Assembly (NCBI GenBank): GCA_016342325.1
Contig: JAEINR010000024.1
Span: 1 to 61,385 of the forward strand
Source of the DNA: Desulfobacterium sp.
Lineage (GTDB): Bacteria; Desulfobacterota; Desulfobacteria; Desulfobacterales; Desulfobacteraceae
Reading direction: 5' to 3'
Length of the DNA: 61,385 bases
Shown here in pieces: positions 1 through 61,385 of the stretch. Numbering within the stretch: position 1 is the stretch's first letter; each line of letters begins with the position of its first letter. Both the position numbers and the translations under genes were made by a program. Below the pieces are notes generated by a model. The model was not told the DNA's origin. It searched no databases and worked only from the letters and a program-made list of their open reading frames with translations.

Positions 1-60
1 ATCTTTTACGTGCTTTCAAAAGCACCCAAAAGACACGCTTCATCTCTTGTTGTCACTAAC

Positions 61-76
61 CAGTTTTCAAAGATCA
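61..76 (-). promoter_or_regulatory. boxA-like element of an rRNA operon leader
   Basis: Read on the minus strand this stretch is TGATCTTTGAAAACTG, which closely resembles the boxA antitermination element that precedes 16S rRNA in many bacteria (Bacillus has TGTTCTTTGAAAACT). It lies about 55 nt downstream of the P2 promoter at 130-158 and faces the left edge. The 16S gene itself is not in the window, so its presence just outside is an inference. Confidence 0.6.
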
Positions 77-129
77 ATTTCTTTTGGAAATTTCAGCCAC
101 TCGTTTTGAGTGATTGACAAAACCAGACC

Positions 130-158
130 TTTATACAATCCCGATCCAAGCTTGTCAA
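130..158 (-). promoter_or_regulatory. rRNA operon promoter P2 (sigma-70)
   Basis: On the minus strand there is a perfect -35 TTGACA (158-153), a 17-nt spacer and a -10 TATAAA (135-130), followed downstream by the boxA-like leader. Together with P1, which has the same layout, this is the usual tandem arrangement of a ribosomal RNA operon reading out of the window to the left. Confidence 0.75.
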
Positions 159-230
159 CTCTTTTCTTTCAACCCGTTCAATTTCGTTCGAACTGATCAA
201 AAAGTGATGCAGTCACGTTTGTTCCTGCAA

Positions 231-260
231 CGGGGACTGTTTATATAAAAACAGCCCCCG
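231..260. repeat. Inverted repeat overlapping rrn P1 and the tyrS 3' end
   Basis: Bases 231-242 are complementary to 249-260 (12 positions, one G-U or A-C mismatch depending on strand) around a 6-nt loop. It lies just after tyrS and could stop or process tyrS mRNA, but no U-tract follows on the minus strand, so a classical intrinsic terminator is not supported. It covers the -10 and spacer of P1. Confidence 0.5.
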
Positions 261-268
261 CTTGTCAA
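240..268 (-). promoter_or_regulatory. rRNA operon promoter P1 (sigma-70)
   Basis: On the minus strand a TTGACA -35 (268-263) and a TATAAA -10 (245-240) are separated by exactly 17 nt. The -35 box begins only 15 nt beyond the tyrS stop codon, so tyrS and the presumed rrn operon are nearly adjacent. The spacer and -10 box are embedded in the inverted repeat at 231-260. Confidence 0.75.
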
Positions 269-283
269 CTACTTTCTTACAAA

Positions 284-1567
284 TCACGCAATAATTTTGT
301 GATACCGCTTTTTGCCGGCCCTAAGGAGGATCTCTCCATCCTTGAAATCGCCATCTGAAATGGGTTGATCAAAGCTATCGATTCTCTCCCCGTTCAGGTA
401 ACCACCCCCCTGACCAATGAGACGCCTTGCCTCTCCCTTGGATTTTGACAATCCCGTCTCCACAAAGACATCAACGGCAGCGATCCCCTGCTTTAAGCGC
501 GCCAGATCAATACTTGAAGAGGGCACACTGTCGGCAGAGACAGCTCCGCTCCCCCTCCTTGGTATGCAGCTTGAAACACAGAGCCCTTCCGGGATAGTTG
601 GCGCACCAAAAACAGATGCAGCTGCATCAAACGCATCCTTAGCAGATCCAGCACCGTGGGCAATGATTGTTGCCTCATAGGCAAGAACCGCCTTAGCTGC
701 ATTCATCTGGGCCCCCTCAAGGGCTTCGACCTCTTTTATCTCCGCCATGGGCATAAATGTGAAGAGGGCCATGAATTTTGCAACATCGGCATCATCGGTA
801 TTGATCCAGAACTGATAATAGTCGTAGGGCGAAGTACGTTCAGGATCGAGCCACACGGCACCCTTATGGGTTTTACCCATCTTGATGCCGCTGCTGGTGG
901 TAATCAGGGGAAAGGTAATGCCAAAAGCGGTCTTACCCTGGGTCCTTCTCACAAGATCGATGCCGGCCACAATGTTTCCCCACTGATCGCTGCCCCCCAT
1001 CTGAAGCATACAGTCATGGGACTGGGCGAGCTTCATAAAGTCGTAAGCCTGGAGCAGCATGTAATTAAACTCAATGAAGCTTAATCCCTCGTCCGACTCA
1101 ATGCGCATCTTGTAGCTTTCAGCCTTGATCATCCGGTTCACACTGAAATGACGGCCAATATCCCTCAAAAAAGGGATATACTCGAGGCCTGTGAGCCAGT
1201 CGGCGTTATCAAGGAGAAGGGCATTGCCGTCACTGAAATCGAGAAACCGTGAAAGTTGGCCTTTGATCCCCCGCTTATTTTCATCCACCTGCTCATGGGT
1301 GATCACCTTACGCATCTCGGTCTTGCCGCTGGGATCTCCGATCAGTCCGGTTCCCCCTCCAACAAGAGCAATGGGCCTGTGGCCGTTCCTCTGCATATGG
1401 GCAAGCGCCATGATGGTAACAAGATGCCCCACATGGAGACTAGACCCGGTGGGGTCAAATCCAATGTAACAGGTGGCGTTGTTTTTTTCAAGATACTCCT
1501 TCAACTCCCCCTCATGGGTGACAGCCTCTACAAAACCACGTTCATTCAATACTTCAAGAACACTCAT
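284..1567 (-). CDS. tyrS: Tyrosyl-tRNA synthetase
   Basis: This 427-residue protein charges tRNA-Tyr with tyrosine in the cytoplasm. It shows the class I signature SLHVGHL near residues 43-49, the mobile-loop motif IKMGKT (KMSKS type), and a C-terminal S4-like RNA-binding segment containing SKSKGEARRLIGQGG. The length is normal for the bacterial TyrRS family. The ATG start at 1567 has a nearby GGGA-type ribosome binding site. Its 5' side is separated from rny by a dispersed repeat (1585-1694), and its 3' end abuts the tandem rRNA promoters. Nothing appears truncated. Identification is from family motifs and is secure. Confidence 0.97.
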   Translation of the reverse strand: MSVLEVLNERGFVEAVTHEGELKEYLEKNNATCYIGFDPTGSSLHVGHLVTIMALAHMQRNGHRPIALVGGGTGLIGDPSGKTEMRKVITHEQVDENKRGIKGQLSRFLDFSDGNALLLDNADWLTGLEYIPFLRDIGRHFSVNRMIKAESYKMRIESDEGLSFIEFNYMLLQAYDFMKLAQSHDCMLQMGGSDQWGNIVAGIDLVRRTQGKTAFGITFPLITTSSGIKMGKTHKGAVWLDPERTSPYDYYQFWINTDDADVAKFMALFTFMPMAEIKEVEALEGAQMNAAKAVLAYEATIIAHGAGSAKDAFDAAASVFGAPTIPEGLCVSSCIPRRGSGAVSADSVPSSSIDLARLKQGIAAVDVFVETGLSKSKGEARRLIGQGGGYLNGERIDSFDQPISDGDFKDGEILLRAGKKRYHKIIA

Positions 1568-1584
1568 TTCCCTATCAGATCCTT

Positions 1585-1694
1585 TTTATATAAAACTCCG
1601 GTTAAAGCGATTTAATCAGCGGAGTTGACTCCACGTCTTCGACCCATTTTTTGTTGTGGCCGAAACGCAAAGACCATACTCCGGCCATGCCGGT
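1585..1694. repeat. Dispersed non-coding repeat, copy A
   Basis: This roughly 110-bp element shares two conserved blocks with 16959-17051. The left block begins TTTATATAAAACTCCGGT. The right block contains GTTGTGGCCGAA and ends in the small hairpin CCGGCCATGCCGG. Copy A carries about 17 bp more in the middle than copy B. It fills the rny-tyrS gap and has no credible reading frame. I infer a genome-wide interspersed repeat of unknown role. Confidence 0.7.
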
Positions 1695-1725
1695 TATTAT
1701 AAAATGGTGATAAACACACTTACAC

Positions 1726-3288
1726 CTATTTATTAGTATATTCCACAGACCGTGTTTCCCGAATCACAACAACCTTGATCTGGCCTGGGAAGGTAAGGGT
1801 CTCCTCAATTTTGGCTGCAATATCACGACTCAGCACAACGGCATCGGCATCGGAGATCTTGTCGCTCTCAGCAATGACCCGTATCTCACGGCCTGCCTGT
1901 ATGGCGTAGGTATTGGAGACTCCGCCAAAGGAGTTGGCCACATTCTCGAGTTCTTCAAGCCGTTTAACATAGTTTTCAAGGGTCTCTTTTCTTGCCCCGG
2001 GCCTGGCTCCGGACAGAGCATCTGCCGCCTGGACAAGATAATCATAAACGCTCTCGGGCATTCTGTCTTCATGGTGGGCGGCAATGGCATTAACAACGTT
2101 ATCTGCCTCACCGTGCTTCTTGGCAAGCTTTGACCCGATCAGGGCGTGGGGTCCGTCAACCTCGTGGTCGATGGCCTTGCCGATGTCATGGAGTAGCCCC
2201 ATGCGCTTGGCTAACTTAATGTTAAGACCGAGTTCCGCAGCCATAACCCCGGCCAGGAACGCAACCTCAACCGAATGCTGAAGAACGTTCTGGGCATAAC
2301 TGGTCCTGAATTTTAACTGGCCCAGCACCCGGATCAACTCCGGGTCAATCCCATGGACACCAAGATCAAAGGCGGCTTGTTCTCCTGCCTCCTTGATGGT
2401 AACATCGACTTCCTCGGTCACCCGGGTGACAACATCCTCGATTCGTGCCGGATGAATCCTGCCGTCGGAGATAAGCCGTGTCAAGGCGATCCTTGCAACT
2501 TCCCTTCGAACCGGATTAAACCCTGATAAAATAACCGCCTCTGGGGTATCATCGATAATCAAATCGATACCGGTGGCAGCCTCAAGGGCCCGGATATTCC
2601 TTCCCTCCCTGCCGATGATCCGTCCCTTCATCTCATCACCAGGGAGCTGGACAACGGATACGGTTCTCTCGGCAACGAAATCGCCGGCATAGCGCTGGAT
2701 TGCCGTGGAAATAATCTTCTTGGCTTCTTTATCCGCCTTTTCAGTGGCTTCGCTCATGATGCGCTTCACAAGCTTTGCCCCTTCGTGCCTGGCCTCGTTC
2801 TCCATTGTATTCATAAGGATTTCTTTTGCCTGATCCGCGGTCAGACTGGCCACCCTTTCGAGCTCCCGGGTCGTTTCTTCAACAAGCTTGGAACATTTAC
2901 TCTCTTTGTCTATAAGGTCTTCACGCCTCGCAAGGAGATCACTCTCCTTTTTCTGAAACTCAATCTCACGCCGCTCAAATTTTTCCTGACGCTTGTCAAT
3001 GGCCTCACTTCTGTTCAGCAACCGCTTCTCTTCCCGCTTCAACTCAGCCTTGCCATCCCCAATTTCAGCATCAAACGAACTCTTCATCTCAAGGAGCCTG
3101 CTCTTGGCTTCGATCTTCGCTTCTTTGAGCAGGGTCTTTGCTTTTCTCTCGGCATCCGACATCACCAACGCCTGCTCATTCAAGGCTTCATCCGCCCTTT
3201 TTTGGGCCGATTTCAAGGTAAAATAATATGCTGCGCCGAATCCAGATACGAGCCCCGCTGCCGAGGAAAGAACCATAATATATTCCAT
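1726..3288 (-). CDS. rny: Ribonuclease Y
   Basis: This 520-residue membrane-anchored endoribonuclease would initiate mRNA decay. The order is typical of the family: an N-terminal hydrophobic segment (about residues 3-24), a long charged coiled coil to about residue 200, a KH domain with [15 protein letters not shown], and an HD domain with HDIGKAID and a further HH pair near AIAAHHEDR. The length equals that of Bacillus RNase Y. The ATG at 3288 is preceded by AGGAGA at good spacing. It lies downstream of the 6S RNA and upstream of tyrS on the same strand. Confidence is high. Confidence 0.96.
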
Positions 3289-3494
3289 TTACAATCTCCT
3301 AAGATATTAGTATCGGCCACCCATCTGGCGGTTGTGTGTTGTGTAGCAGCCTCCCGGTTTTTTTGCACTAAAATATAGAATGCGAAAAAAACGAGGAAGT
3401 CCCATGGGAACCGTATTTTTTTTTACGAGATATAGCGCTGGAAAGGAAAGAATAGAAGAAAGACGTTAAAAAAGCAGGATTGTTATTCAGGTAC

Positions 3495-3652
3495 CCCCAC
3501 ATGATGCCGTGTTGCTTAAGTCTTTGAACCAAAAGTTCAAAAAGCGGGTCTCCAATAACACCTTAAGGCTTTTCCATACAAGTGGAACTTGCACACCGGT
3601 GTCAGGGTGGATACCCTGTTCTGTAGCATTAGGACAAAGGACATCATACAAT
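3495..3652 (-). ncRNA. ssrS: 6S RNA
   Basis: Directly downstream of zapA, its usual position in many proteobacteria, the minus strand contains several 6S hallmarks. AAGCCTTAA is followed by a hairpin of the form TTGAAC-TTTT-GGTTCAA, and then by a CGGCATCAT segment near the 3' end. This parallels the E. coli order AAGCCTTAA, TTGAACCAAGGGTTCAA and GGCGGCATCTC. The 5' segment ATGATG (about 3647) pairs with CATCAT (about 3501) to close the long rod around a large central region. Exact ends are approximate. 6S RNA binds the RNA polymerase housekeeping holoenzyme. I see no strong separate promoter, so it may be processed from the zapA transcript. The remaining gap (3289-3494) holds A/T-rich tracts but no gene I can recognise. 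Confidence 0.85.
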
Positions 3653-3700
3653 CACAAACACTGCAGGGGTAAAACTCCTAAAAGCCTGTAACAGACAGTT

Positions 3701-4030
3701 TCATTGGATCCCTTCATCGATCTTTTCCATCAGGGATGCCATTCGTTGACAAACATGAACCTCAAGCTTGGAATGCTCCTGCTTCAGCTCATGAAAATCC
3801 TTAGACATATTCATGGCAGCAAGAAGAAGTATTGCCAATTTATTCTTATCCGAGGACTTGAATTGAAATTGCTTTTCGGCCATATCGACGTGGTGCTTTA
3901 AATATTCAGTCACCTTTTTGAAGTCCATATCCTCGCCCTCAGGCCGGAATCTGAACTCTTCGCCAAAAAGTTCAATTGTAACAATCTCATCCAATGATTT
4001 ATCTTTATCAGAGAACGTCTCCGTTGTCAC
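3701..4030 (-). CDS. zapA: Cell division protein ZapA
   Basis: This 109-residue cytoplasmic protein would bind FtsZ and promote protofilament bundling at the septum. The N-terminal part (VTIELFGEEFRFRPEGE) matches the ZapA beta-strand start. The C-terminal half is a predicted coiled coil, as expected. The start is GTG at 4030, chosen because AAGGAG sits about 5 nt upstream and overlaps the zapB stop. It follows the zapB-like gene by 10 nt and precedes the 6S RNA gene, the same order as zapA-ssrS in other proteobacteria. Confidence 0.88.
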   Translation of the reverse strand: MTTETFSDKDKSLDEIVTIELFGEEFRFRPEGEDMDFKKVTEYLKHHVDMAEKQFQFKSSDKNKLAILLLAAMNMSKDFHELKQEHSKLEVHVCQRMASLMEKIDEGIQ

Positions 4031-4040
4031 TCAATCTCCT

Positions 4041-4283
4041 TTACGGAGTTTCTGTAAAAGTATTGAGTTTTGAGAGAAGCCCGTCAATTTTAGACTTTAT
4101 TACCGCCTGTTGTTCAGTATGCCGCTCTTCAGTTTCATTCTTTTTCTCGAGCTCAGATTCAAGACGTTCCACTTTGGCAATCAACTCCGTATTTTCCATC
4201 TGCAGAGTCTGGCAAAGCTCTATTAAGAAATCAACTTTCTCGCCTATATCATCAAACTTGTCATCTAACAGCTCATTATCCAA
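4041..4283 (-). CDS. zapB: ZapB-like division coiled-coil protein
   Basis: This 80-residue protein is almost entirely coiled coil, with repeating heptads such as LQMENTELIAKVERLESELEK. Its size and composition fit ZapB-type septal-ring proteins, and its position immediately before zapA supports this. The start is TTG at 4283, with GAGGT about 7 nt upstream; the nearby ATG at 4290 is out of frame and stops at once. Short coiled coils are hard to assign by sequence, so the ZapB name rests mainly on context. Confidence 0.7.
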   Translation of the reverse strand: MDNELLDDKFDDIGEKVDFLIELCQTLQMENTELIAKVERLESELEKKNETEERHTEQQAVIKSKIDGLLSKLNTFTETP

Positions 4284-4345
4284 TTTCCATACCTCGCAAA
4301 CCTTAATTCATTTATATTCATAGCATTTCACAAAGTCAAGACAAT

Positions 4346-5098
4346 TCACACATCTTCACCCTTACTCAACGATTCTGCAATTTCCAACTGCGCAAGGGTG
4401 TTCACACCCAACACCTCGAATGCGTTCTCCCCCCTGACATACCCGGTCCTATAACCACCAGTGGCGGCAAGACCCACGACATCCGTCAAATAGTACTCGT
4501 TCTGGGCGTTGTCAGGTTTGATCCGATTGAGGGCAGCGGTTAAAAATTGTCTTTCAACACAATAGATGCCTGAATTGACCAGGGTGATTTTCTTCTCATC
4601 CGTTGAGGCATCAACCTCTTCCCGGATGGAGACGAGCCTGTTCTCGTCATCAAGAATGATCCTACCATACCCTGAAGGATCGTCAAGGTCAACCGCAAGA
4701 ACAGTAAGCTTGTTTTGAGAATGCCTGTGTACGTCCACAAGACCCTTTACCGTTCGCGCCCTTACCAGGGGTGTATCACCGCACAGCACCACCACGTGTT
4801 TGACCTTGCTCTTAAAGAAGGGAAGTGCAGCTCGAACGGCATCACCGGTTCCAAGAAGCTGCGATTGCAGTGCAAAGGACACTTGAAACGTCTTATTAAC
4901 TGCATCCTTTACCCGCTGGGCCTGGTGCCCGACCACGACAACCACGTTGTCACAAGAGACCTTGACCGCACAATCGAGCACATGGGACAGCATGGTCCGC
5001 CCCCCGACACAATGGAGCACCTTTGCCTTGTCAGACTGCATCCTGGTGCCCTTTCCGGCAGCCAGAACCACAACACCTATCTCTTCACAGTTGTCCAT
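4346..5098 (-). CDS. GlmU-like UDP-GlcNAc pyrophosphorylase domain, no acetyltransferase
   Basis: This 250-residue protein matches only the N-terminal uridylyltransferase half of GlmU. It has LAAGKGTRM at the nucleotide-binding loop (residues 12-20), followed by DKAKVLH, LLGTGDAV and LCGDTPL, and YYLTDVV near the end. It would join GlcNAc-1-phosphate and UTP to make UDP-GlcNAc for peptidoglycan. The C-terminal left-handed beta-helix of full GlmU (about 450 residues) is absent, and the frame ends cleanly with no beta-helix remnant in the 60 bp that follow. The start at 5098 has AAGGGGG just upstream; the longer frame to 5185 runs into the atp terminator. It is likely co-transcribed with zapB and zapA. 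Confidence 0.85.
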   Translation of the reverse strand: MDNCEEIGVVVLAAGKGTRMQSDKAKVLHCVGGRTMLSHVLDCAVKVSCDNVVVVVGHQAQRVKDAVNKTFQVSFALQSQLLGTGDAVRAALPFFKSKVKHVVVLCGDTPLVRARTVKGLVDVHRHSQNKLTVLAVDLDDPSGYGRIILDDENRLVSIREEVDASTDEKKITLVNSGIYCVERQFLTAALNRIKPDNAQNEYYLTDVVGLAATGGYRTGYVRGENAFEVLGVNTLAQLEIAESLSKGEDV

Positions 5099-5160
5099 CC
5101 ATTCCCCCTTAAAACGACACCCAACAGACCGGAAGGCCCGGCCACCGGTTTCACAACCAA

Positions 5161-5191
5161 AAGGGGGTGCATATTTTAAATGCACCCCCTT
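5161..5191 (-). terminator. Intrinsic terminator of the atp operon
   Basis: A perfect 12-bp inverted repeat (5161-5172 with 5180-5191, stem AAGGGGGTGCAT) with a 7-nt A/T loop is followed on the minus strand by TTTT. It lies 55 nt past the atpC stop, so it ends the ATP synthase transcript and separates it from the glmU-like gene. Confidence 0.85.
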
Positions 5192-5246
5192 GGTCGTTCA
5201 AAACCTGTTATACAGATTTCAGACTATCGAATCATCAACAGTCTGT

Positions 5247-5654
5247 CTATCTCGTCTCGATCACTGCAAGCCTCTGAACCGCTCTTCTCAATGCGGCCTC
5301 GGCCCTTGCAAAATCGACATCCTCGGCCTTCTTGGCAAGGCGTTCTTCAGCCCTTGCCTTGGCGGCCTTGACGCGGTCGACATCGATATCTTTTCTTCTC
5401 TCTGCAGATTCCGCCAGAACCGTTACCTTGTTTGGCAGCACCTCTGCAAATCCACCGTTAACAAAAATCGCCCTTTCTTTACCTGAGGCGTCCTTGTAGC
5501 GGAGGGTTCCAAGCTTAAGAGAAGTCAGAAAGGTGGTGTGACCGTTCAGGACACCGAACTCACCCTCTGAGCCAGGAGCCATGACAATCTCGGCCTCCTC
5601 GCTGACAACGGATAATCCAGGGGTGACCACTTCAAGAAAAATATTCTCAGCCAT
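5247..5654 (-). CDS. atpC: ATP synthase F1 epsilon subunit
   Basis: This 135-residue central-stalk subunit carries the N-terminal beta-sandwich (LEVVTPGLSVVSEEAE, then GSEGEFGVLNGHTTFLTSL) and an alpha-helical hairpin at the C-terminus rich in Ala, Arg and Glu. Epsilon couples rotation of gamma and the c-ring and can inhibit ATP hydrolysis. It lies 15 nt after atpD and is the last gene before the operon terminator. Length is normal. Confidence 0.95.
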   Translation of the reverse strand: MAENIFLEVVTPGLSVVSEEAEIVMAPGSEGEFGVLNGHTTFLTSLKLGTLRYKDASGKERAIFVNGGFAEVLPNKVTVLAESAERRKDIDVDRVKAAKARAEERLAKKAEDVDFARAEAALRRAVQRLAVIETR

Positions 5655-5669
5655 CGTATACCCCCTGGT

Positions 5670-7088
<1,419 letters not shown>

Positions 7089-7138
7089 TTATTCCTCCTG
7101 TAAAATCTTTTTATATTCTTTTAAGTAAGTCTGATCGA

Positions 7139-8041
7139 TCAGTTCAGGGCCTCGGCACCGCCAACGATATCCATGAGATCTGAAGTGATGCCTGCCTGAC
7201 GCGTCTTATTATAGATGGTCTGCAGTTCATCGATCATGTCCTTGCACGCCTTGGTTGCATTTTCCATGGCTTTCATTCGCTGTGCGTTTTCACTGGTTGA
7301 TGTCTGAAGCAGCCCATCATAGATCTGAATAAAGATGTTCTTGGGAAGCATCTCTCCGAGTAAAGCATCGGATGAAGGCTCGCAGATGTGCTCGGCAAGA
7401 TAAACCGAGTCATCTTTTGCCTTTACATCCTCTTCCCCTGGCTCCTCCATCGCCTCAAGTGAGGGGATGGGAAGAAGCTGCTTTACAACAGGCTCCTGTC
7501 TGGCCAGACTCTTAAAATCAGAATATATAAGATATACCTCGTCGACATCCCCGTCGAGAAACCCGTTGATCAGTTTCTGTCCGGAAGTGGATGCCACGCT
7601 GAAATCGAATTTTCCTCCAACAACACCGATGTACTCATCTTCAATCGCATTGGGGCTTTTCTTGGCCCAATCACGGCCTTTTTTCCCAAAGCAGGTTAGA
7701 GATACCTCTTTGTCCTGGAGTTCCGCATCGATAAATTTTTGGGCCTTTTCAATGAGATTAACATTGAAACCACCGCAGAGTCCCCTGTCGGACGTACAGA
7801 GGATCACGTTGACCTTTTTCACTTCTTCCTTGGCCACAAGAAGGGGACTTGCCTCCTCTCCGGCCTTACCTGCTATACTTCCCAAAACTTCGGAAAACTT
7901 GGACGCATAGGGCATAAACCTGTCCATTTTCTCCTGGGAACCACGCAAACGGGAAGTAGCGACCATCTTCATGGCAGAGGTGATCTGCCGGGTCTTTTTA
8001 ACACTACCTATCTTTAATTGTACTTCCTTTAACGTCGCCAT
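7139..8041 (-). CDS. atpG: ATP synthase F1 gamma subunit
   Basis: This 300-residue rotor-shaft subunit begins with the conserved N-terminal helix (LKEVQLKIGSVKKTRQITSA, then MKMVATSRLR) and ends with the C-terminal helix that inserts into the alpha3beta3 ring (MKAMENATKACKDMIDELQ, then YNKTRQAGIT). A charged stretch near residues 205-222 (EEPGEEDVKAKDD) is a modest insertion in the central Rossmann-like domain. The gene lies between atpA and atpD. Confidence is high. Confidence 0.97.
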   Translation of the reverse strand: MATLKEVQLKIGSVKKTRQITSAMKMVATSRLRGSQEKMDRFMPYASKFSEVLGSIAGKAGEEASPLLVAKEEVKKVNVILCTSDRGLCGGFNVNLIEKAQKFIDAELQDKEVSLTCFGKKGRDWAKKSPNAIEDEYIGVVGGKFDFSVASTSGQKLINGFLDGDVDEVYLIYSDFKSLARQEPVVKQLLPIPSLEAMEEPGEEDVKAKDDSVYLAEHICEPSSDALLGEMLPKNIFIQIYDGLLQTSTSENAQRMKAMENATKACKDMIDELQTIYNKTRQAGITSDLMDIVGGAEALN

Positions 8042-8107
8042 AAGCTCTACCTTTTAGCCTGTATGTTATTAATTAAATTCCTGACGTTTCACAAGAATCA
8101 ACCCTAA

Positions 8108-9622
8108 CTATACAGCTGCCTTGAACTCCACTTTATAGGCTTCAAGCGCTTTTTTGATAGAAACTTCAAGATCATCCGTAATGGCCTGCTTCTCAACAAG
8201 ACCTGTGAAGACCTCGGGGAAACTTGCTTCTACAAACGGATAGAGTCCGGCTTCGTATTTACCAACATCATCCTTGGGAAACTCATCCATGTATCCCTTG
8301 GTTCCGGCATAGAGTGCAAGAACCTGGCGCTCCATGGGAAGGGGCTTATACTGGGGCTGTTTCAGGAGCTCAACCAGACGCTCACCACGGGTAAGCTGCT
8401 TCTGGGTTGCAGCATCAAGGTCACTACCAAAGGCAGCAAACGCTTCAAGCTCACGATATTGGGCAAGGTCAAGCCGCAGGGTACCTGCCACCTGCTTCAT
8501 TGCCTTACACTGGGCAGCACCACCAACCCTGGATACGGAAAGTCCAACATCGATGGCAGGACGGATACCTGCAAAGAAGAGGGCCTTATCAAGGTAGATC
8601 TGACCGTCGGTGATGGAGATAACGTTGGTGGGAATAAAGGCGGAAACATCACCTTCCTGGGTCTCGATGATGGGGAGTGCTGTCAGGGAACCTGCACCCA
8701 ACTCGTCATTGAGCTTTGCAGAACGCTCGAGGAGACGGGAATGGTTGTAGAAGATATCTCCAGGGTACGCCTCACGACCTGGCGGACGCCTAAGAAGAAG
8801 GGATACCTGACGATAAGCAGCAGCCTGTTTTGAAAGATCATCATAAACGATCAGGGCGTGCTCACCCTTGTCACGGAAGTACTCGCCCATGGCGCAACCG
8901 GCATAGGGAGCCAGATACTGCATGGCAGCCGCTTCAGATGCACTTGCAACAACAACGGTGGTGTACTCCATGGCGCCATGCTCTTCAAGGGCGGCAACCA
9001 CCTGGGCAACCGTGGACTTTTTCTGACCACAGGCCACGTAGACACATTTGACGTCGCTGTATTTCTGGGCAATGATGGCGTCAACGGCAATGGCTGTCTT
9101 TCCAATCTGACGATCACCAATGATAAGCTCACGCTGGCCACGTCCAACAGGGGTCATACCGTCAACGGCCTTGGAACCGGTGTAGCAGGGCTCGTGAACC
9201 GATTTTCTTGCGATAACACCAGGCGCGACGAGCTCCATGTTCTTGAACTCTTTTGAATCGATGGGGCCTTTGCCGTCGATGGGCTCACCAGTGGTGGAAA
9301 CAACCCGACCGAGAACGGCCTCGCCAACGGGAACAGAGGCGATACGCTCGGTTCGTTTGACAATGTCGCCTTCCTTGATCTTCTCATCAGATCCGAGGAT
9401 GGCCACACCAACGTTGTCTTCTTCAAGGTTCAAGGCCAGACCAAGGACACCGCCGGGGAACTCAACGAGCTCCATGGCTTTAACTTTCTCAAGACCGTAA
9501 ACCCTGGCGATACCATCACCAACGCTCAGAACAACACCGGTCTCGCTCAGTTCAATCTCTTTGTCAAAATCCTTGATCTGCTCTTTTATTATTTGGCTTA
9601 TTTCTTCAGCTTTAATTTTCAT
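8108..9622 (-). CDS. atpA: ATP synthase F1 alpha subunit
   Basis: This 504-residue non-catalytic nucleotide-binding subunit has the N-terminal delta-contact region, a P-loop reading GDRQIGKT (the commonest form is GDRQTGKT), the [21 protein letters not shown] segment with the alpha Arg finger region following, and a C-terminal helical bundle. Its ATG at 9622 overlaps the atpH stop by one base (TAATG), implying translational coupling. Length is standard. The Thr-to-Ile change in the P-loop also occurs in other lineages, so it is not evidence of lost function. Confidence 0.98.
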
Positions 9623-10173
9623 TAGACACTCTCACCCCTTTTTAATGTTTCGCGCATATTGAACAGTTGAGTTTTAACGCTGCCGTCCAGTACAAGATCC
9701 CCTATTTTGGTTACGACTCCTCCAATAAGGGTGGCATCCTGCTCAACATCCAGAACAATATCTTTACCGATTCTCTTTGCAAGGCCGGTCCTGATCTTTT
9801 CAACAGCATCCGAAGAGAGCTCGGTTGCCGAAACAAGGGTGGCATGAACCACGCCCTTGATCTCGTCTGCCAGGGACTGGTAGAACTCACAGATTTCCCG
9901 TATGAAACTGATCCTGCGCTTGTCGAACAGCAGGGTTGTGAATGCGTTCATAACCTTGGAAAGGCGAGCCTTTTTCAGCACGGCGATCAGCACATTTCTC
10001 CGCTCGTTCTTGCCGAACAGCGGGTTAGCAATGGTTTTTTCAAGATCCGGATTTTCATCAAAGAGCTGAACAATCTGGTCAAGCTCCTTCCGGTACTGAT
10101 CCGCCTTGCCGTCCTCTTTGCCGATGAGCATTAATGCCGTTGCATAACGTCTTGAAACCGCAACATTTTTCAT
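9622..10173 (-). CDS. atpH: ATP synthase F1 delta subunit
   Basis: This 183-residue peripheral-stalk protein links the b/b' dimer to alpha. The N-terminal helical domain ([18 protein letters not shown]) and the C-terminal conserved strand ([20 protein letters not shown]) are characteristic. Start and stop both overlap neighbours by one base (TAATG on each side), showing tight coupling within the operon. Confidence 0.95.
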
Positions 10174-10772
10174 TATGCCACCACCTTTGTTAGATAGTCA
10201 TCGACCAATCGGTCCTGATCCTCTGTAGCGATGGACTTCTTAACAAGAACCTCGGCCTGGGCAAGCGCCTTTTCGGAAATTTCCTGCCGAAGCTGGTCCT
10301 TTGCACTCTTGAACTCCTGCTCGATGTTTCGCTTGGCCATCTCCTCAAGCTTTGTTGCCTGGGCTTCGGCCTCGGCCAGAATGCGCTTCTTTGCATCTTC
10401 GCCCTGGGCGACATAATCGGCAACAATCCGCTCGGCTTCCTGGTCCAGGGCAGAAATCTTTTCAGCATATCCAGCAAGAACCTTTTCTGCCTCGGCTTTT
10501 TTCAGCTCAAGACCCTCAAGTTCCTCTTGGATACCCGTTGTACGGGATGAGAAAAATTCCTTAACAGGCTTCTTTGCAATAAAGAAGAGCGCTGCTGCCA
10601 GGACAACAAAGTTCATCACCTTATAGGTGTCTTCAATGACCCAGCCTTTTGGAGCAGCCTCAGCCCCTCCACCGGACGATGCCAGGGCAACTCCTGCAAC
10701 AGTAAGGAGAAACAATGCTGTTGCAGACAGGATCGCTGGAAAGCGATATCCCAATCTTCTTGCAATTTTCAT
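10173..10772 (-). CDS. atpF: ATP synthase Fo b subunit
   Basis: This 199-residue peripheral-stalk subunit anchors the stator. Residues about 10-32 form a first hydrophobic segment ending in an Ala-rich motif (GVALASS) that resembles a signal peptide. A second membrane helix follows (about 52-68, VMNFVVLAAALFFIAKKPV), then a long charged coiled coil. The start at 10772 is preferred over 10778 because GGAGGG is then 7 nt upstream and the ATG overlaps the atpF' stop (TGATG). With atpF' this gives a b/b' pair. No a or c subunit gene lies nearby, so those must be encoded elsewhere. Confidence 0.92.
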   Translation of the reverse strand: MKIARRLGYRFPAILSATALFLLTVAGVALASSGGGAEAAPKGWVIEDTYKVMNFVVLAAALFFIAKKPVKEFFSSRTTGIQEELEGLELKKAEAEKVLAGYAEKISALDQEAERIVADYVAQGEDAKKRILAEAEAQATKLEEMAKRNIEQEFKSAKDQLRQEISEKALAQAEVLVKKSIATEDQDRLVDDYLTKVVA

Positions 10773-11197
10773 CAGCATGCCCTCCCTAGAATCTTTTCAC
10801 CAATTGATTTGGCAAACAGACCTACTTCTTTTTCAAGAGCAGTCCTTGCCTTTTCGGTCTCCTCAGCAACCTGAGCGCGAATTTCTGCAAGGTTTGACTG
10901 AGCCTTTTGGTTGATCCTGTCAATTATCTCTTTTTCTTCCTGTGATGCTTGCTCGACAAAGGCCTCTTTCTTTTTCAGGCCTTCAGTCCGGGCCCCTTTG
11001 AGGCCGTCTTTGTAAGCCTGATCCTGATCTTTTGCCTGTGTAGAGAGGGATTCGACACCCTGCTCCAGACCAAAGACCTTCTCCTTTCGTTCAAGGAGAA
11101 TCTTGCGGATCGGCTTAAAAAGAACGCGATTAAGCACAAACAAGAGAAAAAGGAAATTGATGATCTGAATTAACAGTGACCCATCAACACTAACCAT
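10772..11197 (-). CDS. atpF': ATP synthase Fo b' subunit
   Basis: This 141-residue partner of AtpF has one N-terminal membrane helix (SLLIQIINFLFLLFVLNRVLF, residues 7-27) followed by KPIRKILLERKEK and a coiled coil. This is the typical short b/b' pattern. It is the first gene of the atp operon and overlaps atpF. A strong GGAGGGAAG ribosome binding site precedes the ATG. The b/b' naming follows convention for duplicated b subunits. Confidence 0.9.
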   Translation of the reverse strand: MVSVDGSLLIQIINFLFLLFVLNRVLFKPIRKILLERKEKVFGLEQGVESLSTQAKDQDQAYKDGLKGARTEGLKKKEAFVEQASQEEKEIIDRINQKAQSNLAEIRAQVAEETEKARTALEKEVGLFAKSIGEKILGRAC

Positions 11198-11252
11198 AAA
11201 CTTCCCTCCGCCAGTTAATAATAATAGTTAAAACAACTACCTATATTACACC

Positions 11253-11278
11253 ATCACCCGGTTTTACCGTCGGGTGAT
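11253..11278 (-). other. Hairpin in the atp operon leader
   Basis: ATCACCCG (11253-11260) and CGGGTGAT (11271-11278) form a perfect 8-bp stem with a 10-nt loop, placed between the putative promoter and atpF'. No T-tract follows on either strand, so it is not an obvious terminator for rodA or the leader. It may affect mRNA stability. Function is unknown. Confidence 0.4.
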
Positions 11279-11313
11279 TAAAATACGAACAACTTACATC
11301 TCAGGTCGCAAAT

Positions 11314-11342
11314 TGAGTACCATCAAGTTATTTTTTTGTCAA
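11314..11342 (-). promoter_or_regulatory. atpF': Possible atp operon promoter
   Basis: On the minus strand a perfect TTGACA (11342-11337) is followed after 17 nt by TACTCA (11319-11314), a weak -10. It lies in the rodA-atpF' gap, with a predicted leader of about 110 nt. The -35 is convincing and the -10 is not, so this is tentative. Confidence 0.4.
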
Positions 11343-11410
11343 CATCCAATTCTCCGCCCGGGACGGACCAGGGAGTATCCCCCCCATATCTATCTGCGAT
11401 GGTTGGCGAT

Positions 11411-12514
11411 TCAACTTGAAGCAAATCTGCGCATGCTGATATTCATCAAAATTCCGATTCCGGCCATGTTTGTGATCACCGAAGACCCTCCGTAACTTAT
11501 TAAAGGAAGGGGCACCCCCACCACCGGCATGAGTCCCATGATCATCCCGACATTGATGAAAATCTGCCAGAAAATCATGATGGTGATACCAAAGGCAAGA
11601 ATGGAACCGAACATGTCCCTGCAGGAATAGGAGATGTTGAGCCCCCAGATCAGGAGAAGGAAATAGAGGAATAGCAGGACCGCACACCCCAAAAGCCCCC
11701 ACTCCTCGGCAAGCACGGAAAGAATAAAATCGGTGTGCTGCTCCGGAAGAAAAGAAAGGGCGTTCTGGGTACCCTTGAGATACCCTTTCCCAAAGAGCAT
11801 GCCCGAACCAATGGCTATCTTCGACTGGATGATGTGGTAGCCCGCCCCAAGGGGATCCCGGTCCGGATTTAGAAATGTGAGTATCCTGGCCTTTTGATAA
11901 TCCTTCAGCACAAACCACACCAGGGGTACAGCAGCCGCGCAAATGGAGGCACAGGTGATGAACACCCGCTTTTCGACCTTGACAAACAGGGTGATGCAGG
12001 CCGTGATAAAGAGCAGCAGCAGTGCCGTGCCGAGATCGGGTTGTTTCACAATGAGCATGAAGGGTAAGGCCAGTACAAGTCCGGGCCGGATAAGATCCCT
12101 GAACCCAAGCCCCTCTTCGGAGGCAGCGCCGGAGTAGACAGATGAGATCATAATAATCAAGGAAAGCTTCATCAACTCCGACGGCTGCATGGTAAAAGCC
12201 CCCAGGGCAAGCCACCTGCGGGAACCACCCACGTATTTACCGCAGACAAGCACCATGACAAGCAGTCCAATGCACCCGGCATAGATGGCAAGGCTTCCCT
12301 TGTCAAGATACTTATAATGAACCAGGACCGAGACAAACATGATAAAAAAACCGGCCCCCATCCAGACGAACTGCTTTTTAAACAGCACATGGGTGGCGGT
12401 GATCTCTCCGGCGGTGACGGCGCTGTAAAGCACCCCGAGCCCCACGCTTGCAATCAGCAGTGTAATCACAAGCAGCCCCCAGTCAAAACATTCTATCAAC
12501 CGTCTGTCAAACAT
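11411..12514 (-). CDS. rodA: Rod-shape SEDS glycosyltransferase RodA
   Basis: This 367-residue multi-pass membrane protein of the RodA/FtsW/SpoVE family polymerises glycan strands during cell elongation, partnered with PBP2. About ten hydrophobic segments are visible. Family signatures include GSRRWLALGAFTMQPSELMK, the VKQPDLGTALLL loop, and near the C-terminus PLPLISYGGSSV. It begins 4 nt after the mrdA stop, with AAAGGAG upstream. Being next to mrdA and mreBCD supports RodA over FtsW. Confidence 0.95.
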   Translation of the reverse strand: MFDRRLIECFDWGLLVITLLIASVGLGVLYSAVTAGEITATHVLFKKQFVWMGAGFFIMFVSVLVHYKYLDKGSLAIYAGCIGLLVMVLVCGKYVGGSRRWLALGAFTMQPSELMKLSLIIMISSVYSGAASEEGLGFRDLIRPGLVLALPFMLIVKQPDLGTALLLLFITACITLFVKVEKRVFITCASICAAAVPLVWFVLKDYQKARILTFLNPDRDPLGAGYHIIQSKIAIGSGMLFGKGYLKGTQNALSFLPEQHTDFILSVLAEEWGLLGCAVLLFLYFLLLIWGLNISYSCRDMFGSILAFGITIMIFWQIFINVGMIMGLMPVVGVPLPLISYGGSSVITNMAGIGILMNISMRRFASS

Positions 12515-12518
12515 CGCC

Positions 12519-14360
12519 CTACTCCTTTACCTGCACCTCTCGTTCGATCATCCCCTTCTCCTCAAGATACGCCCTGAGCACCGCCCCTGCCACAGGAGCC
12601 GCGGCCGTTGACCCGTGCTCGCCATGCTCTATAATAACGGCAACGGCAATCACAGGGTTCTCAGCCGGCGCATAACACACAAACCAGGCGTGATCCCTGA
12701 GCTTGTAATCCAATCGCTTGTTGCTCTCCCTGTCCTTCTTCTTAAGGCTGAACACTTGGGCAGTACCGGTTTTTCCGGCAATCTCCACCCCCTTGATCCG
12801 AATACTTCTTGCGGTACCGCGGTTTCCCTGGACCACATCCAGCAACCCCTTTCTGACAATTTTCAACGTCTCTTTGCCGGCCGGAAGCCCGCCTATGATT
12901 TCCGGGGCCTTAACATCTGACATCCCACCGTTCAGGGTTTGAACCGACTTGAGAATCCGTGGCCGGTAAAGGGTGCCGCCGTTACCCAAGGCCGCTGTAA
13001 ACACGGCCATCTGAAGGGGGGTAACCAGGTTAAACCCCTGACCAATGGCAATGGATAAAGTCTCCCCCGGCTGCCAAGGAACCCCATAGCGCTTCTTTTT
13101 CCAGGCCGAAGTGGGAACCAGGCCCGGGCGCTCATGCTCAAGCTCAATCCCCGTACCCTTTCCAAGACCACAGCCCTTTGCATATTGTGCCAGGGAATCG
13201 ACCCCAAGTTCCTCTCCTGCCCTGTAGAAATAGACATCACAGGAATTCTCGATGGCACCCAGGAGGTCAAGCTCTCCGTGTCCCCATTTTTTCCAGCAGC
13301 GGTAGGCCCGGTTGCCAAATTTATACTGACCCGAACAAAACCGGGTGGTTGAGGCATCCACAACCCCCTCTTCCAGGGCTGCGATGGCCGTGATCATCTT
13401 GTAGGTGGAGGCCGGTGGATACTCACCCTGTATCGCCTTGTTGGACATGGGACGATCCGGGTGGGCCAGCAGTTTTTTCCATTTTTTACTGGAGATGCCA
13501 CCGATGAAATCGTTCTGGTCAAAGGAGGGATTGCTGGCCATAACAAGAACATCCCCGTTGGAAGGATCCAGGGCAACAATAGCGCCGGCCTTACCCTGGA
13601 GCATGGCCTCTGCGGTTTGCTGGAGCGTATTATCTATGGTAAGAAAGAGATTCTTCCCGGGCACGGAGTCAACCGTCTTGAGCACCCGGACCAGGCGGCC
13701 GCTGGCATCCACTTCAACCTGGCGCCCGCCCCGCTTGCCCCGTAACAATTTTTCAAACACCTTTTCGGCACCATATTTGCCGATACTGTCCCCTCCCCTG
13801 ACACCGGGGTATTTACCGCTGGAAAGCTCCCCGCCATTGATCTGACCCAGATAGCCGATCAGATGGGCGGCACTTTTTTTGTAAACATAGTTTCTCCTGG
13901 GTTCCACATCAACCAGAACGCCAGGAAGATCAAAGCTGTGGGATTCCACAAGGGCCAGTTGGTCCCGGGAGATCCCCTTTTTCAAAAGAAGTGGCTTGTA
14001 TTTTGCCCCCCCCTTGCTTCCGTCAACCTTGGCCTGTAACTCCTCCAGGGGGATTTGGGTAAAACCGGCCAGGGTCTCCAGGGTCTTATGAATGGGTCGG
14101 GCATCCTTGAAAACGATCTTCAAATCGAAAGAAGGGCGATTATCCACCAGCAAAACACCGTTGCGGTCATAAATTAACCCCCGGGACGCTTCAACGCTCT
14201 TCAACCGAATACAGTTGTTTTCCGACAGCCGCAAATACTCCTCACCTTCAATTATCTGAAGATAGAAGAGCCGTGCCGTAAGCACGGCAAAGGCGATGAG
14301 CATAAAAAACGCTCCGCCCATGAGCCTTCGTTTCAACCACTCCCTGTCAGGGCCTTTCAT
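12519..14360 (-). CDS. mrdA: Penicillin-binding protein 2 (elongation transpeptidase)
   Basis: This 613-residue class B PBP cross-links new peptidoglycan in the periplasm and works with RodA. It has an N-terminal membrane anchor (about 10-32), a PBP dimerisation domain, and a transpeptidase domain with STYK (Ser about 318), an SCD motif in ENSCDVYFY, and KTGTAQ near residue 528. Length is typical for PBP2. The ATG at 14360 is preferred; an in-frame TTG lies two codons upstream at 14366. It lies between mreD and rodA in the conserved elongasome order. Confidence 0.95.
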   Translation of the reverse strand: MKGPDREWLKRRLMGGAFFMLIAFAVLTARLFYLQIIEGEEYLRLSENNCIRLKSVEASRGLIYDRNGVLLVDNRPSFDLKIVFKDARPIHKTLETLAGFTQIPLEELQAKVDGSKGGAKYKPLLLKKGISRDQLALVESHSFDLPGVLVDVEPRRNYVYKKSAAHLIGYLGQINGGELSSGKYPGVRGGDSIGKYGAEKVFEKLLRGKRGGRQVEVDASGRLVRVLKTVDSVPGKNLFLTIDNTLQQTAEAMLQGKAGAIVALDPSNGDVLVMASNPSFDQNDFIGGISSKKWKKLLAHPDRPMSNKAIQGEYPPASTYKMITAIAALEEGVVDASTTRFCSGQYKFGNRAYRCWKKWGHGELDLLGAIENSCDVYFYRAGEELGVDSLAQYAKGCGLGKGTGIELEHERPGLVPTSAWKKKRYGVPWQPGETLSIAIGQGFNLVTPLQMAVFTAALGNGGTLYRPRILKSVQTLNGGMSDVKAPEIIGGLPAGKETLKIVRKGLLDVVQGNRGTARSIRIKGVEIAGKTGTAQVFSLKKKDRESNKRLDYKLRDHAWFVCYAPAENPVIAVAVIIEHGEHGSTAAAPVAGAVLRAYLEEKGMIEREVQVKE

Positions 14361-14378
14361 GATCAAAGCAAATCCGTC

Positions 14379-14909
14379 CTATTCAAGCCCATCGAAGCGC
14401 CTTCCTTCAAATCGCCTTGCAACAAGGGTTACCCCCCGATCCAGCTGGTCCACCGCCAACACCAGAAGCGGAACAAGAATCAACGCCAACACCGTCTGCT
14501 TCACCATGAACACAAGATCCCTGGGACAAACGGCCTGGGCCCCCTTGCCCACAACAAAGGTAAAGACAAGAAACGCATTCTCCACCACCACGGCAACAGC
14601 GCTCATGCAGATGAGGAACACGATGTTCTCCAGGTGAACAAGGGATTTCAGACTCCGCACCAAAATGTATATCCAGACATAGGCTGAGATATAGAGCCCG
14701 AACGGGCCGCCGGAAACGCTGTCCATGGCACAGCCCAACAGAAAAACAGCCACCCCGATTGCTGGGTGGGAAAACCTCAGACTCAAACTGAGGACAATAA
14801 CAAACAACAGATCAAAACTCTGGCTGAAAACGGAGAATCCGGGAAGGATGGACGTCTGGACGATGGTCAGCGCAAGGCTGATACCGAAATAGAAGAAAAA
14901 CCGGATCAT
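14379..14909 (-). CDS. mreD: Rod-shape-determining protein MreD
   Basis: This 176-residue integral membrane protein has about five to six hydrophobic helices and the GCAMDSVSGGPFGLYI motif typical of MreD. It is a membrane component of the elongasome. The start overlaps the mreC stop (ATGA), so translation is coupled. Sequence conservation in MreD is low, but position between mreC and mrdA makes the assignment firm. Confidence 0.9.
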   Translation of the reverse strand: MIRFFFYFGISLALTIVQTSILPGFSVFSQSFDLLFVIVLSLSLRFSHPAIGVAVFLLGCAMDSVSGGPFGLYISAYVWIYILVRSLKSLVHLENIVFLICMSAVAVVVENAFLVFTFVVGKGAQAVCPRDLVFMVKQTVLALILVPLLVLAVDQLDRGVTLVARRFEGRRFDGLE

Positions 14910-15739
14910 AGGCCGTCTGTATCCGACCCGCTATCCTTGAGGGAAACGATAACCTCCTCGAGCTTGTCAAAATCAACGCAGGTCTTGACCGTGATCGCCT
15001 GGAACAGCTGGGAGCTGTCCTCTTTAACGTCAACCACCCGACCGACCCTCAACCCCTTTGGAAAGACACCGTCCAACCCCGAAGAGATGATCATCTCCCC
15101 TGGTTCAATCTTGTTTTTCCTCAGCGCGTATCGGAACGAGCAGAATTCAGACTCGGTCCCCTTGACAATACCCCTTGCCCTGGATGTCTGCACAAGGGCG
15201 TCCACCGCAGAGTTTCTGTCCGTGACCAGGAGCACCTTGGAATAGCGTTTGGCGACGGTAACCACCTGGCCGACCACGCCCTCGGAAACGAGCACGGGCA
15301 GCCCTTTGGTCAAGCCATCCATTGACCCCTTGTCTATCATAATGGTTCTAAACCATGGGGAGGGGTCCCTGGCAATCACCTTTGCCGCAATCAGAACCTC
15401 TTTTTCCAGGTCCTGGAAACGGATGAATTTTCTCAGGCGGCTGTTCTCAAGCTCAAGTTCTTTGCAGCGGTTGGCTATCTCCACCGCCCTTGCAGCCTCC
15501 TTTTTCAGCCGGGGGTTCTCCTTGGAGGCGGAAACCGTTGCAAAGTAGTCATCCCAGACACCTTCCACGGCCGCAAAGCTTCTTGAAAAAGCCATTTGAA
15601 AAGGGGCCATCAGGGAGATGGTGATTCGCTCGACCCCGCTTTTAGGCAGGGCATCCTTGCTGCTCACCGTTAAAACTATGAAATTGACCAGAATAAAAAA
15701 CACGATTCCAATCAGCAAAACCATCTTTCTCGAAAACAT
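14906..15739 (-). CDS. mreC: Rod-shape-determining protein MreC
   Basis: This 277-residue protein has one N-terminal membrane helix (about 5-24), a periplasmic coiled coil near residues 75-105 (NRCKELELENSRLRKFI), and the two-barrel MreC core with GLTKGLPVLVSEGVVGQV and DRNSAVDALVQTSRARGI. It activates PBP2/RodA by binding PBP2. Its start is 4 nt after the mreB stop, without a strong ribosome binding site, so coupling to mreB is likely. Length is normal. Confidence 0.94.
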   Translation of the reverse strand: MFSRKMVLLIGIVFFILVNFIVLTVSSKDALPKSGVERITISLMAPFQMAFSRSFAAVEGVWDDYFATVSASKENPRLKKEAARAVEIANRCKELELENSRLRKFIRFQDLEKEVLIAAKVIARDPSPWFRTIMIDKGSMDGLTKGLPVLVSEGVVGQVVTVAKRYSKVLLVTDRNSAVDALVQTSRARGIVKGTESEFCSFRYALRKNKIEPGEMIISSGLDGVFPKGLRVGRVVDVKEDSSQLFQAITVKTCVDFDKLEEVIVSLKDSGSDTDGL

Positions 15740-15743
15740 GGAA

Positions 15744-16808
<1,065 letters not shown>

Positions 16809-16958
16809 TTATTGTATCACCAGATGACTATTGCATAAAATCATTCTAAGGGATATGAGCTAACAGAATTACCACAATTTTACAAGAACAAAAAAGCAAG
16901 AGCAAACAATGTTCCTCCCCTGCTTTATAGCTCCTCGCACATAAACCGAGCCCAACGC

Positions 16959-17051
16959 TTTATATAAAACTCCGGTCAAAGGGATGCAATCAGTGACGTT
17001 TCATTTTTCGTTGTGGCCGAAGCACAAATACCATGTTCCGGCCATGCCGGT
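16959..17051. repeat. Dispersed non-coding repeat, copy B
   Basis: This copy matches the element at 1585-1694 in both conserved blocks (TTTATATAAAACTCCGGT on the left, GTTGTGGCCGAA and CCGGCCATGCCGG on the right) but is about 17 bp shorter in the middle. It lies between the 3' end of the serine hydrolase gene and the mreB promoter region. No coding capacity is seen. Confidence 0.7.
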
Positions 17052-17088
17052 ACAATAGGCGATCAGATATCCGTTCGAGTGCAAACAT

Positions 17089-18150
17089 CTATAAGACCCT
17101 TTTCATCACAAGGTCGTGGATCACCGGCCTGAATTTCCTTATCTTTTCGTTGCTCCGAACCGGATGAACCCGGTTGGTTAATAAAACCACGATAATAGAG
17201 GACCTGGGATCCATCCAGAACGATGTCCCGGTAAACCCAAGATGTCCCAGGGAAGCTGTGGAAAAAAAACGACCTGAGGAAGAGTGAGTCCCTGATGGGG
17301 TGTCAAAGCCGGCCCCACGCTCAAACCCGGGATCCCTTGCGGCAAAACGCCGGATCAGGGCGCCATCGATCACCCGGGTCTCGTTCCCGGAAACCCCGTC
17401 CAGGATTTCCTTCAAAAGCACCCACACCTGAAATGCGGTGCCAAACAGCCCGGCATGGCCTTCAATACCGCCCACGGACCAGGCATTGTCGTCATGGACC
17501 TCCCCCTTGAGCACCCGATTCCGCCAGGGACAGTTTTCCGTGGCAGCCACCCCTTTTTCCAGGGGCGTGCCAACCTCACGAAAACCGAGGCGATCAAGCC
17601 CAAGGGGCCCATAAATTTTATCCGCCACATGGCGATCCAACCGACTGTTGGACAGGATCTCAGTCACCCAGGCAAGGAGGATAAACCCAAGATCCGAGTA
17701 TAGCTCCACCTTCCCAGATTCATGGACAAGGGGCTCGTTGATAATCAAGCGCCTCAGGCGATCCTGCCGTTCCGCCAGGGGAAAGCGGACAAGGGACGTA
17801 TAGTAGGGATGATAAGCAGGCAGGCCGGATCGATGGCGCAACAGATCGTCAACCGTGATACCGGCCTTGTCCGTACCGGCCACCCCTGGAAGGATGGCGC
17901 CCAAAACCTGGTCCACCCGGAGCACCCCCTGTTGAACAAGATCCAGCACCGCCATGGTTGTGGCAAGGGGCTTGGTAAGGGAGGCCAGATCAAAGAGGGT
18001 CTCCATGGTTACCGACTCCCGGGTGGAAAGGTCGGCCAAACCAAAGGCCTGGTGAAAAAGAACGTCAGAATCTTTGGAGACCAGGAGCACCGCCCCCGGA
18101 AACACCCCTTCCCGGATGGCTCCTTCCATGGCATCGACAACACGATTCAT
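17089..18150 (-). CDS. Serine beta-lactamase/DD-peptidase family hydrolase
   Basis: This 353-residue protein belongs to the beta-lactamase class C / AmpH / EstB superfamily. The catalytic tetrad SLTK lies at residues 57-60, a YSD (YxN-type) motif at 151-153, and a C-terminal HLGFTGTSFW replaces the KTG strand motif. No signal peptide is seen, suggesting a cytoplasmic location, or an esterase role instead of a secreted beta-lactamase. Its start overlaps the end of the LD-carboxypeptidase gene by 4 nt. Together they may act in muropeptide recycling, but the substrate cannot be told from sequence. Confidence 0.85.
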   Translation of the reverse strand: MNRVVDAMEGAIREGVFPGAVLLVSKDSDVLFHQAFGLADLSTRESVTMETLFDLASLTKPLATTMAVLDLVQQGVLRVDQVLGAILPGVAGTDKAGITVDDLLRHRSGLPAYHPYYTSLVRFPLAERQDRLRRLIINEPLVHESGKVELYSDLGFILLAWVTEILSNSRLDRHVADKIYGPLGLDRLGFREVGTPLEKGVAATENCPWRNRVLKGEVHDDNAWSVGGIEGHAGLFGTAFQVWVLLKEILDGVSGNETRVIDGALIRRFAARDPGFERGAGFDTPSGTHSSSGRFFSTASLGHLGFTGTSFWMDPRSSIIVVLLTNRVHPVRSNEKIRKFRPVIHDLVMKRVL

Positions 18151-19103
18151 GACATCCCTCCGGGCGCAAAGGTCAGACCATGGATGTCCGCATCCAGGGT
18201 AACAGAAGATCCCAACGGCAACGAGAGATTGGTCAAACCGTGGCCGGCATCCAGCCCTGCCAGGATCGGCACCCGGGGATCGTTGAACCGTTCCGCTACA
18301 ATATCGTGGATCATGGTTTCGTCTCCGCAGTGATCAAAGGTTCCCAGCACCACCCCCCTCACCCCGGCAAGGATACCGGCAAACGCCATCTGGGTGAGCA
18401 TCCGGTCAATTTTGTACGCCGGTTCCCTGACATCCTCCAGAAAAAGGATGCAGTCATTGAAGTCGGGCTGGAACCGGGTGCCGGCCATGGAGACCAGGGT
18501 GGCAAGGTTCCCCCCCACAAAGATGCCGGACGCCCTGCCCCCACGAACCGTATTTCCGTTGGCAATGCGAATCCCGGGAATTGGCCCTGACAGTGCCAGC
18601 AACAGGGAATCCAAGGTTTCCCTTGACCCATTTGCAAGGGAGGTCACCACAGGCCCGTGGATCATGGGAAACGGGCATTGTTTCACCCCTTCCACCAAAA
18701 GGGCTGTGATGTCGCTGAACCCGACAACGAATTTCGGATTGTTAATCAAAAGATCGAAATCCAAGTGGGGCAGAATCCTGAGGGCGCCGAAACCACCCCT
18801 GGCGCAGAGGATCGCCTTGATGCGGGGATCCTGGAACAGATCATTAACGATCCCGGCCCGGTGGGCGTCATCACCTGCAAGATAGCGCTTGGGCGCACTG
18901 AGCCCCGTTGGCAGATGGATCCTAAACCCCATGTCACGAATCCGTGACAACCCGGCTTCAAACTTGACCGGGTCAAAGGCGCCTGCGGGGGCACAGACAC
19001 CAATGGTGGCACCCGGCTCGAGATAGGAAGGCATTATCATTTGGGGACGGATTTGAAATTTGTCCCCATTGTTCGGGGCGGATTCATGGTTTGTCGGTTT
19101 CAC
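18147..19103 (-). CDS. ldcA: LD-carboxypeptidase (peptidase S66 family)
   Basis: This 318-residue cytoplasmic serine peptidase would remove the terminal D-Ala from muropeptide tetrapeptides during cell wall recycling. It has the nucleophile motif GFSDITAL (Ser about 130), a catalytic Glu in LFLEDV, and a His in DAGHGLTN. The usual family N-terminus (PSYLEPGATIGVCAPAG) begins at residue 25. The 21-23 residue extension before it is encoded partly by a REP-like palindrome (19043-19067). The GTG at 19103 has AAGGGG 5 nt upstream and is chosen; ATGs at 19040 and 19034 give the canonical length but lack a clear binding site. Microcin-immunity MccF relatives share this fold. Confidence 0.88.
   Translation of the reverse strand: MKPTNHESAPNNGDKFQIRPQMIMPSYLEPGATIGVCAPAGAFDPVKFEAGLSRIRDMGFRIHLPTGLSAPKRYLAGDDAHRAGIVNDLFQDPRIKAILCARGGFGALRILPHLDFDLLINNPKFVVGFSDITALLVEGVKQCPFPMIHGPVVTSLANGSRETLDSLLLALSGPIPGIRIANGNTVRGGRASGIFVGGNLATLVSMAGTRFQPDFNDCILFLEDVREPAYKIDRMLTQMAFAGILAGVRGVVLGTFDHCGDETMIHDIVAERFNDPRVPILAGLDAGHGLTNLSLPLGSSVTLDADIHGLTFAPGGMS
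19043..19067. repeat. REP-like 25-bp palindrome, copy 1
   Basis: A 12-bp stem (GGGGACGGATTT against AAATTTGTCCCC, including two G-T pairs) surrounds a single central base. The same layout occurs at 52364-52388. Such GGGGAC...GTCCCC palindromes resemble REP elements mobilised by RAYT (Y1) transposases, but no such gene is in the window. This copy lies within the 5' end of the ldcA frame. Confidence 0.6.
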
Positions 19104-19204
19104 GTGTACCCCTTATGGATATTTGCATTCAAATGGTTACCCGCTTTACTTACCTATTGGAACATGAAATGGGCTCAATTCATATGCAAGACGCTTAAAA
19201 CGGC

Positions 19205-19231
19205 GATAGCCCGACCACAGGCCGGGCTATC
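19205..19231 (-). terminator. Terminator-like hairpin after nhaD
   Basis: A perfect 9-bp stem, GATAGCCCG (19205-19213) with CGGGCTATC (19223-19231), lies about 50 nt downstream of the nhaD-like stop on the minus strand. It is followed shortly by TTTT. It is the likely end of that transcript. Confidence 0.6.
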
Positions 19232-19282
19232 ACATCATCTGTTATTTTGCTTATTTAATACTTTGCTTATTATAAATAATGT

Positions 19283-21151
19283 CTACATCAAGCTTGCATT
19301 GATGAGCAGGTGAACCAGGATACTGGCCACATAGCCAAGAGCGATCACTGGTGCCCACTTGAGATGGGCGCCAAAGGTGTAAACCCCCCGGGCGGTCCCC
19401 ATGAGGGCTACGCCTGCGGCAGATCCAATGGAAAGCAAACTTCCGCCCACCCCGGCTGTCAGGGTGACCAGCAACCACTGGCCGTGGGACATGACAGGAT
19501 CCATCTTAAGAACGGCAAACATGACCGGGATGTTGTCAACAATGGCAGACAACACACCCACAAGGGAGTTTGCGATTGTAGGCCCAAGGTCTCCGTACAT
19601 GAAGGAGGATACAAGATGGAGATAGCCGAACTGACCCAGACCGCCCACACAAAGGGTTACCCCGTAAAAGAAGAGCAGGGTGTCCCACTCCGCCCGGGAG
19701 ATCCGCTCCATGATGTCGAAGTGTGTCCTTTCGCTCTGGAACTCGTTCACATCCTCGATGGTTTCGATGGCGCCCACCACCTGGCCGCCCTCATCCTTGA
19801 GGGGCGCTGCCGTAAACGACAGCCAAGTTCCCTTGTCGCCGACGTTGGCATAAAAATCGGACACATCATGGGCAGACTCAAGGAAGTTGTTGACCATGTG
19901 CTTACCGTGGTAAAACTTGTCAATCAGGCTTTTTACGCCTTTTTCCAGCACCACATCGGCAAGGGAGGGACGCGCTTCTGAATAAAAGGGTTTCCACTGC
20001 TCCTTTGTCCCGATCCGCTCGTTGGCGGGTACACCGGTCAGTAACTCCATGGCCCTGTTCCAGTGGGTGATCACATGGTCCGTGTTCAGGATAAAAGCCG
20101 CAGTGGGCAGCTCCTCGATCAACTCGGTGATCTGGGCATGGGTCTTGCCCTGGAGGACAGACAGGGAGGTCTTGGCCGTGCTCTTCTTCCTGGCGCCCAG
20201 AATGTTGTCGTAGAAGAGCATGCGCCCTTCTTTGCGTTTAACATGGTAGCTGAAGAACCCGAGGTAACCCAGGCCGAGCATCATGCCGGCTGCCGGGGGA
20301 AGATGGAGAAAATTGTGGAAGCTGACCGCCGTGATAATGGTCAAAATAAAGAGGACGATCATTGCCACGGCCCCGTACTTCATCTCGACCTTCTCATCCA
20401 GCACCTTGGGAATGCTCTTTTCAACGGCAAAGTTCATGCAGATGGCCGGCACCAGCCAGTTGACCAGGGAGGGAAGAAAAATGGCAAAAAACTCATGGAA
20501 GGCCACTTTGCCCTTCTGCCACACCATCAGGGTGGTGATATCGCCAAAGGGGGAGAAGGCGCCGCCGGCATTGGCCGCAACAACGATGTTGATGCACGCC
20601 AGGGCCACAAATTTCTTGTTGTCTCCGCCAACAGCCATGATCACCGTACCCATGAGCAGGGCCGTGGTGAGATTGTCAGCCACAGGTGAGATGAGAAAGG
20701 ACAGAAGACCCGTGATCCAGAACAGCGTCCTGAGGGAAAATCCCTTTGATACGAGATACGCCCTCAACGCCTGGAACACGTTCCGCTCCTCCATGGCATT
20801 GATGTAGGTCATGGCAGCAAGGAGGAAGAGAAACAACTCGGCATACTCCAGCATGCTGTGCTGGATCGCCTGGTGGGCCGTAGTAATGTCCCCGACCTCA
20901 AGATAGGCAAGGGCAACCAGGATCCAGATAAAACCGGCGGCGAGGAGCACGGGCTTACTCTTGCGCAGGTGAATGTTATTTTCAAGGGGCACCAGGGCAT
21001 AGGCACAGACAAAGAGCCCCACACCCAAATAGCCGTAGACGGTTTTTGTAAAATCGATCAATTCTGCATGGACGGTTCCTCCCCCCCCCGAAGCCCAGGC
21101 CAAAACCGGGGCAAGCAACAGGGCAAGGGACACAAAAAGCAATTTCTTCAT
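19283..21151 (-). CDS. nhaD: NhaD-type Na+/H+ antiporter with an inserted PAS domain
   Basis: This 622-residue inner-membrane protein has a cleavable-looking N-terminal signal (residues 1-21), then NhaD/ion-transporter helices with the signatures SPVADNLTTALLMG (155-168), NAGGAFSPFGDITTLMVW (194-211) and SAIVDNIPVMFAV (535-547). Between about residues 339 and 470, after a cytoplasmic-type charged loop, it carries a soluble domain with PAS features: EELPTAAFILNTDHVITHWN at its start and GGQVVGAIETIEDV at its end. The transporter helices resume after it. Ordinary NhaD proteins are about 400-480 residues and lack this. It likely exports Na+ against H+ (or the reverse). Sensing by the PAS domain is inference. 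A 329-nt upstream region holds no clear promoter. Confidence 0.88.
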   Translation of the reverse strand: MKKLLFVSLALLLAPVLAWASGGGGTVHAELIDFTKTVYGYLGVGLFVCAYALVPLENNIHLRKSKPVLLAAGFIWILVALAYLEVGDITTAHQAIQHSMLEYAELFLFLLAAMTYINAMEERNVFQALRAYLVSKGFSLRTLFWITGLLSFLISPVADNLTTALLMGTVIMAVGGDNKKFVALACINIVVAANAGGAFSPFGDITTLMVWQKGKVAFHEFFAIFLPSLVNWLVPAICMNFAVEKSIPKVLDEKVEMKYGAVAMIVLFILTIITAVSFHNFLHLPPAAGMMLGLGYLGFFSYHVKRKEGRMLFYDNILGARKKSTAKTSLSVLQGKTHAQITELIEELPTAAFILNTDHVITHWNRAMELLTGVPANERIGTKEQWKPFYSEARPSLADVVLEKGVKSLIDKFYHGKHMVNNFLESAHDVSDFYANVGDKGTWLSFTAAPLKDEGGQVVGAIETIEDVNEFQSERTHFDIMERISRAEWDTLLFFYGVTLCVGGLGQFGYLHLVSSFMYGDLGPTIANSLVGVLSAIVDNIPVMFAVLKMDPVMSHGQWLLVTLTAGVGGSLLSIGSAAGVALMGTARGVYTFGAHLKWAPVIALGYVASILVHLLINASLM

Positions 21152-21489
21152 ATTCTGATTCCTTTTTTAAAAAATATTCCAATGCCCCCTGGGCGCAGAC
21201 AAAGGCAGAGGGCCTTCCAGCGTTCTTGCTGAAAAAAGACCACATCTTGAACCGAATCCAGAGGAGCAGGTAAAAGCATCGTATAAACACCGGCATGAAA
21301 ATGAAACCGGATCGACACAAAAAACATCCTATGTTGCATAATGGATCTTTATCAAAAAAGCAAATTTTTTATTCACCAAAATCAAGGATATATTCTGAAC
21401 AGCACCCATATAACAAGCCGCTCCCATGGTGAAACGATCCTTTCATGGTATTTGAAACAAGAAAAAAATGAAGGTTATGATTTTTTTTC
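21152..21489 (-). other. Upstream region of nhaD, no gene
   Basis: This stretch lies between the nhaD start and the tRNA promoter. Minus-strand reading shows an imperfect 8-bp hairpin with CCCAGGGGGC near 21181-21210, just before the ribosome binding site. There is also a 63-codon frame (21148-21339) whose stop overlaps the nhaD start as ATGA but which has no ribosome binding site. I do not recognise a known riboswitch. Nothing else is supported. Confidence 0.4.
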
Positions 21490-21519
21490 TTGACAGGATC
21501 AGAAAAGCAATGCTATAAG
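21490..21519 (+). promoter_or_regulatory. Promoter of tRNA-Pro
   Basis: TTGACA (21490-21495) and TATAAG (21514-21519) are separated by 18 nt, and the predicted start lies a few bases before the mature tRNA 5' end at 21533. Confidence 0.75.
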
Positions 21520-21532
21520 CCACCTCATCAAT

Positions 21533-21609
21533 CGGGGCGTAGCGCAGTCTGGTAGCGCACTTGTCTGGGGGACAAGTGGTCGCAAGTTCAAATCTTGCCG
21601 TCCCGACCA
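21533..21609 (+). tRNA. tRNA-Pro(GGG)
   Basis: A complete 77-nt cloverleaf is present with an encoded CCA tail. The acceptor stem starts with C1-G72, as is typical for tRNA-Pro. The D arm is GCGC/GCGC. The anticodon arm CTTGT-CTGGGGG-ACAAG gives anticodon GGG. The T arm is GCAAG-TTCAAAT-CTTGC. It has its own promoter upstream and an intrinsic terminator downstream. It would read CCC and CCU proline codons. Confidence 0.96.
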
Positions 21610-21618
21610 TTTAACATC

Positions 21619-21653
21619 AAGGCCCTTGGCTATCTTTGCCAAGGGCCTTTTTT
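21619..21653 (+). terminator. Intrinsic terminator of tRNA-Pro
   Basis: A perfect 12-bp stem (AAGGCCCTTGGC at 21619-21630 with its complement at 21638-21649) and a 7-nt loop are followed by TTTT. It is placed 9 nt after the tRNA CCA end. Confidence 0.9.
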
Positions 21654-21713
21654 GTTTTCCTGCCTTTGAATCGAAATGCCTTCTCCCCCCATCCATCCAC
21701 ATCTCTTATTTTA

Positions 21714-21884
21714 TTTAATTGCGATGCCTACCTGCAACGTGTTGGCTATAATGGAAAGATAGCACCGACTGCGGATATGTTTATAGCCCACCACCAGGCT
21801 CAATTTTATACCATACCGTTTGAAAATTTTGATATCCAATTCGCAAGAGGAATCAACCTGCACCCAGAAACGATTTCTAAAAAG
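21714..21884 (+). pseudogene. Arylamine N-acetyltransferase fragment
   Basis: About 54 codons encode a recognisable N-terminus of the arylamine N-acetyltransferase (NAT) family: AYLQRVGYNG, then TADMFIAHHQAQ, then IPFENFDIQFARGINL and HPETI. NAT proteins are about 270 residues, with the catalytic Cys near residue 70. Here homology stops before that Cys and the frame ends at 21926. There is no ribosome binding site or clear start. This is a decayed remnant next to the tRNA-Pro terminator. Confidence 0.7.
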
Positions 21885-21926
21885 GATGCGCCTTATGAAA
21901 ACTTGCGGCCGTTAGAGCTGTCGTAA

Positions 21927-22121
21927 GTGCCATTGCAATCGATTCGGTTGCGTTGTAATACCCTTGCCTAGGGTGATTGCGAAAACGGATAAAAGTCATC
22001 AATACCGATGGGGGTCTTCAAGGAAAAAAGCGATCGTTGCTCAGGAGGCCGCAAAGGGAGCATGGGTTGCCCCTGTCTATCCGTGGGGCACCGATTCCCC
22101 CCTTACCGTCCCAGCCATTAA
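21927..22121 (+). other. Non-coding stretch with a possible coding remnant
   Basis: No intact gene is seen. One frame from about 22016 to 22127 reads in a protein-like way (AIVAQEAAKGAWVAPVYPWG, ending at a stop inside the following terminator) but has no start. I do not recognise the family. It may be the tail of another decayed gene. Confidence 0.3.
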
Positions 22122-22165
22122 AACATAAAAAGGGGTTACGAAGCTTCGTAACCCCTTTTTATGTT
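22122..22165 (-). terminator. Bidirectional terminator, end of the Mrp operon
   Basis: A perfect 44-bp palindrome is centred on AAGCTT at 22141-22146, with A-rich left and T-rich right ends (AAAAAGGGGTTACG and its complement). It lies 35 nt past the stop of the cyclic-nucleotide-fold gene and would terminate the minus-strand antiporter operon. Being symmetrical, it could act in both directions. Confidence 0.9.
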
Positions 22166-22199
22166 AGGGAGGCAATCGCCCGGGCTTTAACCGATCCCG

Positions 22200-22682
22200 T
22201 CAGCACTCCTCAAGTGCGGTAATGTCCGGATGACTCTTGACCGACTTCAAGAATTGGATGGTCCGCTGGTCCAATCGTCGCTTCAATACCGTTGCAAGCT
22301 GCTTCATCATCATATAGCCAATGGAATTATCCTCATCCATGAGCTTCCGAACCAAATCCCGGTTGATCACATAGATTTCGGAATCCTCACAGCAGCTGGC
22401 GGTAAGGGCGTTGGATCCCCTGTCAAGGAGAAACGCCCAGCCAAAGGACTCTCCCGGATCAATGGAGTTCACCGTCACTGCGATGGTATTTGATATTTTT
22501 TGTTCAAGCAGGATTTTACCCGATTTCAACATATAGACATTCTGGGCAGCATCCCCCTCCTTATAGATCACCGTGCCCTTTTCAGCCTTGATGACAATGG
22601 TAATGGCCGAAAGCTCATCCAGCATATCATCAGTCAAGTACTCGAGGATTATATTCTTTTTCAACTCATCCCTTGTTACCAT
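22200..22682 (-). CDS. Cyclic-nucleotide-binding-fold protein, no DNA-binding domain
   Basis: This 160-residue cytoplasmic protein consists of a single CRP/PKA-type beta-barrel (YKEGDAAQNVYMLKSGKILL, then GESFGWAFLL) with a helical C-terminus and no helix-turn-helix. The phosphate-binding cassette begins with the expected Gly-Glu, but the usual Arg before Ala/Ser-Thr-Ala is Asn here (RGSNALTAS), so cyclic nucleotide binding is uncertain. It starts 24 nt after the last antiporter gene, with a good ribosome binding site, and is followed by the operon terminator. This suggests it regulates or assembles with the antiporter, which is inference. Confidence 0.82.
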   Translation of the reverse strand: MVTRDELKKNIILEYLTDDMLDELSAITIVIKAEKGTVIYKEGDAAQNVYMLKSGKILLEQKISNTIAVTVNSIDPGESFGWAFLLDRGSNALTASCCEDSEIYVINRDLVRKLMDEDNSIGYMMMKQLATVLKRRLDQRTIQFLKSVKSHPDITALEEC

Positions 22683-22706
22683 GGAGATCCCCCACTCATT
22701 AGAACG

Positions 22707-24479
22707 TTATATGAACACAAAGAGCATCACAATAAAGAGGCCTGCACAGGCGGCAAACAACCCCACGGGCGAAGTCCCGGTTGCAAATGCAGCGTCCAGC
22801 TTCTTTTTAAATATTTCCCGTTTCGGGTATGGATTGTCCTTATTTTTAATAAAGGGGACCACGACCACCCAGGCAAGCCTTGCAGTGGCATCGATGGCCG
22901 CATCGTTCACGGCACCGGTGAACTCCTTGACCAGCAGCCGGTCCACAACCTTGTTCATTCCGTTCAGCAGGGTTGCAAGCCCATTGGACAGGGCCACCAG
23001 CGGCTTCCTGTACAACCAGTCAAAATCAAGGTTAATCGCCCGTATCTCGGCCGGATAAATTCCAGAGAGCAGCAGCAGGGTAAACGCCAGGGCCGAGTAG
23101 AAGAGCAGTTCCGTCTGGGTCACCACATGGGAGAGGGTGTAGGGTTCGTAGAGGGCCGGATAGGGCAGAATGGAATAGAGGGGCTTGTAAAAGGTGCCGT
23201 TGAAGATGCAGAGAAAGGCAGTGATCCCCATGGCAATGAGCATGTGTTTCGGCGCCTCCTTAACCCTGTGGCCGGCATCGTGGCCGAAAAAGGCAAAGAA
23301 CGGGATCTTGATGCCCGCATGGTGGAACACCCCGGCCGAGGCAAAGAGCAGGACCAGCCAGACAGCCACCATATGACCTTCGCCGGCCGCCGACATGACC
23401 ATGGACTTACTCACAAATCCGCTGAAGAAAGGAAAGGCTGATATGGAAGCCGCCCCAACGATGCAAAACCCCGCTGTCCAGGGCATGGATTTATAGAGTC
23501 CCCCGAGATCGGTGGCGTTGATCTTGCCGGTGCGATGGATCACCGCCCCCATGGACATGAAGAGAAGGCCCTTAAAGAGAACATCGTTACAGGCATGGGC
23601 CACGGCCCCGTTCAGGGCAAGCTCGGTCCCGATGCCGATCCCCACCACCATGAACCCCACCTGATTCACGAGACTATAGGCAAGCACCCGCCTCAGATCA
23701 TTCTCGATCACGGCAAAAAAGATGGGAAACGCAGCCATGGCCACCCCGATCCAGATGAGGACCTCGGTTCCGGGATAGGCCCGGGCCAGTGCGTACACCG
23801 CTGTCTTTGTGGTAAAGGCACTCAGGAAGACCGTACCGCCGATGGTGGCTTCGGGATAGGCATCGGTGAGCCAGGTGTGGAGAAACGGCCAGGCACAGTT
23901 GACCCCGAGCCCCATGAAGATAAGCCAGGAGGAAAGGCCGGTGAGGCCGATGTACCCGAAATGGATGGAACCGGTCTCCACCACCATCATGACGATACCG
24001 GCAAGGAGGGTCAACCCCCCGGTCACATGGACCAGCAGATACCGGAATCCGGCTGCGGAAGAGGCCTTGGACCGTCTGGCCCAGATCAACATGACCGACC
24101 CCACGGTCAGGGTTTCCCAGAATACAAAAAAGGTGAAAAGGTCACCGGCAAACACCGCCCCCAGGGCGGCCCCGGAATAGACAAACCCGGCCACATATTC
24201 GAGGCTCTCCTTGACATGGAGAATGTAGATCACCGTCACAAAAGCGGCAATATGAAAAATGTAGCCAAAGGCAAGGCTCAATCGATCGATGCGGACCAAG
24301 GTGAGCTCGTAGTCAAGAAAATTTGCCGTCATCACCGTATCCGTGGGAATGAGCAGCAGGTTGATCAACCCGATCACCGGCAGGGCCACCACGTAAACCG
24401 AGCGGACCCGTCCCCGCAAGAACGGTATCACAAAGGCGCCGAGGATGAAGATCATGAACGGAGGCAGAACAGCATTCAT
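22707..24479 (-). CDS. Mrp/NuoM-type proton-translocating membrane subunit (third copy)
   Basis: This 590-residue subunit of the NuoL/M/N-MrpA/D antiporter family has about 14 helices. The key Glu-containing helix (FFVFWETLTVGSVMLIWAR) and the Lys-containing region (FTTKTAVYALARA) are visible, as is HACNDVLFKGLLFMSMG. Beyond the core it has a C-terminal extension (about residues 440-590) with amphipathic and extra membrane segments. It would carry ion flux in the Mrp/MBH-like complex. It starts 30 nt after a small membrane protein gene, with AAGGAG upstream. Confidence 0.88.
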   Translation of the reverse strand: MNAVLPPFMIFILGAFVIPFLRGRVRSVYVVALPVIGLINLLLIPTDTVMTANFLDYELTLVRIDRLSLAFGYIFHIAAFVTVIYILHVKESLEYVAGFVYSGAALGAVFAGDLFTFFVFWETLTVGSVMLIWARRSKASSAAGFRYLLVHVTGGLTLLAGIVMMVVETGSIHFGYIGLTGLSSWLIFMGLGVNCAWPFLHTWLTDAYPEATIGGTVFLSAFTTKTAVYALARAYPGTEVLIWIGVAMAAFPIFFAVIENDLRRVLAYSLVNQVGFMVVGIGIGTELALNGAVAHACNDVLFKGLLFMSMGAVIHRTGKINATDLGGLYKSMPWTAGFCIVGAASISAFPFFSGFVSKSMVMSAAGEGHMVAVWLVLLFASAGVFHHAGIKIPFFAFFGHDAGHRVKEAPKHMLIAMGITAFLCIFNGTFYKPLYSILPYPALYEPYTLSHVVTQTELLFYSALAFTLLLLSGIYPAEIRAINLDFDWLYRKPLVALSNGLATLLNGMNKVVDRLLVKEFTGAVNDAAIDATARLAWVVVVPFIKNKDNPYPKREIFKKKLDAAFATGTSPVGLFAACAGLFIVMLFVFI

Positions 24480-24509
24480 AACAGGTCTCCTTTATGGCAA
24501 AACAAAAAT

Positions 24510-24758
24510 TCAGTCATAGTAATCCTCCTTTCTCTTTACCAGGGGGCGCAGCACAAATCGGGATACCAGCACCAGGATCACACAGGCGACAAATCCGAAA
24601 ATGGCGTAGAACACCGGCCAGTTCTCCCAGGGGAAATGGGCGTGCTTGTGCACAAAAAAATCAAGGACAAACAGCAGAATTACCGAACTGAAAAAGATGA
24701 TGAGCAACCGCTTCACATTTTCAGGTTTGTCAAACAGGTGAGTTTTTTCTTTTTCCAT
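24510..24758 (-). CDS. Small two-helix membrane protein in the Mrp cluster
   Basis: This 82-residue protein has two hydrophobic helices (about 18-35 and 48-68) joined by a loop with HKHAHFPWENWPVF and a charged C-terminus (RPLVKRKEDYYD). I cannot match it to a named Mrp subunit, but its position between two antiporter subunits on the same strand with short gaps implies it is an accessory component. Function is unknown. Confidence 0.75.
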   Translation of the reverse strand: MEKEKTHLFDKPENVKRLLIIFFSSVILLFVLDFFVHKHAHFPWENWPVFYAIFGFVACVILVLVSRFVLRPLVKRKEDYYD

Positions 24759-24780
24759 GACCTAGGACCTTTTTCCTTGT

Positions 24781-24900
24781 CTATAAAGAGCTTATGAATA
24801 CCACGGCAAGGTAGAGAACGCTTGCCGCAAACACCACCAGAAACACCGGCTTATACCCTGGGACAGGGTCATGGGACAACTCTTGTTTCTCCTCGTTCAT
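24781..24900 (-). CDS. Small single-helix membrane protein in the Mrp cluster
   Basis: This predicted 39-residue protein (MNEEKQELSHDPVPGYKPVF, then a membrane helix VVFAASVLYLAVVFI) starts 6 nt beyond the end of the preceding antiporter gene. The ATG at 24900 has GGAGGG 8 nt upstream. A longer frame extends upstream but only overlaps the previous gene out of frame. Its pattern, a short cytoplasmic tail plus one helix, is seen in small accessory subunits of membrane complexes. No family is recognised. Confidence 0.65.
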   Translation of the reverse strand: MNEEKQELSHDPVPGYKPVFLVVFAASVLYLAVVFISSL

Positions 24901-24905
24901 GGGCA

Positions 24906-26390
24906 TTACCCTCCATTGATAGATTGTACTGCAAGCTTGGCAAGATTCAAGAACGGCTGGGGATAGAAAAAGAGAACCATGGAGATGCCGGCGGTGATGG
25001 TCAGGGGCACCACACACCAGATGGGCGCCTCCTCCACCCGGTTTTCAAAGGTCATCTCCGGGTCGCTCAGAAAAAACGCATTATAAAATACGGGAAAGAA
25101 ATAGGCGGCATTGAGAAAGGAGCTGCCAAGCAGCACCAGGAGCAACAGCATCTGCCCCGATTCAATGGTGCCCATCACAAGGTACCACTTGCTGATAAAG
25201 CCCCCGCCCGGGGGAAGCCCCACCACGGAAAGGGAACCGATCAGAAAAGCGGTCATGGTGATGGGCATCTGCCGGCCGATCCCCTTCATCTGGCTGATAT
25301 TCTTGATCCCAGTGGCGCAAAAGATGGCGCCGGCACAGAAAAACAGGGTAATTTTACCAAAGGCATGCATGGCGATATGGAGCATGCCGCCGGTCATGCC
25401 GGAAGCGGACAGAAGCCCGATACCCAGGACGATATAGGAGAGCTGGCCAATGGTTGAAAAGGCCAAACGTCGCTTGAGTTCATCCTGGGACAGCGCTATC
25501 AGGGAGGCGACCACCACGGTTATGGAGGCGATGGCACAGATGATTCCGTTAATGTGAAACGTGGCAAGGGTGTCCACCCCCACAATGCCGGTAAAAACCC
25601 GGACCACACTGAAAGCCCCCACCTTGACCACGGCAACGGCATGGAGCAAAGCGCTCACCGGCGTGGGCGCCACCATGGCGGCAGGCAGCCAGGAGTGCAT
25701 AGGCATGATGCCCACCTTGGCAAACCCGAACAGGAACATCAGGGAAAGTACCAGGGCCAGGCCGGAATTGATATGGCCTGCCATGACCCCGTGGGCGGCA
25801 AAATCAAGGGTGCCGGTAAAATGATAGGTGATCAGCATGGCCGGAAGGGCAAGGCCGATGGAGCCGCCAAGGATGTAGAAAAGGTATTTCCGGCCGCTGG
25901 TTCTGGCGCTGCGGTCCTGGTGATGGGTGACCAGGGGATAGGTGGCAAGGGAAAGCATCTCATAAAAGAGGTAGAGGGTCAGCAGATTCGCGGAAAAGGC
26001 AACCCCGATGGTTGCAGACAGGGCCACGGCAAAAAAGGAATAGTACCGGGTCTGACTGTGCTCGTCCAGGCTGCGCATATACCCCAGGGAGTATATGGAG
26101 GTAACGATCCAGAGGGAGGAGGCCACAAGGGCGAAGAGCATGCCAAAGGCATCCACCCGGAAGGCGATCCCAAGATCGGGAAAAATCTGGACCACGGTGT
26201 ATTCAATGACCTTGCCCTTCAAGACCAGGGGAAGCATGGAAAGCACCAGGAGAAATTTGATCGTCCCCGCAATAAAGGTCCATGACTCCCGCAGGTTCTG
26301 GTTCCGGGAAACAACAATGAACGGAATGACGACCAGGGATACGAGAACTGCAAGAAACGGTTTAACAGAGAGCACGGTTTCCATTGTCAT
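24906..26390 (-). CDS. mrpD: Mrp/NuoM-type proton-translocating membrane subunit (second copy)
   Basis: This 494-residue MrpD/NuoM-family protein shows NLLTLYLFYEMLSLATYPLV (the conserved Glu helix), FGFAKVGIMPMHSWLPAAMV (Lys helix), APTPVSALLHAVAVVKVGAF, and GLPPGGGFISKWYLV near the C-terminus. This is the most canonical of the three copies. The start at 26390 has AGGGG about 9 nt upstream and follows the previous stop by one base. A longer upstream frame overlaps the previous gene and is not supported. It would form one ion channel of the complex. Confidence 0.9.
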   Translation of the reverse strand: MTMETVLSVKPFLAVLVSLVVIPFIVVSRNQNLRESWTFIAGTIKFLLVLSMLPLVLKGKVIEYTVVQIFPDLGIAFRVDAFGMLFALVASSLWIVTSIYSLGYMRSLDEHSQTRYYSFFAVALSATIGVAFSANLLTLYLFYEMLSLATYPLVTHHQDRSARTSGRKYLFYILGGSIGLALPAMLITYHFTGTLDFAAHGVMAGHINSGLALVLSLMFLFGFAKVGIMPMHSWLPAAMVAPTPVSALLHAVAVVKVGAFSVVRVFTGIVGVDTLATFHINGIICAIASITVVVASLIALSQDELKRRLAFSTIGQLSYIVLGIGLLSASGMTGGMLHIAMHAFGKITLFFCAGAIFCATGIKNISQMKGIGRQMPITMTAFLIGSLSVVGLPPGGGFISKWYLVMGTIESGQMLLLLVLLGSSFLNAAYFFPVFYNAFFLSDPEMTFENRVEEAPIWCVVPLTITAGISMVLFFYPQPFLNLAKLAVQSINGG

Positions 26391-26391
26391 T

Positions 26392-27906
26392 TTAGATAAC
26401 CCCTGCAGGTATGGCAAAGTGAATGATGTTCGTGACGATCCTACCCGAATAGATCCCCAGCACCAGAAGCATGATAGACACAAAAAGGAACGGCACCAGC
26501 ATGGCCATGGGCGCCTCCTGGATCACGGCGCCTGCCCCCCCGTGGCCACCCCCGTCATCTGAACCGTGGTGGTGATCGATAAAGGGCTCAAAATAGGAGA
26601 TCTCGAACAATCGAAAAAAGAGCACCGCATTGACAAGGGAAGAGAAGAGCAAGGCCGCGACAAACGCATATTGGCCTGCGGCAATTCCCCCGGACACGAG
26701 ATACCACTTGCTAAAGAACCCGCAGGTGGGCGGCACCCCGATGATGGAGAGACCGGCCAGCACAAATCCCGCCATGGTAAAGGGCATTGAACCAAAGAGC
26801 CCCTTAAGATCCCCCCTCTCCTCAGAGCCTGTTTTCCAGAGAAAAATCCCCGCTGCCATGAACAGGCAGAGGGTCATCACGGCGTCGTTGACGATATGGA
26901 GAATGGCGCCGGACATGCCCATGCGGTTGCCAAGGAAAAAACCGCCCACCATGTACCCCACCTCTGCAATAATGATGTAGGTGAGCATTTTCTTGTAATC
27001 GGTCTGGGCTAGGGCAGACAGGGAACCGAACACGATGGTTGCGATGGCCACCCACACCAGGAAATCACTGACGTTGAGTTGATGAAACGTGTAGTCCACC
27101 GAAAAGAGATTGAGGCAGATCCGCACCATTATATAGACGGTCACCTTGGTGGTCAACGGCGCAATGAGCCCTGCCGCCGCAGAAGAGGACTGGGAATAGG
27201 CCCCGGGCAGCCATCCATGGACCGGAAAGAGGGCCATTTTTACAAACAGGCCGGAAAGCATGATGATAAAGGCAAAGAGGACGATGCCGGAGTCCTTCAT
27301 CCCTGGAAGAATGGCTGCAAGATCCGCCATGTTCAAGGACCCTGTGGCAATATAAAGATACCCCACCCCAAGGAGGTAGAAGGTCGCGCCAATAGTACCG
27401 AGAAAGAGATAGTTCAGGGTCGCAAGGGGCGCCCGTGCCTTTCCAAGCCCGATGAGGGCGTAGCCGGACAGGGATGCGATCTCCAGCAGCACATAGAGAT
27501 TAAAGGCGTCCCCGGTGGCCGTCATTCCGATAAGTCCTGCGGTGAACAGCACATAAAGGGAGATAAACGCCCCCTCCTTATCCGCGAACTCCCGATGGAT
27601 GGTCTGCTTGCTCGAGACAAGATTCACAAGGGACACCGCAGTGATCACCACCAGCACCAGGGCGCTTAAGTGGTCGATCACATAGACGATCCCCATGGGA
27701 GCGGCCCAGCCGGCAAACCGATACTCAATGGCAAGTCCGGTGTTGACCACCTGAACCAGGAGGGCGGCGGCCCCGAGAAACGAAACGGACAAGGCGGCAA
27801 CCGCAACGGGAAAGCAGGCCCGCTTGTCAATGAAACCGGCTGCCGCGACCATTAGGGCCGCAAGAAGGGGAACGATGATGACCAGTGCAGGAAGTGTATT
27901 GACCAT
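26392..27906 (-). CDS. mrpD: Mrp antiporter subunit D (first copy)
   Basis: This 504-residue multi-pass subunit has the MrpD/NuoM/NuoN signatures GDAFNLYVLLEIASLSGYAL (Glu helix), FVKMALFPVHGWLPGAYSQS (Lys helix), and GVPPTCGFFSKWYLVSGG. A His-rich loop (DHHHGSDDGGGHGGAG) near residues 444-459 may bind metal or be a flexible insert. It follows mrpC by 4 nt, with a GGAGGGG ribosome binding site. Confidence 0.9.
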   Translation of the reverse strand: MVNTLPALVIIVPLLAALMVAAAGFIDKRACFPVAVAALSVSFLGAAALLVQVVNTGLAIEYRFAGWAAPMGIVYVIDHLSALVLVVITAVSLVNLVSSKQTIHREFADKEGAFISLYVLFTAGLIGMTATGDAFNLYVLLEIASLSGYALIGLGKARAPLATLNYLFLGTIGATFYLLGVGYLYIATGSLNMADLAAILPGMKDSGIVLFAFIIMLSGLFVKMALFPVHGWLPGAYSQSSSAAAGLIAPLTTKVTVYIMVRICLNLFSVDYTFHQLNVSDFLVWVAIATIVFGSLSALAQTDYKKMLTYIIIAEVGYMVGGFFLGNRMGMSGAILHIVNDAVMTLCLFMAAGIFLWKTGSEERGDLKGLFGSMPFTMAGFVLAGLSIIGVPPTCGFFSKWYLVSGGIAAGQYAFVAALLFSSLVNAVLFFRLFEISYFEPFIDHHHGSDDGGGHGGAGAVIQEAPMAMLVPFLFVSIMLLVLGIYSGRIVTNIIHFAIPAGVI

Positions 27907-27910
27907 GGGC

Positions 27911-28339
27911 CTATCCCCTCCGTAAACGTTGGTTTATCTCATTTTCCTCAAGGGTGCCATACTCCTTGTAGACCTTTATCGCCAGGGCAAGGGCAACACC
28001 GAGGGTGGCAACGCCAACCACGATGGCGGTGAGCATGAGCACATGGGGAAGCGGATTGATATAATTGACGGCTTGTACGGCATCGGTGCCGTGGCGTAAC
28101 GCCGCATGGGCAATACCACCGCCCTCCGGGACCGGACCATGGCGCAGGATGGGAATGGTGGCCCCCTGTTTCGCCCCGATGGAGACATAAAAGAGGATCA
28201 CGGCGGTCTGGAAGATGCTCATGCCGACAATTTTCTTTACCAGATTGTTCTTGGCAATCATGGCATAGAGGCCCACCATCATCAAAATGATGTAGGCCCA
28301 GTAATTCGCCCGGGAGATCAACACGGTTAAAAAGTCCAT
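27911..28339 (-). CDS. mrpC: Mrp antiporter subunit C (NuoK-like)
   Basis: This 142-residue protein has three helices with the NuoK/MrpC pattern (IVGMSIFQTAVILFYVSIG and PHVLMLTAIVVGVATLGVAL). A loop between helices 2 and 3 (GATIPILRHGPVPEGGGIAH and following) is longer than in NuoK, as is usual for MbhG/MrpC. The start is next to the preceding stop, with GAGGGG 6 nt upstream. Confidence 0.92.
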   Translation of the reverse strand: MDFLTVLISRANYWAYIILMMVGLYAMIAKNNLVKKIVGMSIFQTAVILFYVSIGAKQGATIPILRHGPVPEGGGIAHAALRHGTDAVQAVNYINPLPHVLMLTAIVVGVATLGVALALAIKVYKEYGTLEENEINQRLRRG

Positions 28340-29167
28340 TTAAAGCCCCTCATCCTGTTTGCCTGCCGAAGACAGGTTGTAGTAAATCCAGATCATCACC
28401 GACATGACGGCAAGGGCAACCCCGATCTCAACGATGAGTATCCCGTGGGACCGGGCCATGACCCTGTCCGTCCCCAGGAGAGGTGCAAGCGCCCCGTAGT
28501 TGAGGAAATTTTCGCCAAGCATGACACAAAGGGCGCCGGTGCCCGCGTAGATGAATACACCGGCAGCGCTCATGATGGCGGCACTGGTCTCACTGATCTT
28601 GGCCACGGTGGTCCTCAGGTTATGGGAGATGGCAAAGAGAATCACCGCAGCCCCCAAAATAACCCCCCCCTGGAACCCGCCCCCGGGACTGTGGTGGCCG
28701 TGGGCGACCACATAGAGGGCAAATATCTGGATAAAGGGCATGAGCAGCCGACTGGTGCTTCGGATAATGATATCCCGGGGCACCCACTGGGCATCAATGC
28801 GCTGGAACACATCGGAATCCTCCGGGGCCGCCCCGCACTCTTCGATGCGGATGGTGACGCCGGTGGGGACATGGCGAAAGTAGATCTCCTTTTCCTCCTC
28901 TTCAGGCAGACGAAGAAGGAAAAAGCAGGCAAGGCCCGCCGTGAGAATCACCGTGGTTTCGAACATGGTGTCATACCCCCTGTAATCGGCAAGCACCGAG
29001 GTCACCATGTTGGGCACAGCGGTATCGGCCATGGTGTGCTCAATATAATAGGGAGAGAGATGGGTAGACGCCGGGGAGTGGGGATCCCCGAATTCGGGAA
29101 ACTTATTCGCAAAGACGATGAGAAGTATCCCGCACAGCAGAATGGTCATTTTTCCGATGAGTTTCAA
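28340..29167 (-). CDS. mrpB: MbhE-like and MrpB fused subunit
   Basis: This 275-residue membrane protein joins an N-terminal MbhE-like part (residues 1-90, with VLADYRGYDTMFETTVILTA) to a C-terminal MnhB/MrpB domain (about 135-265, with HGHHSPGGGFQGGVILGAAV and SHGILIVEIGVALAVM). The start is TTG at 29167, overlapping the previous stop as TTGA, and has GGAGGA at good spacing. In Mrp systems the MbhE-like part is usually the end of MrpA, so this is a rearranged module typical of MBH-type clusters. Confidence 0.88.
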   Translation of the reverse strand: MKLIGKMTILLCGILLIVFANKFPEFGDPHSPASTHLSPYYIEHTMADTAVPNMVTSVLADYRGYDTMFETTVILTAGLACFFLLRLPEEEEKEIYFRHVPTGVTIRIEECGAAPEDSDVFQRIDAQWVPRDIIIRSTSRLLMPFIQIFALYVVAHGHHSPGGGFQGGVILGAAVILFAISHNLRTTVAKISETSAAIMSAAGVFIYAGTGALCVMLGENFLNYGALAPLLGTDRVMARSHGILIVEIGVALAVMSVMIWIYYNLSSAGKQDEGL

Positions 29168-29409
29168 TCCGTTGTCCTCCTTGTCGTATGAAATACCGCA
29201 GACACACAGAACACCGTGCTCACCCCCGCACCGACCGTGGCTTCCGTAAAGGCCACATCCACCGCCCCCATGATAGCCCAGAGGAGACAGAGAAGAAAGC
29301 TGTAGGCTCCGAGGAGAATCGCAGCACTCAAAAGGTCCTTGACATTGATGGCCGCGATGGCGCAGACGATAACAAGAACAAGAATGATCAGATCAAGCTG
29401 CCAGATCAT
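29164..29409 (-). CDS. MbhD-like subunit (MrpA C-terminal domain, DUF4040)
   Basis: This 81-residue protein with three hydrophobic helices matches the DUF4040/MbhD segment that ends MrpA in standard Mrp operons (INVKDLLSAAILLGAYSFLL, then DVAFTEATVGAGVSTVF). The Glu in the FTEA motif is conserved in the family. It is a separate gene here, overlapping both neighbours by 4 nt. Confidence 0.88.
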   Translation of the reverse strand: MIWQLDLIILVLVIVCAIAAINVKDLLSAAILLGAYSFLLCLLWAIMGAVDVAFTEATVGAGVSTVFCVSAVFHTTRRTTD

Positions 29410-29738
29410 ATGGAACTACCTCCTTTCTTATCTTTGGTCCACGGTTCACGAAATCCCCTGACACCGGCATCCACGATGGCATGGGTGGCCGTGGGACTGG
29501 TTATAAAGACAAACACGACAATCAACATGATCTTGATGGCCACCAGCACATTAGCAAAGGTAAAATCGGTAAGGACATACAGGGCAAGACCTGCCATGGA
29601 AAGAAACAGCCCCATGGTGTCGAGCATGCCGGCGGCGTGGAGGCGTGAGTAGAAATCGGGCAGCCGGATGATGCCGATGGAGCCGCCCAGAAAGAAAAAT
29701 AAACCAATTGCGATCAACAGAACTGAGATAAGGTTCAT
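29406..29738 (-). CDS. mrpG: Mrp antiporter subunit G
   Basis: This 110-residue three-helix protein of the MnhG/PhaG family has GSIGIIRLPDFYSRLHAAGM followed by DTMG, the family hallmark. It belongs to the E-F-G-B-C block that forms the cation-handling side of the Mrp complex. Its start overlaps the mrpF stop by 4 nt (ATGA), implying coupled translation. Confidence 0.94.
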   Translation of the reverse strand: MNLISVLLIAIGLFFFLGGSIGIIRLPDFYSRLHAAGMLDTMGLFLSMAGLALYVLTDFTFANVLVAIKIMLIVVFVFITSPTATHAIVDAGVRGFREPWTKDKKGGSSI

Positions 29739-30019
29739 CGATCCATCTCCTGGTAAAGGCCTTTGCGTTTATGGAAATACCGGGACGCCGCAAGAACCGC
29801 GATAAAATTGAGTAATGCATAGGCAAGGGCAATATCGATGAACATGTCCACCCGTCCAAAAATAAAACCGATCATGATCAACAGCACCGTTGTCTTACTG
29901 CCGATGGCGTTAACCCCCATGATCCGGTCCTTTACCGTCGGTCCAACCACGGAGCGGTAGAGGGGAATTGCCATAAAAACCGAGAGAGCCATCGCCGAAT
30001 AGAGAATATAAGTATCCAT
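29735..30019 (-). CDS. mrpF: Mrp antiporter subunit F
   Basis: This 94-residue protein has three helices and the MnhF/PhaF motif GPTVKDRIMGVNAIGSKT, followed by FIDIALAYALLNFIAVLA. It overlaps mrpE by one base (TAATG) and mrpG by four. Confidence 0.94.
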   Translation of the reverse strand: MDTYILYSAMALSVFMAIPLYRSVVGPTVKDRIMGVNAIGSKTTVLLIMIGFIFGRVDMFIDIALAYALLNFIAVLAASRYFHKRKGLYQEMDR

Positions 30020-30519
30020 TATTCACCAAATATCCTTGCCACCCGCTCCTCCATTTCGCCGGGGAGGGCGGCTGCCGAGTCCTTGTCAATAGCGTGAACT
30101 GAAAGATCGCCGTATGCTGAGATGTGAACCGTTATGGTTCCAGGGGTGAGAGTGATGGAGTTGGCAAAGGTCACCAGCCCGAGTTCGTCCCGTATCCGGC
30201 TCCTGAATCGCAGGATATGGGGATCGATGCGCTCCATCATGTTGGGACTCAACACAAGGGACATCACATGGAAGTTGGCAAGAAGGATCTGCCAGATGAG
30301 CCAGGGGATGTAGAGAAAGAAATTATACCAGAGGCGAAGGATCCCCATGGGCCGGGGATTCGGGATCGAGAGATCCGAGACAAACCAGGATACGATGGCA
30401 CAGGAGACCATGCCGAGGCTGATATGAAACAGATCAAATCGTCCGGAAAAGACGACCCAGAAAAGAAGAAGAATTAAAAAACTGATAACGAATGACGATT
30501 TGCGTTGCTGTACTTTCAC
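30019..30519 (-). CDS. mrpE: Mrp antiporter subunit E
   Basis: This 166-residue protein has two to three N-terminal helices and a soluble C-terminal domain with NSITLTPGTITVHI, the MnhE/PhaE hallmark. It is the first gene of the eleven-gene antiporter operon. The start is GTG at 30519, with GAGG about 9 nt upstream. A promoter candidate lies at 30582-30611. Confidence 0.93.
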   Translation of the reverse strand: MKVQQRKSSFVISFLILLLFWVVFSGRFDLFHISLGMVSCAIVSWFVSDLSIPNPRPMGILRLWYNFFLYIPWLIWQILLANFHVMSLVLSPNMMERIDPHILRFRSRIRDELGLVTFANSITLTPGTITVHISAYGDLSVHAIDKDSAAALPGEMEERVARIFGE

Positions 30520-30581
30520 GACCGGAACCTCATATTTTAAAAATATTAAGTGCGCCGACAGCTAAGACTAAGCCCGAAGAA

Positions 30582-30611
30582 TGAATACCGTTTAATAAGT
30601 GACTTAGTCAA
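30582..30611 (-). promoter_or_regulatory. mrpE: Possible promoter of the Mrp operon
   Basis: On the minus strand TTGACT (30611-30606) and TATTCA (30587-30582) are spaced by 18 nt, about 60 nt upstream of the mrpE GTG. The match is moderate and unproven. Confidence 0.4.
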
Positions 30612-30648
30612 TTTTTCGCAAAAGGTCAATCGTTATTTCACAAATTTT

Positions 30649-32631
30649 TCATAAAAGATTGTGATCCCAGTTCCATAGACCTGGACGCTGTTTCAGGACC
30701 ATCCCCTTAGGCACGGGCTCCTCCATTGTTGCAAACAGGGTGTAACCCGCCCGTTGGAGATCCCTGATTTTCGGCGTCAGGTCCAATCGCCAACCGGGAA
30801 AGACCCAGAAGGTGTCATCCCGTCGCGATACCCACCCCTGCTCACGCATGGGACTTTCAAAGGGGGTATCCAGGAGAATATCGTCCGAAACGATCCTTGA
30901 GATCGCAAGGGGCCAGTTTCCTGCCACCACGATCCCAAGGGGAATGGGCGATGTCGCGGCAAGGGAAAGGAATCCCTCCTCCCCCAGTTCCGGAGCAGCA
31001 AACGCCCCGGAAAACCCCTGGACGCGCAAGCTCTCCAGGGCATGGTGGTTGGCAATGTTGCAAAAGGGACCGGCCCACAGCTCAAGATGCCTGGCATCAG
31101 CGAAAAATGAGCGCTGCCAGGGCATGTTCAAGACAAAGCGTTTTGCGCCCTTTGCCAGGGCCTGGTTCACAGCGGAGATGTGGGACGCTTCATCCCCCGG
31201 CCACACCACGGGAGAGAGCCACCACCAGGAATCCCGGACCACATGGTTGGGAAGTTTTTGAAGAATCCCTTCCGAGAGCCACAGGGCTTTTTCCCCTTCA
31301 GACCGGCCCCTGCCCAAGGTCCGGGTCAGGGTCATCTGAATGCTTCGTGGCGCCTTGGCGCCCCCCCGCTTCCGGCTGTTTTTCGGCTTCACGGAAAGGG
31401 ATTTCTCCTTCAGCGGCCGGACAACCGGGGCTTCCAACCCTTCGAATTCGGTTTTGAGTTCCCGGATCATGGCGTAGACCCCAGCTTCCCTTCGGTCCAC
31501 AATAAAGACGGGATCTCCCTTCTGGAACCGAGTTCCGCGATCTGTCTTCAGGACCAGCTTTCCCCGCTTGGGGACGGAACGGGTCACCCGCTGGATGGCA
31601 TGGCCTTTGCCGTCCTCATACCCGATTCTTAAGAGGTCTCCCTTGAGCAGAGCCTCCCGGGTCACGAAGAAGGGATGCTTTTCAATTTTCACCCGTCCGG
31701 CAAACAGACCCGAGCCCGTTTCCACATCGGATTTCAAGGGGTTCTGGGGACGCTGGGAAAGCAGATTGTAGTGGCTGGACGGCCGTCCCATGGCATGGTC
31801 GAGGAATGCAATGGCGGTCCGCTTCTTATCTGGATCCTGGCCGTGATCCCGGAGCATGCGATAGGCCGTTACCGTATAGAAGACGTAGTGGGGGCTTTTT
31901 TTTCTTCCCTCGATCTTCCAGGTGGTGACCTCAGGGATTGTCTTGAGCACCTTGGCAAGCACATCCACGGAAAAATCAAGACATGAAAAAAATCGCTGTT
32001 TATCATTCTTTTGAGAGTAAACCCGCCTGCAGGGCTGGACACACCTGCCCCGAAGGCCGCTCTTTCCGCCAAACCAGCTACTCCAGTAACATCGCCCGGA
32101 CACGCCGTAGCAGAGGGCACCGTGGACAAACACCTCCAGATCCAGACCCTCGGGCGTCTTCTCAGCCATGGTCTTGATCTCATCCACATTCAGCTCCCTT
32201 GGCAGCACCACCCTGTCAAACCCGGCCTGTTTCACCGCTTCAAGCCCTGCCGGAAATGAGCTGTTGGCAAGGGTTGACAGATGGATCTCGCCCTTGAAGC
32301 CCAGGTTGCGGGCAATGGGCACCACAGCCAGATCCTGAACGATCAGGGCATTGGGCCGAACATAGGCGACCAGCTTGGCAAGGATATTTTCGGTTTTTTC
32401 GATCTCATTGGGCTTGATCAGGGAGTTCAAAGCCACATGGACGGCAATCCCCCTGGATTGGGCCAGGGTGGTTAGCCTTGCAAGCTCTTCAATGCTGAAG
32501 TTAGACGCCTCCATCCGGGCCGAGAAAATTTTAAGACCGCAATAGATGGCATCGGCCTTGGCAGCAACGGCCGCAAGAAATGAGTCAACATCCCCTGCGG
32601 GGGCAAGTATGAGTGGTTTTCTGATAGTCAT
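30649..32631 (-). CDS. U32-family protein (RlhA/TrhP-like)
   Basis: This 660-residue protein carries the U32 signature EVFVHGALCYGVSGRC (166-181), followed by further Cys (CVQPCRR near residue 196-202) that fit an iron-sulfur site. The N-terminal TIM-barrel-like part starts LILAPAGDVDSFLAA. A basic linker (about 415-430) precedes a C-terminal half that resembles a second barrel (IVVAGNWPLAISR and similar). Family members called peptidases are now linked to prephenate-dependent hydroxylation of tRNA or 23S rRNA (TrhP, RlhA), so an RNA-modification role is likely. It is probably co-transcribed with the DRR-rich protein 31 nt upstream. Confidence 0.85.
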   Translation of the reverse strand: MTIRKPLILAPAGDVDSFLAAVAAKADAIYCGLKIFSARMEASNFSIEELARLTTLAQSRGIAVHVALNSLIKPNEIEKTENILAKLVAYVRPNALIVQDLAVVPIARNLGFKGEIHLSTLANSSFPAGLEAVKQAGFDRVVLPRELNVDEIKTMAEKTPEGLDLEVFVHGALCYGVSGRCYWSSWFGGKSGLRGRCVQPCRRVYSQKNDKQRFFSCLDFSVDVLAKVLKTIPEVTTWKIEGRKKSPHYVFYTVTAYRMLRDHGQDPDKKRTAIAFLDHAMGRPSSHYNLLSQRPQNPLKSDVETGSGLFAGRVKIEKHPFFVTREALLKGDLLRIGYEDGKGHAIQRVTRSVPKRGKLVLKTDRGTRFQKGDPVFIVDRREAGVYAMIRELKTEFEGLEAPVVRPLKEKSLSVKPKNSRKRGGAKAPRSIQMTLTRTLGRGRSEGEKALWLSEGILQKLPNHVVRDSWWWLSPVVWPGDEASHISAVNQALAKGAKRFVLNMPWQRSFFADARHLELWAGPFCNIANHHALESLRVQGFSGAFAAPELGEEGFLSLAATSPIPLGIVVAGNWPLAISRIVSDDILLDTPFESPMREQGWVSRRDDTFWVFPGWRLDLTPKIRDLQRAGYTLFATMEEPVPKGMVLKQRPGLWNWDHNLL

Positions 32632-32662
32632 AATTTATAAGGCGGTCCCAGGGCAGGAAAAC

Positions 32663-32929
32663 TTAATAAAACAACGCTTTTGATCTAACATAAACACTGC
32701 TCCAGCGAGTCACTCTAACCCAATTTTGTCTCTTCTCTTCAATAAAATTCCGTCGACCCTCGACATTGAGTCGCCGCTCAATGCCGATGGTCTGGAAATG
32801 ATCTATGTCATAGACCTGGCGACGATCGTCTCCTGTCCTTCGATCAATAGCTGACCGTTTTCTAAGGCCCTGTAAAGAATCTTTGTCTGCGCCTGCCCCG
32901 GTCGCTTCTTTCCTATCCAAATATCCCAT
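32663..32929 (-). CDS. Small DRR-rich protein, copy 1
   Basis: This 88-residue basic protein has repeated Arg-Arg motifs: AIDRRTGDDRRQ, GIERRLNVEGRR, and a C-terminal KRQNWVRVTRWSSV. It shares the order (D/E)RR-[ST]G-x-DRR, GIE(R/K)RL, EE and Trp with a second small gene at 35133-35309. The ATG has GGAGGT 6 nt upstream. There is no signal peptide or membrane helix. The spaced Arg pattern recalls the RxxxR start of PilZ domains, but no PilZ barrel follows. Function is unknown; the neighbours (DEAD-box helicase, U32 protein) hint at RNA biology. Confidence 0.78.
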   Translation of the reverse strand: MGYLDRKEATGAGADKDSLQGLRKRSAIDRRTGDDRRQVYDIDHFQTIGIERRLNVEGRRNFIEEKRQNWVRVTRWSSVYVRSKALFY

Positions 32930-33097
32930 GGGATACCTCCAAGGTTATGAATTCAGAACGGTTCATCCAAAACAAGATACTTATCACATATATATATTAT
33001 CCGCCCACCCGGGTGTCAAACAGAAACCACAGAAACACTGGGGTAAGGCCGATATATTTGTGTCATTGGTCATTCTTCTGATTTTAATCACACCAGG

Positions 33098-34915
33098 CTA
33101 AGCCTGGCCCTTAGAGGTGCTCCTGGAGAGCTTCATGGGTTGGCCAGCCACCCATACCTTTTTCAAGAGCTGAAGAATGGTCGAAGGCATGCCCAGGGGA
33201 AGATCCACAAGGGAGTGATCCTCTTCAATGGTGATGGTACCGATAAATTTACTGTCAAGTTCGGCCTCATTGGCAATAGCCCCCACGATATCCTTGGGCC
33301 TGACCCCGTGGGTGCGGCCCACCTCGATGCGGAAGCGCTCCATTCCCTTTGGCGGAGGAGAGGATGGCTGTTTTTTAGCCACGTCCTTTTTCGGTGCCGT
33401 CGACTTATCTGTTTCTGAATCGGGTTGAAAGGACTCTTTACCCTTTCCAGGACCGTTTCCGTATTCTTTTTTCGGTGCTGCCTTTTTCTCTGTTTTTGAA
33501 TCGGACCGAAAGGACTCTTTACCCTTTACCGGACCGTTTTCGTAATCTTTTTTGGGTTGGGGTACCGGTTTTTTATACGCAGGTTTCGGTACGGAGAGCA
33601 GCAGGGGCTTATTCCCCTGCACCATCATGGCCAGGGCTGCGGCAATCTCCAGGGCCGGAACATCCTGCTCCTGGCGATACTGATCCATGAGGTCGAAATA
33701 GGGCCCAAGATCCGTTGAAGAAAGGGTGTCGGTGATGCTCTGCTTGAAATCCGCGATCCGCTTGTCATTGATCGCTTCAGTGGTGGGAAGCCGCATCATC
33801 TCAATCTTCTGGCGGGTGGTTTTTTCGATAACCCTGAGCATCCATCTTTCCCGGGGAGAGACAAAAAGGATGGCATCCCCCTTGCGTCCGGCCCGGCCGG
33901 TTCTTCCGATCCGATGGACATAGGATTCTGCTTCATTGGGGATATCGTAATTGATCACGTGACTTACCCGATCAACGTCAAGTCCTCTGGCGGCCACATC
34001 CGTTGCAACCAGGATGTCGATCTTCCCTGATTTAAACCGGTTGATGGTCCGTTCCCGGGATTTCTGGGCGATATCTCCGTTCAACGCCTCGGCAGAATAC
34101 CCCCTGGCCTCGAGTTTTTCCGCAATCTCAACGGTTGCCGTCTTGGTCCGGACGAAAACAATGATTGCGTCAAAGACCTCAGCCTCGAGAATCCGGGTCA
34201 GGGCATCCAGTTTGTGGGTCCCCTTGACCATCCAGAACCGCTGGTGAATGGTGTCAGCCGTGGCGGTTCGCAGCTTGATGGTGACTTCTTGGGGATCGTT
34301 CAGGTACTTGATGGCGATCTTCTTGATGACCGCCGGCATGGTTGCAGAGAACAATGCGATCTGGCGCTTGTCCGGCGTCTGCTTCAGGATCCACTCCACA
34401 TCATCGATGAATCCCATTCGAAGCATCTCATCGGCCTCGTCGATGACAAGGGTGGTAAGACTATCCAGGCTGAGGGCGCCCCGTTTCATGAGGTCCATGA
34501 GTCGGCCCGGGGTGCCTACGATGACATGGACGCCTCGCTTGAGCTGGTTGAGCTGCCCGCCATAGGCCTGCCCCCCGTAAATGGGCAGCACGTTAAACCC
34601 CTTGATACGGGCGGCATATCCCTTAAACGACTCGGCCACCTGGATGGCCAGCTCCCGGGTGGGTGCCAACACCAGCACCTGGGGCTTCTTGAGTTTAATA
34701 TCGATGCGGGAGAGAAGCGGCAGAGCAAAGGCAGCGGTTTTACCGGTGCCGGTCTGGGCCTGCCCCAGGACATCGCGGCCTTGGTGCACATGGGGAATTA
34801 TTTGAGCCTGGATCGCCGTTGGGCTTTCATAGCCGAGATCATCCAGGGCCTTTAGGACAGGCTTGATCAGTCCCATTTCGCTAAAACCGGGGTGGGGCAA
34901 ACTTTCAGAGGACAT
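33098..34915 (-). CDS. deaD: DEAD-box RNA helicase, DeaD/CsdA type
   Basis: This 605-residue ATP-dependent RNA helicase would act in ribosome assembly and RNA decay, especially in the cold. It has the Q-motif (TAIQAQII), AQTGTGKT (53-60), VIDEADEML, a SAT motif and HRIGRTGRAGR. A low-complexity linker holds a 27-residue unit twice in tandem (33391-33555). The C-terminal DbpA-type RNA-binding domain follows (MERFRIEVGRTHGVRPKDIV and beyond, about residues 520-595). A small inverted repeat overlaps its stop (33093-33107). Confidence 0.95.
   Translation of the reverse strand: MSSESLPHPGFSEMGLIKPVLKALDDLGYESPTAIQAQIIPHVHQGRDVLGQAQTGTGKTAAFALPLLSRIDIKLKKPQVLVLAPTRELAIQVAESFKGYAARIKGFNVLPIYGGQAYGGQLNQLKRGVHVIVGTPGRLMDLMKRGALSLDSLTTLVIDEADEMLRMGFIDDVEWILKQTPDKRQIALFSATMPAVIKKIAIKYLNDPQEVTIKLRTATADTIHQRFWMVKGTHKLDALTRILEAEVFDAIIVFVRTKTATVEIAEKLEARGYSAEALNGDIAQKSRERTINRFKSGKIDILVATDVAARGLDVDRVSHVINYDIPNEAESYVHRIGRTGRAGRKGDAILFVSPRERWMLRVIEKTTRQKIEMMRLPTTEAINDKRIADFKQSITDTLSSTDLGPYFDLMDQYRQEQDVPALEIAAALAMMVQGNKPLLLSVPKPAYKKPVPQPKKDYENGPVKGKESFRSDSKTEKKAAPKKEYGNGPGKGKESFQPDSETDKSTAPKKDVAKKQPSSPPPKGMERFRIEVGRTHGVRPKDIVGAIANEAELDSKFIGTITIEEDHSLVDLPLGMPSTILQLLKKVWVAGQPMKLSRSTSKGQA
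33391..33555 (-). repeat. Tandem 81-bp coding repeat in the helicase linker
   Basis: Two adjacent 27-residue units, starting KKDYENGPVKGKESF and KKEYGNGPGKGKESF, are followed by a third partial start (KKD). The sequence is charged and presumably disordered. It links the helicase core to the RNA-binding domain. Confidence 0.8.
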
Positions 34916-35044
34916 AATTTATTTACCTTGAGAACAAAAATAACCGACAGAATCGGCATGGAAAATTTACAATATAAACTATCGTGCCTGATTTTGCAAA
35001 CAAAAAAAAGACATTGATCAATGGACTTGATTGGCACCCATTGT

Positions 35045-35073
35045 TTGACAGACCCGGTTTTACCTTTTATTTT
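35045..35073 (+). promoter_or_regulatory. Promoter of DRR-rich copy 2
   Basis: TTGACA (35045-35050) and TATTTT (35068-35073) are separated by 17 nt, about 60 nt upstream of the small gene at 35133. Confidence 0.6.
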
Positions 35074-35132
35074 AGAGGAGTGGGGAATCGGTTATTTCCA
35101 ACCCGTTCGAACCGTCCACCAGGGAGGTCCTA

Positions 35133-35309
35133 ATGAACGCCCAAAAAGATTGCAGAAGAAAACAGGAGAGACGATCCGGAAAGGACAGAAGACGCATCAA
35201 CCCGCCCGGTTATTCAGGCATCGAAAAACGGTTGTTGACAGAGTACAGGAATCCTGTTGACAGAAGGGAGGAGCACGAAACCTGGCTGGAATACCAGTCT
35301 CCTTTATAA
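35133..35309 (+). CDS. Small DRR-rich protein, copy 2
   Basis: This 58-residue frame reads MNAQKDCRRKQERRSGKDRR at its start, then GYSGIEKRLL, then NPVDRREEHETWLEY. The ATG follows an excellent AGGGAGGT site with 4-nt spacing and a sigma-70-like promoter. It aligns with the 88-residue protein at 32663-32929 over ERRSGKDRR, GIEKRL and RREE...W. It is divergent from the helicase gene. Its small size would let many gene finders miss it. Function is unknown. Confidence 0.75.
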   Translation: MNAQKDCRRKQERRSGKDRRRINPPGYSGIEKRLLTEYRNPVDRREEHETWLEYQSPL

Positions 35310-35430
35310 AAGCCGAACACCAGCCAATATCGTATTTAGCTTCTTAATTCTGAATTTTCGCGTTATTTTGGCCAAAGAATCAGGAAACTTTTTTGGATCT
35401 GATTTGTCCAGGTTAGGCAACACTTTGGAT

Positions 35431-35459
35431 TTGACATATCCCGGCAATGGTCCTATTCT
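35431..35459 (+). promoter_or_regulatory. Promoter of the binding-protein/kinase operon
   Basis: TTGACA (35431-35436), a 17-nt spacer and TATTCT (35454-35459) place the transcription start about 25 nt before the ATG at 35492. Confidence 0.65.
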
Positions 35460-35491
35460 CTTGATTTTTGACCCGAGAGAGACAGGTTGCC

Positions 35492-36634
35492 ATGGGAGTG
35501 TTGCAAGGAATAAACCGTCGCGCCAAATTGATATCCGCCTTGATCATCCTTGGGGGAGCAGGTCTTTTTTTTTCTCCGGGAGTCGCGGCCTATGAAACCG
35601 AAATAACCCTGCGACTACTTGTGTGGGACGGCTATGTCTCGCTAACGACCCAGGAGCGTTTTTCAGCTGCGATCAAATCAAAATACAACATTGATCTTTC
35701 CTTTAAAATCACCGACGCATCCAATCCCGATGATTTTTTCGACACCCTTCGCATGGGAGATGTGGACATCATTTCACCGGCACACAATCTCGCCAAGGAT
35801 TCCCGGTACAACCTCACCACAAACGGGCTGACTCTCCCCATCGACCTGTCGGCCATCCCCAACTACCAGAAACTCCTGCCCCACCTCCACAAACAATCCT
35901 GGGCCATGGAAAAGGGAAAGACCTATGCCGTCCCCGTTGCCCACGGCATTTACGGCCTTGCCTATAACACCGACCTGGTCAAAACAGAGCCAACCAGCTG
36001 GGAGATCCTGTGGGATCCCCGGTACAGGGGCCGGTACACGGTCCACCACGATTACTATGAGTTAAACACCTACATCTCCGCCCTGGCCCTTGGCCATGGC
36101 CAAGATCAGATTTTCCACTACGACCGGATAAAGGGCCCGGCCCTTGAACAGAAAATTGACCTGCTTGCCGCCAATGCCGGTGTCTTCTGGAAGGGATTTG
36201 ACAGGCCGGAGCACTACCGGAACATGGCGCTTGCCACCACCTGGCGGATCTCGTTTCCCCAGATCGACGACAGCTTCAAGAAGTGGCGCATTGCCGTGCC
36301 CAAAGAGGGAACCACCTGGTGGATCGACACCCTCATGATCAGCCACACCCTTGAGCACCGCCCATTGGCCCTGAAAATTGCCCATGGGTTCATCAACACC
36401 CTTCTGGAACCCGAGGTGCAGCTTCTCTCCATATCCAAGGGATTGGGGACATGTCCGGTCACGGTATCGGCCCTGGATTCCTACATGAAGACCCTGCTCC
36501 CCCCCGAAGAGGCACCAAAGGTGGCAAGGCTCTTCAAGGGTTTCATCCCCTGGAAAACCCTTGCCACAAGGGACCGCAACGCCTTTAAGCTGTTGTGGGA
36601 CGAAGCCCTTGCAAAAACCGGGAAAGGAAAATAA
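35492..36634 (+). CDS. Periplasmic polyamine-type substrate-binding protein
   Basis: This 380-residue protein has an N-terminal signal sequence (residues about 10-32, LISALIILGGAGLFFSPGVAA) and a PotD/PotF-like fold: LLVWDGYVS, DVDIISPAHNLA, YAVPVAHGIYGLAYNTDLV and TWWIDTLMIS. Such proteins bind spermidine, putrescine or related amines. No ABC permease or ATPase gene is nearby. Instead the gene overlaps a sensor kinase by one base (TAATG), and an ethanolamine transporter follows. I infer a ligand-presenting role for the kinase. The ATG at 35492 is preferred over an upstream TTG at 35468. Confidence 0.85.
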   Translation: MGVLQGINRRAKLISALIILGGAGLFFSPGVAAYETEITLRLLVWDGYVSLTTQERFSAAIKSKYNIDLSFKITDASNPDDFFDTLRMGDVDIISPAHNLAKDSRYNLTTNGLTLPIDLSAIPNYQKLLPHLHKQSWAMEKGKTYAVPVAHGIYGLAYNTDLVKTEPTSWEILWDPRYRGRYTVHHDYYELNTYISALALGHGQDQIFHYDRIKGPALEQKIDLLAANAGVFWKGFDRPEHYRNMALATTWRISFPQIDDSFKKWRIAVPKEGTTWWIDTLMISHTLEHRPLALKIAHGFINTLLEPEVQLLSISKGLGTCPVTVSALDSYMKTLLPPEEAPKVARLFKGFIPWKTLATRDRNAFKLLWDEALAKTGKGK

Positions 36635-38826
36635 TGGCACAGCGCCTGAACATGAAAAAAGGCAGGTCCCTGAGAACCGATTTCATCCTGGCCCTCTGCC
36701 TGACCACCGTGATCGCCCTGGCCATCACCCTGTTCTTCAACTATTTTTTTGTCTACTCCAAGAACATGGCAGCGCTTCAAAAAAGTTCGGAGACCAAGGT
36801 GGCCAAGGCCGTGGAAACCCTGAAACAACCCTTGTGGCTCTACGACGTAAGCTTTGTAAACATCTATGCGGAGATACTTGCCACCGACTCAAGTCTGGTC
36901 CATGTTTCCATCTATGACGAGCGGGACAGGCCCCTGGCAACGATAACCAACCAGGCGCGCGCCGAGCCCGACCGTGACATAACGTGGCGCCTGGAACGCA
37001 CCATCCAGCTGAAAAACCGGCAGGTCGGCCGCCTGGTCATGGAGTTCACCAACGCCGACATACGAACCTTGACCCGGAAGATGATGCTCTCCAACACCAT
37101 CATCATGCTGATCATCCTCTTGTCCGTACTTGCCATCACCTGGATGCTGATGACCCGGCAAATCCTCTCCCCCCTGAAGATCATGGAAAAAAACTTCCAC
37201 AGGATCTCGGCCGGTGACTACTCCCGGCGGGCGCCCCTTGAAAAAAACAACGAACTGACCCGCATCTCCGAAGAATTTAACACCATGGTCAGGCAGGTTC
37301 AGCTGAGGGAGGAGAAGATAAGGGAGAGCGAGGTCAAATACCGGAACCTGGTGGAGAGCTCATCGGATATCATCTTCAAGACAGACATAGGGGGCGATCT
37401 TGTGTTCATCAACAGCAATTTCAGCCAATGGACCGGTTTTGACCCCAAGGAATTCATCGGCAAACCCTTTTCCATCCTCTTTTCCAAAGAATCCCCGTCC
37501 ATGGATCCCACGGCCTTCATGCAGAACCCGGTGCCGGGCAATCCGACCCTCTGGGAACTTGCACTTGTCAAAAACCAAGGAGGGACCATCCCCATTGAGC
37601 TGAGCATCTCCGTCCAACTGGACCTGAACAACCATCCCCTAGGCACCACCGGCATCGCCCGGGACATCACCGAACGAAAGACCCTTGAATCAAAGCTCCA
37701 GCAGAGCCAGAAGATGGAGGCCATCGGCACCTTTGCAGGGGGCATCGCCCACGATTTCAACAACATCATCGGCGGCATCCTCGGCTATGCCGAGATGATC
37801 GAAATGTTTGACGCCAGGGAGAATGACAAACTCAAATCAAAGATTGACCATGTACTGAAAGGCACCCACCGGGCCAGGGATCTCATCGAACAGATCCTGA
37901 CCTTCAGCCGGCATTCGGATCAGAAGAAACGCCCCTTGAACCTCGGCCCCCTGATCAAGGACGGTCTGAAGTTCCTGCGGGCCTCCATCCCCTCCACCAT
38001 CAAGATCAAGGAGGGCATTTCCGGCCACCCCTGTGCGGTGTGGGCCAACGAGACCGCCATCCACCAGATCCTGATGAACCTTTGCAGCAACGCCGCCGAT
38101 GCCATGAAGGCGTCCGGGGGAACCCTCACCGTGGCCCTGGCCGAAGAACGGCCGGCAAAGGCATCCATGGTGGCAGACAAGGACCCGGGCCATGGGGTGA
38201 CCCTCACCGTGTCAGACACGGGCGAGGGAATTGATGCCGGCATCCGGGAGAGGATCTTCGACCCCTTTTTCACCACCAAGGGCACCGGTGACGGAACCGG
38301 CATGGGGCTCTCCGTTGTACACGGCATTGTCAAGGAGCTCAACGGAACCATTACGGTCAACAGCGACCCGGGCAAGGGCAGCAGCTTCAAGGTGACCCTT
38401 CCCGGACTCGATCATGGGATAGCGGATGAAAAAGAGAGCGCCCCCCCAGCCATGGTGACCACCGGTAAAGGGAAAATTCTCTTCATCGACGACGAAGAGG
38501 AGCTGGTGAGCTTCAGCAGGGAACTTCTGGAGCAGACAGGATATCAGGTGGTGGGAACCACGAGCAGCGTCCATGCCCGCCACCTTTTTTTAAAGGATCC
38601 CATGGCCTTCGACCTGGTGGTCACCGACCAGACCATGCCGAACATCACGGGATTTGACCTGGCAATGGAATTTCTCGAAACCTGCCCGGATATCCCCATT
38701 GTCCTGTGCACCGGCTTCAGCATGCCGGACCTTGAGAAACAGGCCCTGGCCGCAGGAATCCGCGCCTTTGCAAAAAAACCCCTGGGCGCCCGCCGGCTGA
38801 TTGATCTTGTCGAGCAGATGATGTAA
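36634..38826 (+). CDS. Hybrid histidine kinase (HAMP-PAS-HisKA-HATPase-REC)
   Basis: This 730-residue inner-membrane sensor has helix 1 at about 17-41, a periplasmic region of roughly 110 residues, helix 2 at about 152-173, HAMP at about 172-225, and PAS at about 235-350. The phospho-acceptor His (about 373) lies in IAHDFNNIIGGI, followed by an ATPase with SDTGEGI and GTGMGLSVVHG. A C-terminal receiver has acceptor Asp about 665 in VVTDQTMP. It is coupled to the binding-protein gene and followed by an NtrC-type regulator, forming a probable two-component pair. The ligand is presumably an amine. Confidence 0.93.
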   Translation: MAQRLNMKKGRSLRTDFILALCLTTVIALAITLFFNYFFVYSKNMAALQKSSETKVAKAVETLKQPLWLYDVSFVNIYAEILATDSSLVHVSIYDERDRPLATITNQARAEPDRDITWRLERTIQLKNRQVGRLVMEFTNADIRTLTRKMMLSNTIIMLIILLSVLAITWMLMTRQILSPLKIMEKNFHRISAGDYSRRAPLEKNNELTRISEEFNTMVRQVQLREEKIRESEVKYRNLVESSSDIIFKTDIGGDLVFINSNFSQWTGFDPKEFIGKPFSILFSKESPSMDPTAFMQNPVPGNPTLWELALVKNQGGTIPIELSISVQLDLNNHPLGTTGIARDITERKTLESKLQQSQKMEAIGTFAGGIAHDFNNIIGGILGYAEMIEMFDARENDKLKSKIDHVLKGTHRARDLIEQILTFSRHSDQKKRPLNLGPLIKDGLKFLRASIPSTIKIKEGISGHPCAVWANETAIHQILMNLCSNAADAMKASGGTLTVALAEERPAKASMVADKDPGHGVTLTVSDTGEGIDAGIRERIFDPFFTTKGTGDGTGMGLSVVHGIVKELNGTITVNSDPGKGSSFKVTLPGLDHGIADEKESAPPAMVTTGKGKILFIDDEEELVSFSRELLEQTGYQVVGTTSSVHARHLFLKDPMAFDLVVTDQTMPNITGFDLAMEFLETCPDIPIVLCTGFSMPDLEKQALAAGIRAFAKKPLGARRLIDLVEQMM

Positions 38827-38953
38827 ACCAGGACGCAAGCCTATTTGGCCTTTGATGCAACGCAGTAGATGGACCAAAAGGCAAGCTATTTCGTTCAAGT
38901 TATAATGTTTGCGGTCCTAGGCCAGTGTTAACAAAAAGAGCGGAGATAATTGA

Positions 38954-40387
38954 ATGGCAAAGGTATTGATAATAGATGATGACAGGGAGATGTGCGCCAT
39001 GCTCATGGATCTGGTTTCCTGTCTTGAGCACACGGCCGACCATGCCCTGACACGGGAACAAGGACTCTCCAAGGCAGTGTCCGGGGAGTTTGACGTGGTC
39101 TTCCTCGATGTCAGGATGCCGGACGGAAGCGGCCTTGACATCATCACCGCCATCATTGCCATCGAATTTCCTCCGGAGATCATCGTAATCACCGGCCAAG
39201 GAGACTCAAAGGGCGCAAGCCAAGCCATCAAGAACGGCGCCTGGGACTACATCCAGAAGCCCCTCTCCCCGAAATCCATACTCCAGCCCCTGAACCGAAT
39301 CCTCAAGTACAGGGACGGCATCCGCTCCATTTCAAGGCAGTCGACCCCACTCAAGCGTGAAGAGATCATCGGGTCGAGCCCCCGGATAAAAGAAAGCCTG
39401 GACACCATTGCCAAGGCCGCCAAGATCAACACCAACGTTCTTATTACAGGCGAGACCGGCACGGGCAAAGAGCTGTTTGCACGGGCCACCCACGCCAACA
39501 GTCCCAGGGCAGACAAGCGGTTTGTGGTGGTCGACTGTGCCGCCCTGCCCGAATCCCTTGTGGAGAGCTCCCTGTTCGGCCACGAAAAGGGATCGTTCAC
39601 CGGTGCGGACCGTTCCACCCGGGGACTTGTCGGTCTTTCCGACGGCGGCACATTGTTTCTGGACGAAGTGGGGGAGATGAACCTCAACCTGCAGAAGGCT
39701 TTCCTGCGGGTCCTCCAGGAGCGAAAATACAGACCCGTGGGCAGCAAGCACGAAATTTCAAGCGACTTCAGGGTCATTGCCGCCACCAACCGAGACCTGG
39801 GAGCCATGGTCCGGGAAAAGCGATTCAGGGAAGATCTTTTTTACCGATTAAATGCCGTTCACCTGGAACTACCGCCCCTGCGGGATCGGCTGGAAGATAT
39901 CCAAGAACTGGTACGCCACTTTACATCCACCATCTACTCGGACCAGTCAATGGCACCCAAGGAGCTCTCTCCCAATTTCATCGCCACCCTGGAAAGCTAT
40001 GACTGGCCGGGCAATGTCCGGGAACTTGTCAACACCCTTGAGGCGGCGGTCAGCGAAGCCTTTTACGAGCCGGCCCTTTTTTCAAAACACCTGCCCTCCC
40101 AGATCCGGATCAAACGGATCCAATCCACCATTGCACCCCCGGCATTACCCAAGGAGGAGGGCCTGATTAAGGCCCCCCAGGATGTCCCTTCCGGCCACCT
40201 TCCCTACAAAATATTCAGGGAACAGGTGCTTGCCAAAGCCGAGACCGCCTATTTTAAGGATCTCATGAAGGCGACCCAAGGGAACATAAAACAGGCATGC
40301 ACCCTGTCCGGCCTTGGAAGGACCCGCCTCTACGCCCTTTTGAAGAAGCACAGCATCAGCCGCATGGGATGGGACAAAAACGAGTGA
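38954..40387 (+). CDS. NtrC-family sigma-54 response regulator
   Basis: This 477-residue activator has a receiver with acceptor Asp 52 (FLDVRMPDGSG), an AAA+ domain with GETGTGKE (166-173) and GGTLFLDEVGEM, and a C-terminal Fis-type helix-turn-helix (GNIKQACTLSGLGRTRLYAL). The sigma-54 contact loop reads GSFTGA (213-218) instead of the common GAFTGA. It follows the hybrid kinase after 127 nt, with GGAG upstream of the ATG. Its target is likely the eutH promoter, where a sigma-54-like site is found. Confidence 0.94.
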   Translation: MAKVLIIDDDREMCAMLMDLVSCLEHTADHALTREQGLSKAVSGEFDVVFLDVRMPDGSGLDIITAIIAIEFPPEIIVITGQGDSKGASQAIKNGAWDYIQKPLSPKSILQPLNRILKYRDGIRSISRQSTPLKREEIIGSSPRIKESLDTIAKAAKINTNVLITGETGTGKELFARATHANSPRADKRFVVVDCAALPESLVESSLFGHEKGSFTGADRSTRGLVGLSDGGTLFLDEVGEMNLNLQKAFLRVLQERKYRPVGSKHEISSDFRVIAATNRDLGAMVREKRFREDLFYRLNAVHLELPPLRDRLEDIQELVRHFTSTIYSDQSMAPKELSPNFIATLESYDWPGNVRELVNTLEAAVSEAFYEPALFSKHLPSQIRIKRIQSTIAPPALPKEEGLIKAPQDVPSGHLPYKIFREQVLAKAETAYFKDLMKATQGNIKQACTLSGLGRTRLYALLKKHSISRMGWDKNE

Positions 40388-40527
40388 CAAGGACGTTCGC
40401 CCCATAAAAACGAATAACTGTCCGCAAATTACGGATTTTCAACCCAGATAACCGGACGCCCCCCCCACTCTACGGACCAGGGGGGAGCTTAAAGCAAAGC
40501 AGGCCATCCCTGCTGTTCCCGGACAAA

Positions 40528-40543
40528 GGGACGTCTCCGTCCC
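40528..40543. repeat. Short REP-like palindrome
   Basis: GGGACG and CGTCCC flank TCTC, and the right arm continues with C. The core resembles the 25-bp palindromes at 19043 and 52364 but is shorter. It lies in the regulator-eutH gap. The rest of that 313-nt gap holds a G/C-rich inverted stretch near 40459-40489 and the sigma-54-like site. Confidence 0.4.
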
Positions 40544-40624
40544 CATTCAAACGCCATTCCTTACCAAGGGAACGCAATAACCAGAACGAAGAAACGAATA
40601 AACATTTACCCACACATCTCTTGT

Positions 40625-40638
40625 GGTACAGATCTTGT
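40625..40638 (+). promoter_or_regulatory. eutH: Sigma-54-like promoter of eutH
   Basis: TGGTAC-N5-TTGT gives GG (40625-40626) and, after 10 nt, GT (40637-40638), close to the consensus TGGCAC-N5-TTGC. It lies about 60 nt upstream of the eutH ATG and directly after an NtrC-type activator gene. The -12 element deviates (GT for GC), so confidence is moderate. Confidence 0.5.
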
Positions 40639-40700
40639 AAACCGCCCAAGGTTAAATGGATCTCTATTTTTTTTAAATGCTACACCATGGGAGGAAAATT

Positions 40701-41915
40701 ATGGCCAACATCGGAACCATCATCATCTACATCATCATGGCATGCGCCGTGGCAGGCGCCTTTGCCTATCTCAAGGACGAAGAACACGGGCTTGGCAAAG
40801 AGTTCATCGAAGGGCTTTACAGCATCGGCCCCATCTTTGTGCCGGTGGCAGGGATCATGGCGGCAAGCCCCTACCTCTCCGCCTTTATCAAGGCCGTATT
40901 CGGCCCGATCTTCTCAGCCGTGGGCGCCGACCCTGCCATTGCCGCCACAACCTTCATCGCCGTTGACATGGGCGGATACCAGCTGGCCGAGGCCCTTGCC
41001 CTGTCAAAGGAGAGCTGGATCATGGCCATGGTGGTGGGCTACATGTCCGGCGCCACCATCGTATTCTCCATTCCGGTGGGCCTTACCATGCTTGCAAAAA
41101 AAGACCACCAATACATGGCCCTGGGGGTCATGGCCGGCATCCTGAGCATTCCCATCGGGGTGTTCACCACCTGTTCCATCATCTCCCTGTCCGACCTTGC
41201 CGTGAGGGGAATGATCTCGGCCAATGCCGAGTCTGCCTATGTAATGGCCCTGTCTTTTTCTACGATTTTTATCAATCTGCTGCCATTGGCCCTCTTCTGC
41301 GTGGCCCTGGCCATCGGGTTAAAACTTGCCCCAAGCACCATGATCAAAGGATTTCTCTCCTTTGGCAGGGGCATGAACATGGGCTTGACCCTGGTGCTTG
41401 TCTTCTCCATTGTCGAGTATTTTACCGGCATATTCACCACCCTGTTTGGCGGCTGGGGATTTGATCCCATCATCGCCGATGCGGCTGACCAGTTCCGGGC
41501 CCTTGAGGTGGCGGGCTACATCGGAATCATGCTCTGCGGCGCCTTTCCCATGGTTTACCTGATCAAGCGATACCTGTCCGGCCCCATGGAGCTTGTGGGC
41601 GAAAAACTTGGCCTTGAAAGTGTTGGTGCCGCCGGCATCCTGGCTGCAGCAGCCAATATCCTTGCCATGTTCCGCCTCATTGCCGACATGAGACCCAAGG
41701 ACAAGGTACTCTGCATCGCCTTTTCCGTATGCGCGGCCTTCATGTTCGGGGACCACCTGGCCTTTACGGCCAACTTCCAGCCCAACCTGATCTTCCCCAT
41801 TCTTTCTGGAAAACTTGTGGGCGGACTTTCAGGGTTTGCCATTGCCACCATTCTCTCGGTGCCCGCGGCCCTTGCCCTTGAACAAAAGGATATGGAGACC
41901 CGGGAAACCATTTAG
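40701..41915 (+). CDS. eutH: EutH-type ethanolamine transporter
   Basis: This 404-residue membrane protein has about ten helices and the EutH signatures VGADPAIAATTFIAVDMGGY and GATIVFSIPVGL, then KKDHQYMALGVMAGI with SIPIG. EutH facilitates ethanolamine entry across the inner membrane. No ethanolamine ammonia-lyase or microcompartment genes are in the window. The ATG at 40701 is preferred because GGGAGG lies 7 nt upstream; a longer frame starts at 40677. Context with an amine-type binding protein and a sigma-54 two-component system suggests inducible amine uptake. Confidence 0.9.
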   Translation: MANIGTIIIYIIMACAVAGAFAYLKDEEHGLGKEFIEGLYSIGPIFVPVAGIMAASPYLSAFIKAVFGPIFSAVGADPAIAATTFIAVDMGGYQLAEALALSKESWIMAMVVGYMSGATIVFSIPVGLTMLAKKDHQYMALGVMAGILSIPIGVFTTCSIISLSDLAVRGMISANAESAYVMALSFSTIFINLLPLALFCVALAIGLKLAPSTMIKGFLSFGRGMNMGLTLVLVFSIVEYFTGIFTTLFGGWGFDPIIADAADQFRALEVAGYIGIMLCGAFPMVYLIKRYLSGPMELVGEKLGLESVGAAGILAAAANILAMFRLIADMRPKDKVLCIAFSVCAAFMFGDHLAFTANFQPNLIFPILSGKLVGGLSGFAIATILSVPAALALEQKDMETRETI

Positions 41916-41995
41916 TTCCTGTCCCCTCCTCCGGGCAGCCGGCATTACAGCGGTCGGTTGCCCCCTTCCCTTCCCTTCCCCTAAAACGGTTTTCA

Positions 41996-42035
41996 AACAA
42001 GGCATTTCCAATATAACGTTGCAATATTCCTTGTT
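41996..42035 (+). terminator. Possible weak terminator after eutH
   Basis: AACAAGG (41996-42002) pairs with CCTTGTT (42029-42035), with an inner AATAT/ATATT pairing, and TTTT overlaps the end. The stem is A/T-rich and unproven. Confidence 0.35.
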
Positions 42036-42055
42036 TTATGGTTTTATCATGACCC

Positions 42056-44221
42056 ATGAAAAAACGATGTAACCCAGTCTCTCAAAAGAGAGCCCCCAAC
42101 AAAAAAAAAATCAAGTCACTGGAACCCAAAGCAGACAGGGATCTGAAAAAAGTCTTTAATATGATCGGCACCCCCGAACCTGCTCCCTTTGTGCCAGACC
42201 CATTCCAGTTGGAGGCCGTGGAGGCAATCAGCACGTCAGACTGCCTTGTAACAGCCCCCACCGGCGCCGGAAAAACCTGGATCGCCGAGACCGCAACCAA
42301 AACCTTTATCGATCAGGGAAAAAGGGTGTGGTACGCCACCCCCCTCAAGGCCCTGACCAACTCCATCTATGCCCAGTTTGTGAAATGCTTCGGCAAAGAC
42401 AAGGTGGGGATCCTCACCGGGGACATCAAAGAAAACCCGGACGCCCCTTTGATCATCGGAACAACTGAAATCCTCAGGAACCAGCTCTACGATTCCATGC
42501 ACACGGGGGAAGATCTTGGGGCCGATTTCATCATCCTGGACGAAGCCCACTTTCTGGGAGACACGGAACGGGGGGTGGTGTGGGAGGAGATCATGATCTA
42601 CCTGCCCGTGCGCATTCCCCTGCTCATGCTTTCGGCCACCATCGGCAACCCCGGCCACATCTCCGCATGGCTCTCGGATATCCGAAACAAACCCTGCCAT
42701 GTGGTGGAAACCGAGGATCGGCCAGTCCCCCTGTTTCCCATGTTTCTCCACCCCTCCGGCACCCTGTACCCCCTGCTCAGGCAGCAGGAAGGTAAGAAAA
42801 AAACCGTCCTCCATAAAGGGGTGACGGAGTTTCTCAAGGCAAAACCAAGACCCCAGATCTCCCTGCCCGGGAAACTGCCTGATTTTTCTGAGATCCTCAA
42901 GGTCCTGGACAATTTCAACCTGCTGCCGGCCATCTTCTTTCTCAAATCCAGGGCCGACTGCGACCAGGCCGTCAAGCTGTGCACCGGCGAGATCATTGCC
43001 CGGGATCCCGAAAAAAAGGCAAAGCTGTCCCACCGGATGGACGAACTTCTGTCCACCAACGAACACCTTGCCCGCCACGGCCAGCGCCAGATCCTCGAAC
43101 ATACGGCAACGGCCTCCCACCACTCGGGCCAGCTGCCCGGTTGGAAGGTGGTGGTGGAGACCCTGATGTCCGAGGGGCTACTGGATGCCATGTTTGCCAC
43201 ATCCACGGTGGCGGCCGGGGTGAACTTTCCGGCAAGGAGCGTGGTGATCCTCAATTCAGACCGGTTCAACGGCACAGATTTCCAGTCGTTGACGGCCAGT
43301 GAATTCCAACAGATGACCGGCCGGGCCGGCAGAAGGGGAATGGACAAGATCGGTTTTGCCGTGGCCATCCCCGGAAGATTCATGGATCTCAACCACACGG
43401 CCAGGATGGTTTCGGCCCCTTCCCTTGACGTTCGAAGCCAGATCAAGATCAACTTTTCCATGGTGCTCAACCTTTTACTCTCCAACTCCCCGGACAAAAT
43501 CCGGCTGCTGCTGGAAAACTCCTTTGCCTCCCACATGGTTACCCAGGGAAAAAAGGGCAAGTATGCCCGAACGGCCTTTGGCCTGGGTCTCGAGTTTTTG
43601 TGGGATGACTTTACCATCCACCTGGATTTTTTAAAGGAACAGGGGTTTGTATCCGAGAATGACACCCTTACCGAGGATGGCGTCTGGGCGGCCAACCTTC
43701 GCATGGACGCCCCTTTGTTGGTGGCCCAGAGCCTGAGGCTCGGCCTGCTTCCGGAACGCGACCCCATCATGCTTGCCGCGGTCATGGCCTCCTTTGTCAG
43801 TGAAAAAGAATTTGACGACGAAAGCCTGGTCAGAAGGATGCTTCCCAAGCGGCTGACAAAACAGTTTCTCACCCTTAGAAGGGGGTTGAAACCCTTTGCC
43901 TCGGAACTCCTCCAACAGGGGTTTGACGCCCCGTTTCTGTATCTTCAACCGGCGGCGGTCATGGCATCCTGGGCAGCAGACGAACCCTGGACGGCTGTGG
44001 TGGGCCGCACCGCCTATGCCGAAGGCGACCTTGCCCGGCTAATCCTGAGAACCGGGGAGAACTTAAGGCAGCTGGCAGGGGTGAGGGACACCTTTCCTAC
44101 CATCGCAAAGACCGCCCGGGAGGCCATGGACATGATACTTAAGGAGCCCGTGGTCAACGGTCAGTTTGTGCCTAAATCCGAAGAACAGACAACGACACAA
44201 AACCATACAGTACAGGAGTAA
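42056..44221 (+). CDS. Ski2-like DEAD/DEAH-box helicase
   Basis: This 721-residue superfamily 2 helicase has APTGAGKT (67-74), ILDEAHFLGD (160-169), LSATIGNPGHIS, SHHSGQLPGWK with FATSTVAAGVNFPAR, and QMTGRAGRRGMD. This combination, with the long helical C-terminal part, is the Ski2/Mtr4/HelY pattern instead of RecQ or UvrB. Such enzymes unwind structured RNA in eukaryotes; the bacterial roles are poorly known. The start has no clear ribosome binding site. ettA begins 9 nt after its stop, and the ettA ribosome binding site overlaps that stop. Confidence 0.88.
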   Translation: MKKRCNPVSQKRAPNKKKIKSLEPKADRDLKKVFNMIGTPEPAPFVPDPFQLEAVEAISTSDCLVTAPTGAGKTWIAETATKTFIDQGKRVWYATPLKALTNSIYAQFVKCFGKDKVGILTGDIKENPDAPLIIGTTEILRNQLYDSMHTGEDLGADFIILDEAHFLGDTERGVVWEEIMIYLPVRIPLLMLSATIGNPGHISAWLSDIRNKPCHVVETEDRPVPLFPMFLHPSGTLYPLLRQQEGKKKTVLHKGVTEFLKAKPRPQISLPGKLPDFSEILKVLDNFNLLPAIFFLKSRADCDQAVKLCTGEIIARDPEKKAKLSHRMDELLSTNEHLARHGQRQILEHTATASHHSGQLPGWKVVVETLMSEGLLDAMFATSTVAAGVNFPARSVVILNSDRFNGTDFQSLTASEFQQMTGRAGRRGMDKIGFAVAIPGRFMDLNHTARMVSAPSLDVRSQIKINFSMVLNLLLSNSPDKIRLLLENSFASHMVTQGKKGKYARTAFGLGLEFLWDDFTIHLDFLKEQGFVSENDTLTEDGVWAANLRMDAPLLVAQSLRLGLLPERDPIMLAAVMASFVSEKEFDDESLVRRMLPKRLTKQFLTLRRGLKPFASELLQQGFDAPFLYLQPAAVMASWAADEPWTAVVGRTAYAEGDLARLILRTGENLRQLAGVRDTFPTIAKTAREAMDMILKEPVVNGQFVPKSEEQTTTQNHTVQE

Positions 44222-44230
44222 GAACAGACC

Positions 44231-45913
44231 ATGTCAGAAGATACCAAAAAAGTGATCTATTCCATGATGCGGGTGAGCAAGTTCTATGACAAGAAACCAG
44301 TGCTCAAGGATATCTCCCTCTCCTATTTCTACGGCGCCAAGATCGGCGTCCTGGGCCTCAACGGTTCAGGAAAGTCAAGCCTTCTCAGGATCCTTGCCGG
44401 CGTGGACCAGGACTATAACGGCGAGACCATCCTCTCCAAGGGATTTACCGTGGGATACCTGGAACAGGAGCCCTTGGTAGATAGCGACAAGACCGTCCGT
44501 GAGATCGTGGAGCAGGGGGTCCAGGAGACCGTGGATCTCATCAACGAGTACGAGGCCATCAGCGAAAAATTTGCCGAGCCCATGTCCGACGAGGATATGG
44601 ACAAGTTGATCCAGCGCCAGGGAGACCTCCAGGAGAAGCTGGACCACCTGGATGCCTGGGACCTGGATTCCCGTTTGAACATGGCCATGGACGCCCTTCG
44701 CTGTCCCGAAGGCGATACAAAGGTCGCCGTGATCTCCGGTGGTGAGAAACGCCGGGTGGCCCTGTGCCGGCTCCTGCTCAGGCAGCCGGACATCCTGCTT
44801 TTGGACGAGCCCACCAACCATCTGGACGCGGCTTCCGTATCCTGGCTTGAGCAACACCTGAGCCGGTACCCCGGCACTGTCATCGCCGTTACCCATGATC
44901 GGTACTTCCTGGACAACGTGGCCGGCTGGATACTGGAACTGGACCGGGGCGAAGGCATTCCCTGGAAGGGCAACTACTCCTCCTGGCTGTCCCAGAAGCA
45001 GGACCGGCTCAAGAACCAGGAGAAGCAGGAGAGTAAGCGCCAGAAAACCCTGGAAAGGGAGCTGGAATGGATCAAGATGTCCCCCAAGGGAAGAAGAAGC
45101 AAGTCCAAGGCCCGAATCAGCTCCTATGACGAACTGCTGAAACAGGACAGCCAGGACCGGGACAAGAATCTCGAAATCTTTATTCCACCCGGACCCAGGC
45201 TCGGTGGCAAAGTCATCGTGGCCACCGATGTGACCAAGGCCTTTGATTCCAAACTCCTGGTGGACAAGATGAACTTCATCATCCCCGCCGGTGGCATCAT
45301 CGGAGTGGTCGGCCCCAATGGCGCGGGAAAATCAACCCTGTTCAACATGATCACCGATAAAGAGCAGCCCGACGCCGGAACCATCGAAGTGGGTGAAACG
45401 GTCAAGATCGCCTATGTGGACCAGGAGCGCCACGTGCTTGATCCTGAGAAAACCATCTGGGAGAGCATCAGCCAAGGCAACGACAACATTCTCATCGGCG
45501 GCCGGGAGATCAACTCCAGGGCCTATGTCTCCAAGTTCAACTTTTCAGGATCCGACCAGCAGAAAAAGCTGGGCACCCTGTCCGGTGGTGAGCGCAACCG
45601 GGTCCACCTGGCACGGATGCTCAAGGAAGAGGCCAACCTCCTTCTCTTGGATGAGCCCACCAATGACCTGGATGTCAACACCATGCGGGCCCTGGAAGAG
45701 GCATTGGAGAACTTTGCCGGCTGCGCCATCGTGATCAGCCATGACAGGTGGTTCCTGGACAGGATCGCCACCCACATCCTGGCATTTGAAGGCGACAGCC
45801 AGACCGTGTTCTTCGAAGGCAGCTACACGGACTATGAAGCGGACAGAAAAAAACGCCTGGGCATCAAGGCCGACCAGCCCGAGCGCATCAAGTACCGGCA
45901 GCTAACCCGGTAA
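44231..45913 (+). CDS. ettA: Energy-dependent translational throttle protein EttA
   Basis: This 560-residue ABC-F protein has two nucleotide-binding domains with GLNGSGKSS and GPNGAGKST, signatures SGGEKRR and SGGERNR, and Walker B LLLLDEPTNHLD and LLLLDEPTNDLD. The two domains are joined by a charged linker (about 250-300) that reaches the ribosomal P-site tRNA. It has no membrane domain. EttA gates the first peptide bond on the ribosome according to ATP/ADP level. Length and arrangement match E. coli EttA (555 residues). It is translationally close to the upstream helicase. Confidence 0.95.
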   Translation: MSEDTKKVIYSMMRVSKFYDKKPVLKDISLSYFYGAKIGVLGLNGSGKSSLLRILAGVDQDYNGETILSKGFTVGYLEQEPLVDSDKTVREIVEQGVQETVDLINEYEAISEKFAEPMSDEDMDKLIQRQGDLQEKLDHLDAWDLDSRLNMAMDALRCPEGDTKVAVISGGEKRRVALCRLLLRQPDILLLDEPTNHLDAASVSWLEQHLSRYPGTVIAVTHDRYFLDNVAGWILELDRGEGIPWKGNYSSWLSQKQDRLKNQEKQESKRQKTLERELEWIKMSPKGRRSKSKARISSYDELLKQDSQDRDKNLEIFIPPGPRLGGKVIVATDVTKAFDSKLLVDKMNFIIPAGGIIGVVGPNGAGKSTLFNMITDKEQPDAGTIEVGETVKIAYVDQERHVLDPEKTIWESISQGNDNILIGGREINSRAYVSKFNFSGSDQQKKLGTLSGGERNRVHLARMLKEEANLLLLDEPTNDLDVNTMRALEEALENFAGCAIVISHDRWFLDRIATHILAFEGDSQTVFFEGSYTDYEADRKKRLGIKADQPERIKYRQLTR

Positions 45914-45917
45914 CCCA

Positions 45918-46808
45918 TTGCTCGTAAAAAGAGACGTGGACGCAAGGGGGCCGAAGTTCGGCTCCCTTGCAGCCATCCACACGGCAGTGGTGCTGTTCGG
46001 ATTTTCAGGGCTGTTCGGGAAATTTCTCCTGTGCAGCCCCCTGGTCATCGTGTTCGGCAGAACCGTTTTTGCCTCCCTGGCCCTGGCCCCCCTGCTCCTC
46101 AAATCCGGGATCACCCCGTTCAGGACAAACAGGCACCGCCTGGTTATCTACATGCTCCAGGGCGCGCTCCTCGCCCTCCACTGGTGCACCTTTTTCCTCT
46201 CCATCCAGATATCCACCGTTGCCCTGGGACTGCTCACCTTTTCCAGTTTCCCCCTCTTTGTCACATTGCTGGAACCCCTGTTTTTCAAGGAGAGACTGAG
46301 ACCCGTTGACATGGGGATAGCGCTTCTGGTATTTGCGGGACTTATCCTGGTGCTGCCCTCCTTTGATTTTTCACAAAAGCCTGTCCAGGGCGCCCTATGG
46401 GGAACGTTTTCAGGATTCACCTTTGCCCTTTTGGCCATCTTCAACAAAAAAAACCTGGCCTTTGACACCCCCATGGGCGTGGCCTTTCACCAGAACGCAT
46501 TTGCCGCCCTGTCCCTTGTGCCCGTGCTCCTGATCACCACCCCCGGGGTTCCCACCCCCGAAGAAATCCTGCTCCTTGCAGGGCTTGGCATTGTGTGCAC
46601 CGCCCTGTCCCACACCCTGTTCATCTCATCCCTGAAACAGCTCAGGGCCACCACCGTCAGTATCATCACCGCCCTTGAACCCCTCTACGGCATCCTGCTT
46701 GCCGCCCTCCTCCTCAACGAAATGCCCACCCCACGGACACTGGCAGGCGGCGCCATCATCATCACGGCCACCACCCTGGCCACCTGGTCCCACAAAAAAA
46801 ATCATTGA
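45918..46808 (+). CDS. EamA/DMT-family transporter
   Basis: This 296-residue inner-membrane protein has ten predicted helices in two EamA repeats, the second ending near TALEPLYGILLAALLLNE and the following GGAIIITATTL. Members export or import amino acids, nucleotides or drugs; the substrate cannot be told. The start is TTG at 45918, 4 nt after the ettA stop, with no strong ribosome binding site; a GTG at 45936 is an alternative. Overall placement suggests co-transcription with ettA. Confidence 0.85.
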   Translation: MLVKRDVDARGPKFGSLAAIHTAVVLFGFSGLFGKFLLCSPLVIVFGRTVFASLALAPLLLKSGITPFRTNRHRLVIYMLQGALLALHWCTFFLSIQISTVALGLLTFSSFPLFVTLLEPLFFKERLRPVDMGIALLVFAGLILVLPSFDFSQKPVQGALWGTFSGFTFALLAIFNKKNLAFDTPMGVAFHQNAFAALSLVPVLLITTPGVPTPEEILLLAGLGIVCTALSHTLFISSLKQLRATTVSIITALEPLYGILLAALLLNEMPTPRTLAGGAIIITATTLATWSHKKNH

Positions 46809-46905
46809 ATTTTTTACGTTTTTCTGATTGTCTGCATGATACATAAATGAGAATTGCGTTAAAAAACATCGTTTACACAAACAACGGGTTCCCAGGATCA
46901 TTTCA

Positions 46906-47946
46906 ATGAAAAAGCTTTCAGAATGCAGGATTCTTCTGGTTGACGACACAAAGATTAACATTGACATCCTTGTCCAGACCCTGAAAAACCACTATCGGCT
47001 CGGGGTGGCCCTGAACGGTAAAAAAGCCATTGAGTTTGCCCTGAACAACCGGGTCGACCTGATACTCCTGGACATCCTCATGCCGGAGATGGACGGCTTT
47101 GAGGTGTGCAAACGCCTGAAAAGCAACCCCAACACCCAGGATATCCCCGTGATCTTCATCTCAGCCATGGATGCCGTCTCCCACAAGACCGAAGGATTCA
47201 AAACCGGCGCCGTTGACTACATCACAAAACCCTTTGACATGGAAGAGGTCAAGGCCAGGGTACGCACACACCTTTCCCTCAAGATCGCAAGGGAAGCCCT
47301 GAAGAACCAAAACGCCATCCTCGAGGAGATGGTAAAAGAGCGAACCCGGGAGCTGGAAGAGACCCAAATCGAAATCGTTGACCGCCTCTGCCTTGCGGCC
47401 GAACACCGGGACGAAGACACGGGCAACCATGTCAGGAGAATGGGCCAATACTGCTATATCCTTTCCAGAAAAGCCGGCATCCCTGTAACAGAGAGCAACA
47501 ACCTTGCCACCGCTGCAACCCTCCACGATGTGGGAAAAATCGGTGTATCCGACACCATCATGCTCAAGCCCGCCCGACTCACCCCGGAAGAGATGGAGAT
47601 CATGAGAACCCACTCGGAGATCGGCAAAGACCTGCTGTCGGGCAGCCGGTGCAAGCTTCTCCAGACCGCCGAGAACATTGCCATGACCCACCATGAACGG
47701 TGGAACGGTACAGGCTACCCCCTGGGCCTTAAGGGCGTTGAGATCCCCATCGAGGGCAGGATCGCAGGCATTTGCGACGTGTTTGACGCCCTGGTTTCAA
47801 ACAGACCTTATAAAAAAGCATGGCCCATGGACCGGGCCCTGGAAGAGATCCGCTCCCAATCAGGCATCCACTTTGACCCGGAACTGACCGCGCTTTTCCT
47901 CACCCTTGAGCCGGAGCTTGAGGCCATCCTCCAGGAGCTTGGCTGA
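46906..47946 (+). CDS. Response regulator with HD-GYP phosphodiesterase output
   Basis: This 346-residue cytoplasmic protein has a receiver domain (Asp 56 in LILLDILMPEMDG), a short coiled-coil linker (ILEEMVKERTRELEETQ) and an HD-GYP domain with HDVGKIGVSD and HHERWNGTGYP. RpfG-like proteins hydrolyse cyclic di-GMP. No partner kinase is adjacent; the large hybrid kinase at 57389 is one candidate. Length and domain order are typical. AGGATC precedes the ATG at about 8 nt. Confidence 0.94.
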   Translation: MKKLSECRILLVDDTKINIDILVQTLKNHYRLGVALNGKKAIEFALNNRVDLILLDILMPEMDGFEVCKRLKSNPNTQDIPVIFISAMDAVSHKTEGFKTGAVDYITKPFDMEEVKARVRTHLSLKIAREALKNQNAILEEMVKERTRELEETQIEIVDRLCLAAEHRDEDTGNHVRRMGQYCYILSRKAGIPVTESNNLATAATLHDVGKIGVSDTIMLKPARLTPEEMEIMRTHSEIGKDLLSGSRCKLLQTAENIAMTHHERWNGTGYPLGLKGVEIPIEGRIAGICDVFDALVSNRPYKKAWPMDRALEEIRSQSGIHFDPELTALFLTLEPELEAILQELG

Positions 47947-48017
47947 CCCTTTTCCCTAAACAATCTGTTGATTAATTATCCCATCTGTTTTATAAATCTA
48001 AGTTTCACTGACATTAT

Positions 48018-49640
48018 ATGAGGAAAACAACAGGTTACATGACACCCAAAATGATAGACCGCCGAACGGCAAAAGAGATTGCAAAACGCCGTACATTTGC
48101 AATCATCAGTCACCCGGATGCGGGAAAAACCACACTCACGGAAAAGCTTCTCCTGTTCGGCGGGGCCATCCAGCAGGCAGGGGCCGTTAAATCCAAAAAG
48201 GTGACAAAGGCCGCCACCAGTGATTTTCTCTCCATTGAACAGGAGCGGGGCATCTCCGTCTCCTCCTCGGTGATGAAGTTCAACTACAAGGACTTCGAGA
48301 TCAATCTTCTGGACACCCCGGGTCATAAGGACTTTTCCGAAGACACCTACCGGGTCTTGACGGCCGTGGACTGCGCCGTGATGATCATCGACTCCGCCAA
48401 GGGCGTTGAGCCTCAAACCAAAAAGCTCATGGAGGTGTGCCGCATGCGCAACACCCCCATCATCACCTTTATCAACAAGCTGGACCGGGAGGGCATGGAC
48501 CCCCTGGACCTGTTCGAGGACATCGAGAACAAACTCCAGGTGGAGTGCACCCCCATGACCTGGCCCATTGGCATGGGACGGCGCTTCAAAGGGGTCTACA
48601 ACATGGAGAAAAAGGAGCTGGGGCTCTTTTCCCCGGGCTACTCTCCCCAGGACGGAGACGGCATCGTCATCAAGGATCTTGCGGATCCCGCCCTTGACGA
48701 AGCCCTGGGCACCCAGGCCGACGAGCTCAGGGATGACATCGAGCTGATCCAGGGTGCGGCCGACCCCTTTGATATGGATTATTATCTCAAGGGCAGCCAG
48801 ACCCCGGTCTTTTTCGGATCCGCCATCAACAACTTCGGGGTGAGGGAGATGCTGGACGCCTTTGTTGAGATGGCACCGCCCCCGGGCAAACGACAATCCT
48901 CCACCCGGGAAGTTTCCCCGGACGAGGAGGCCTTCTCAGGCTTTACGTTCAAGATCCAGGCAAACATGGATCCGGCCCACCGGGACAGGATTGCCTTTTT
49001 CCGGATCTGCTCGGGCAAATTCACCAAGGGCATGAAGGTGAGACACCACAGAATCGGCAAGGATATCACCCTCTCCAACGCCACCATCTTCATGGCCCAG
49101 GAGCGAAGCAACGTGGAAGAAGCCTATCCCGGTGACATCATCGGTATCCACAACCACGGCACCATCAAGATCGGAGATACCTTCACCACCAAGGAGCCCT
49201 TGAAATTCCTGGGCATCCCAAGCTTTGCCCCAGAGCACTTCCGGCGGGTCGTCCTGAAGAATCCATTAAAGACAAAGTCCCTTCAAAAGGGTCTTCTCCA
49301 GCTGGCCGAAGAGGGAACCATCCAGGTGTTCCGGCCCTACATCAACAACGACTATGTCCTGGGCGCCGTGGGTGTGCTCCAGTTTGACGTCACCATGGCA
49401 CGGCTCAAGGCCGAGTACAGCGTGGATGCCACCTACGAAGCCGTGGACCTGTCCGTGGCCCGCTGGATCACCTGCGATAACGCCGAATTGCTCAAGCGCT
49501 TTAAAAACGAAAACCAGTCAAGCACGGCCACGGATTCAGAAGGGTGGCTCACCTTCCTCACCACCAGCGAGTACCAACTCGGCTTTGCCGTTGAGGCATG
49601 GCCCGGCGTCGAGTTTCATAAAACCAGGGAGTACAACTAA
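48018..49640 (+). CDS. prfC: Peptide chain release factor 3
   Basis: This 540-residue translational GTPase recycles RF1/RF2 from the ribosome. G motifs are visible: SHPDAGKTT (G1), [11 protein letters not shown] (G3), and NKLDREG (G4). The RF3-specific start of the GTPase domain ([20 protein letters not shown]) and C-terminal tail are present. Length is standard (529 in E. coli). The frame opens at ATG 48018, but an internal ATG at 48039 with AGG 6 nt upstream may be the true start. It lies 72 nt after the HD-GYP gene. Confidence 0.96.
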
Positions 49641-49685
49641 CGACCATCTTTAACAACAACAGCAGCACCAGCAAAGGAGAACACC

Positions 49686-50771
49686 ATGGCAGACAAGCGA
49701 ATCTTCAACTTCAATGCAGGACCTGCAGCCCTGCCTCTTCCGGTTCTTGAAGAGATACAGTCCTCATTCCTCAACTTCAACGGCTCAGGCATGTCCATCA
49801 CCGAGATCAGCCACCGCTCCCCTTGGTTTGACCAGGTGATCAACGATGCTGTTGACAGGACAAAGAGACTGCTGAACCTGGACGACCGTTACCATGTCCT
49901 CTTTGTCCAGGGCGGTGCAAGCCTCCAGTTTGCCATGGCGCCCATGAACTTTCTGACCGACGGCAAATCAGCTGATTTTGTCAACACCGGCACCTGGTCC
50001 ACCAAGGCCATCAACGAAGCAAAGATCCTGAACAAAAACCATTCCGTGGTGGCCTCCTCAGAGGACAGGAACTTCTGCTACATTCCCAAGGATATCCGCT
50101 TCAACCCGGATGCCGCCTATGCCCACATCACCACCAACAACACCATCAAGGGCACCCAGTGGCACACCTTTCCCGACACCAACGGCGTGCCCATCATGGC
50201 GGACATGTCCTCGGACTTCATGAGCCGCCCCCTTGACATGGACAAGTTCGGTATGATCTATGCCGGTGCCCAGAAAAACATCGGCCCCTCGGGCGTGTGC
50301 ATGGTGATCATCAGAAAGGATCTGCTGGAGACGGCAAACAACGAGATCCCCTCCATGCTCCGCTACTCCACCTTTGCATCCAAGAACTCCATGTACAACA
50401 CCCCGCCCTGCTTTGGCATCTATACCATCCAGCTGGTGCTCAAATGGCTGGAGGAGACCATGGGGGGTCTTGAAAAAATGGAGGCCCACAACCAGGCCAA
50501 GGGCAAGCTTATCTACGACCTCATCGACAACAGCGACTTCTACCGGGCAACGGCAGACAAAGACAGCCGATCGCTGATGAACGTCACCTTCCGCCTGCCC
50601 ACGGAAGAGCTGGAAAAAAGTTTTATTGAAAAGGCAACGGCAAAAGGTCTTGGCGGCCTCAAGGGCCACAGGTCCGTTGGCGGATGCCGGGCATCCATTT
50701 ACAATGCAGCAACCATGGAAGCGGTTCAGGCACTTGTTGAGTTTATGGAATCCTTTAAAAAGGAGAGCTAA
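49686..50771 (+). CDS. serC: Phosphoserine aminotransferase
   Basis: This 361-residue PLP enzyme converts 3-phosphohydroxypyruvate and glutamate into phosphoserine and 2-oxoglutarate. It starts with FNFNAGPAALPLPVLEEIQ, has GGASLQFAMAPMN, and the Lys-PLP segment MIYAGAQKNIGPSG. The AAAGGAG site before the ATG is strong. serA begins 3 nt after the stop, so the two serine-pathway genes are co-expressed. Confidence 0.97.
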   Translation: MADKRIFNFNAGPAALPLPVLEEIQSSFLNFNGSGMSITEISHRSPWFDQVINDAVDRTKRLLNLDDRYHVLFVQGGASLQFAMAPMNFLTDGKSADFVNTGTWSTKAINEAKILNKNHSVVASSEDRNFCYIPKDIRFNPDAAYAHITTNNTIKGTQWHTFPDTNGVPIMADMSSDFMSRPLDMDKFGMIYAGAQKNIGPSGVCMVIIRKDLLETANNEIPSMLRYSTFASKNSMYNTPPCFGIYTIQLVLKWLEETMGGLEKMEAHNQAKGKLIYDLIDNSDFYRATADKDSRSLMNVTFRLPTEELEKSFIEKATAKGLGGLKGHRSVGGCRASIYNAATMEAVQALVEFMESFKKES

Positions 50772-50774
50772 GAG

Positions 50775-52355
50775 ATGAAAGTCCTTGTAAGCGACAAGAT
50801 GGATGAAACAGGTATTGAGATTTTCAAGAATGAAGATGGAATCGACGTCGACGTAATTACGGGTCTTTCACCCGAAGAGCTGAAACAAATCATCGGGGAC
50901 TACCATGCCCTGGCCATCCGAAGTTCCACCCAGGTGACCAAGGAGATCCTCGATGCCGCAACCAACCTGAAAGTCATTGGCAGGGCAGGCATCGGCCTCG
51001 ACAACGTGGACATCCCGGAATCCACGGAACACGGCATTGCTGTGATGAACACCCCCGGGGGCAACACCGTCACCACGGCGGAACACGCCATCTCCATGAT
51101 GATGGCCTTGACACGGAACATCCCCAGGGGCACCGCCACCCTCAAGCAGGGCCTGTGGGAAAAGAAAAACCTCCAGGGCCGGGAGCTGTTCAACAAGACC
51201 CTGGGCGTCATCGGCTTCGGCAACATCGGCTCCATCGTGGCCACCCTTGCCCAGGGGCTCAAGATGCAGGTGATCATCTTTGATCCCAACATCTCATCGG
51301 AGCACATTGAAAAGGCGGGATTTAAGAGCGTCACCCTGGAGGAGCTCTACCAGCAAAGCGACTACATCACCATCCATGTACCCAAGATAGAAAGCACCAC
51401 CCACCTTCTGAATAAAGAAACCTTTGCCATGATGAAGAAAGGGGTGATGGTCATCAACTGCGCCAGGGGGGGCATCATCCAGGAGCAGGACCTCTATGAT
51501 GCCATTGTTTCAGGACAGGTGGCCGGCGCGGCCCTGGACGTGTTTGAGACCGAACCTCCTGGAAACCATCCCCTACTGGAACTCGACCAGGTGATTGCCA
51601 CTCCCCACCTGGGCGCATCCACCCAGGAGGCCCAGACCAATGTGGCTGTAGCCGTGGCCAACCAGATCATCGCCTATCTCAAGAACGACACCATCATCAA
51701 TGCGGTGAACGTTCCGTCGGTAACCGGTGAGCTGTTGAAGAAGCTCAAGCCCTACCTCCATCTGGGTGAAAAGATGGGGCTCATGCAGTCCCAGTTGGTA
51801 AAGGGCCCGTTCAAGGAGATCGCCATCGAGTATGCGGGCAACTTCTATGACCTTGACCTCAAGCCCGTGACCCTGGCGGCCCTCAGGGGCATCCTCACCC
51901 CCCTTGTCAGCTACGAGGTCAACTCGGTCAATGCTGCCTCCCTTGCAAAGAACATGGGCATCAAGGTGACCGAAACCACGAGTGATGAGACCGAGAACTA
52001 CCTCAACCTCATCCGGATCACCGTCACCACCGAGACCGGAACCAATCTGGTGGCCGGAACCATCTTCGGCAAGGACGACCCCAGGATCATCCGCATCAAC
52101 AAGTTCCGCCTGGAGGTGATCCCGGAAGGACATCTGGCCCTGATCCACAATATTGACAAGCCGGGCTCCATCGGCAACATCGGCACCTGCCTTGGCCAGC
52201 ACGAAATCAACATCGCACGGATGATGGTAGGAAGAGAGGATGACGGAGACAGGAACATCATCTTCCTGCGCACGGACACCCCCATCCCGGACGAGGTGGC
52301 AACCGAGATCAGCGATCTTGGACTTGTCAACTCCGTGATCACATTTGAACTGTAA
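50775..52355 (+). CDS. serA: D-3-phosphoglycerate dehydrogenase
   Basis: This 526-residue NAD-dependent enzyme catalyses the first step of serine synthesis. It has the long three-domain form: substrate domain, Rossmann domain with GVIGFGNIGSIVA and the active-site signatures NCARGGIIQEQDL and PHLGAST, an intervening ASB domain and a C-terminal ACT domain (about 452-526) for serine feedback. It is preceded by AAAAGGAG and followed by a REP-like palindrome and a terminator. Its equilibrium favours the reverse direction, so a partner that drains its products is useful; see the next gene. Confidence 0.96.
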   Translation: MKVLVSDKMDETGIEIFKNEDGIDVDVITGLSPEELKQIIGDYHALAIRSSTQVTKEILDAATNLKVIGRAGIGLDNVDIPESTEHGIAVMNTPGGNTVTTAEHAISMMMALTRNIPRGTATLKQGLWEKKNLQGRELFNKTLGVIGFGNIGSIVATLAQGLKMQVIIFDPNISSEHIEKAGFKSVTLEELYQQSDYITIHVPKIESTTHLLNKETFAMMKKGVMVINCARGGIIQEQDLYDAIVSGQVAGAALDVFETEPPGNHPLLELDQVIATPHLGASTQEAQTNVAVAVANQIIAYLKNDTIINAVNVPSVTGELLKKLKPYLHLGEKMGLMQSQLVKGPFKEIAIEYAGNFYDLDLKPVTLAALRGILTPLVSYEVNSVNAASLAKNMGIKVTETTSDETENYLNLIRITVTTETGTNLVAGTIFGKDDPRIIRINKFRLEVIPEGHLALIHNIDKPGSIGNIGTCLGQHEINIARMMVGREDDGDRNIIFLRTDTPIPDEVATEISDLGLVNSVITFEL

Positions 52356-52363
52356 CAAATCAT

Positions 52364-52388
52364 GGGGACGGATTTAAAATCTGTCCCC
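52364..52388. repeat. REP-like 25-bp palindrome, copy 2
   Basis: A 12-bp stem (GGGGACGGATTT against AAATCTGTCCCC) surrounds one central base, identical in layout to the copy at 19043-19067. It lies 9 nt after the serA stop. Confidence 0.6.
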
Positions 52389-52474
52389 TAACTGAAAGCA
52401 AGACCCCCGGGGGCCAGGACCCATGGAGACATATTTCAAAAACAGGCCCCCGGTATAACACCGTTGAACGACCC

Positions 52475-52499
52475 AAGGCTGCGTTTGCAGCTTTTTTTT
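52475..52499 (+). terminator. Intrinsic terminator after serA
   Basis: GCTGC-GTTT-GCAGC (52478-52491), extended by A-A-G against T-T-T, is followed by a run of eight T. It would end the serC-serA transcript before the FAD/Fe-S dehydrogenase gene, although read-through is possible. Confidence 0.75.
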
Positions 52500-52533
52500 A
52501 TTATTATTATAACAGCAGAATAGAATAGAGACG

Positions 52534-55500
52534 ATGAAACGAAGAGAAAGAGAGATACCCTACAACTATACATCGGCCGATGACGACCAGGTCATCAGCC
52601 ATCTGTTTGGCAAGGAGATGCTCCAGGATCTTGAGGTGCTCAGAAGCAAACGGAGAACCGGAAGATCGGCAAGGCTCTTGTTCCGTTTCATGGGCGATAT
52701 GTTCATGATCGAAAGAAACCCCTTCATCTTCCAGGAACTCCTTGACCACCCCCAACGGAGAAACAGCTTTTTCAAGAGCGTCAAGAAGGATTTGACCACC
52801 ATAGAACAGGGCACAACAGACCCCAAGGTCGTTCAGGTGATCACGGAGTGCAGAACCCATCTCTCCTCTCTTTCAAAACGGATTAAACAGGTGGGAAAGG
52901 ACCGGAAAAAGACGGTCAAGGCCCTGGAAGCCGTTACAGGACCGGACAGTGTCTATGTGGACCCCTTCACCCTCACGGCCCACACCACCGATGCCACGGA
53001 CTGGCGCCTCTATCCCCCCTTTGCCGTTGTAAGACCCTCCAAAGAATCCCAGGTGGGGCCCCTGGTATCCGCCATCAAGGAACTGGGGCTCAACATCATC
53101 CCCAGGGGCGGGGGCACGGGCCTTACCGGCGGCAGCGTCCCCCTGACCCGGACCTGCGTGATGATCAACACGGAAAAGCTCGCCACCATCCAGGGGATCC
53201 GCCATGAACGAGACGCATCCGGCACCCCCTTTGCTTGCATCGACCTTGACGCCGGCGTCATCACCGAGGATGCCATGGCCTTTGCCAAACAGGAGAACCT
53301 TGTGTTTGCCACCGATCCCACAAGCTCCTGGGCCTCAACCATTGGCGGCAACCTTGCGGAAAACGCAGGGGGAAAAACAGCCGTGCTGTGGGGAACCGCC
53401 ATTGACAACATCCTCTCCTACAGGATCGCCATGCCCAACGGCACGCTCCTCACCGTGTCCCGGCAAAACCATCCCCTGCGCAAGATCCTCCCGGACGACG
53501 AGGTGGTCTTCGAGGTCCGGGACGAAAAAGGCGCCCAGCTCGACCGGGTGGTCCTCAAGGGAGACGAGATCCGGAAACGGGGCCTTGGAAAAGATGTGAC
53601 CAACAAGACCCTCAACGGTCTGCCCGGCATCCAGAAGGAGGGATGCGACGGCATCATCACCTCGGCCACCTTTATTCTTCACCCCCAGTATCCCCTGAAA
53701 AAAACTTTTTGCCTGGAATTTTTCGGCCAGGACATGACCGAGGCCGGCAAAGTCATCACCGACATCTCCAAGAGATTCAGGAACCGGGGCAACGAAGCGT
53801 GCCTCATCGCCCTTGAGCACTTTGACGAAGAGTATATCAAGGCCATCGACTACAAGGCCAAGGCCGCAGGCACAGGCCGCCTCAAGGCGGTGCTTCTCAT
53901 CGACATGGTGGCAAAGACCGATGAAGAGCTCCTGAAGGGCGAAGAGAAGCTTGAAAAGATCCTCAACCGCTACCACAAGACCGAGCTTACCCCGGCCCGG
54001 GACGAAGAGGAGGCGGAACGATTCTGGCGGGACAGAAAACGCCTCGGCGCCATTGCCAAAAGGACCAACGCCTTTAAGCTCAACGAGGACATCGTCCTGC
54101 CCATCGCCTCCCTGGCTGACTTTGCAAGCTATGTGGACGTCTACAACCTGGAGGAGAAGCGGTTCACCCAGCAGAGCCTGGTGGCGAACCTCATGGCCTA
54201 CCTTGAAACAGCAGAGCCCCTGGAGGATCCCGACTGGCTCGTGGCCAAGGTCAGCCACGCAAGGACCCTTTCGGAAAAAACCAAAATAAAAATCGCAAAG
54301 GCTTCCAGGGACAGCCTGGAGCGGGGCACCTATGCCGAGGAGTTCTATCTTGCGCTCCTGGAGCTCTTAAGGGGGTATACCCTCGTCTCCGAGACCATCA
54401 AAAAGATCTATGAAGACACCCTTGCACGGCTCATCGTCATCGCCACCCACATGCACGCCGGAGACGGCAACGTCCATGTGAACATCCCGGTACTCTCCAA
54501 CGACAGGGAGATGATGAAGCGGGCCAGTCAAACCGCCGACGATATCATGGCCAAGGCCATTGAGCTGGAAGGGGCCGTGAGCGGCGAGCACGGCATCGGC
54601 GTGACCAAGTTTGCCCATCTTGACCCGGCCATCGTGGAAGCGCTTTCCCAATACCGGCTAAAGATCGATCCCGAAGGCATTATGAACCCGGACAAACTCT
54701 GCGAACCATCGGTGATGGAACGGATCTTCACCCCGTCCTTCAACCTGTTGGGCCTTGAGGCGAGCATCCTTCGCTACGGTAGCCTGGGCACCCTGGCCGC
54801 CAACATCGCCAACTGCGTCCGCTGCGGACGGTGCAAGGCCACCTGCCCGGTCTTCTTTCCCCACAAGAACCTCTTCTTCCATCCCAGGAACAAGAACCTT
54901 GCCGTGGGCGCCCTGATCGAAGCGTTGCTCTACGTCACCCAGCGGACCCGGTCCACTCAGTTCAGGCCCCTCCAGCAACTGGAGCAGCTGGCAGACCACT
55001 GCACCATCTGCCACAAATGCCATACCCAATGCCCTGTGAACATCGACACAGGCGAGGTGTCCGTGCTGGAAAGGGAGATCCTGGCGGAACAAAACTTCAA
55101 GCACACCCCGCTGCCCACACGGCTCAGCCTCAACTACCTTGCCACCCGGAGTGAGTTCAAGAACGCAGGTCTGCGAAAGCTCCTGGTGGGCATGGGCGGC
55201 ACCCTCCAGAGAAATGCGTCACGGCTGGTGGACCTCCTGCCCGACATCAAGCAGGTCAAAGAGATCAAAACCCTTCAGATGCTCAAGGCGCCCATGCCGA
55301 AAGTACCCGGCAAGACCATGCGCAGCGCCCTTCCCTCCTGCGGTCCCAACCAGGTGATCCTGGCAGAGCCGGAAGCCCCGGCGCTTCACACGGTGTTCTA
55401 CTTTCCCGGCTGCGGGTCCGAGCGCCTCTTTTCCGACATTGGAAAGGCCGCGCTCTACCTGCTCCTGAAAAACAGGGTCAGGGTGATCCTGCCGCCCCCC

Positions 55501-56136
55501 TATCTCTGCTGCGGATTTCCCGCCCGGGTCAACGCAAAGACCGAGCAGTTCAACCGGCTGACCCTCAGGGACACCATCATCTTCAGCCAGATCCGGGACA
55601 TGTTCAACGATCTTGACTTTGACGCCTGCATCATCAGCTGCGGCACCTGTAAAGAGTCGTTGGAAAACCTTGCCATCAACACCATCTTTGACTGCCGGGT
55701 AACGGACATCGCAGGGTACGTCCTCACCGTCAACCAGACCCTGGGACTGAAAGAAGACTACCTCTACCACGCCCCCTGCCACGACTCCCTGGAGACCAAA
55801 GGCGCGGAACTGCTTCTCTCCCGCTCAAAGGGCACCATGGACACGGTTCCCCACTGCTGTTCCGAGGCCGGCACCATGGCCATGTCCCGGCCCGACATCT
55901 CCAATGCCATGCTGGACCGTAAAAAGGAACTGATCCAGAACGCCCGGAACGGCCAAACCGCGCCAATAAAGATGTTGACCAACTGCCCCTCCTGCCTCCA
56001 GGGCCTGGGCCGCAACCAGGCCACCGGCATCACCCCGGTCCACATCGCCTGCGAGCTGGCAGAGCGTTCCGGCGGCGTTTCCTGGAAAAAGGAGCTTAAG
56101 GAGCTGATGAAAAACGCCGAGGTGATCACCTTTTAA
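52534..56136 (+). CDS. FAD and Fe-S dehydrogenase, YdiJ/D-2-hydroxyglutarate dehydrogenase type
   Basis: This 1200-residue protein fuses a D-lactate/D-2-hydroxyglutarate-type flavin dehydrogenase with an Fe-S electron transfer half. The N-terminal 130 residues are an unusual charged extension. FAD binding shows PRGGGTGLTGG (about 190). The FAD-oxidase C part has HMHAGDGNVHVNIP and SGEHGIGV. Two 4Fe-4S motifs follow (CVRCGRCKATCP about 760, CTICHKCHTQCP about 823). Two CCG domains contain FPGCGSERLF, LCCGFP, CHDSL and NCPSCLQG. E. coli YdiJ has the same plan at about 1018 residues. A position after serC-serA fits oxidation of D-2-hydroxyglutarate made by SerA. The substrate is inferred. Confidence 0.85.
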   Translation: MKRREREIPYNYTSADDDQVISHLFGKEMLQDLEVLRSKRRTGRSARLLFRFMGDMFMIERNPFIFQELLDHPQRRNSFFKSVKKDLTTIEQGTTDPKVVQVITECRTHLSSLSKRIKQVGKDRKKTVKALEAVTGPDSVYVDPFTLTAHTTDATDWRLYPPFAVVRPSKESQVGPLVSAIKELGLNIIPRGGGTGLTGGSVPLTRTCVMINTEKLATIQGIRHERDASGTPFACIDLDAGVITEDAMAFAKQENLVFATDPTSSWASTIGGNLAENAGGKTAVLWGTAIDNILSYRIAMPNGTLLTVSRQNHPLRKILPDDEVVFEVRDEKGAQLDRVVLKGDEIRKRGLGKDVTNKTLNGLPGIQKEGCDGIITSATFILHPQYPLKKTFCLEFFGQDMTEAGKVITDISKRFRNRGNEACLIALEHFDEEYIKAIDYKAKAAGTGRLKAVLLIDMVAKTDEELLKGEEKLEKILNRYHKTELTPARDEEEAERFWRDRKRLGAIAKRTNAFKLNEDIVLPIASLADFASYVDVYNLEEKRFTQQSLVANLMAYLETAEPLEDPDWLVAKVSHARTLSEKTKIKIAKASRDSLERGTYAEEFYLALLELLRGYTLVSETIKKIYEDTLARLIVIATHMHAGDGNVHVNIPVLSNDREMMKRASQTADDIMAKAIELEGAVSGEHGIGVTKFAHLDPAIVEALSQYRLKIDPEGIMNPDKLCEPSVMERIFTPSFNLLGLEASILRYGSLGTLAANIANCVRCGRCKATCPVFFPHKNLFFHPRNKNLAVGALIEALLYVTQRTRSTQFRPLQQLEQLADHCTICHKCHTQCPVNIDTGEVSVLEREILAEQNFKHTPLPTRLSLNYLATRSEFKNAGLRKLLVGMGGTLQRNASRLVDLLPDIKQVKEIKTLQMLKAPMPKVPGKTMRSALPSCGPNQVILAEPEAPALHTVFYFPGCGSERLFSDIGKAALYLLLKNRVRVILPPPYLCCGFPARVNAKTEQFNRLTLRDTIIFSQIRDMFNDLDFDACIISCGTCKESLENLAINTIFDCRVTDIAGYVLTVNQTLGLKEDYLYHAPCHDSLETKGAELLLSRSKGTMDTVPHCCSEAGTMAMSRPDISNAMLDRKKELIQNARNGQTAPIKMLTNCPSCLQGLGRNQATGITPVHIACELAERSGGVSWKKELKELMKNAEVITF

Positions 56137-56846
56137 TGAATCTCATACTACTGAAAGAGAACGACTTTACCTCACCCGGCAGGGTGACAATCCGCGGCAG
56201 ACGGTTCACCCACATCCAGACCGTGCACCGTGCCGCGGTGGGGGATCAGCTGACGGCCGGGCTCATCAACAACAAGATGGGAACGGCCACGGTAACCCAC
56301 CTCACCCCCTCATCCATTGAGATGGACGTGACCCTTGACCAAGACCCGCCCCCTGCCCTGGATCTTACTTTAGTCATGGCCCTGCCCCGGCCCAAGATGC
56401 TCAAACGAATTCTCCAGACCGTGACAAGCCTTGGGGTGAAGCGAATCTACCTGGTCAACACCTGGCGGGTGGAAAAGGGATTCTGGTCAAGCCCGGTCCT
56501 GGAGCAGGAAAGCCTTGAGGAACACATCACCCTCGGCCTGGAACAGGCCAAGGACACCATCATGCCCCAGGTGTTCCTCCGCCGACTGTTCACCCCCTTT
56601 GTGAAAGAAGAGCTTGAAACCCTCTCCCGGGATACCCTGAAACTTGTGGCCCACCCCAAGGGCGGAAGGGTCTGTCCCTGCCATCCCGGGCAACCCATCA
56701 CCCTGGCCATGGGACCCGAGGGAGGATTCATCGACAGGGAGGTTGAAACCTTTGAACGACTTGGGTTTGAAAACGTCAGCCTGGGTGAGAGAATCCTCAG
56801 GCTTGAAACCGCAGTACCGGTACTCATCTCCCGGCTCTTCACCTGA
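56136..56846 (+). CDS. rsmE: 16S rRNA m3U1498 methyltransferase
   Basis: This 236-residue SPOUT-class methyltransferase modifies U1498 of 16S rRNA with S-adenosylmethionine. An N-terminal PUA-like domain is followed by the knot with LAMGPEGGFIDREVE and LGERILRLETAVPVLISRLF. Length is typical. It overlaps the dehydrogenase stop by one base (TAATG), indicating coupled expression although the functions are not obviously related. Confidence 0.94.
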   Translation: MNLILLKENDFTSPGRVTIRGRRFTHIQTVHRAAVGDQLTAGLINNKMGTATVTHLTPSSIEMDVTLDQDPPPALDLTLVMALPRPKMLKRILQTVTSLGVKRIYLVNTWRVEKGFWSSPVLEQESLEEHITLGLEQAKDTIMPQVFLRRLFTPFVKEELETLSRDTLKLVAHPKGGRVCPCHPGQPITLAMGPEGGFIDREVETFERLGFENVSLGERILRLETAVPVLISRLFT

Positions 56847-56857
56847 AAAAACCAACC

Positions 56858-56882
56858 GTGCCGGCCCATCAACTGCCGGCAC
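56858..56882 (+). terminator. Hairpin after rsmE, possible terminator
   Basis: GTGCCGGC (56858-56865) and GCCGGCAC (56875-56882) make a perfect 8-bp stem. No T-run follows, so termination would need Rho or be partial. Confidence 0.4.
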
Positions 56883-57110
56883 CTTGCCCACCCAATTTGT
56901 ACCCGCCTGGGACGATATAGAAAAATAAGATGCTATGGCTCTGGTAAACGATTTGGCAGAACGAACCGGGGCAGATATTGCCGTCTCAACGAACCTTAGA
57001 CACAATTCCAAGAATAAATATCCCGCTTGATTTAAAAATCAGGCACTACTGGACACGATCAAATGTAGAGGGTATGATTCTCATGATAAATATTACAAAC
57101 AGTTTTTTTC

Positions 57111-57346
57111 ATGACAGATCAGATTGAACGGGCGCAAAAACCGTTACTTAAAATCACACCGGAAATGAGATATTTGTTGAACAACACACGGGCCAATATG
57201 AAAGGAACAATTAGAAGGCAATTCATGGGCCCATGTGATGTTACTTATAGGTAAAGGCGGTCAAAGAAGTGCTGTAAAAGAACTTGGCTGAAACCTGGGT
57301 TCGTTTGCATTGATCATTTTTCAGGAAGAGGCCGGAAACGTATAAG
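57111..57346 (+). pseudogene. Decayed transposase N-terminal fragment
   Basis: Three frames give pieces of one transposase-like N-terminus: ITPEMRYLLNNTRANMKGTI with RRQFM (from ATG 57111), then GKGGQRSAVKELG after a frame change near 57250 and an in-frame stop at 57288-57290, then CIDHFSGRGRKRI back in the first frame near 57306. The pattern resembles the start of ISAzo13-like transposases, where a GGQR-xx-GW and FSGRGRKR sequence occurs. That family name is recalled, not searched. The rest of the element and any terminal repeats are missing. The wider gap (56847-57388) shows nothing else except a 32-codon frame at 56935 that I cannot assign. Confidence 0.6.
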
Positions 57347-57388
57347 AAAGGATCCTATTCTTCAGGGTGTTTACTGGGAGAGAATCTC

Positions 57389-60300
57389 TTGACGAAAAAC
57401 AAACTTTCATTTAAAGAGAATGCATCGCCGAATCAACAATTACAACAGAAAAACCATCCCATTAAAATTCTGATTGCCGATGATGACCCCGCGATTCATG
57501 ACGTCACCCGTTTTGCACTTTCCGATTTTAAATACAACGGCAGGCCGATCGAACTTTTAAGTGCGTTCAGCGGTATTGAAACGATTGAAACCGTAAAGCG
57601 ATATCCGGATATCTCTTTAATTTTGCTTGATGTGGTCATGGACAATGAAACAGACGGACTGGATGCCGTAAAAAAAATCCGGGAAAAATTAAAAAACCGA
57701 TTCATCCGAATTGTCCTGAGAACCGGTCAGCCCGGCACAATGCCCCAGACGGAAATCATCCGAAACTATGATATCAACGACTATGTTTCAAAAACAGAAT
57801 TGACCAGTACCCGACTGTTTACCATCATGTACAGCTCCCTGAGGACCTACGACGATATGATTCGGCTCGACAGAGCCCGGTTGAAAGTGATCCAGGTTCA
57901 GCAGAGCATGGAAAAAAAGGTAAACCAGCATAAAGACTGGTATCAAAACGTGCCGGTAATGATCCATTCCATCAACAAAACCGGACACCTTGTGGATGTA
58001 AACAGGCAATGGCTGGCAACAATGGGGTACCGGCGGGAGGAAGTCATCGGGGAACTTTCATATGACTTTTTAACAGAAGCGTCCAGGATGTATGCAAAGA
58101 CCAAAGGATTTCCAGAATTTTGGAGAAAAGGCATCGTTGTGGATATTCCCTACCAGATGATCACCAAAACCGGCGAAAAAATTGACGTATTGCTGTCTGC
58201 AACGATGGAGCGGGATAATATCTCGGGGGGACAGAACTCGGTTGCGGTCATCAAGGAGGTAACGCAACAGCGATTGGCCGAACAGGCCCTTAAAACAAGC
58301 GAGCAGCGGCTCAGCCTGGCTGTCCAGGGAGGGAACCTGGGCTTCTGGGACTGGGATATGATAAAGGGTATCGTCACTTATAACGACCGATGGGCGGACA
58401 TCATCGGGTATACGCTTGATGAAATCGAACAAACCTATGAAACCTGGGAAAAACGCATTCATCCGGAGGACAGAAAAAGAATTGAAGAAAAGCTGACCGG
58501 ACACATTCAGGGCCGGTATCCTTTTTTTGAAGGTGAACACCGACTGAAGACAAAAACCGGTGCCTGGCGGTGGATTTCCGGCATTGGTAAGATCAGCCAG
58601 ATGGATCCCGAGGGTAATCCCGGCCGGATAACGGGAGTCATGATTGATATTGATCAGCGAAAACAGGCTGAAAATCTTTTGGCTGAATCAGAAAAGCGCT
58701 TTCGTAATGTCGCCCTCACATCCGGTGACTGGATTTGGGAGCTCAATAAAGACGGCCGGTATACCTATGCCTCTCAAAGTGTCAAAAACATCCTGGGATA
58801 TGATCCGGAGGAACTTCTTGATAAAACACCCTTTGATTTGATGATACCGGGTGAGACTGAAAACGTCCGGAAAAAATTCCTGTCACTGACCAGTAAAAAA
58901 GCACCGATTATCGATCTTGAGAACTGGAACCTGACAAAGGACGGCCGCTCTGTATGCCTTCAGACCAACGGTGTCCCCCTGGTTGGAGCCGACGGTGAAC
59001 TTAATGGATATTTTGGCGTTGACAAAGACATCACTGTTCAGAAAAATAACCAGCAGGAAATCGAACAAACAGTTGGTGAGCTGACAGCCCTGAATCGAAT
59101 GGGCAGGGAAATCAATTCCGAACTGGCCCTCGGCAGTGTCCTGGAAAAAGCCATGATCCCAATTGCCGAGGCGATTCAGCCTGCCATCGCCCTGATTCTT
59201 CTCCCCCAGGACGACCAATTGACTGTCCGCCAAACCTATTCCTTTGATACGACGGTTCTGGATACAAATGATACAGAAATCTTGGCCGTCTGCAGTGCCA
59301 TTTCCAAAGAGGTCTATGAAAAACAAACAGCGCTTTTCACATCGGATATTGCAGCTTCAAGGTGGGTGGTTTCAAAAAACATTGAACCGCCTATCCGTGG
59401 ATTTGGTGCCATTCCGCTAGTCATCAACCAAAAACCCATCGGGGTGATGGCGATAGGGTGCCTAACTCCGAGACGGTTTGACAAGCGCCGTGATTTCCTC
59501 TTCTCAATAGCAGATCTTTTGGCTGCAGGAATAAACAACTCCTTCTTGCATGAACAGATTCAACGCTATGCCGGTGAACTGAAAAAAAGAGTAGAATTGC
59601 GCACCCTTGAATTGACCCGTACAAACAGACAGTTAATAAAAGAGATTGAAGATAGAAAGGCAATGGCCCTTGAACTGGAAAAAAGTGAGGACATGCTCAA
59701 TAGTACGGGTGCCATGGCCAGGGTTGGCGGGTGGGAATTGAACCTATTGAAAAATGAATTGATCTGGACCCGGACCGTCTTCGAAATTCACCAGGTTGGT
59801 CCGGAGTACACCCCTCAGATCGAAACGGCCATAAAGTTCCATGTGCCGGGTGATAGAAAAAAGATCCGGAATTTAATACATCTTTGTCAAAGCCGGGGAA
59901 TCCCGTGGGACGAAGAGTTTGAGATTGTCACGGCCAAAGGCAACCACCGATGGGTCAGGAGTAAAGGGGAACCGGTCTACCTTGATGGACGGGTATCAAA
60001 AGTCATCGGGTCATTCCAGGATATCAGCGATCGAAAAAAAGCCGACAAGGACCTGATGCTGGCCAAGGAGGAGGCAGAAAAGGCCAACAGCGCAAAAACT
60101 GATTTTCTTGCCCGAATGAGTCACGAGATCCGGACCCCGATGAATGCCATTATAAATTTGACTGAATTTCTGTTCGACACCGGCCTTAAAAGGGAGCAGG
60201 CAGATTACCTGAATATCGTCAAACAATCCGGTCATCATCTTTTAAGTATCATCAACGACATTCTCGATCTATCAAAAATCGAATCGGGCAAGATGGTCCT

Positions 60301-61330
60301 TGAAAATGCCTCGTTTGATCTGGCCGCAGTCCTGGAAACCACCATTGCCTCACTGTCGCCCCAGGCAAAAAGCAAGGGACTGGCCTTGGAAGTAAACATT
60401 GAACCGGGCCTTCACACCTGTCTGAAAGGCGATGCCGGCCGGCTCCAGCAGGTACTATTGAATTTAACCGGAAATGCAATAAAATTTACCCGGACCGGCA
60501 GTATTACGGTCAGTGTAAGTAGCAGTGAAATCCCCTGTTCAGGAAATGATGCCGAAAAAAAAGAACCAATGTACCGGCTTCATTTCAGGGTTGAGGACAC
60601 CGGGATCGGAATTCATGAAAAATACAAGAACGCAATTTTTAAAGCCTTTGGGCAGGCCGATGTCAGTACGAGCAGGAAATATGGCGGAACCGGCCTGGGC
60701 CTGACGATTTCAAGACAGATCATTGAACTGATGGGAGGTGATATCTGGTTTGTCAGCGAACCATCCCAGGGAACCGTTTTCCACTTCAATGTCTGCATGC
60801 ACAAGGGACAAAAAGAGGATATGGCATCCCATGCGTTGCTCGGACCTTTTGCCGGTATGCGCGAAAAACCTGCCAGGATTTTACTGGCAGAGGATAACTC
60901 AACCAATGTCAGTGTAGCAAAAGCCATGATCCATCGGCTTGGCCATACCCTGGCGGTCGCTGGAAATGGATTACAAGTGATTGAGATGCTAAAATCACAA
61001 TCGTTTGATCTAGTGCTGATGGATATCGAAATGCCGCTCATGGACGGTTTGCTGGCCACTCAAAAAATCAGGGAGGGTGAGGCAGGAGAGAAAAACCGGG
61101 ACATTCGGATTATCGCATTGACGGCCCACGCATTGACCGGCTATAGAGAAAAATGTCTGGCTGCCGGTATGGATCATTACATATCCAAACCATTTCAGAT
61201 CAGAGAGCTGGCACAGATCATCGGCCAGGTTCAACCCATTCAAGACGTGTCCCATTCCACCATTCCGGAAACGCCCCGGATGGAAGAAAATGTCTCGGTA
61301 TTGAACAGTCTCTCTAAAGTGGACCCCTGA
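57389..61330 (+). CDS. Multi-PAS hybrid histidine kinase with receivers at both ends
   Basis: This 1313-residue cytoplasmic kinase has no membrane helix. It starts with a receiver-like domain (Asp 81 in LILLDVVMDNETDG), followed by at least three PAS domains (about 195-305, 310-425, 430-550), a GAF-like region (about 570-720), another PAS (about 775-890) and a HisKA domain with phospho-acceptor His about 912 in ARMSHEIRTPMNA. The ATPase region has DTGIGI and GGTGLGLTISRQ. A C-terminal receiver has Asp about 1212 in LMDIEMPLMDG. It starts at TTG 57389 with GGGAG upstream. The signal is unknown. It may use soluble redox or small-molecule cues. Confidence 0.9.
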   Translation: MTKNKLSFKENASPNQQLQQKNHPIKILIADDDPAIHDVTRFALSDFKYNGRPIELLSAFSGIETIETVKRYPDISLILLDVVMDNETDGLDAVKKIREKLKNRFIRIVLRTGQPGTMPQTEIIRNYDINDYVSKTELTSTRLFTIMYSSLRTYDDMIRLDRARLKVIQVQQSMEKKVNQHKDWYQNVPVMIHSINKTGHLVDVNRQWLATMGYRREEVIGELSYDFLTEASRMYAKTKGFPEFWRKGIVVDIPYQMITKTGEKIDVLLSATMERDNISGGQNSVAVIKEVTQQRLAEQALKTSEQRLSLAVQGGNLGFWDWDMIKGIVTYNDRWADIIGYTLDEIEQTYETWEKRIHPEDRKRIEEKLTGHIQGRYPFFEGEHRLKTKTGAWRWISGIGKISQMDPEGNPGRITGVMIDIDQRKQAENLLAESEKRFRNVALTSGDWIWELNKDGRYTYASQSVKNILGYDPEELLDKTPFDLMIPGETENVRKKFLSLTSKKAPIIDLENWNLTKDGRSVCLQTNGVPLVGADGELNGYFGVDKDITVQKNNQQEIEQTVGELTALNRMGREINSELALGSVLEKAMIPIAEAIQPAIALILLPQDDQLTVRQTYSFDTTVLDTNDTEILAVCSAISKEVYEKQTALFTSDIAASRWVVSKNIEPPIRGFGAIPLVINQKPIGVMAIGCLTPRRFDKRRDFLFSIADLLAAGINNSFLHEQIQRYAGELKKRVELRTLELTRTNRQLIKEIEDRKAMALELEKSEDMLNSTGAMARVGGWELNLLKNELIWTRTVFEIHQVGPEYTPQIETAIKFHVPGDRKKIRNLIHLCQSRGIPWDEEFEIVTAKGNHRWVRSKGEPVYLDGRVSKVIGSFQDISDRKKADKDLMLAKEEAEKANSAKTDFLARMSHEIRTPMNAIINLTEFLFDTGLKREQADYLNIVKQSGHHLLSIINDILDLSKIESGKMVLENASFDLAAVLETTIASLSPQAKSKGLALEVNIEPGLHTCLKGDAGRLQQVLLNLTGNAIKFTRTGSITVSVSSSEIPCSGNDAEKKEPMYRLHFRVEDTGIGIHEKYKNAIFKAFGQADVSTSRKYGGTGLGLTISRQIIELMGGDIWFVSEPSQGTVFHFNVCMHKGQKEDMASHALLGPFAGMREKPARILLAEDNSTNVSVAKAMIHRLGHTLAVAGNGLQVIEMLKSQSFDLVLMDIEMPLMDGLLATQKIREGEAGEKNRDIRIIALTAHALTGYREKCLAAGMDHYISKPFQIRELAQIIGQVQPIQDVSHSTIPETPRMEENVSVLNSLSKVDP

Positions 61331-61385
61331 GTCAAGACAAAAAAACAATTAGTTTAAGCTGCACATGGATATTTATCCACAATCA

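Follow-up and report, generated by a model that had tools for sequence, protein, structure and literature searches.

A predicted PAS domain within the membrane domain of an NhaD-family Na+/H+ antiporter from Desulfobacterales

Results

Gene content and transporter family

The window, meaning the whole 61,385-nucleotide stretch of the Desulfobacterium sp. contig that was analysed, includes a gene in which the two parts of an NhaD-type transporter are separated by a predicted PAS domain (hereafter PAS-NhaD). The gene, its parts, and the adjoining upstream genes are:

19283..21151 (-): PAS-NhaD gene, 622 amino acids, ATG start, ORF intact
20231..21040 (-): first part of NhaD, predicted helices of residues 38–307 (NF038006 positions 1–252 at 20213–20968; AlphaFold2 helices)
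20141..20230 (-): N-side linker, residues 308–337, starting at Glu308-Gly309 (predicted structure and alignment)
19727..20140 (-): predicted PAS domain, residues 338–475 (Pfam PAS_4, PAS, and PAS_9; predicted fold; Foldseek)
19697..19738 (-): C-side linker, residues 472–485, mostly of low confidence, reaching to the next membrane helix and overlapping, at its start, the PAS helix at 469–475
19301..19696 (-): second part of NhaD, predicted helices of residues 486–617 (NF038006 positions 275–405 at 19331–19723; AlphaFold2 helices)
19679..19684 (-): Asp490-Thr491 of the EWDT motif (alignments; position in Vibrio homologues)
22200-29167: Mrp/MBH-like antiporter set (MnhB, a 4L-like protein, three Proton_antipo_M), then a protein with a cNMP-binding domain, adjoining PAS-NhaD upstream (Pfam)

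The NCBI curated model NF038006 (NhaD_1) matched the 622-residue ORF at 586.7 bits (cut-off, 80) in two stretches, with model positions 1–252 before the insert and 275–405 after it, and Pfam CitMHS (PF03600) also matched (131.3 bits). PAS-NhaD missed the cut-off of TIGR00775 (426.6 vs. 577.1 bits), as did all four plain NhaD proteins compared with it, a Vibrio homologue (L096, 550.2 bits) and three plain relatives (421.5, 431.1, and 443 bits). TIGR00775 thus sets a stricter limit than the family drawn by NF038006, and the assignment was kept on NF038006. Judged from its sequence, the product is a member of the NhaD-type Na+/H+ antiporter family and would be expected to carry out antiport. By the same model it shares this family with the NhaD (TC 2.A.62) of Vibrio and Halomonas. 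In the comparison, which covered Vibrio and Motilimonas sequences, the EWDT and hairpin motifs are kept, and four Vibrio and Motilimonas loci, among the best 80 of 579 relatives, were 57–58% identical over the best segment. The same genome also possesses a paralogue with no insert (L003, G000:C186:14503-15906), which is 74% and 79% identical to the PAS form over the two membrane parts.

The whole-chain AlphaFold2 model, built from 38 aligned sequences (alignment A1), had a mean pLDDT of 78.5 and a pTM of 0.66. With this model, Foldseek returned ArsB (E = 6e-7, TM-score by query 0.52), an MLEN-METQ integrative model (E = 9e-7), and also Pho90, NaS1, and VcINDY (TM-score 0.39 for VcINDY), with E-values of 6e-7 to 4e-5 and TM-scores of 0.39–0.52 for ArsB, Pho90, NaS1, and VcINDY. 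The carrier matches were modest overall (TM-score 0.34–0.52 by query length), in part because the insert is counted in the query length. A search of solved structures by sequence (P0001) gave best E-values of only 0.26 and 0.99. The membrane part is thus predicted by the model to have the fold of the Ion Transport superfamily (INDY/ArsB), and the predicted structure of Halomonas NhaD1 is likewise said to resemble VcINDY in the review PMC9408914.

Position of the insert in the membrane domain

Two inverted repeats can be read off the predicted helices and motifs. Following the INDY-fold topology, which we take as the guide for assigning repeats, residues 38–240 would form the first repeat and residues 261–617 the second, and SPVADN (155–160) and AIVDN (536–540) make up a motif pair marking the two hairpins. 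The first part of NhaD would then comprise the whole first repeat and the two helices that open the second repeat, with the PAS domain separating the second helix of that repeat from the third. Lys or Arg occurs in most of the loops predicted to face inside (HLRKSK 61–66, KRKEGR 305–310), and the Lys/Arg-rich HVKRKEGR adjoins the insert, which together with the helix count fits an inside-facing loop. One short loop with two Lys (213–217) lies on the predicted outside, contrary to the positive-inside reading. On balance, the PAS side is probably cytosolic.

The insert enters at the same place in all PAS-bearing proteins collected (positions 312–329 of the plain NhaD profile in 44/44), with an extra segment of 129–149 residues by profile search. 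The same loop in plain NhaD is short and hypervariable; where plain NhaD of the Vibrio and Halomonas type has this short variable loop, PAS-NhaD has a PAS domain of about 130 residues. Gly309, at the junction of the membrane helix and the PAS linker, was present in 44 of 44 PAS-bearing proteins vs. 1 of 75 plain ones. Since both linkers were predicted with low confidence (pLDDT <50 at residues 310–327, 472–478, and 481–485), a rigid coupling path is not visible in the model.

The EWDT motif residues Asp490-Thr491 occur 15 residues past the end of the PAS domain and are invariant in alignment A1. An Asp-Thr pair is described as crucial, under other numbering, in Halomonas elongata NhaD (in a part of PMC1552076), and the title of a work cited in PMC9408914 calls Asp344 and Thr345 critical in V. 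cholerae NhaD. Because the motif Asp is residue 347 in two Vibrio homologues of 480 amino acids, counted from the chosen Met, Asp490-Thr491 was taken as the probable equivalent of Asp344-Thr345.

Identity and predicted fold of the insert

Pfam was run on a 157-residue piece containing the insert and on the whole chain. For the piece, three models exceeded their cut-offs (PAS_4, 37.4 bits, cut-off 23.1, E = 3.3e-9; PAS, 35.8 bits, cut-off 22.6; PAS_9, 32.1 bits, cut-off 27.0), while PAS_8 was just under (20.8 vs. 21.8 bits); on the whole chain the same three still passed (32.6, 30.6, and 27.5 bits). The sensory-box model TIGR00229 was below its cut-off (16.8 vs. 22.9). In the predicted structure, two strands (351–356, 361–364) and four helices (366–372, 376–379, 397–402, 406–413) precede a short strand (418–420) and three further strands (428–434, 442–452, 458–467), in overall PAS order, with a last PAS helix at residues 469–475. 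Modelled alone, the domain had the same elements (pLDDT 80.9, pTM 0.78), though three of the five models were poor (46.8, 45.3, and 42.7).

Foldseek matched the insert within the whole chain to DosP, LOV proteins, and NifL, and the domain alone to DosP, an RNA-binding LOV receptor, NifL, and EAG1 (TM-score by query 0.50–0.61). By sequence, the best solved structure for the domain alone was a sensor protein (3a0r, E = 0.028), and a profile of 32 PAS domains matched phytochrome B (7e-12), then phytochrome A, CitA, DosP, and others. Both within the chain and alone, the insert is thus predicted to be a PAS domain, with a five-stranded sheet and helices in PAS order.

These results bear out the central claim of an earlier note on this DNA, that a PAS domain is embedded in an NhaD antiporter: three Pfam PAS models pass, and the predicted PAS fold lies between the two NF038006 stretches. 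The residues given there for the insert, 339–470 (19742-20137), fall inside the predicted domain 338–475, both quoted stretches (EELPTAAFILNTDHVITHWN and GAIETIEDV) are present in the ORF, and NhaD helices do resume after the insert (NF038006 275–405; predicted helices 486–617). The computational checks that it proposed, a search against PAS models (PAS_4, PAS, and PAS_9 over cut-off), structure prediction on the whole chain (a PAS fold for the insert), and a search for other NhaD proteins with the same insert (44 distinct PAS-bearing proteins collected), came out in favour of this architecture. Elsewhere in the window, two long ORFs on the plus strand (743 and 1313 amino acids) contain further PAS domains, at 37339-37668 and 57944-59032.

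Distribution of PAS-bearing and plain NhaD

Among 389 genomes drawn from the Desulfobacterales, 50 contained a match with E ≤ 1e-60, and 36 of the 389 encoded at least one full-length PAS-NhaD. With up to three candidates scored per genome in the order, class, and phylum draws, gene counts are lower bounds, and the order draw gave at least 42 full-length PAS-NhaD rows vs. at least about 16 plain genes (E = 1e-60 or better). Matches in the class-wide draw were confined to genomes of the same order. A phylum draw of 395 genomes contained 17 with a strong NhaD match; in the 16 besides that of the window the NhaD match was in one piece or in two separate pieces, with PAS between the pieces in none. 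Among plasmid records (tblastn), 24 had a match and none covered 80% of the query.

A profile search over the collected ORFs yielded 121 distinct matches, two of which were set aside as partial, leaving 44 distinct PAS-bearing and 75 plain NhaD, the plain set being a sample because the relatives included were the best 80 of 579. The earlier note had taken it as family knowledge that NhaD normally lacks such an insert; this fits the 75 plain NhaD sampled but fails within the order, where at least 42 insert-bearing rows stand against at least about 16 plain ones. Among the best 80 of 579 relatives, the named insert-bearing loci (L056–L069 and L084) came from Desulfobacterium sp., Desulfobacula, Desulfosarcina widdelii, D. 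alkanivorans, Desulfofustis, and metagenome-assembled genomes of Desulfobacterales and Deltaproteobacteria. The gene is found on the complete chromosomes of Desulfosarcina widdelii and D. alkanivorans, and it is carried by Desulfofustis glycolicus DSM 9705 (Desulfofustis belongs to the order Desulfobulbales).

The assembly behind the window is a draft of 205 contigs, where a chimeric contig or frame error might produce such a gene, but the same architecture in many independent assemblies, including the two complete chromosomes and D. glycolicus DSM 9705, refutes this explanation. The occurrence in 36 of 389 genomes, the complete chromosomes, and a PAS dN/dS of 0.07–0.24 together show that the architecture is not an assembly accident.

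Several individual copies were irregular. A PAS-NhaD on a contig labelled Spirochaetes (L066, QKCL01000081) grouped with copies from Desulfofustis and others from the order, reflecting either horizontal transfer or a misbinned contig. Two same-score copies in opposite orientation on a 10-kb contig (G038:C105:2644-4488 and 5639-7483) are probably an assembly palindrome. Copies with in-frame stops or in pieces (G296:C63:106807-108594 and G387:C251:15736-17514, one G296 copy with an in-frame TAA) represent either decaying genes or sequence errors.

Origin, loss, and constraint

In a wide tree of the membrane parts (119 rows), one starred clade united all 44 PAS-bearing proteins with 13 plain paralogues from Desulfobacteraceae. 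A more careful tree of 60 rows consisted of 41 of the 44 PAS-bearing proteins, the 13 plain Desulfobacteraceae, and six hand-chosen plain outgroup rows; L137, L067, and L066 were omitted as long or doubtful, and the other 56 plain rows were used only in the 119-row tree. In the best 60-row tree the 13 plain Desulfobacteraceae NhaD, including the paralogue in the genome of the window, were nested within the PAS-bearing proteins, and thus the PAS domain may have been lost once. The alternative in which the PAS proteins form one clade was not rejected (p-AU = 0.088). The trees suggest, short of deciding it, one gain of the PAS domain and one loss with the gene retained. In an unrooted tree of the PAS domains, all 44 NhaD inserts lay on one side of a branch with support of 100/99, opposite 18 other PAS domains.

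For eight pairs of proteins, dN/dS was 0.07–0.24 in the PAS domain and 0.05–0.13 in the membrane core; dN was higher in the PAS domain in 8/8 pairs and dN/dS in 7/8. The faster evolution of the PAS domain than of the core, the hypervariable loop of plain NhaD, and the possible loss in one clade would suit a tolerated passenger with no function, but the domain is in frame in 44 distinct proteins, keeps conserved PAS residues, and has the low dN/dS given above in all eight pairs, such that a passenger is very improbable.

The same PAS subtype in other proteins

A PAS search in 58 genomes of the order found, besides NhaD, open frames of 424–1924 residues. A frame was picked for 42 loci (four gave none, and some loci repeat each other), of which 38 had at most one hydrophobic stretch and 15 had a kinase ATP-site motif; only four had six or more hydrophobic stretches, namely three PAS-NhaD and L020. 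Kinase identity was based on the ATP-site motif search and one Pfam run on the kinase near NhaD in L160. The PAS domains at L020–L035 were 36–44% identical to the insert over the PAS domain, with the pattern THWN..GT..QW.PF..AD..Y.G, and the 18 other PAS domains compared with the inserts came from 15 of these 16 loci. They share the subtype, but their output is a kinase, or unassigned in L020, and they are on the other side of the PAS tree. L020 (607-2088) encodes a membrane protein that has some six hydrophobic stretches and carries this subtype in its C-terminal part; the kinase motif was not found in it, possibly another non-kinase use of the subtype. In the genome of the window, generic PAS domains are plentiful (127 matches), and no other match to the insert subtype was found at 1e-12.

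Nine residues were invariant in the 44 aligned inserts (W364, N365, G381, T382, W386, F389, D399, Y414, and G460), and H363, at the end of strand B, was present in 42 of 44 (Gln in L045, Arg in L137). Apart from W364 (17/18), all of these residues were likewise unchanged throughout the 18 other PAS domains; because the motif [TS]H[WF]N was used to choose the 18, their agreement in the THWN-like motif carries no weight as evidence.

Dimer formation and the binding of other proteins are common among PAS domains, and the insert could be an assembly or docking module that senses nothing, holding the dimer together or binding a partner such as a PAS-bearing kinase. A case of this kind is the E. coli kinase DcuS, which, according to a passage of PMC3892338, needs its cytosolic PAS domain to interact with the carrier DctA, and in L160 a histidine kinase with a related PAS domain is encoded near the antiporter gene. 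However, the residues invariant across 44 inserts and 18 other PAS domains suggest a specialised core and not a surface alone, and the genome of the window is without another match to the subtype at E = 1e-12; a pure docking role is considered unlikely, though less so than the other rival explanations.

Candidate signal

None of the recognised cofactor signatures looked for was present in the 44 aligned inserts. For the photoactive Cys of flavin-binding LOV domains, there was no column with Cys in at least 30% of inserts, and 28 of 44 were without any Cys in the aligned segment; the c-type haem motif CxxCH occurred in 0/44. The hallmark of haem PAS domains is a conserved axial His in the F helix, as in FixL and DosP, and here the commonest His columns were 413 (17/44) and 418 (15/44). 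Searches of solved structures with the PAS domain found no close relative having a known ligand, and thus a cofactor could not be transferred. The suggestion of the earlier note that the domain might respond to light, gas, or redox is therefore left without positive evidence, as neither a Cys nor an F-helix His is widely shared and CxxCH does not occur. The preferred guess is a small molecule bound in a polar pocket.

Gene neighbourhood

Neighbouring genes were compared across 31 neighbourhoods of unequal length (about 8–24.5 kb; in L163, ORF picking dropped NhaD itself), with Pfam run on the window genes and on single representatives. Downstream of PAS-NhaD in the window are an LD-carboxypeptidase and a gene with a beta-lactamase fold (Pfam). 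Five of the 31 had an Mrp/MBH-like cluster near PAS-NhaD, in varying arrangements; ten had a gene judged by eye to be transglycosylase-like, and three had a SulP sulfate permease. No neighbour was conserved throughout the 31, and for this reason context was not used as evidence for the signal. One of the SulP permeases (L058:8936-11116, (-), 727 codons) has its Pfam match split in two stretches and, on inspection by eye, roughly 140 additional residues that look soluble; that of L156 is of similar length.

Two-component or sigma-54 genes occurred near some copies (cluster 5 in 5/31, cluster 12 in 4/31). Together with the location of the PAS domain beside a transport helix, these are compatible with a transceptor, in which transport or ion occupancy would alter the PAS domain and the PAS domain would report to a separate signalling protein. 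Against this, the protein has no output domain, and none of the regulators recurs throughout the 31 neighbourhoods, which differ in length (the two clusters reaching 5/31 and 4/31), making this arrangement quite improbable.

Discussion

Regulatory domains fused to carriers are known, and what appears new here is that a Na+/H+ antiporter has a sensor domain set into one of its membrane repeats, in one bacterial lineage; no description of a PAS domain in NhaD was found among the open-access PMC papers listed. Closest at hand are three CitMHS/DASS-like carriers of the same genome (L167–L169, of which two lie near each other on contig C167), which match the same PF03600 and contain an internal TrkA_C (RCK_C) soluble domain of regulatory type, setting a precedent for inserted domains in the superfamily. 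They have TrkA_C instead of PAS and, reading their sequences, it appears to sit one loop earlier, between the repeats, whereas the PAS domain would be inside the second repeat; hhalign of NhaD against a TrkA_C carrier gave no usable alignment, so the TrkA_C position comes from sequence reading only.

In EAG and hERG K+ channels a PAS domain is likewise coupled to an ion-conducting membrane protein, and the EAG PAS domain was among the Foldseek matches, but there it is N-terminal on a channel whose membrane part is unrelated in fold. An EAG structure entry is titled as the PAS domain in complex with a cNMP-binding-homology domain, unlike PAS-NhaD. Among MFS carriers, fusions to PAS, cNMP-binding, or UspA domains are described with functions called possible, the fused domains being usually C-terminal, and no UspA fusion is given as characterised in transporter regulation, in the review PMC10710835. 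PAS-NhaD resembles these in joining PAS to a secondary carrier and differs in that PAS lies within the membrane domain and the carrier is of another superfamily.

The interpretation favoured here, and judged somewhat more probable than all others together, is that PAS-NhaD is an INDY-fold NhaD antiporter whose cytosolic PAS domain, set in the second repeat, senses a signal or partner and directly changes transporter activity. The PAS domain would sense an intracellular small molecule, a condition, or a partner protein and would change antiporter activity in cis, with no separate signalling protein. The route might be an effect on the next helix, in which the essential Asp-Thr pair lies, or a change in the antiporter dimer; the antiport activity, the dimer, the ligand, and the sign and route of control are all presumed in this scheme. 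The proposal of the earlier note that the sensor gates ion flux without a separate protein holds to the extent that control in cis is the most economical function, with gating itself presumed, and does not extend to any particular signal.

A more specific version, that of a ligand-gated antiporter, is a tentative possibility on which we would not yet rely: a PAS subtype belonging to the histidine kinases of the order would have been acquired once into the membrane repeat, so that a metabolic signal read by kinases in related species directly sets Na+/H+ exchange in these sulfate reducers, and the plain paralogue in the same cell would provide unregulated exchange.

The mechanism of regulatory domains fused to carriers has seldom been tested. 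The occurrence of PAS-bearing and plain NhaD in one genome (at the 74% and 79% identity noted above) constitutes a natural control, which makes control of an INDY-fold ion exchanger by a soluble sensor directly testable. If the PAS domain does regulate in cis, the architecture suggests that the cell could switch an ion exchanger directly. Sodium cycling is linked to the uptake of sulfate and to energy conservation in marine sulfate reducers, and such an antiporter switch would therefore lie at the heart of their energetics.
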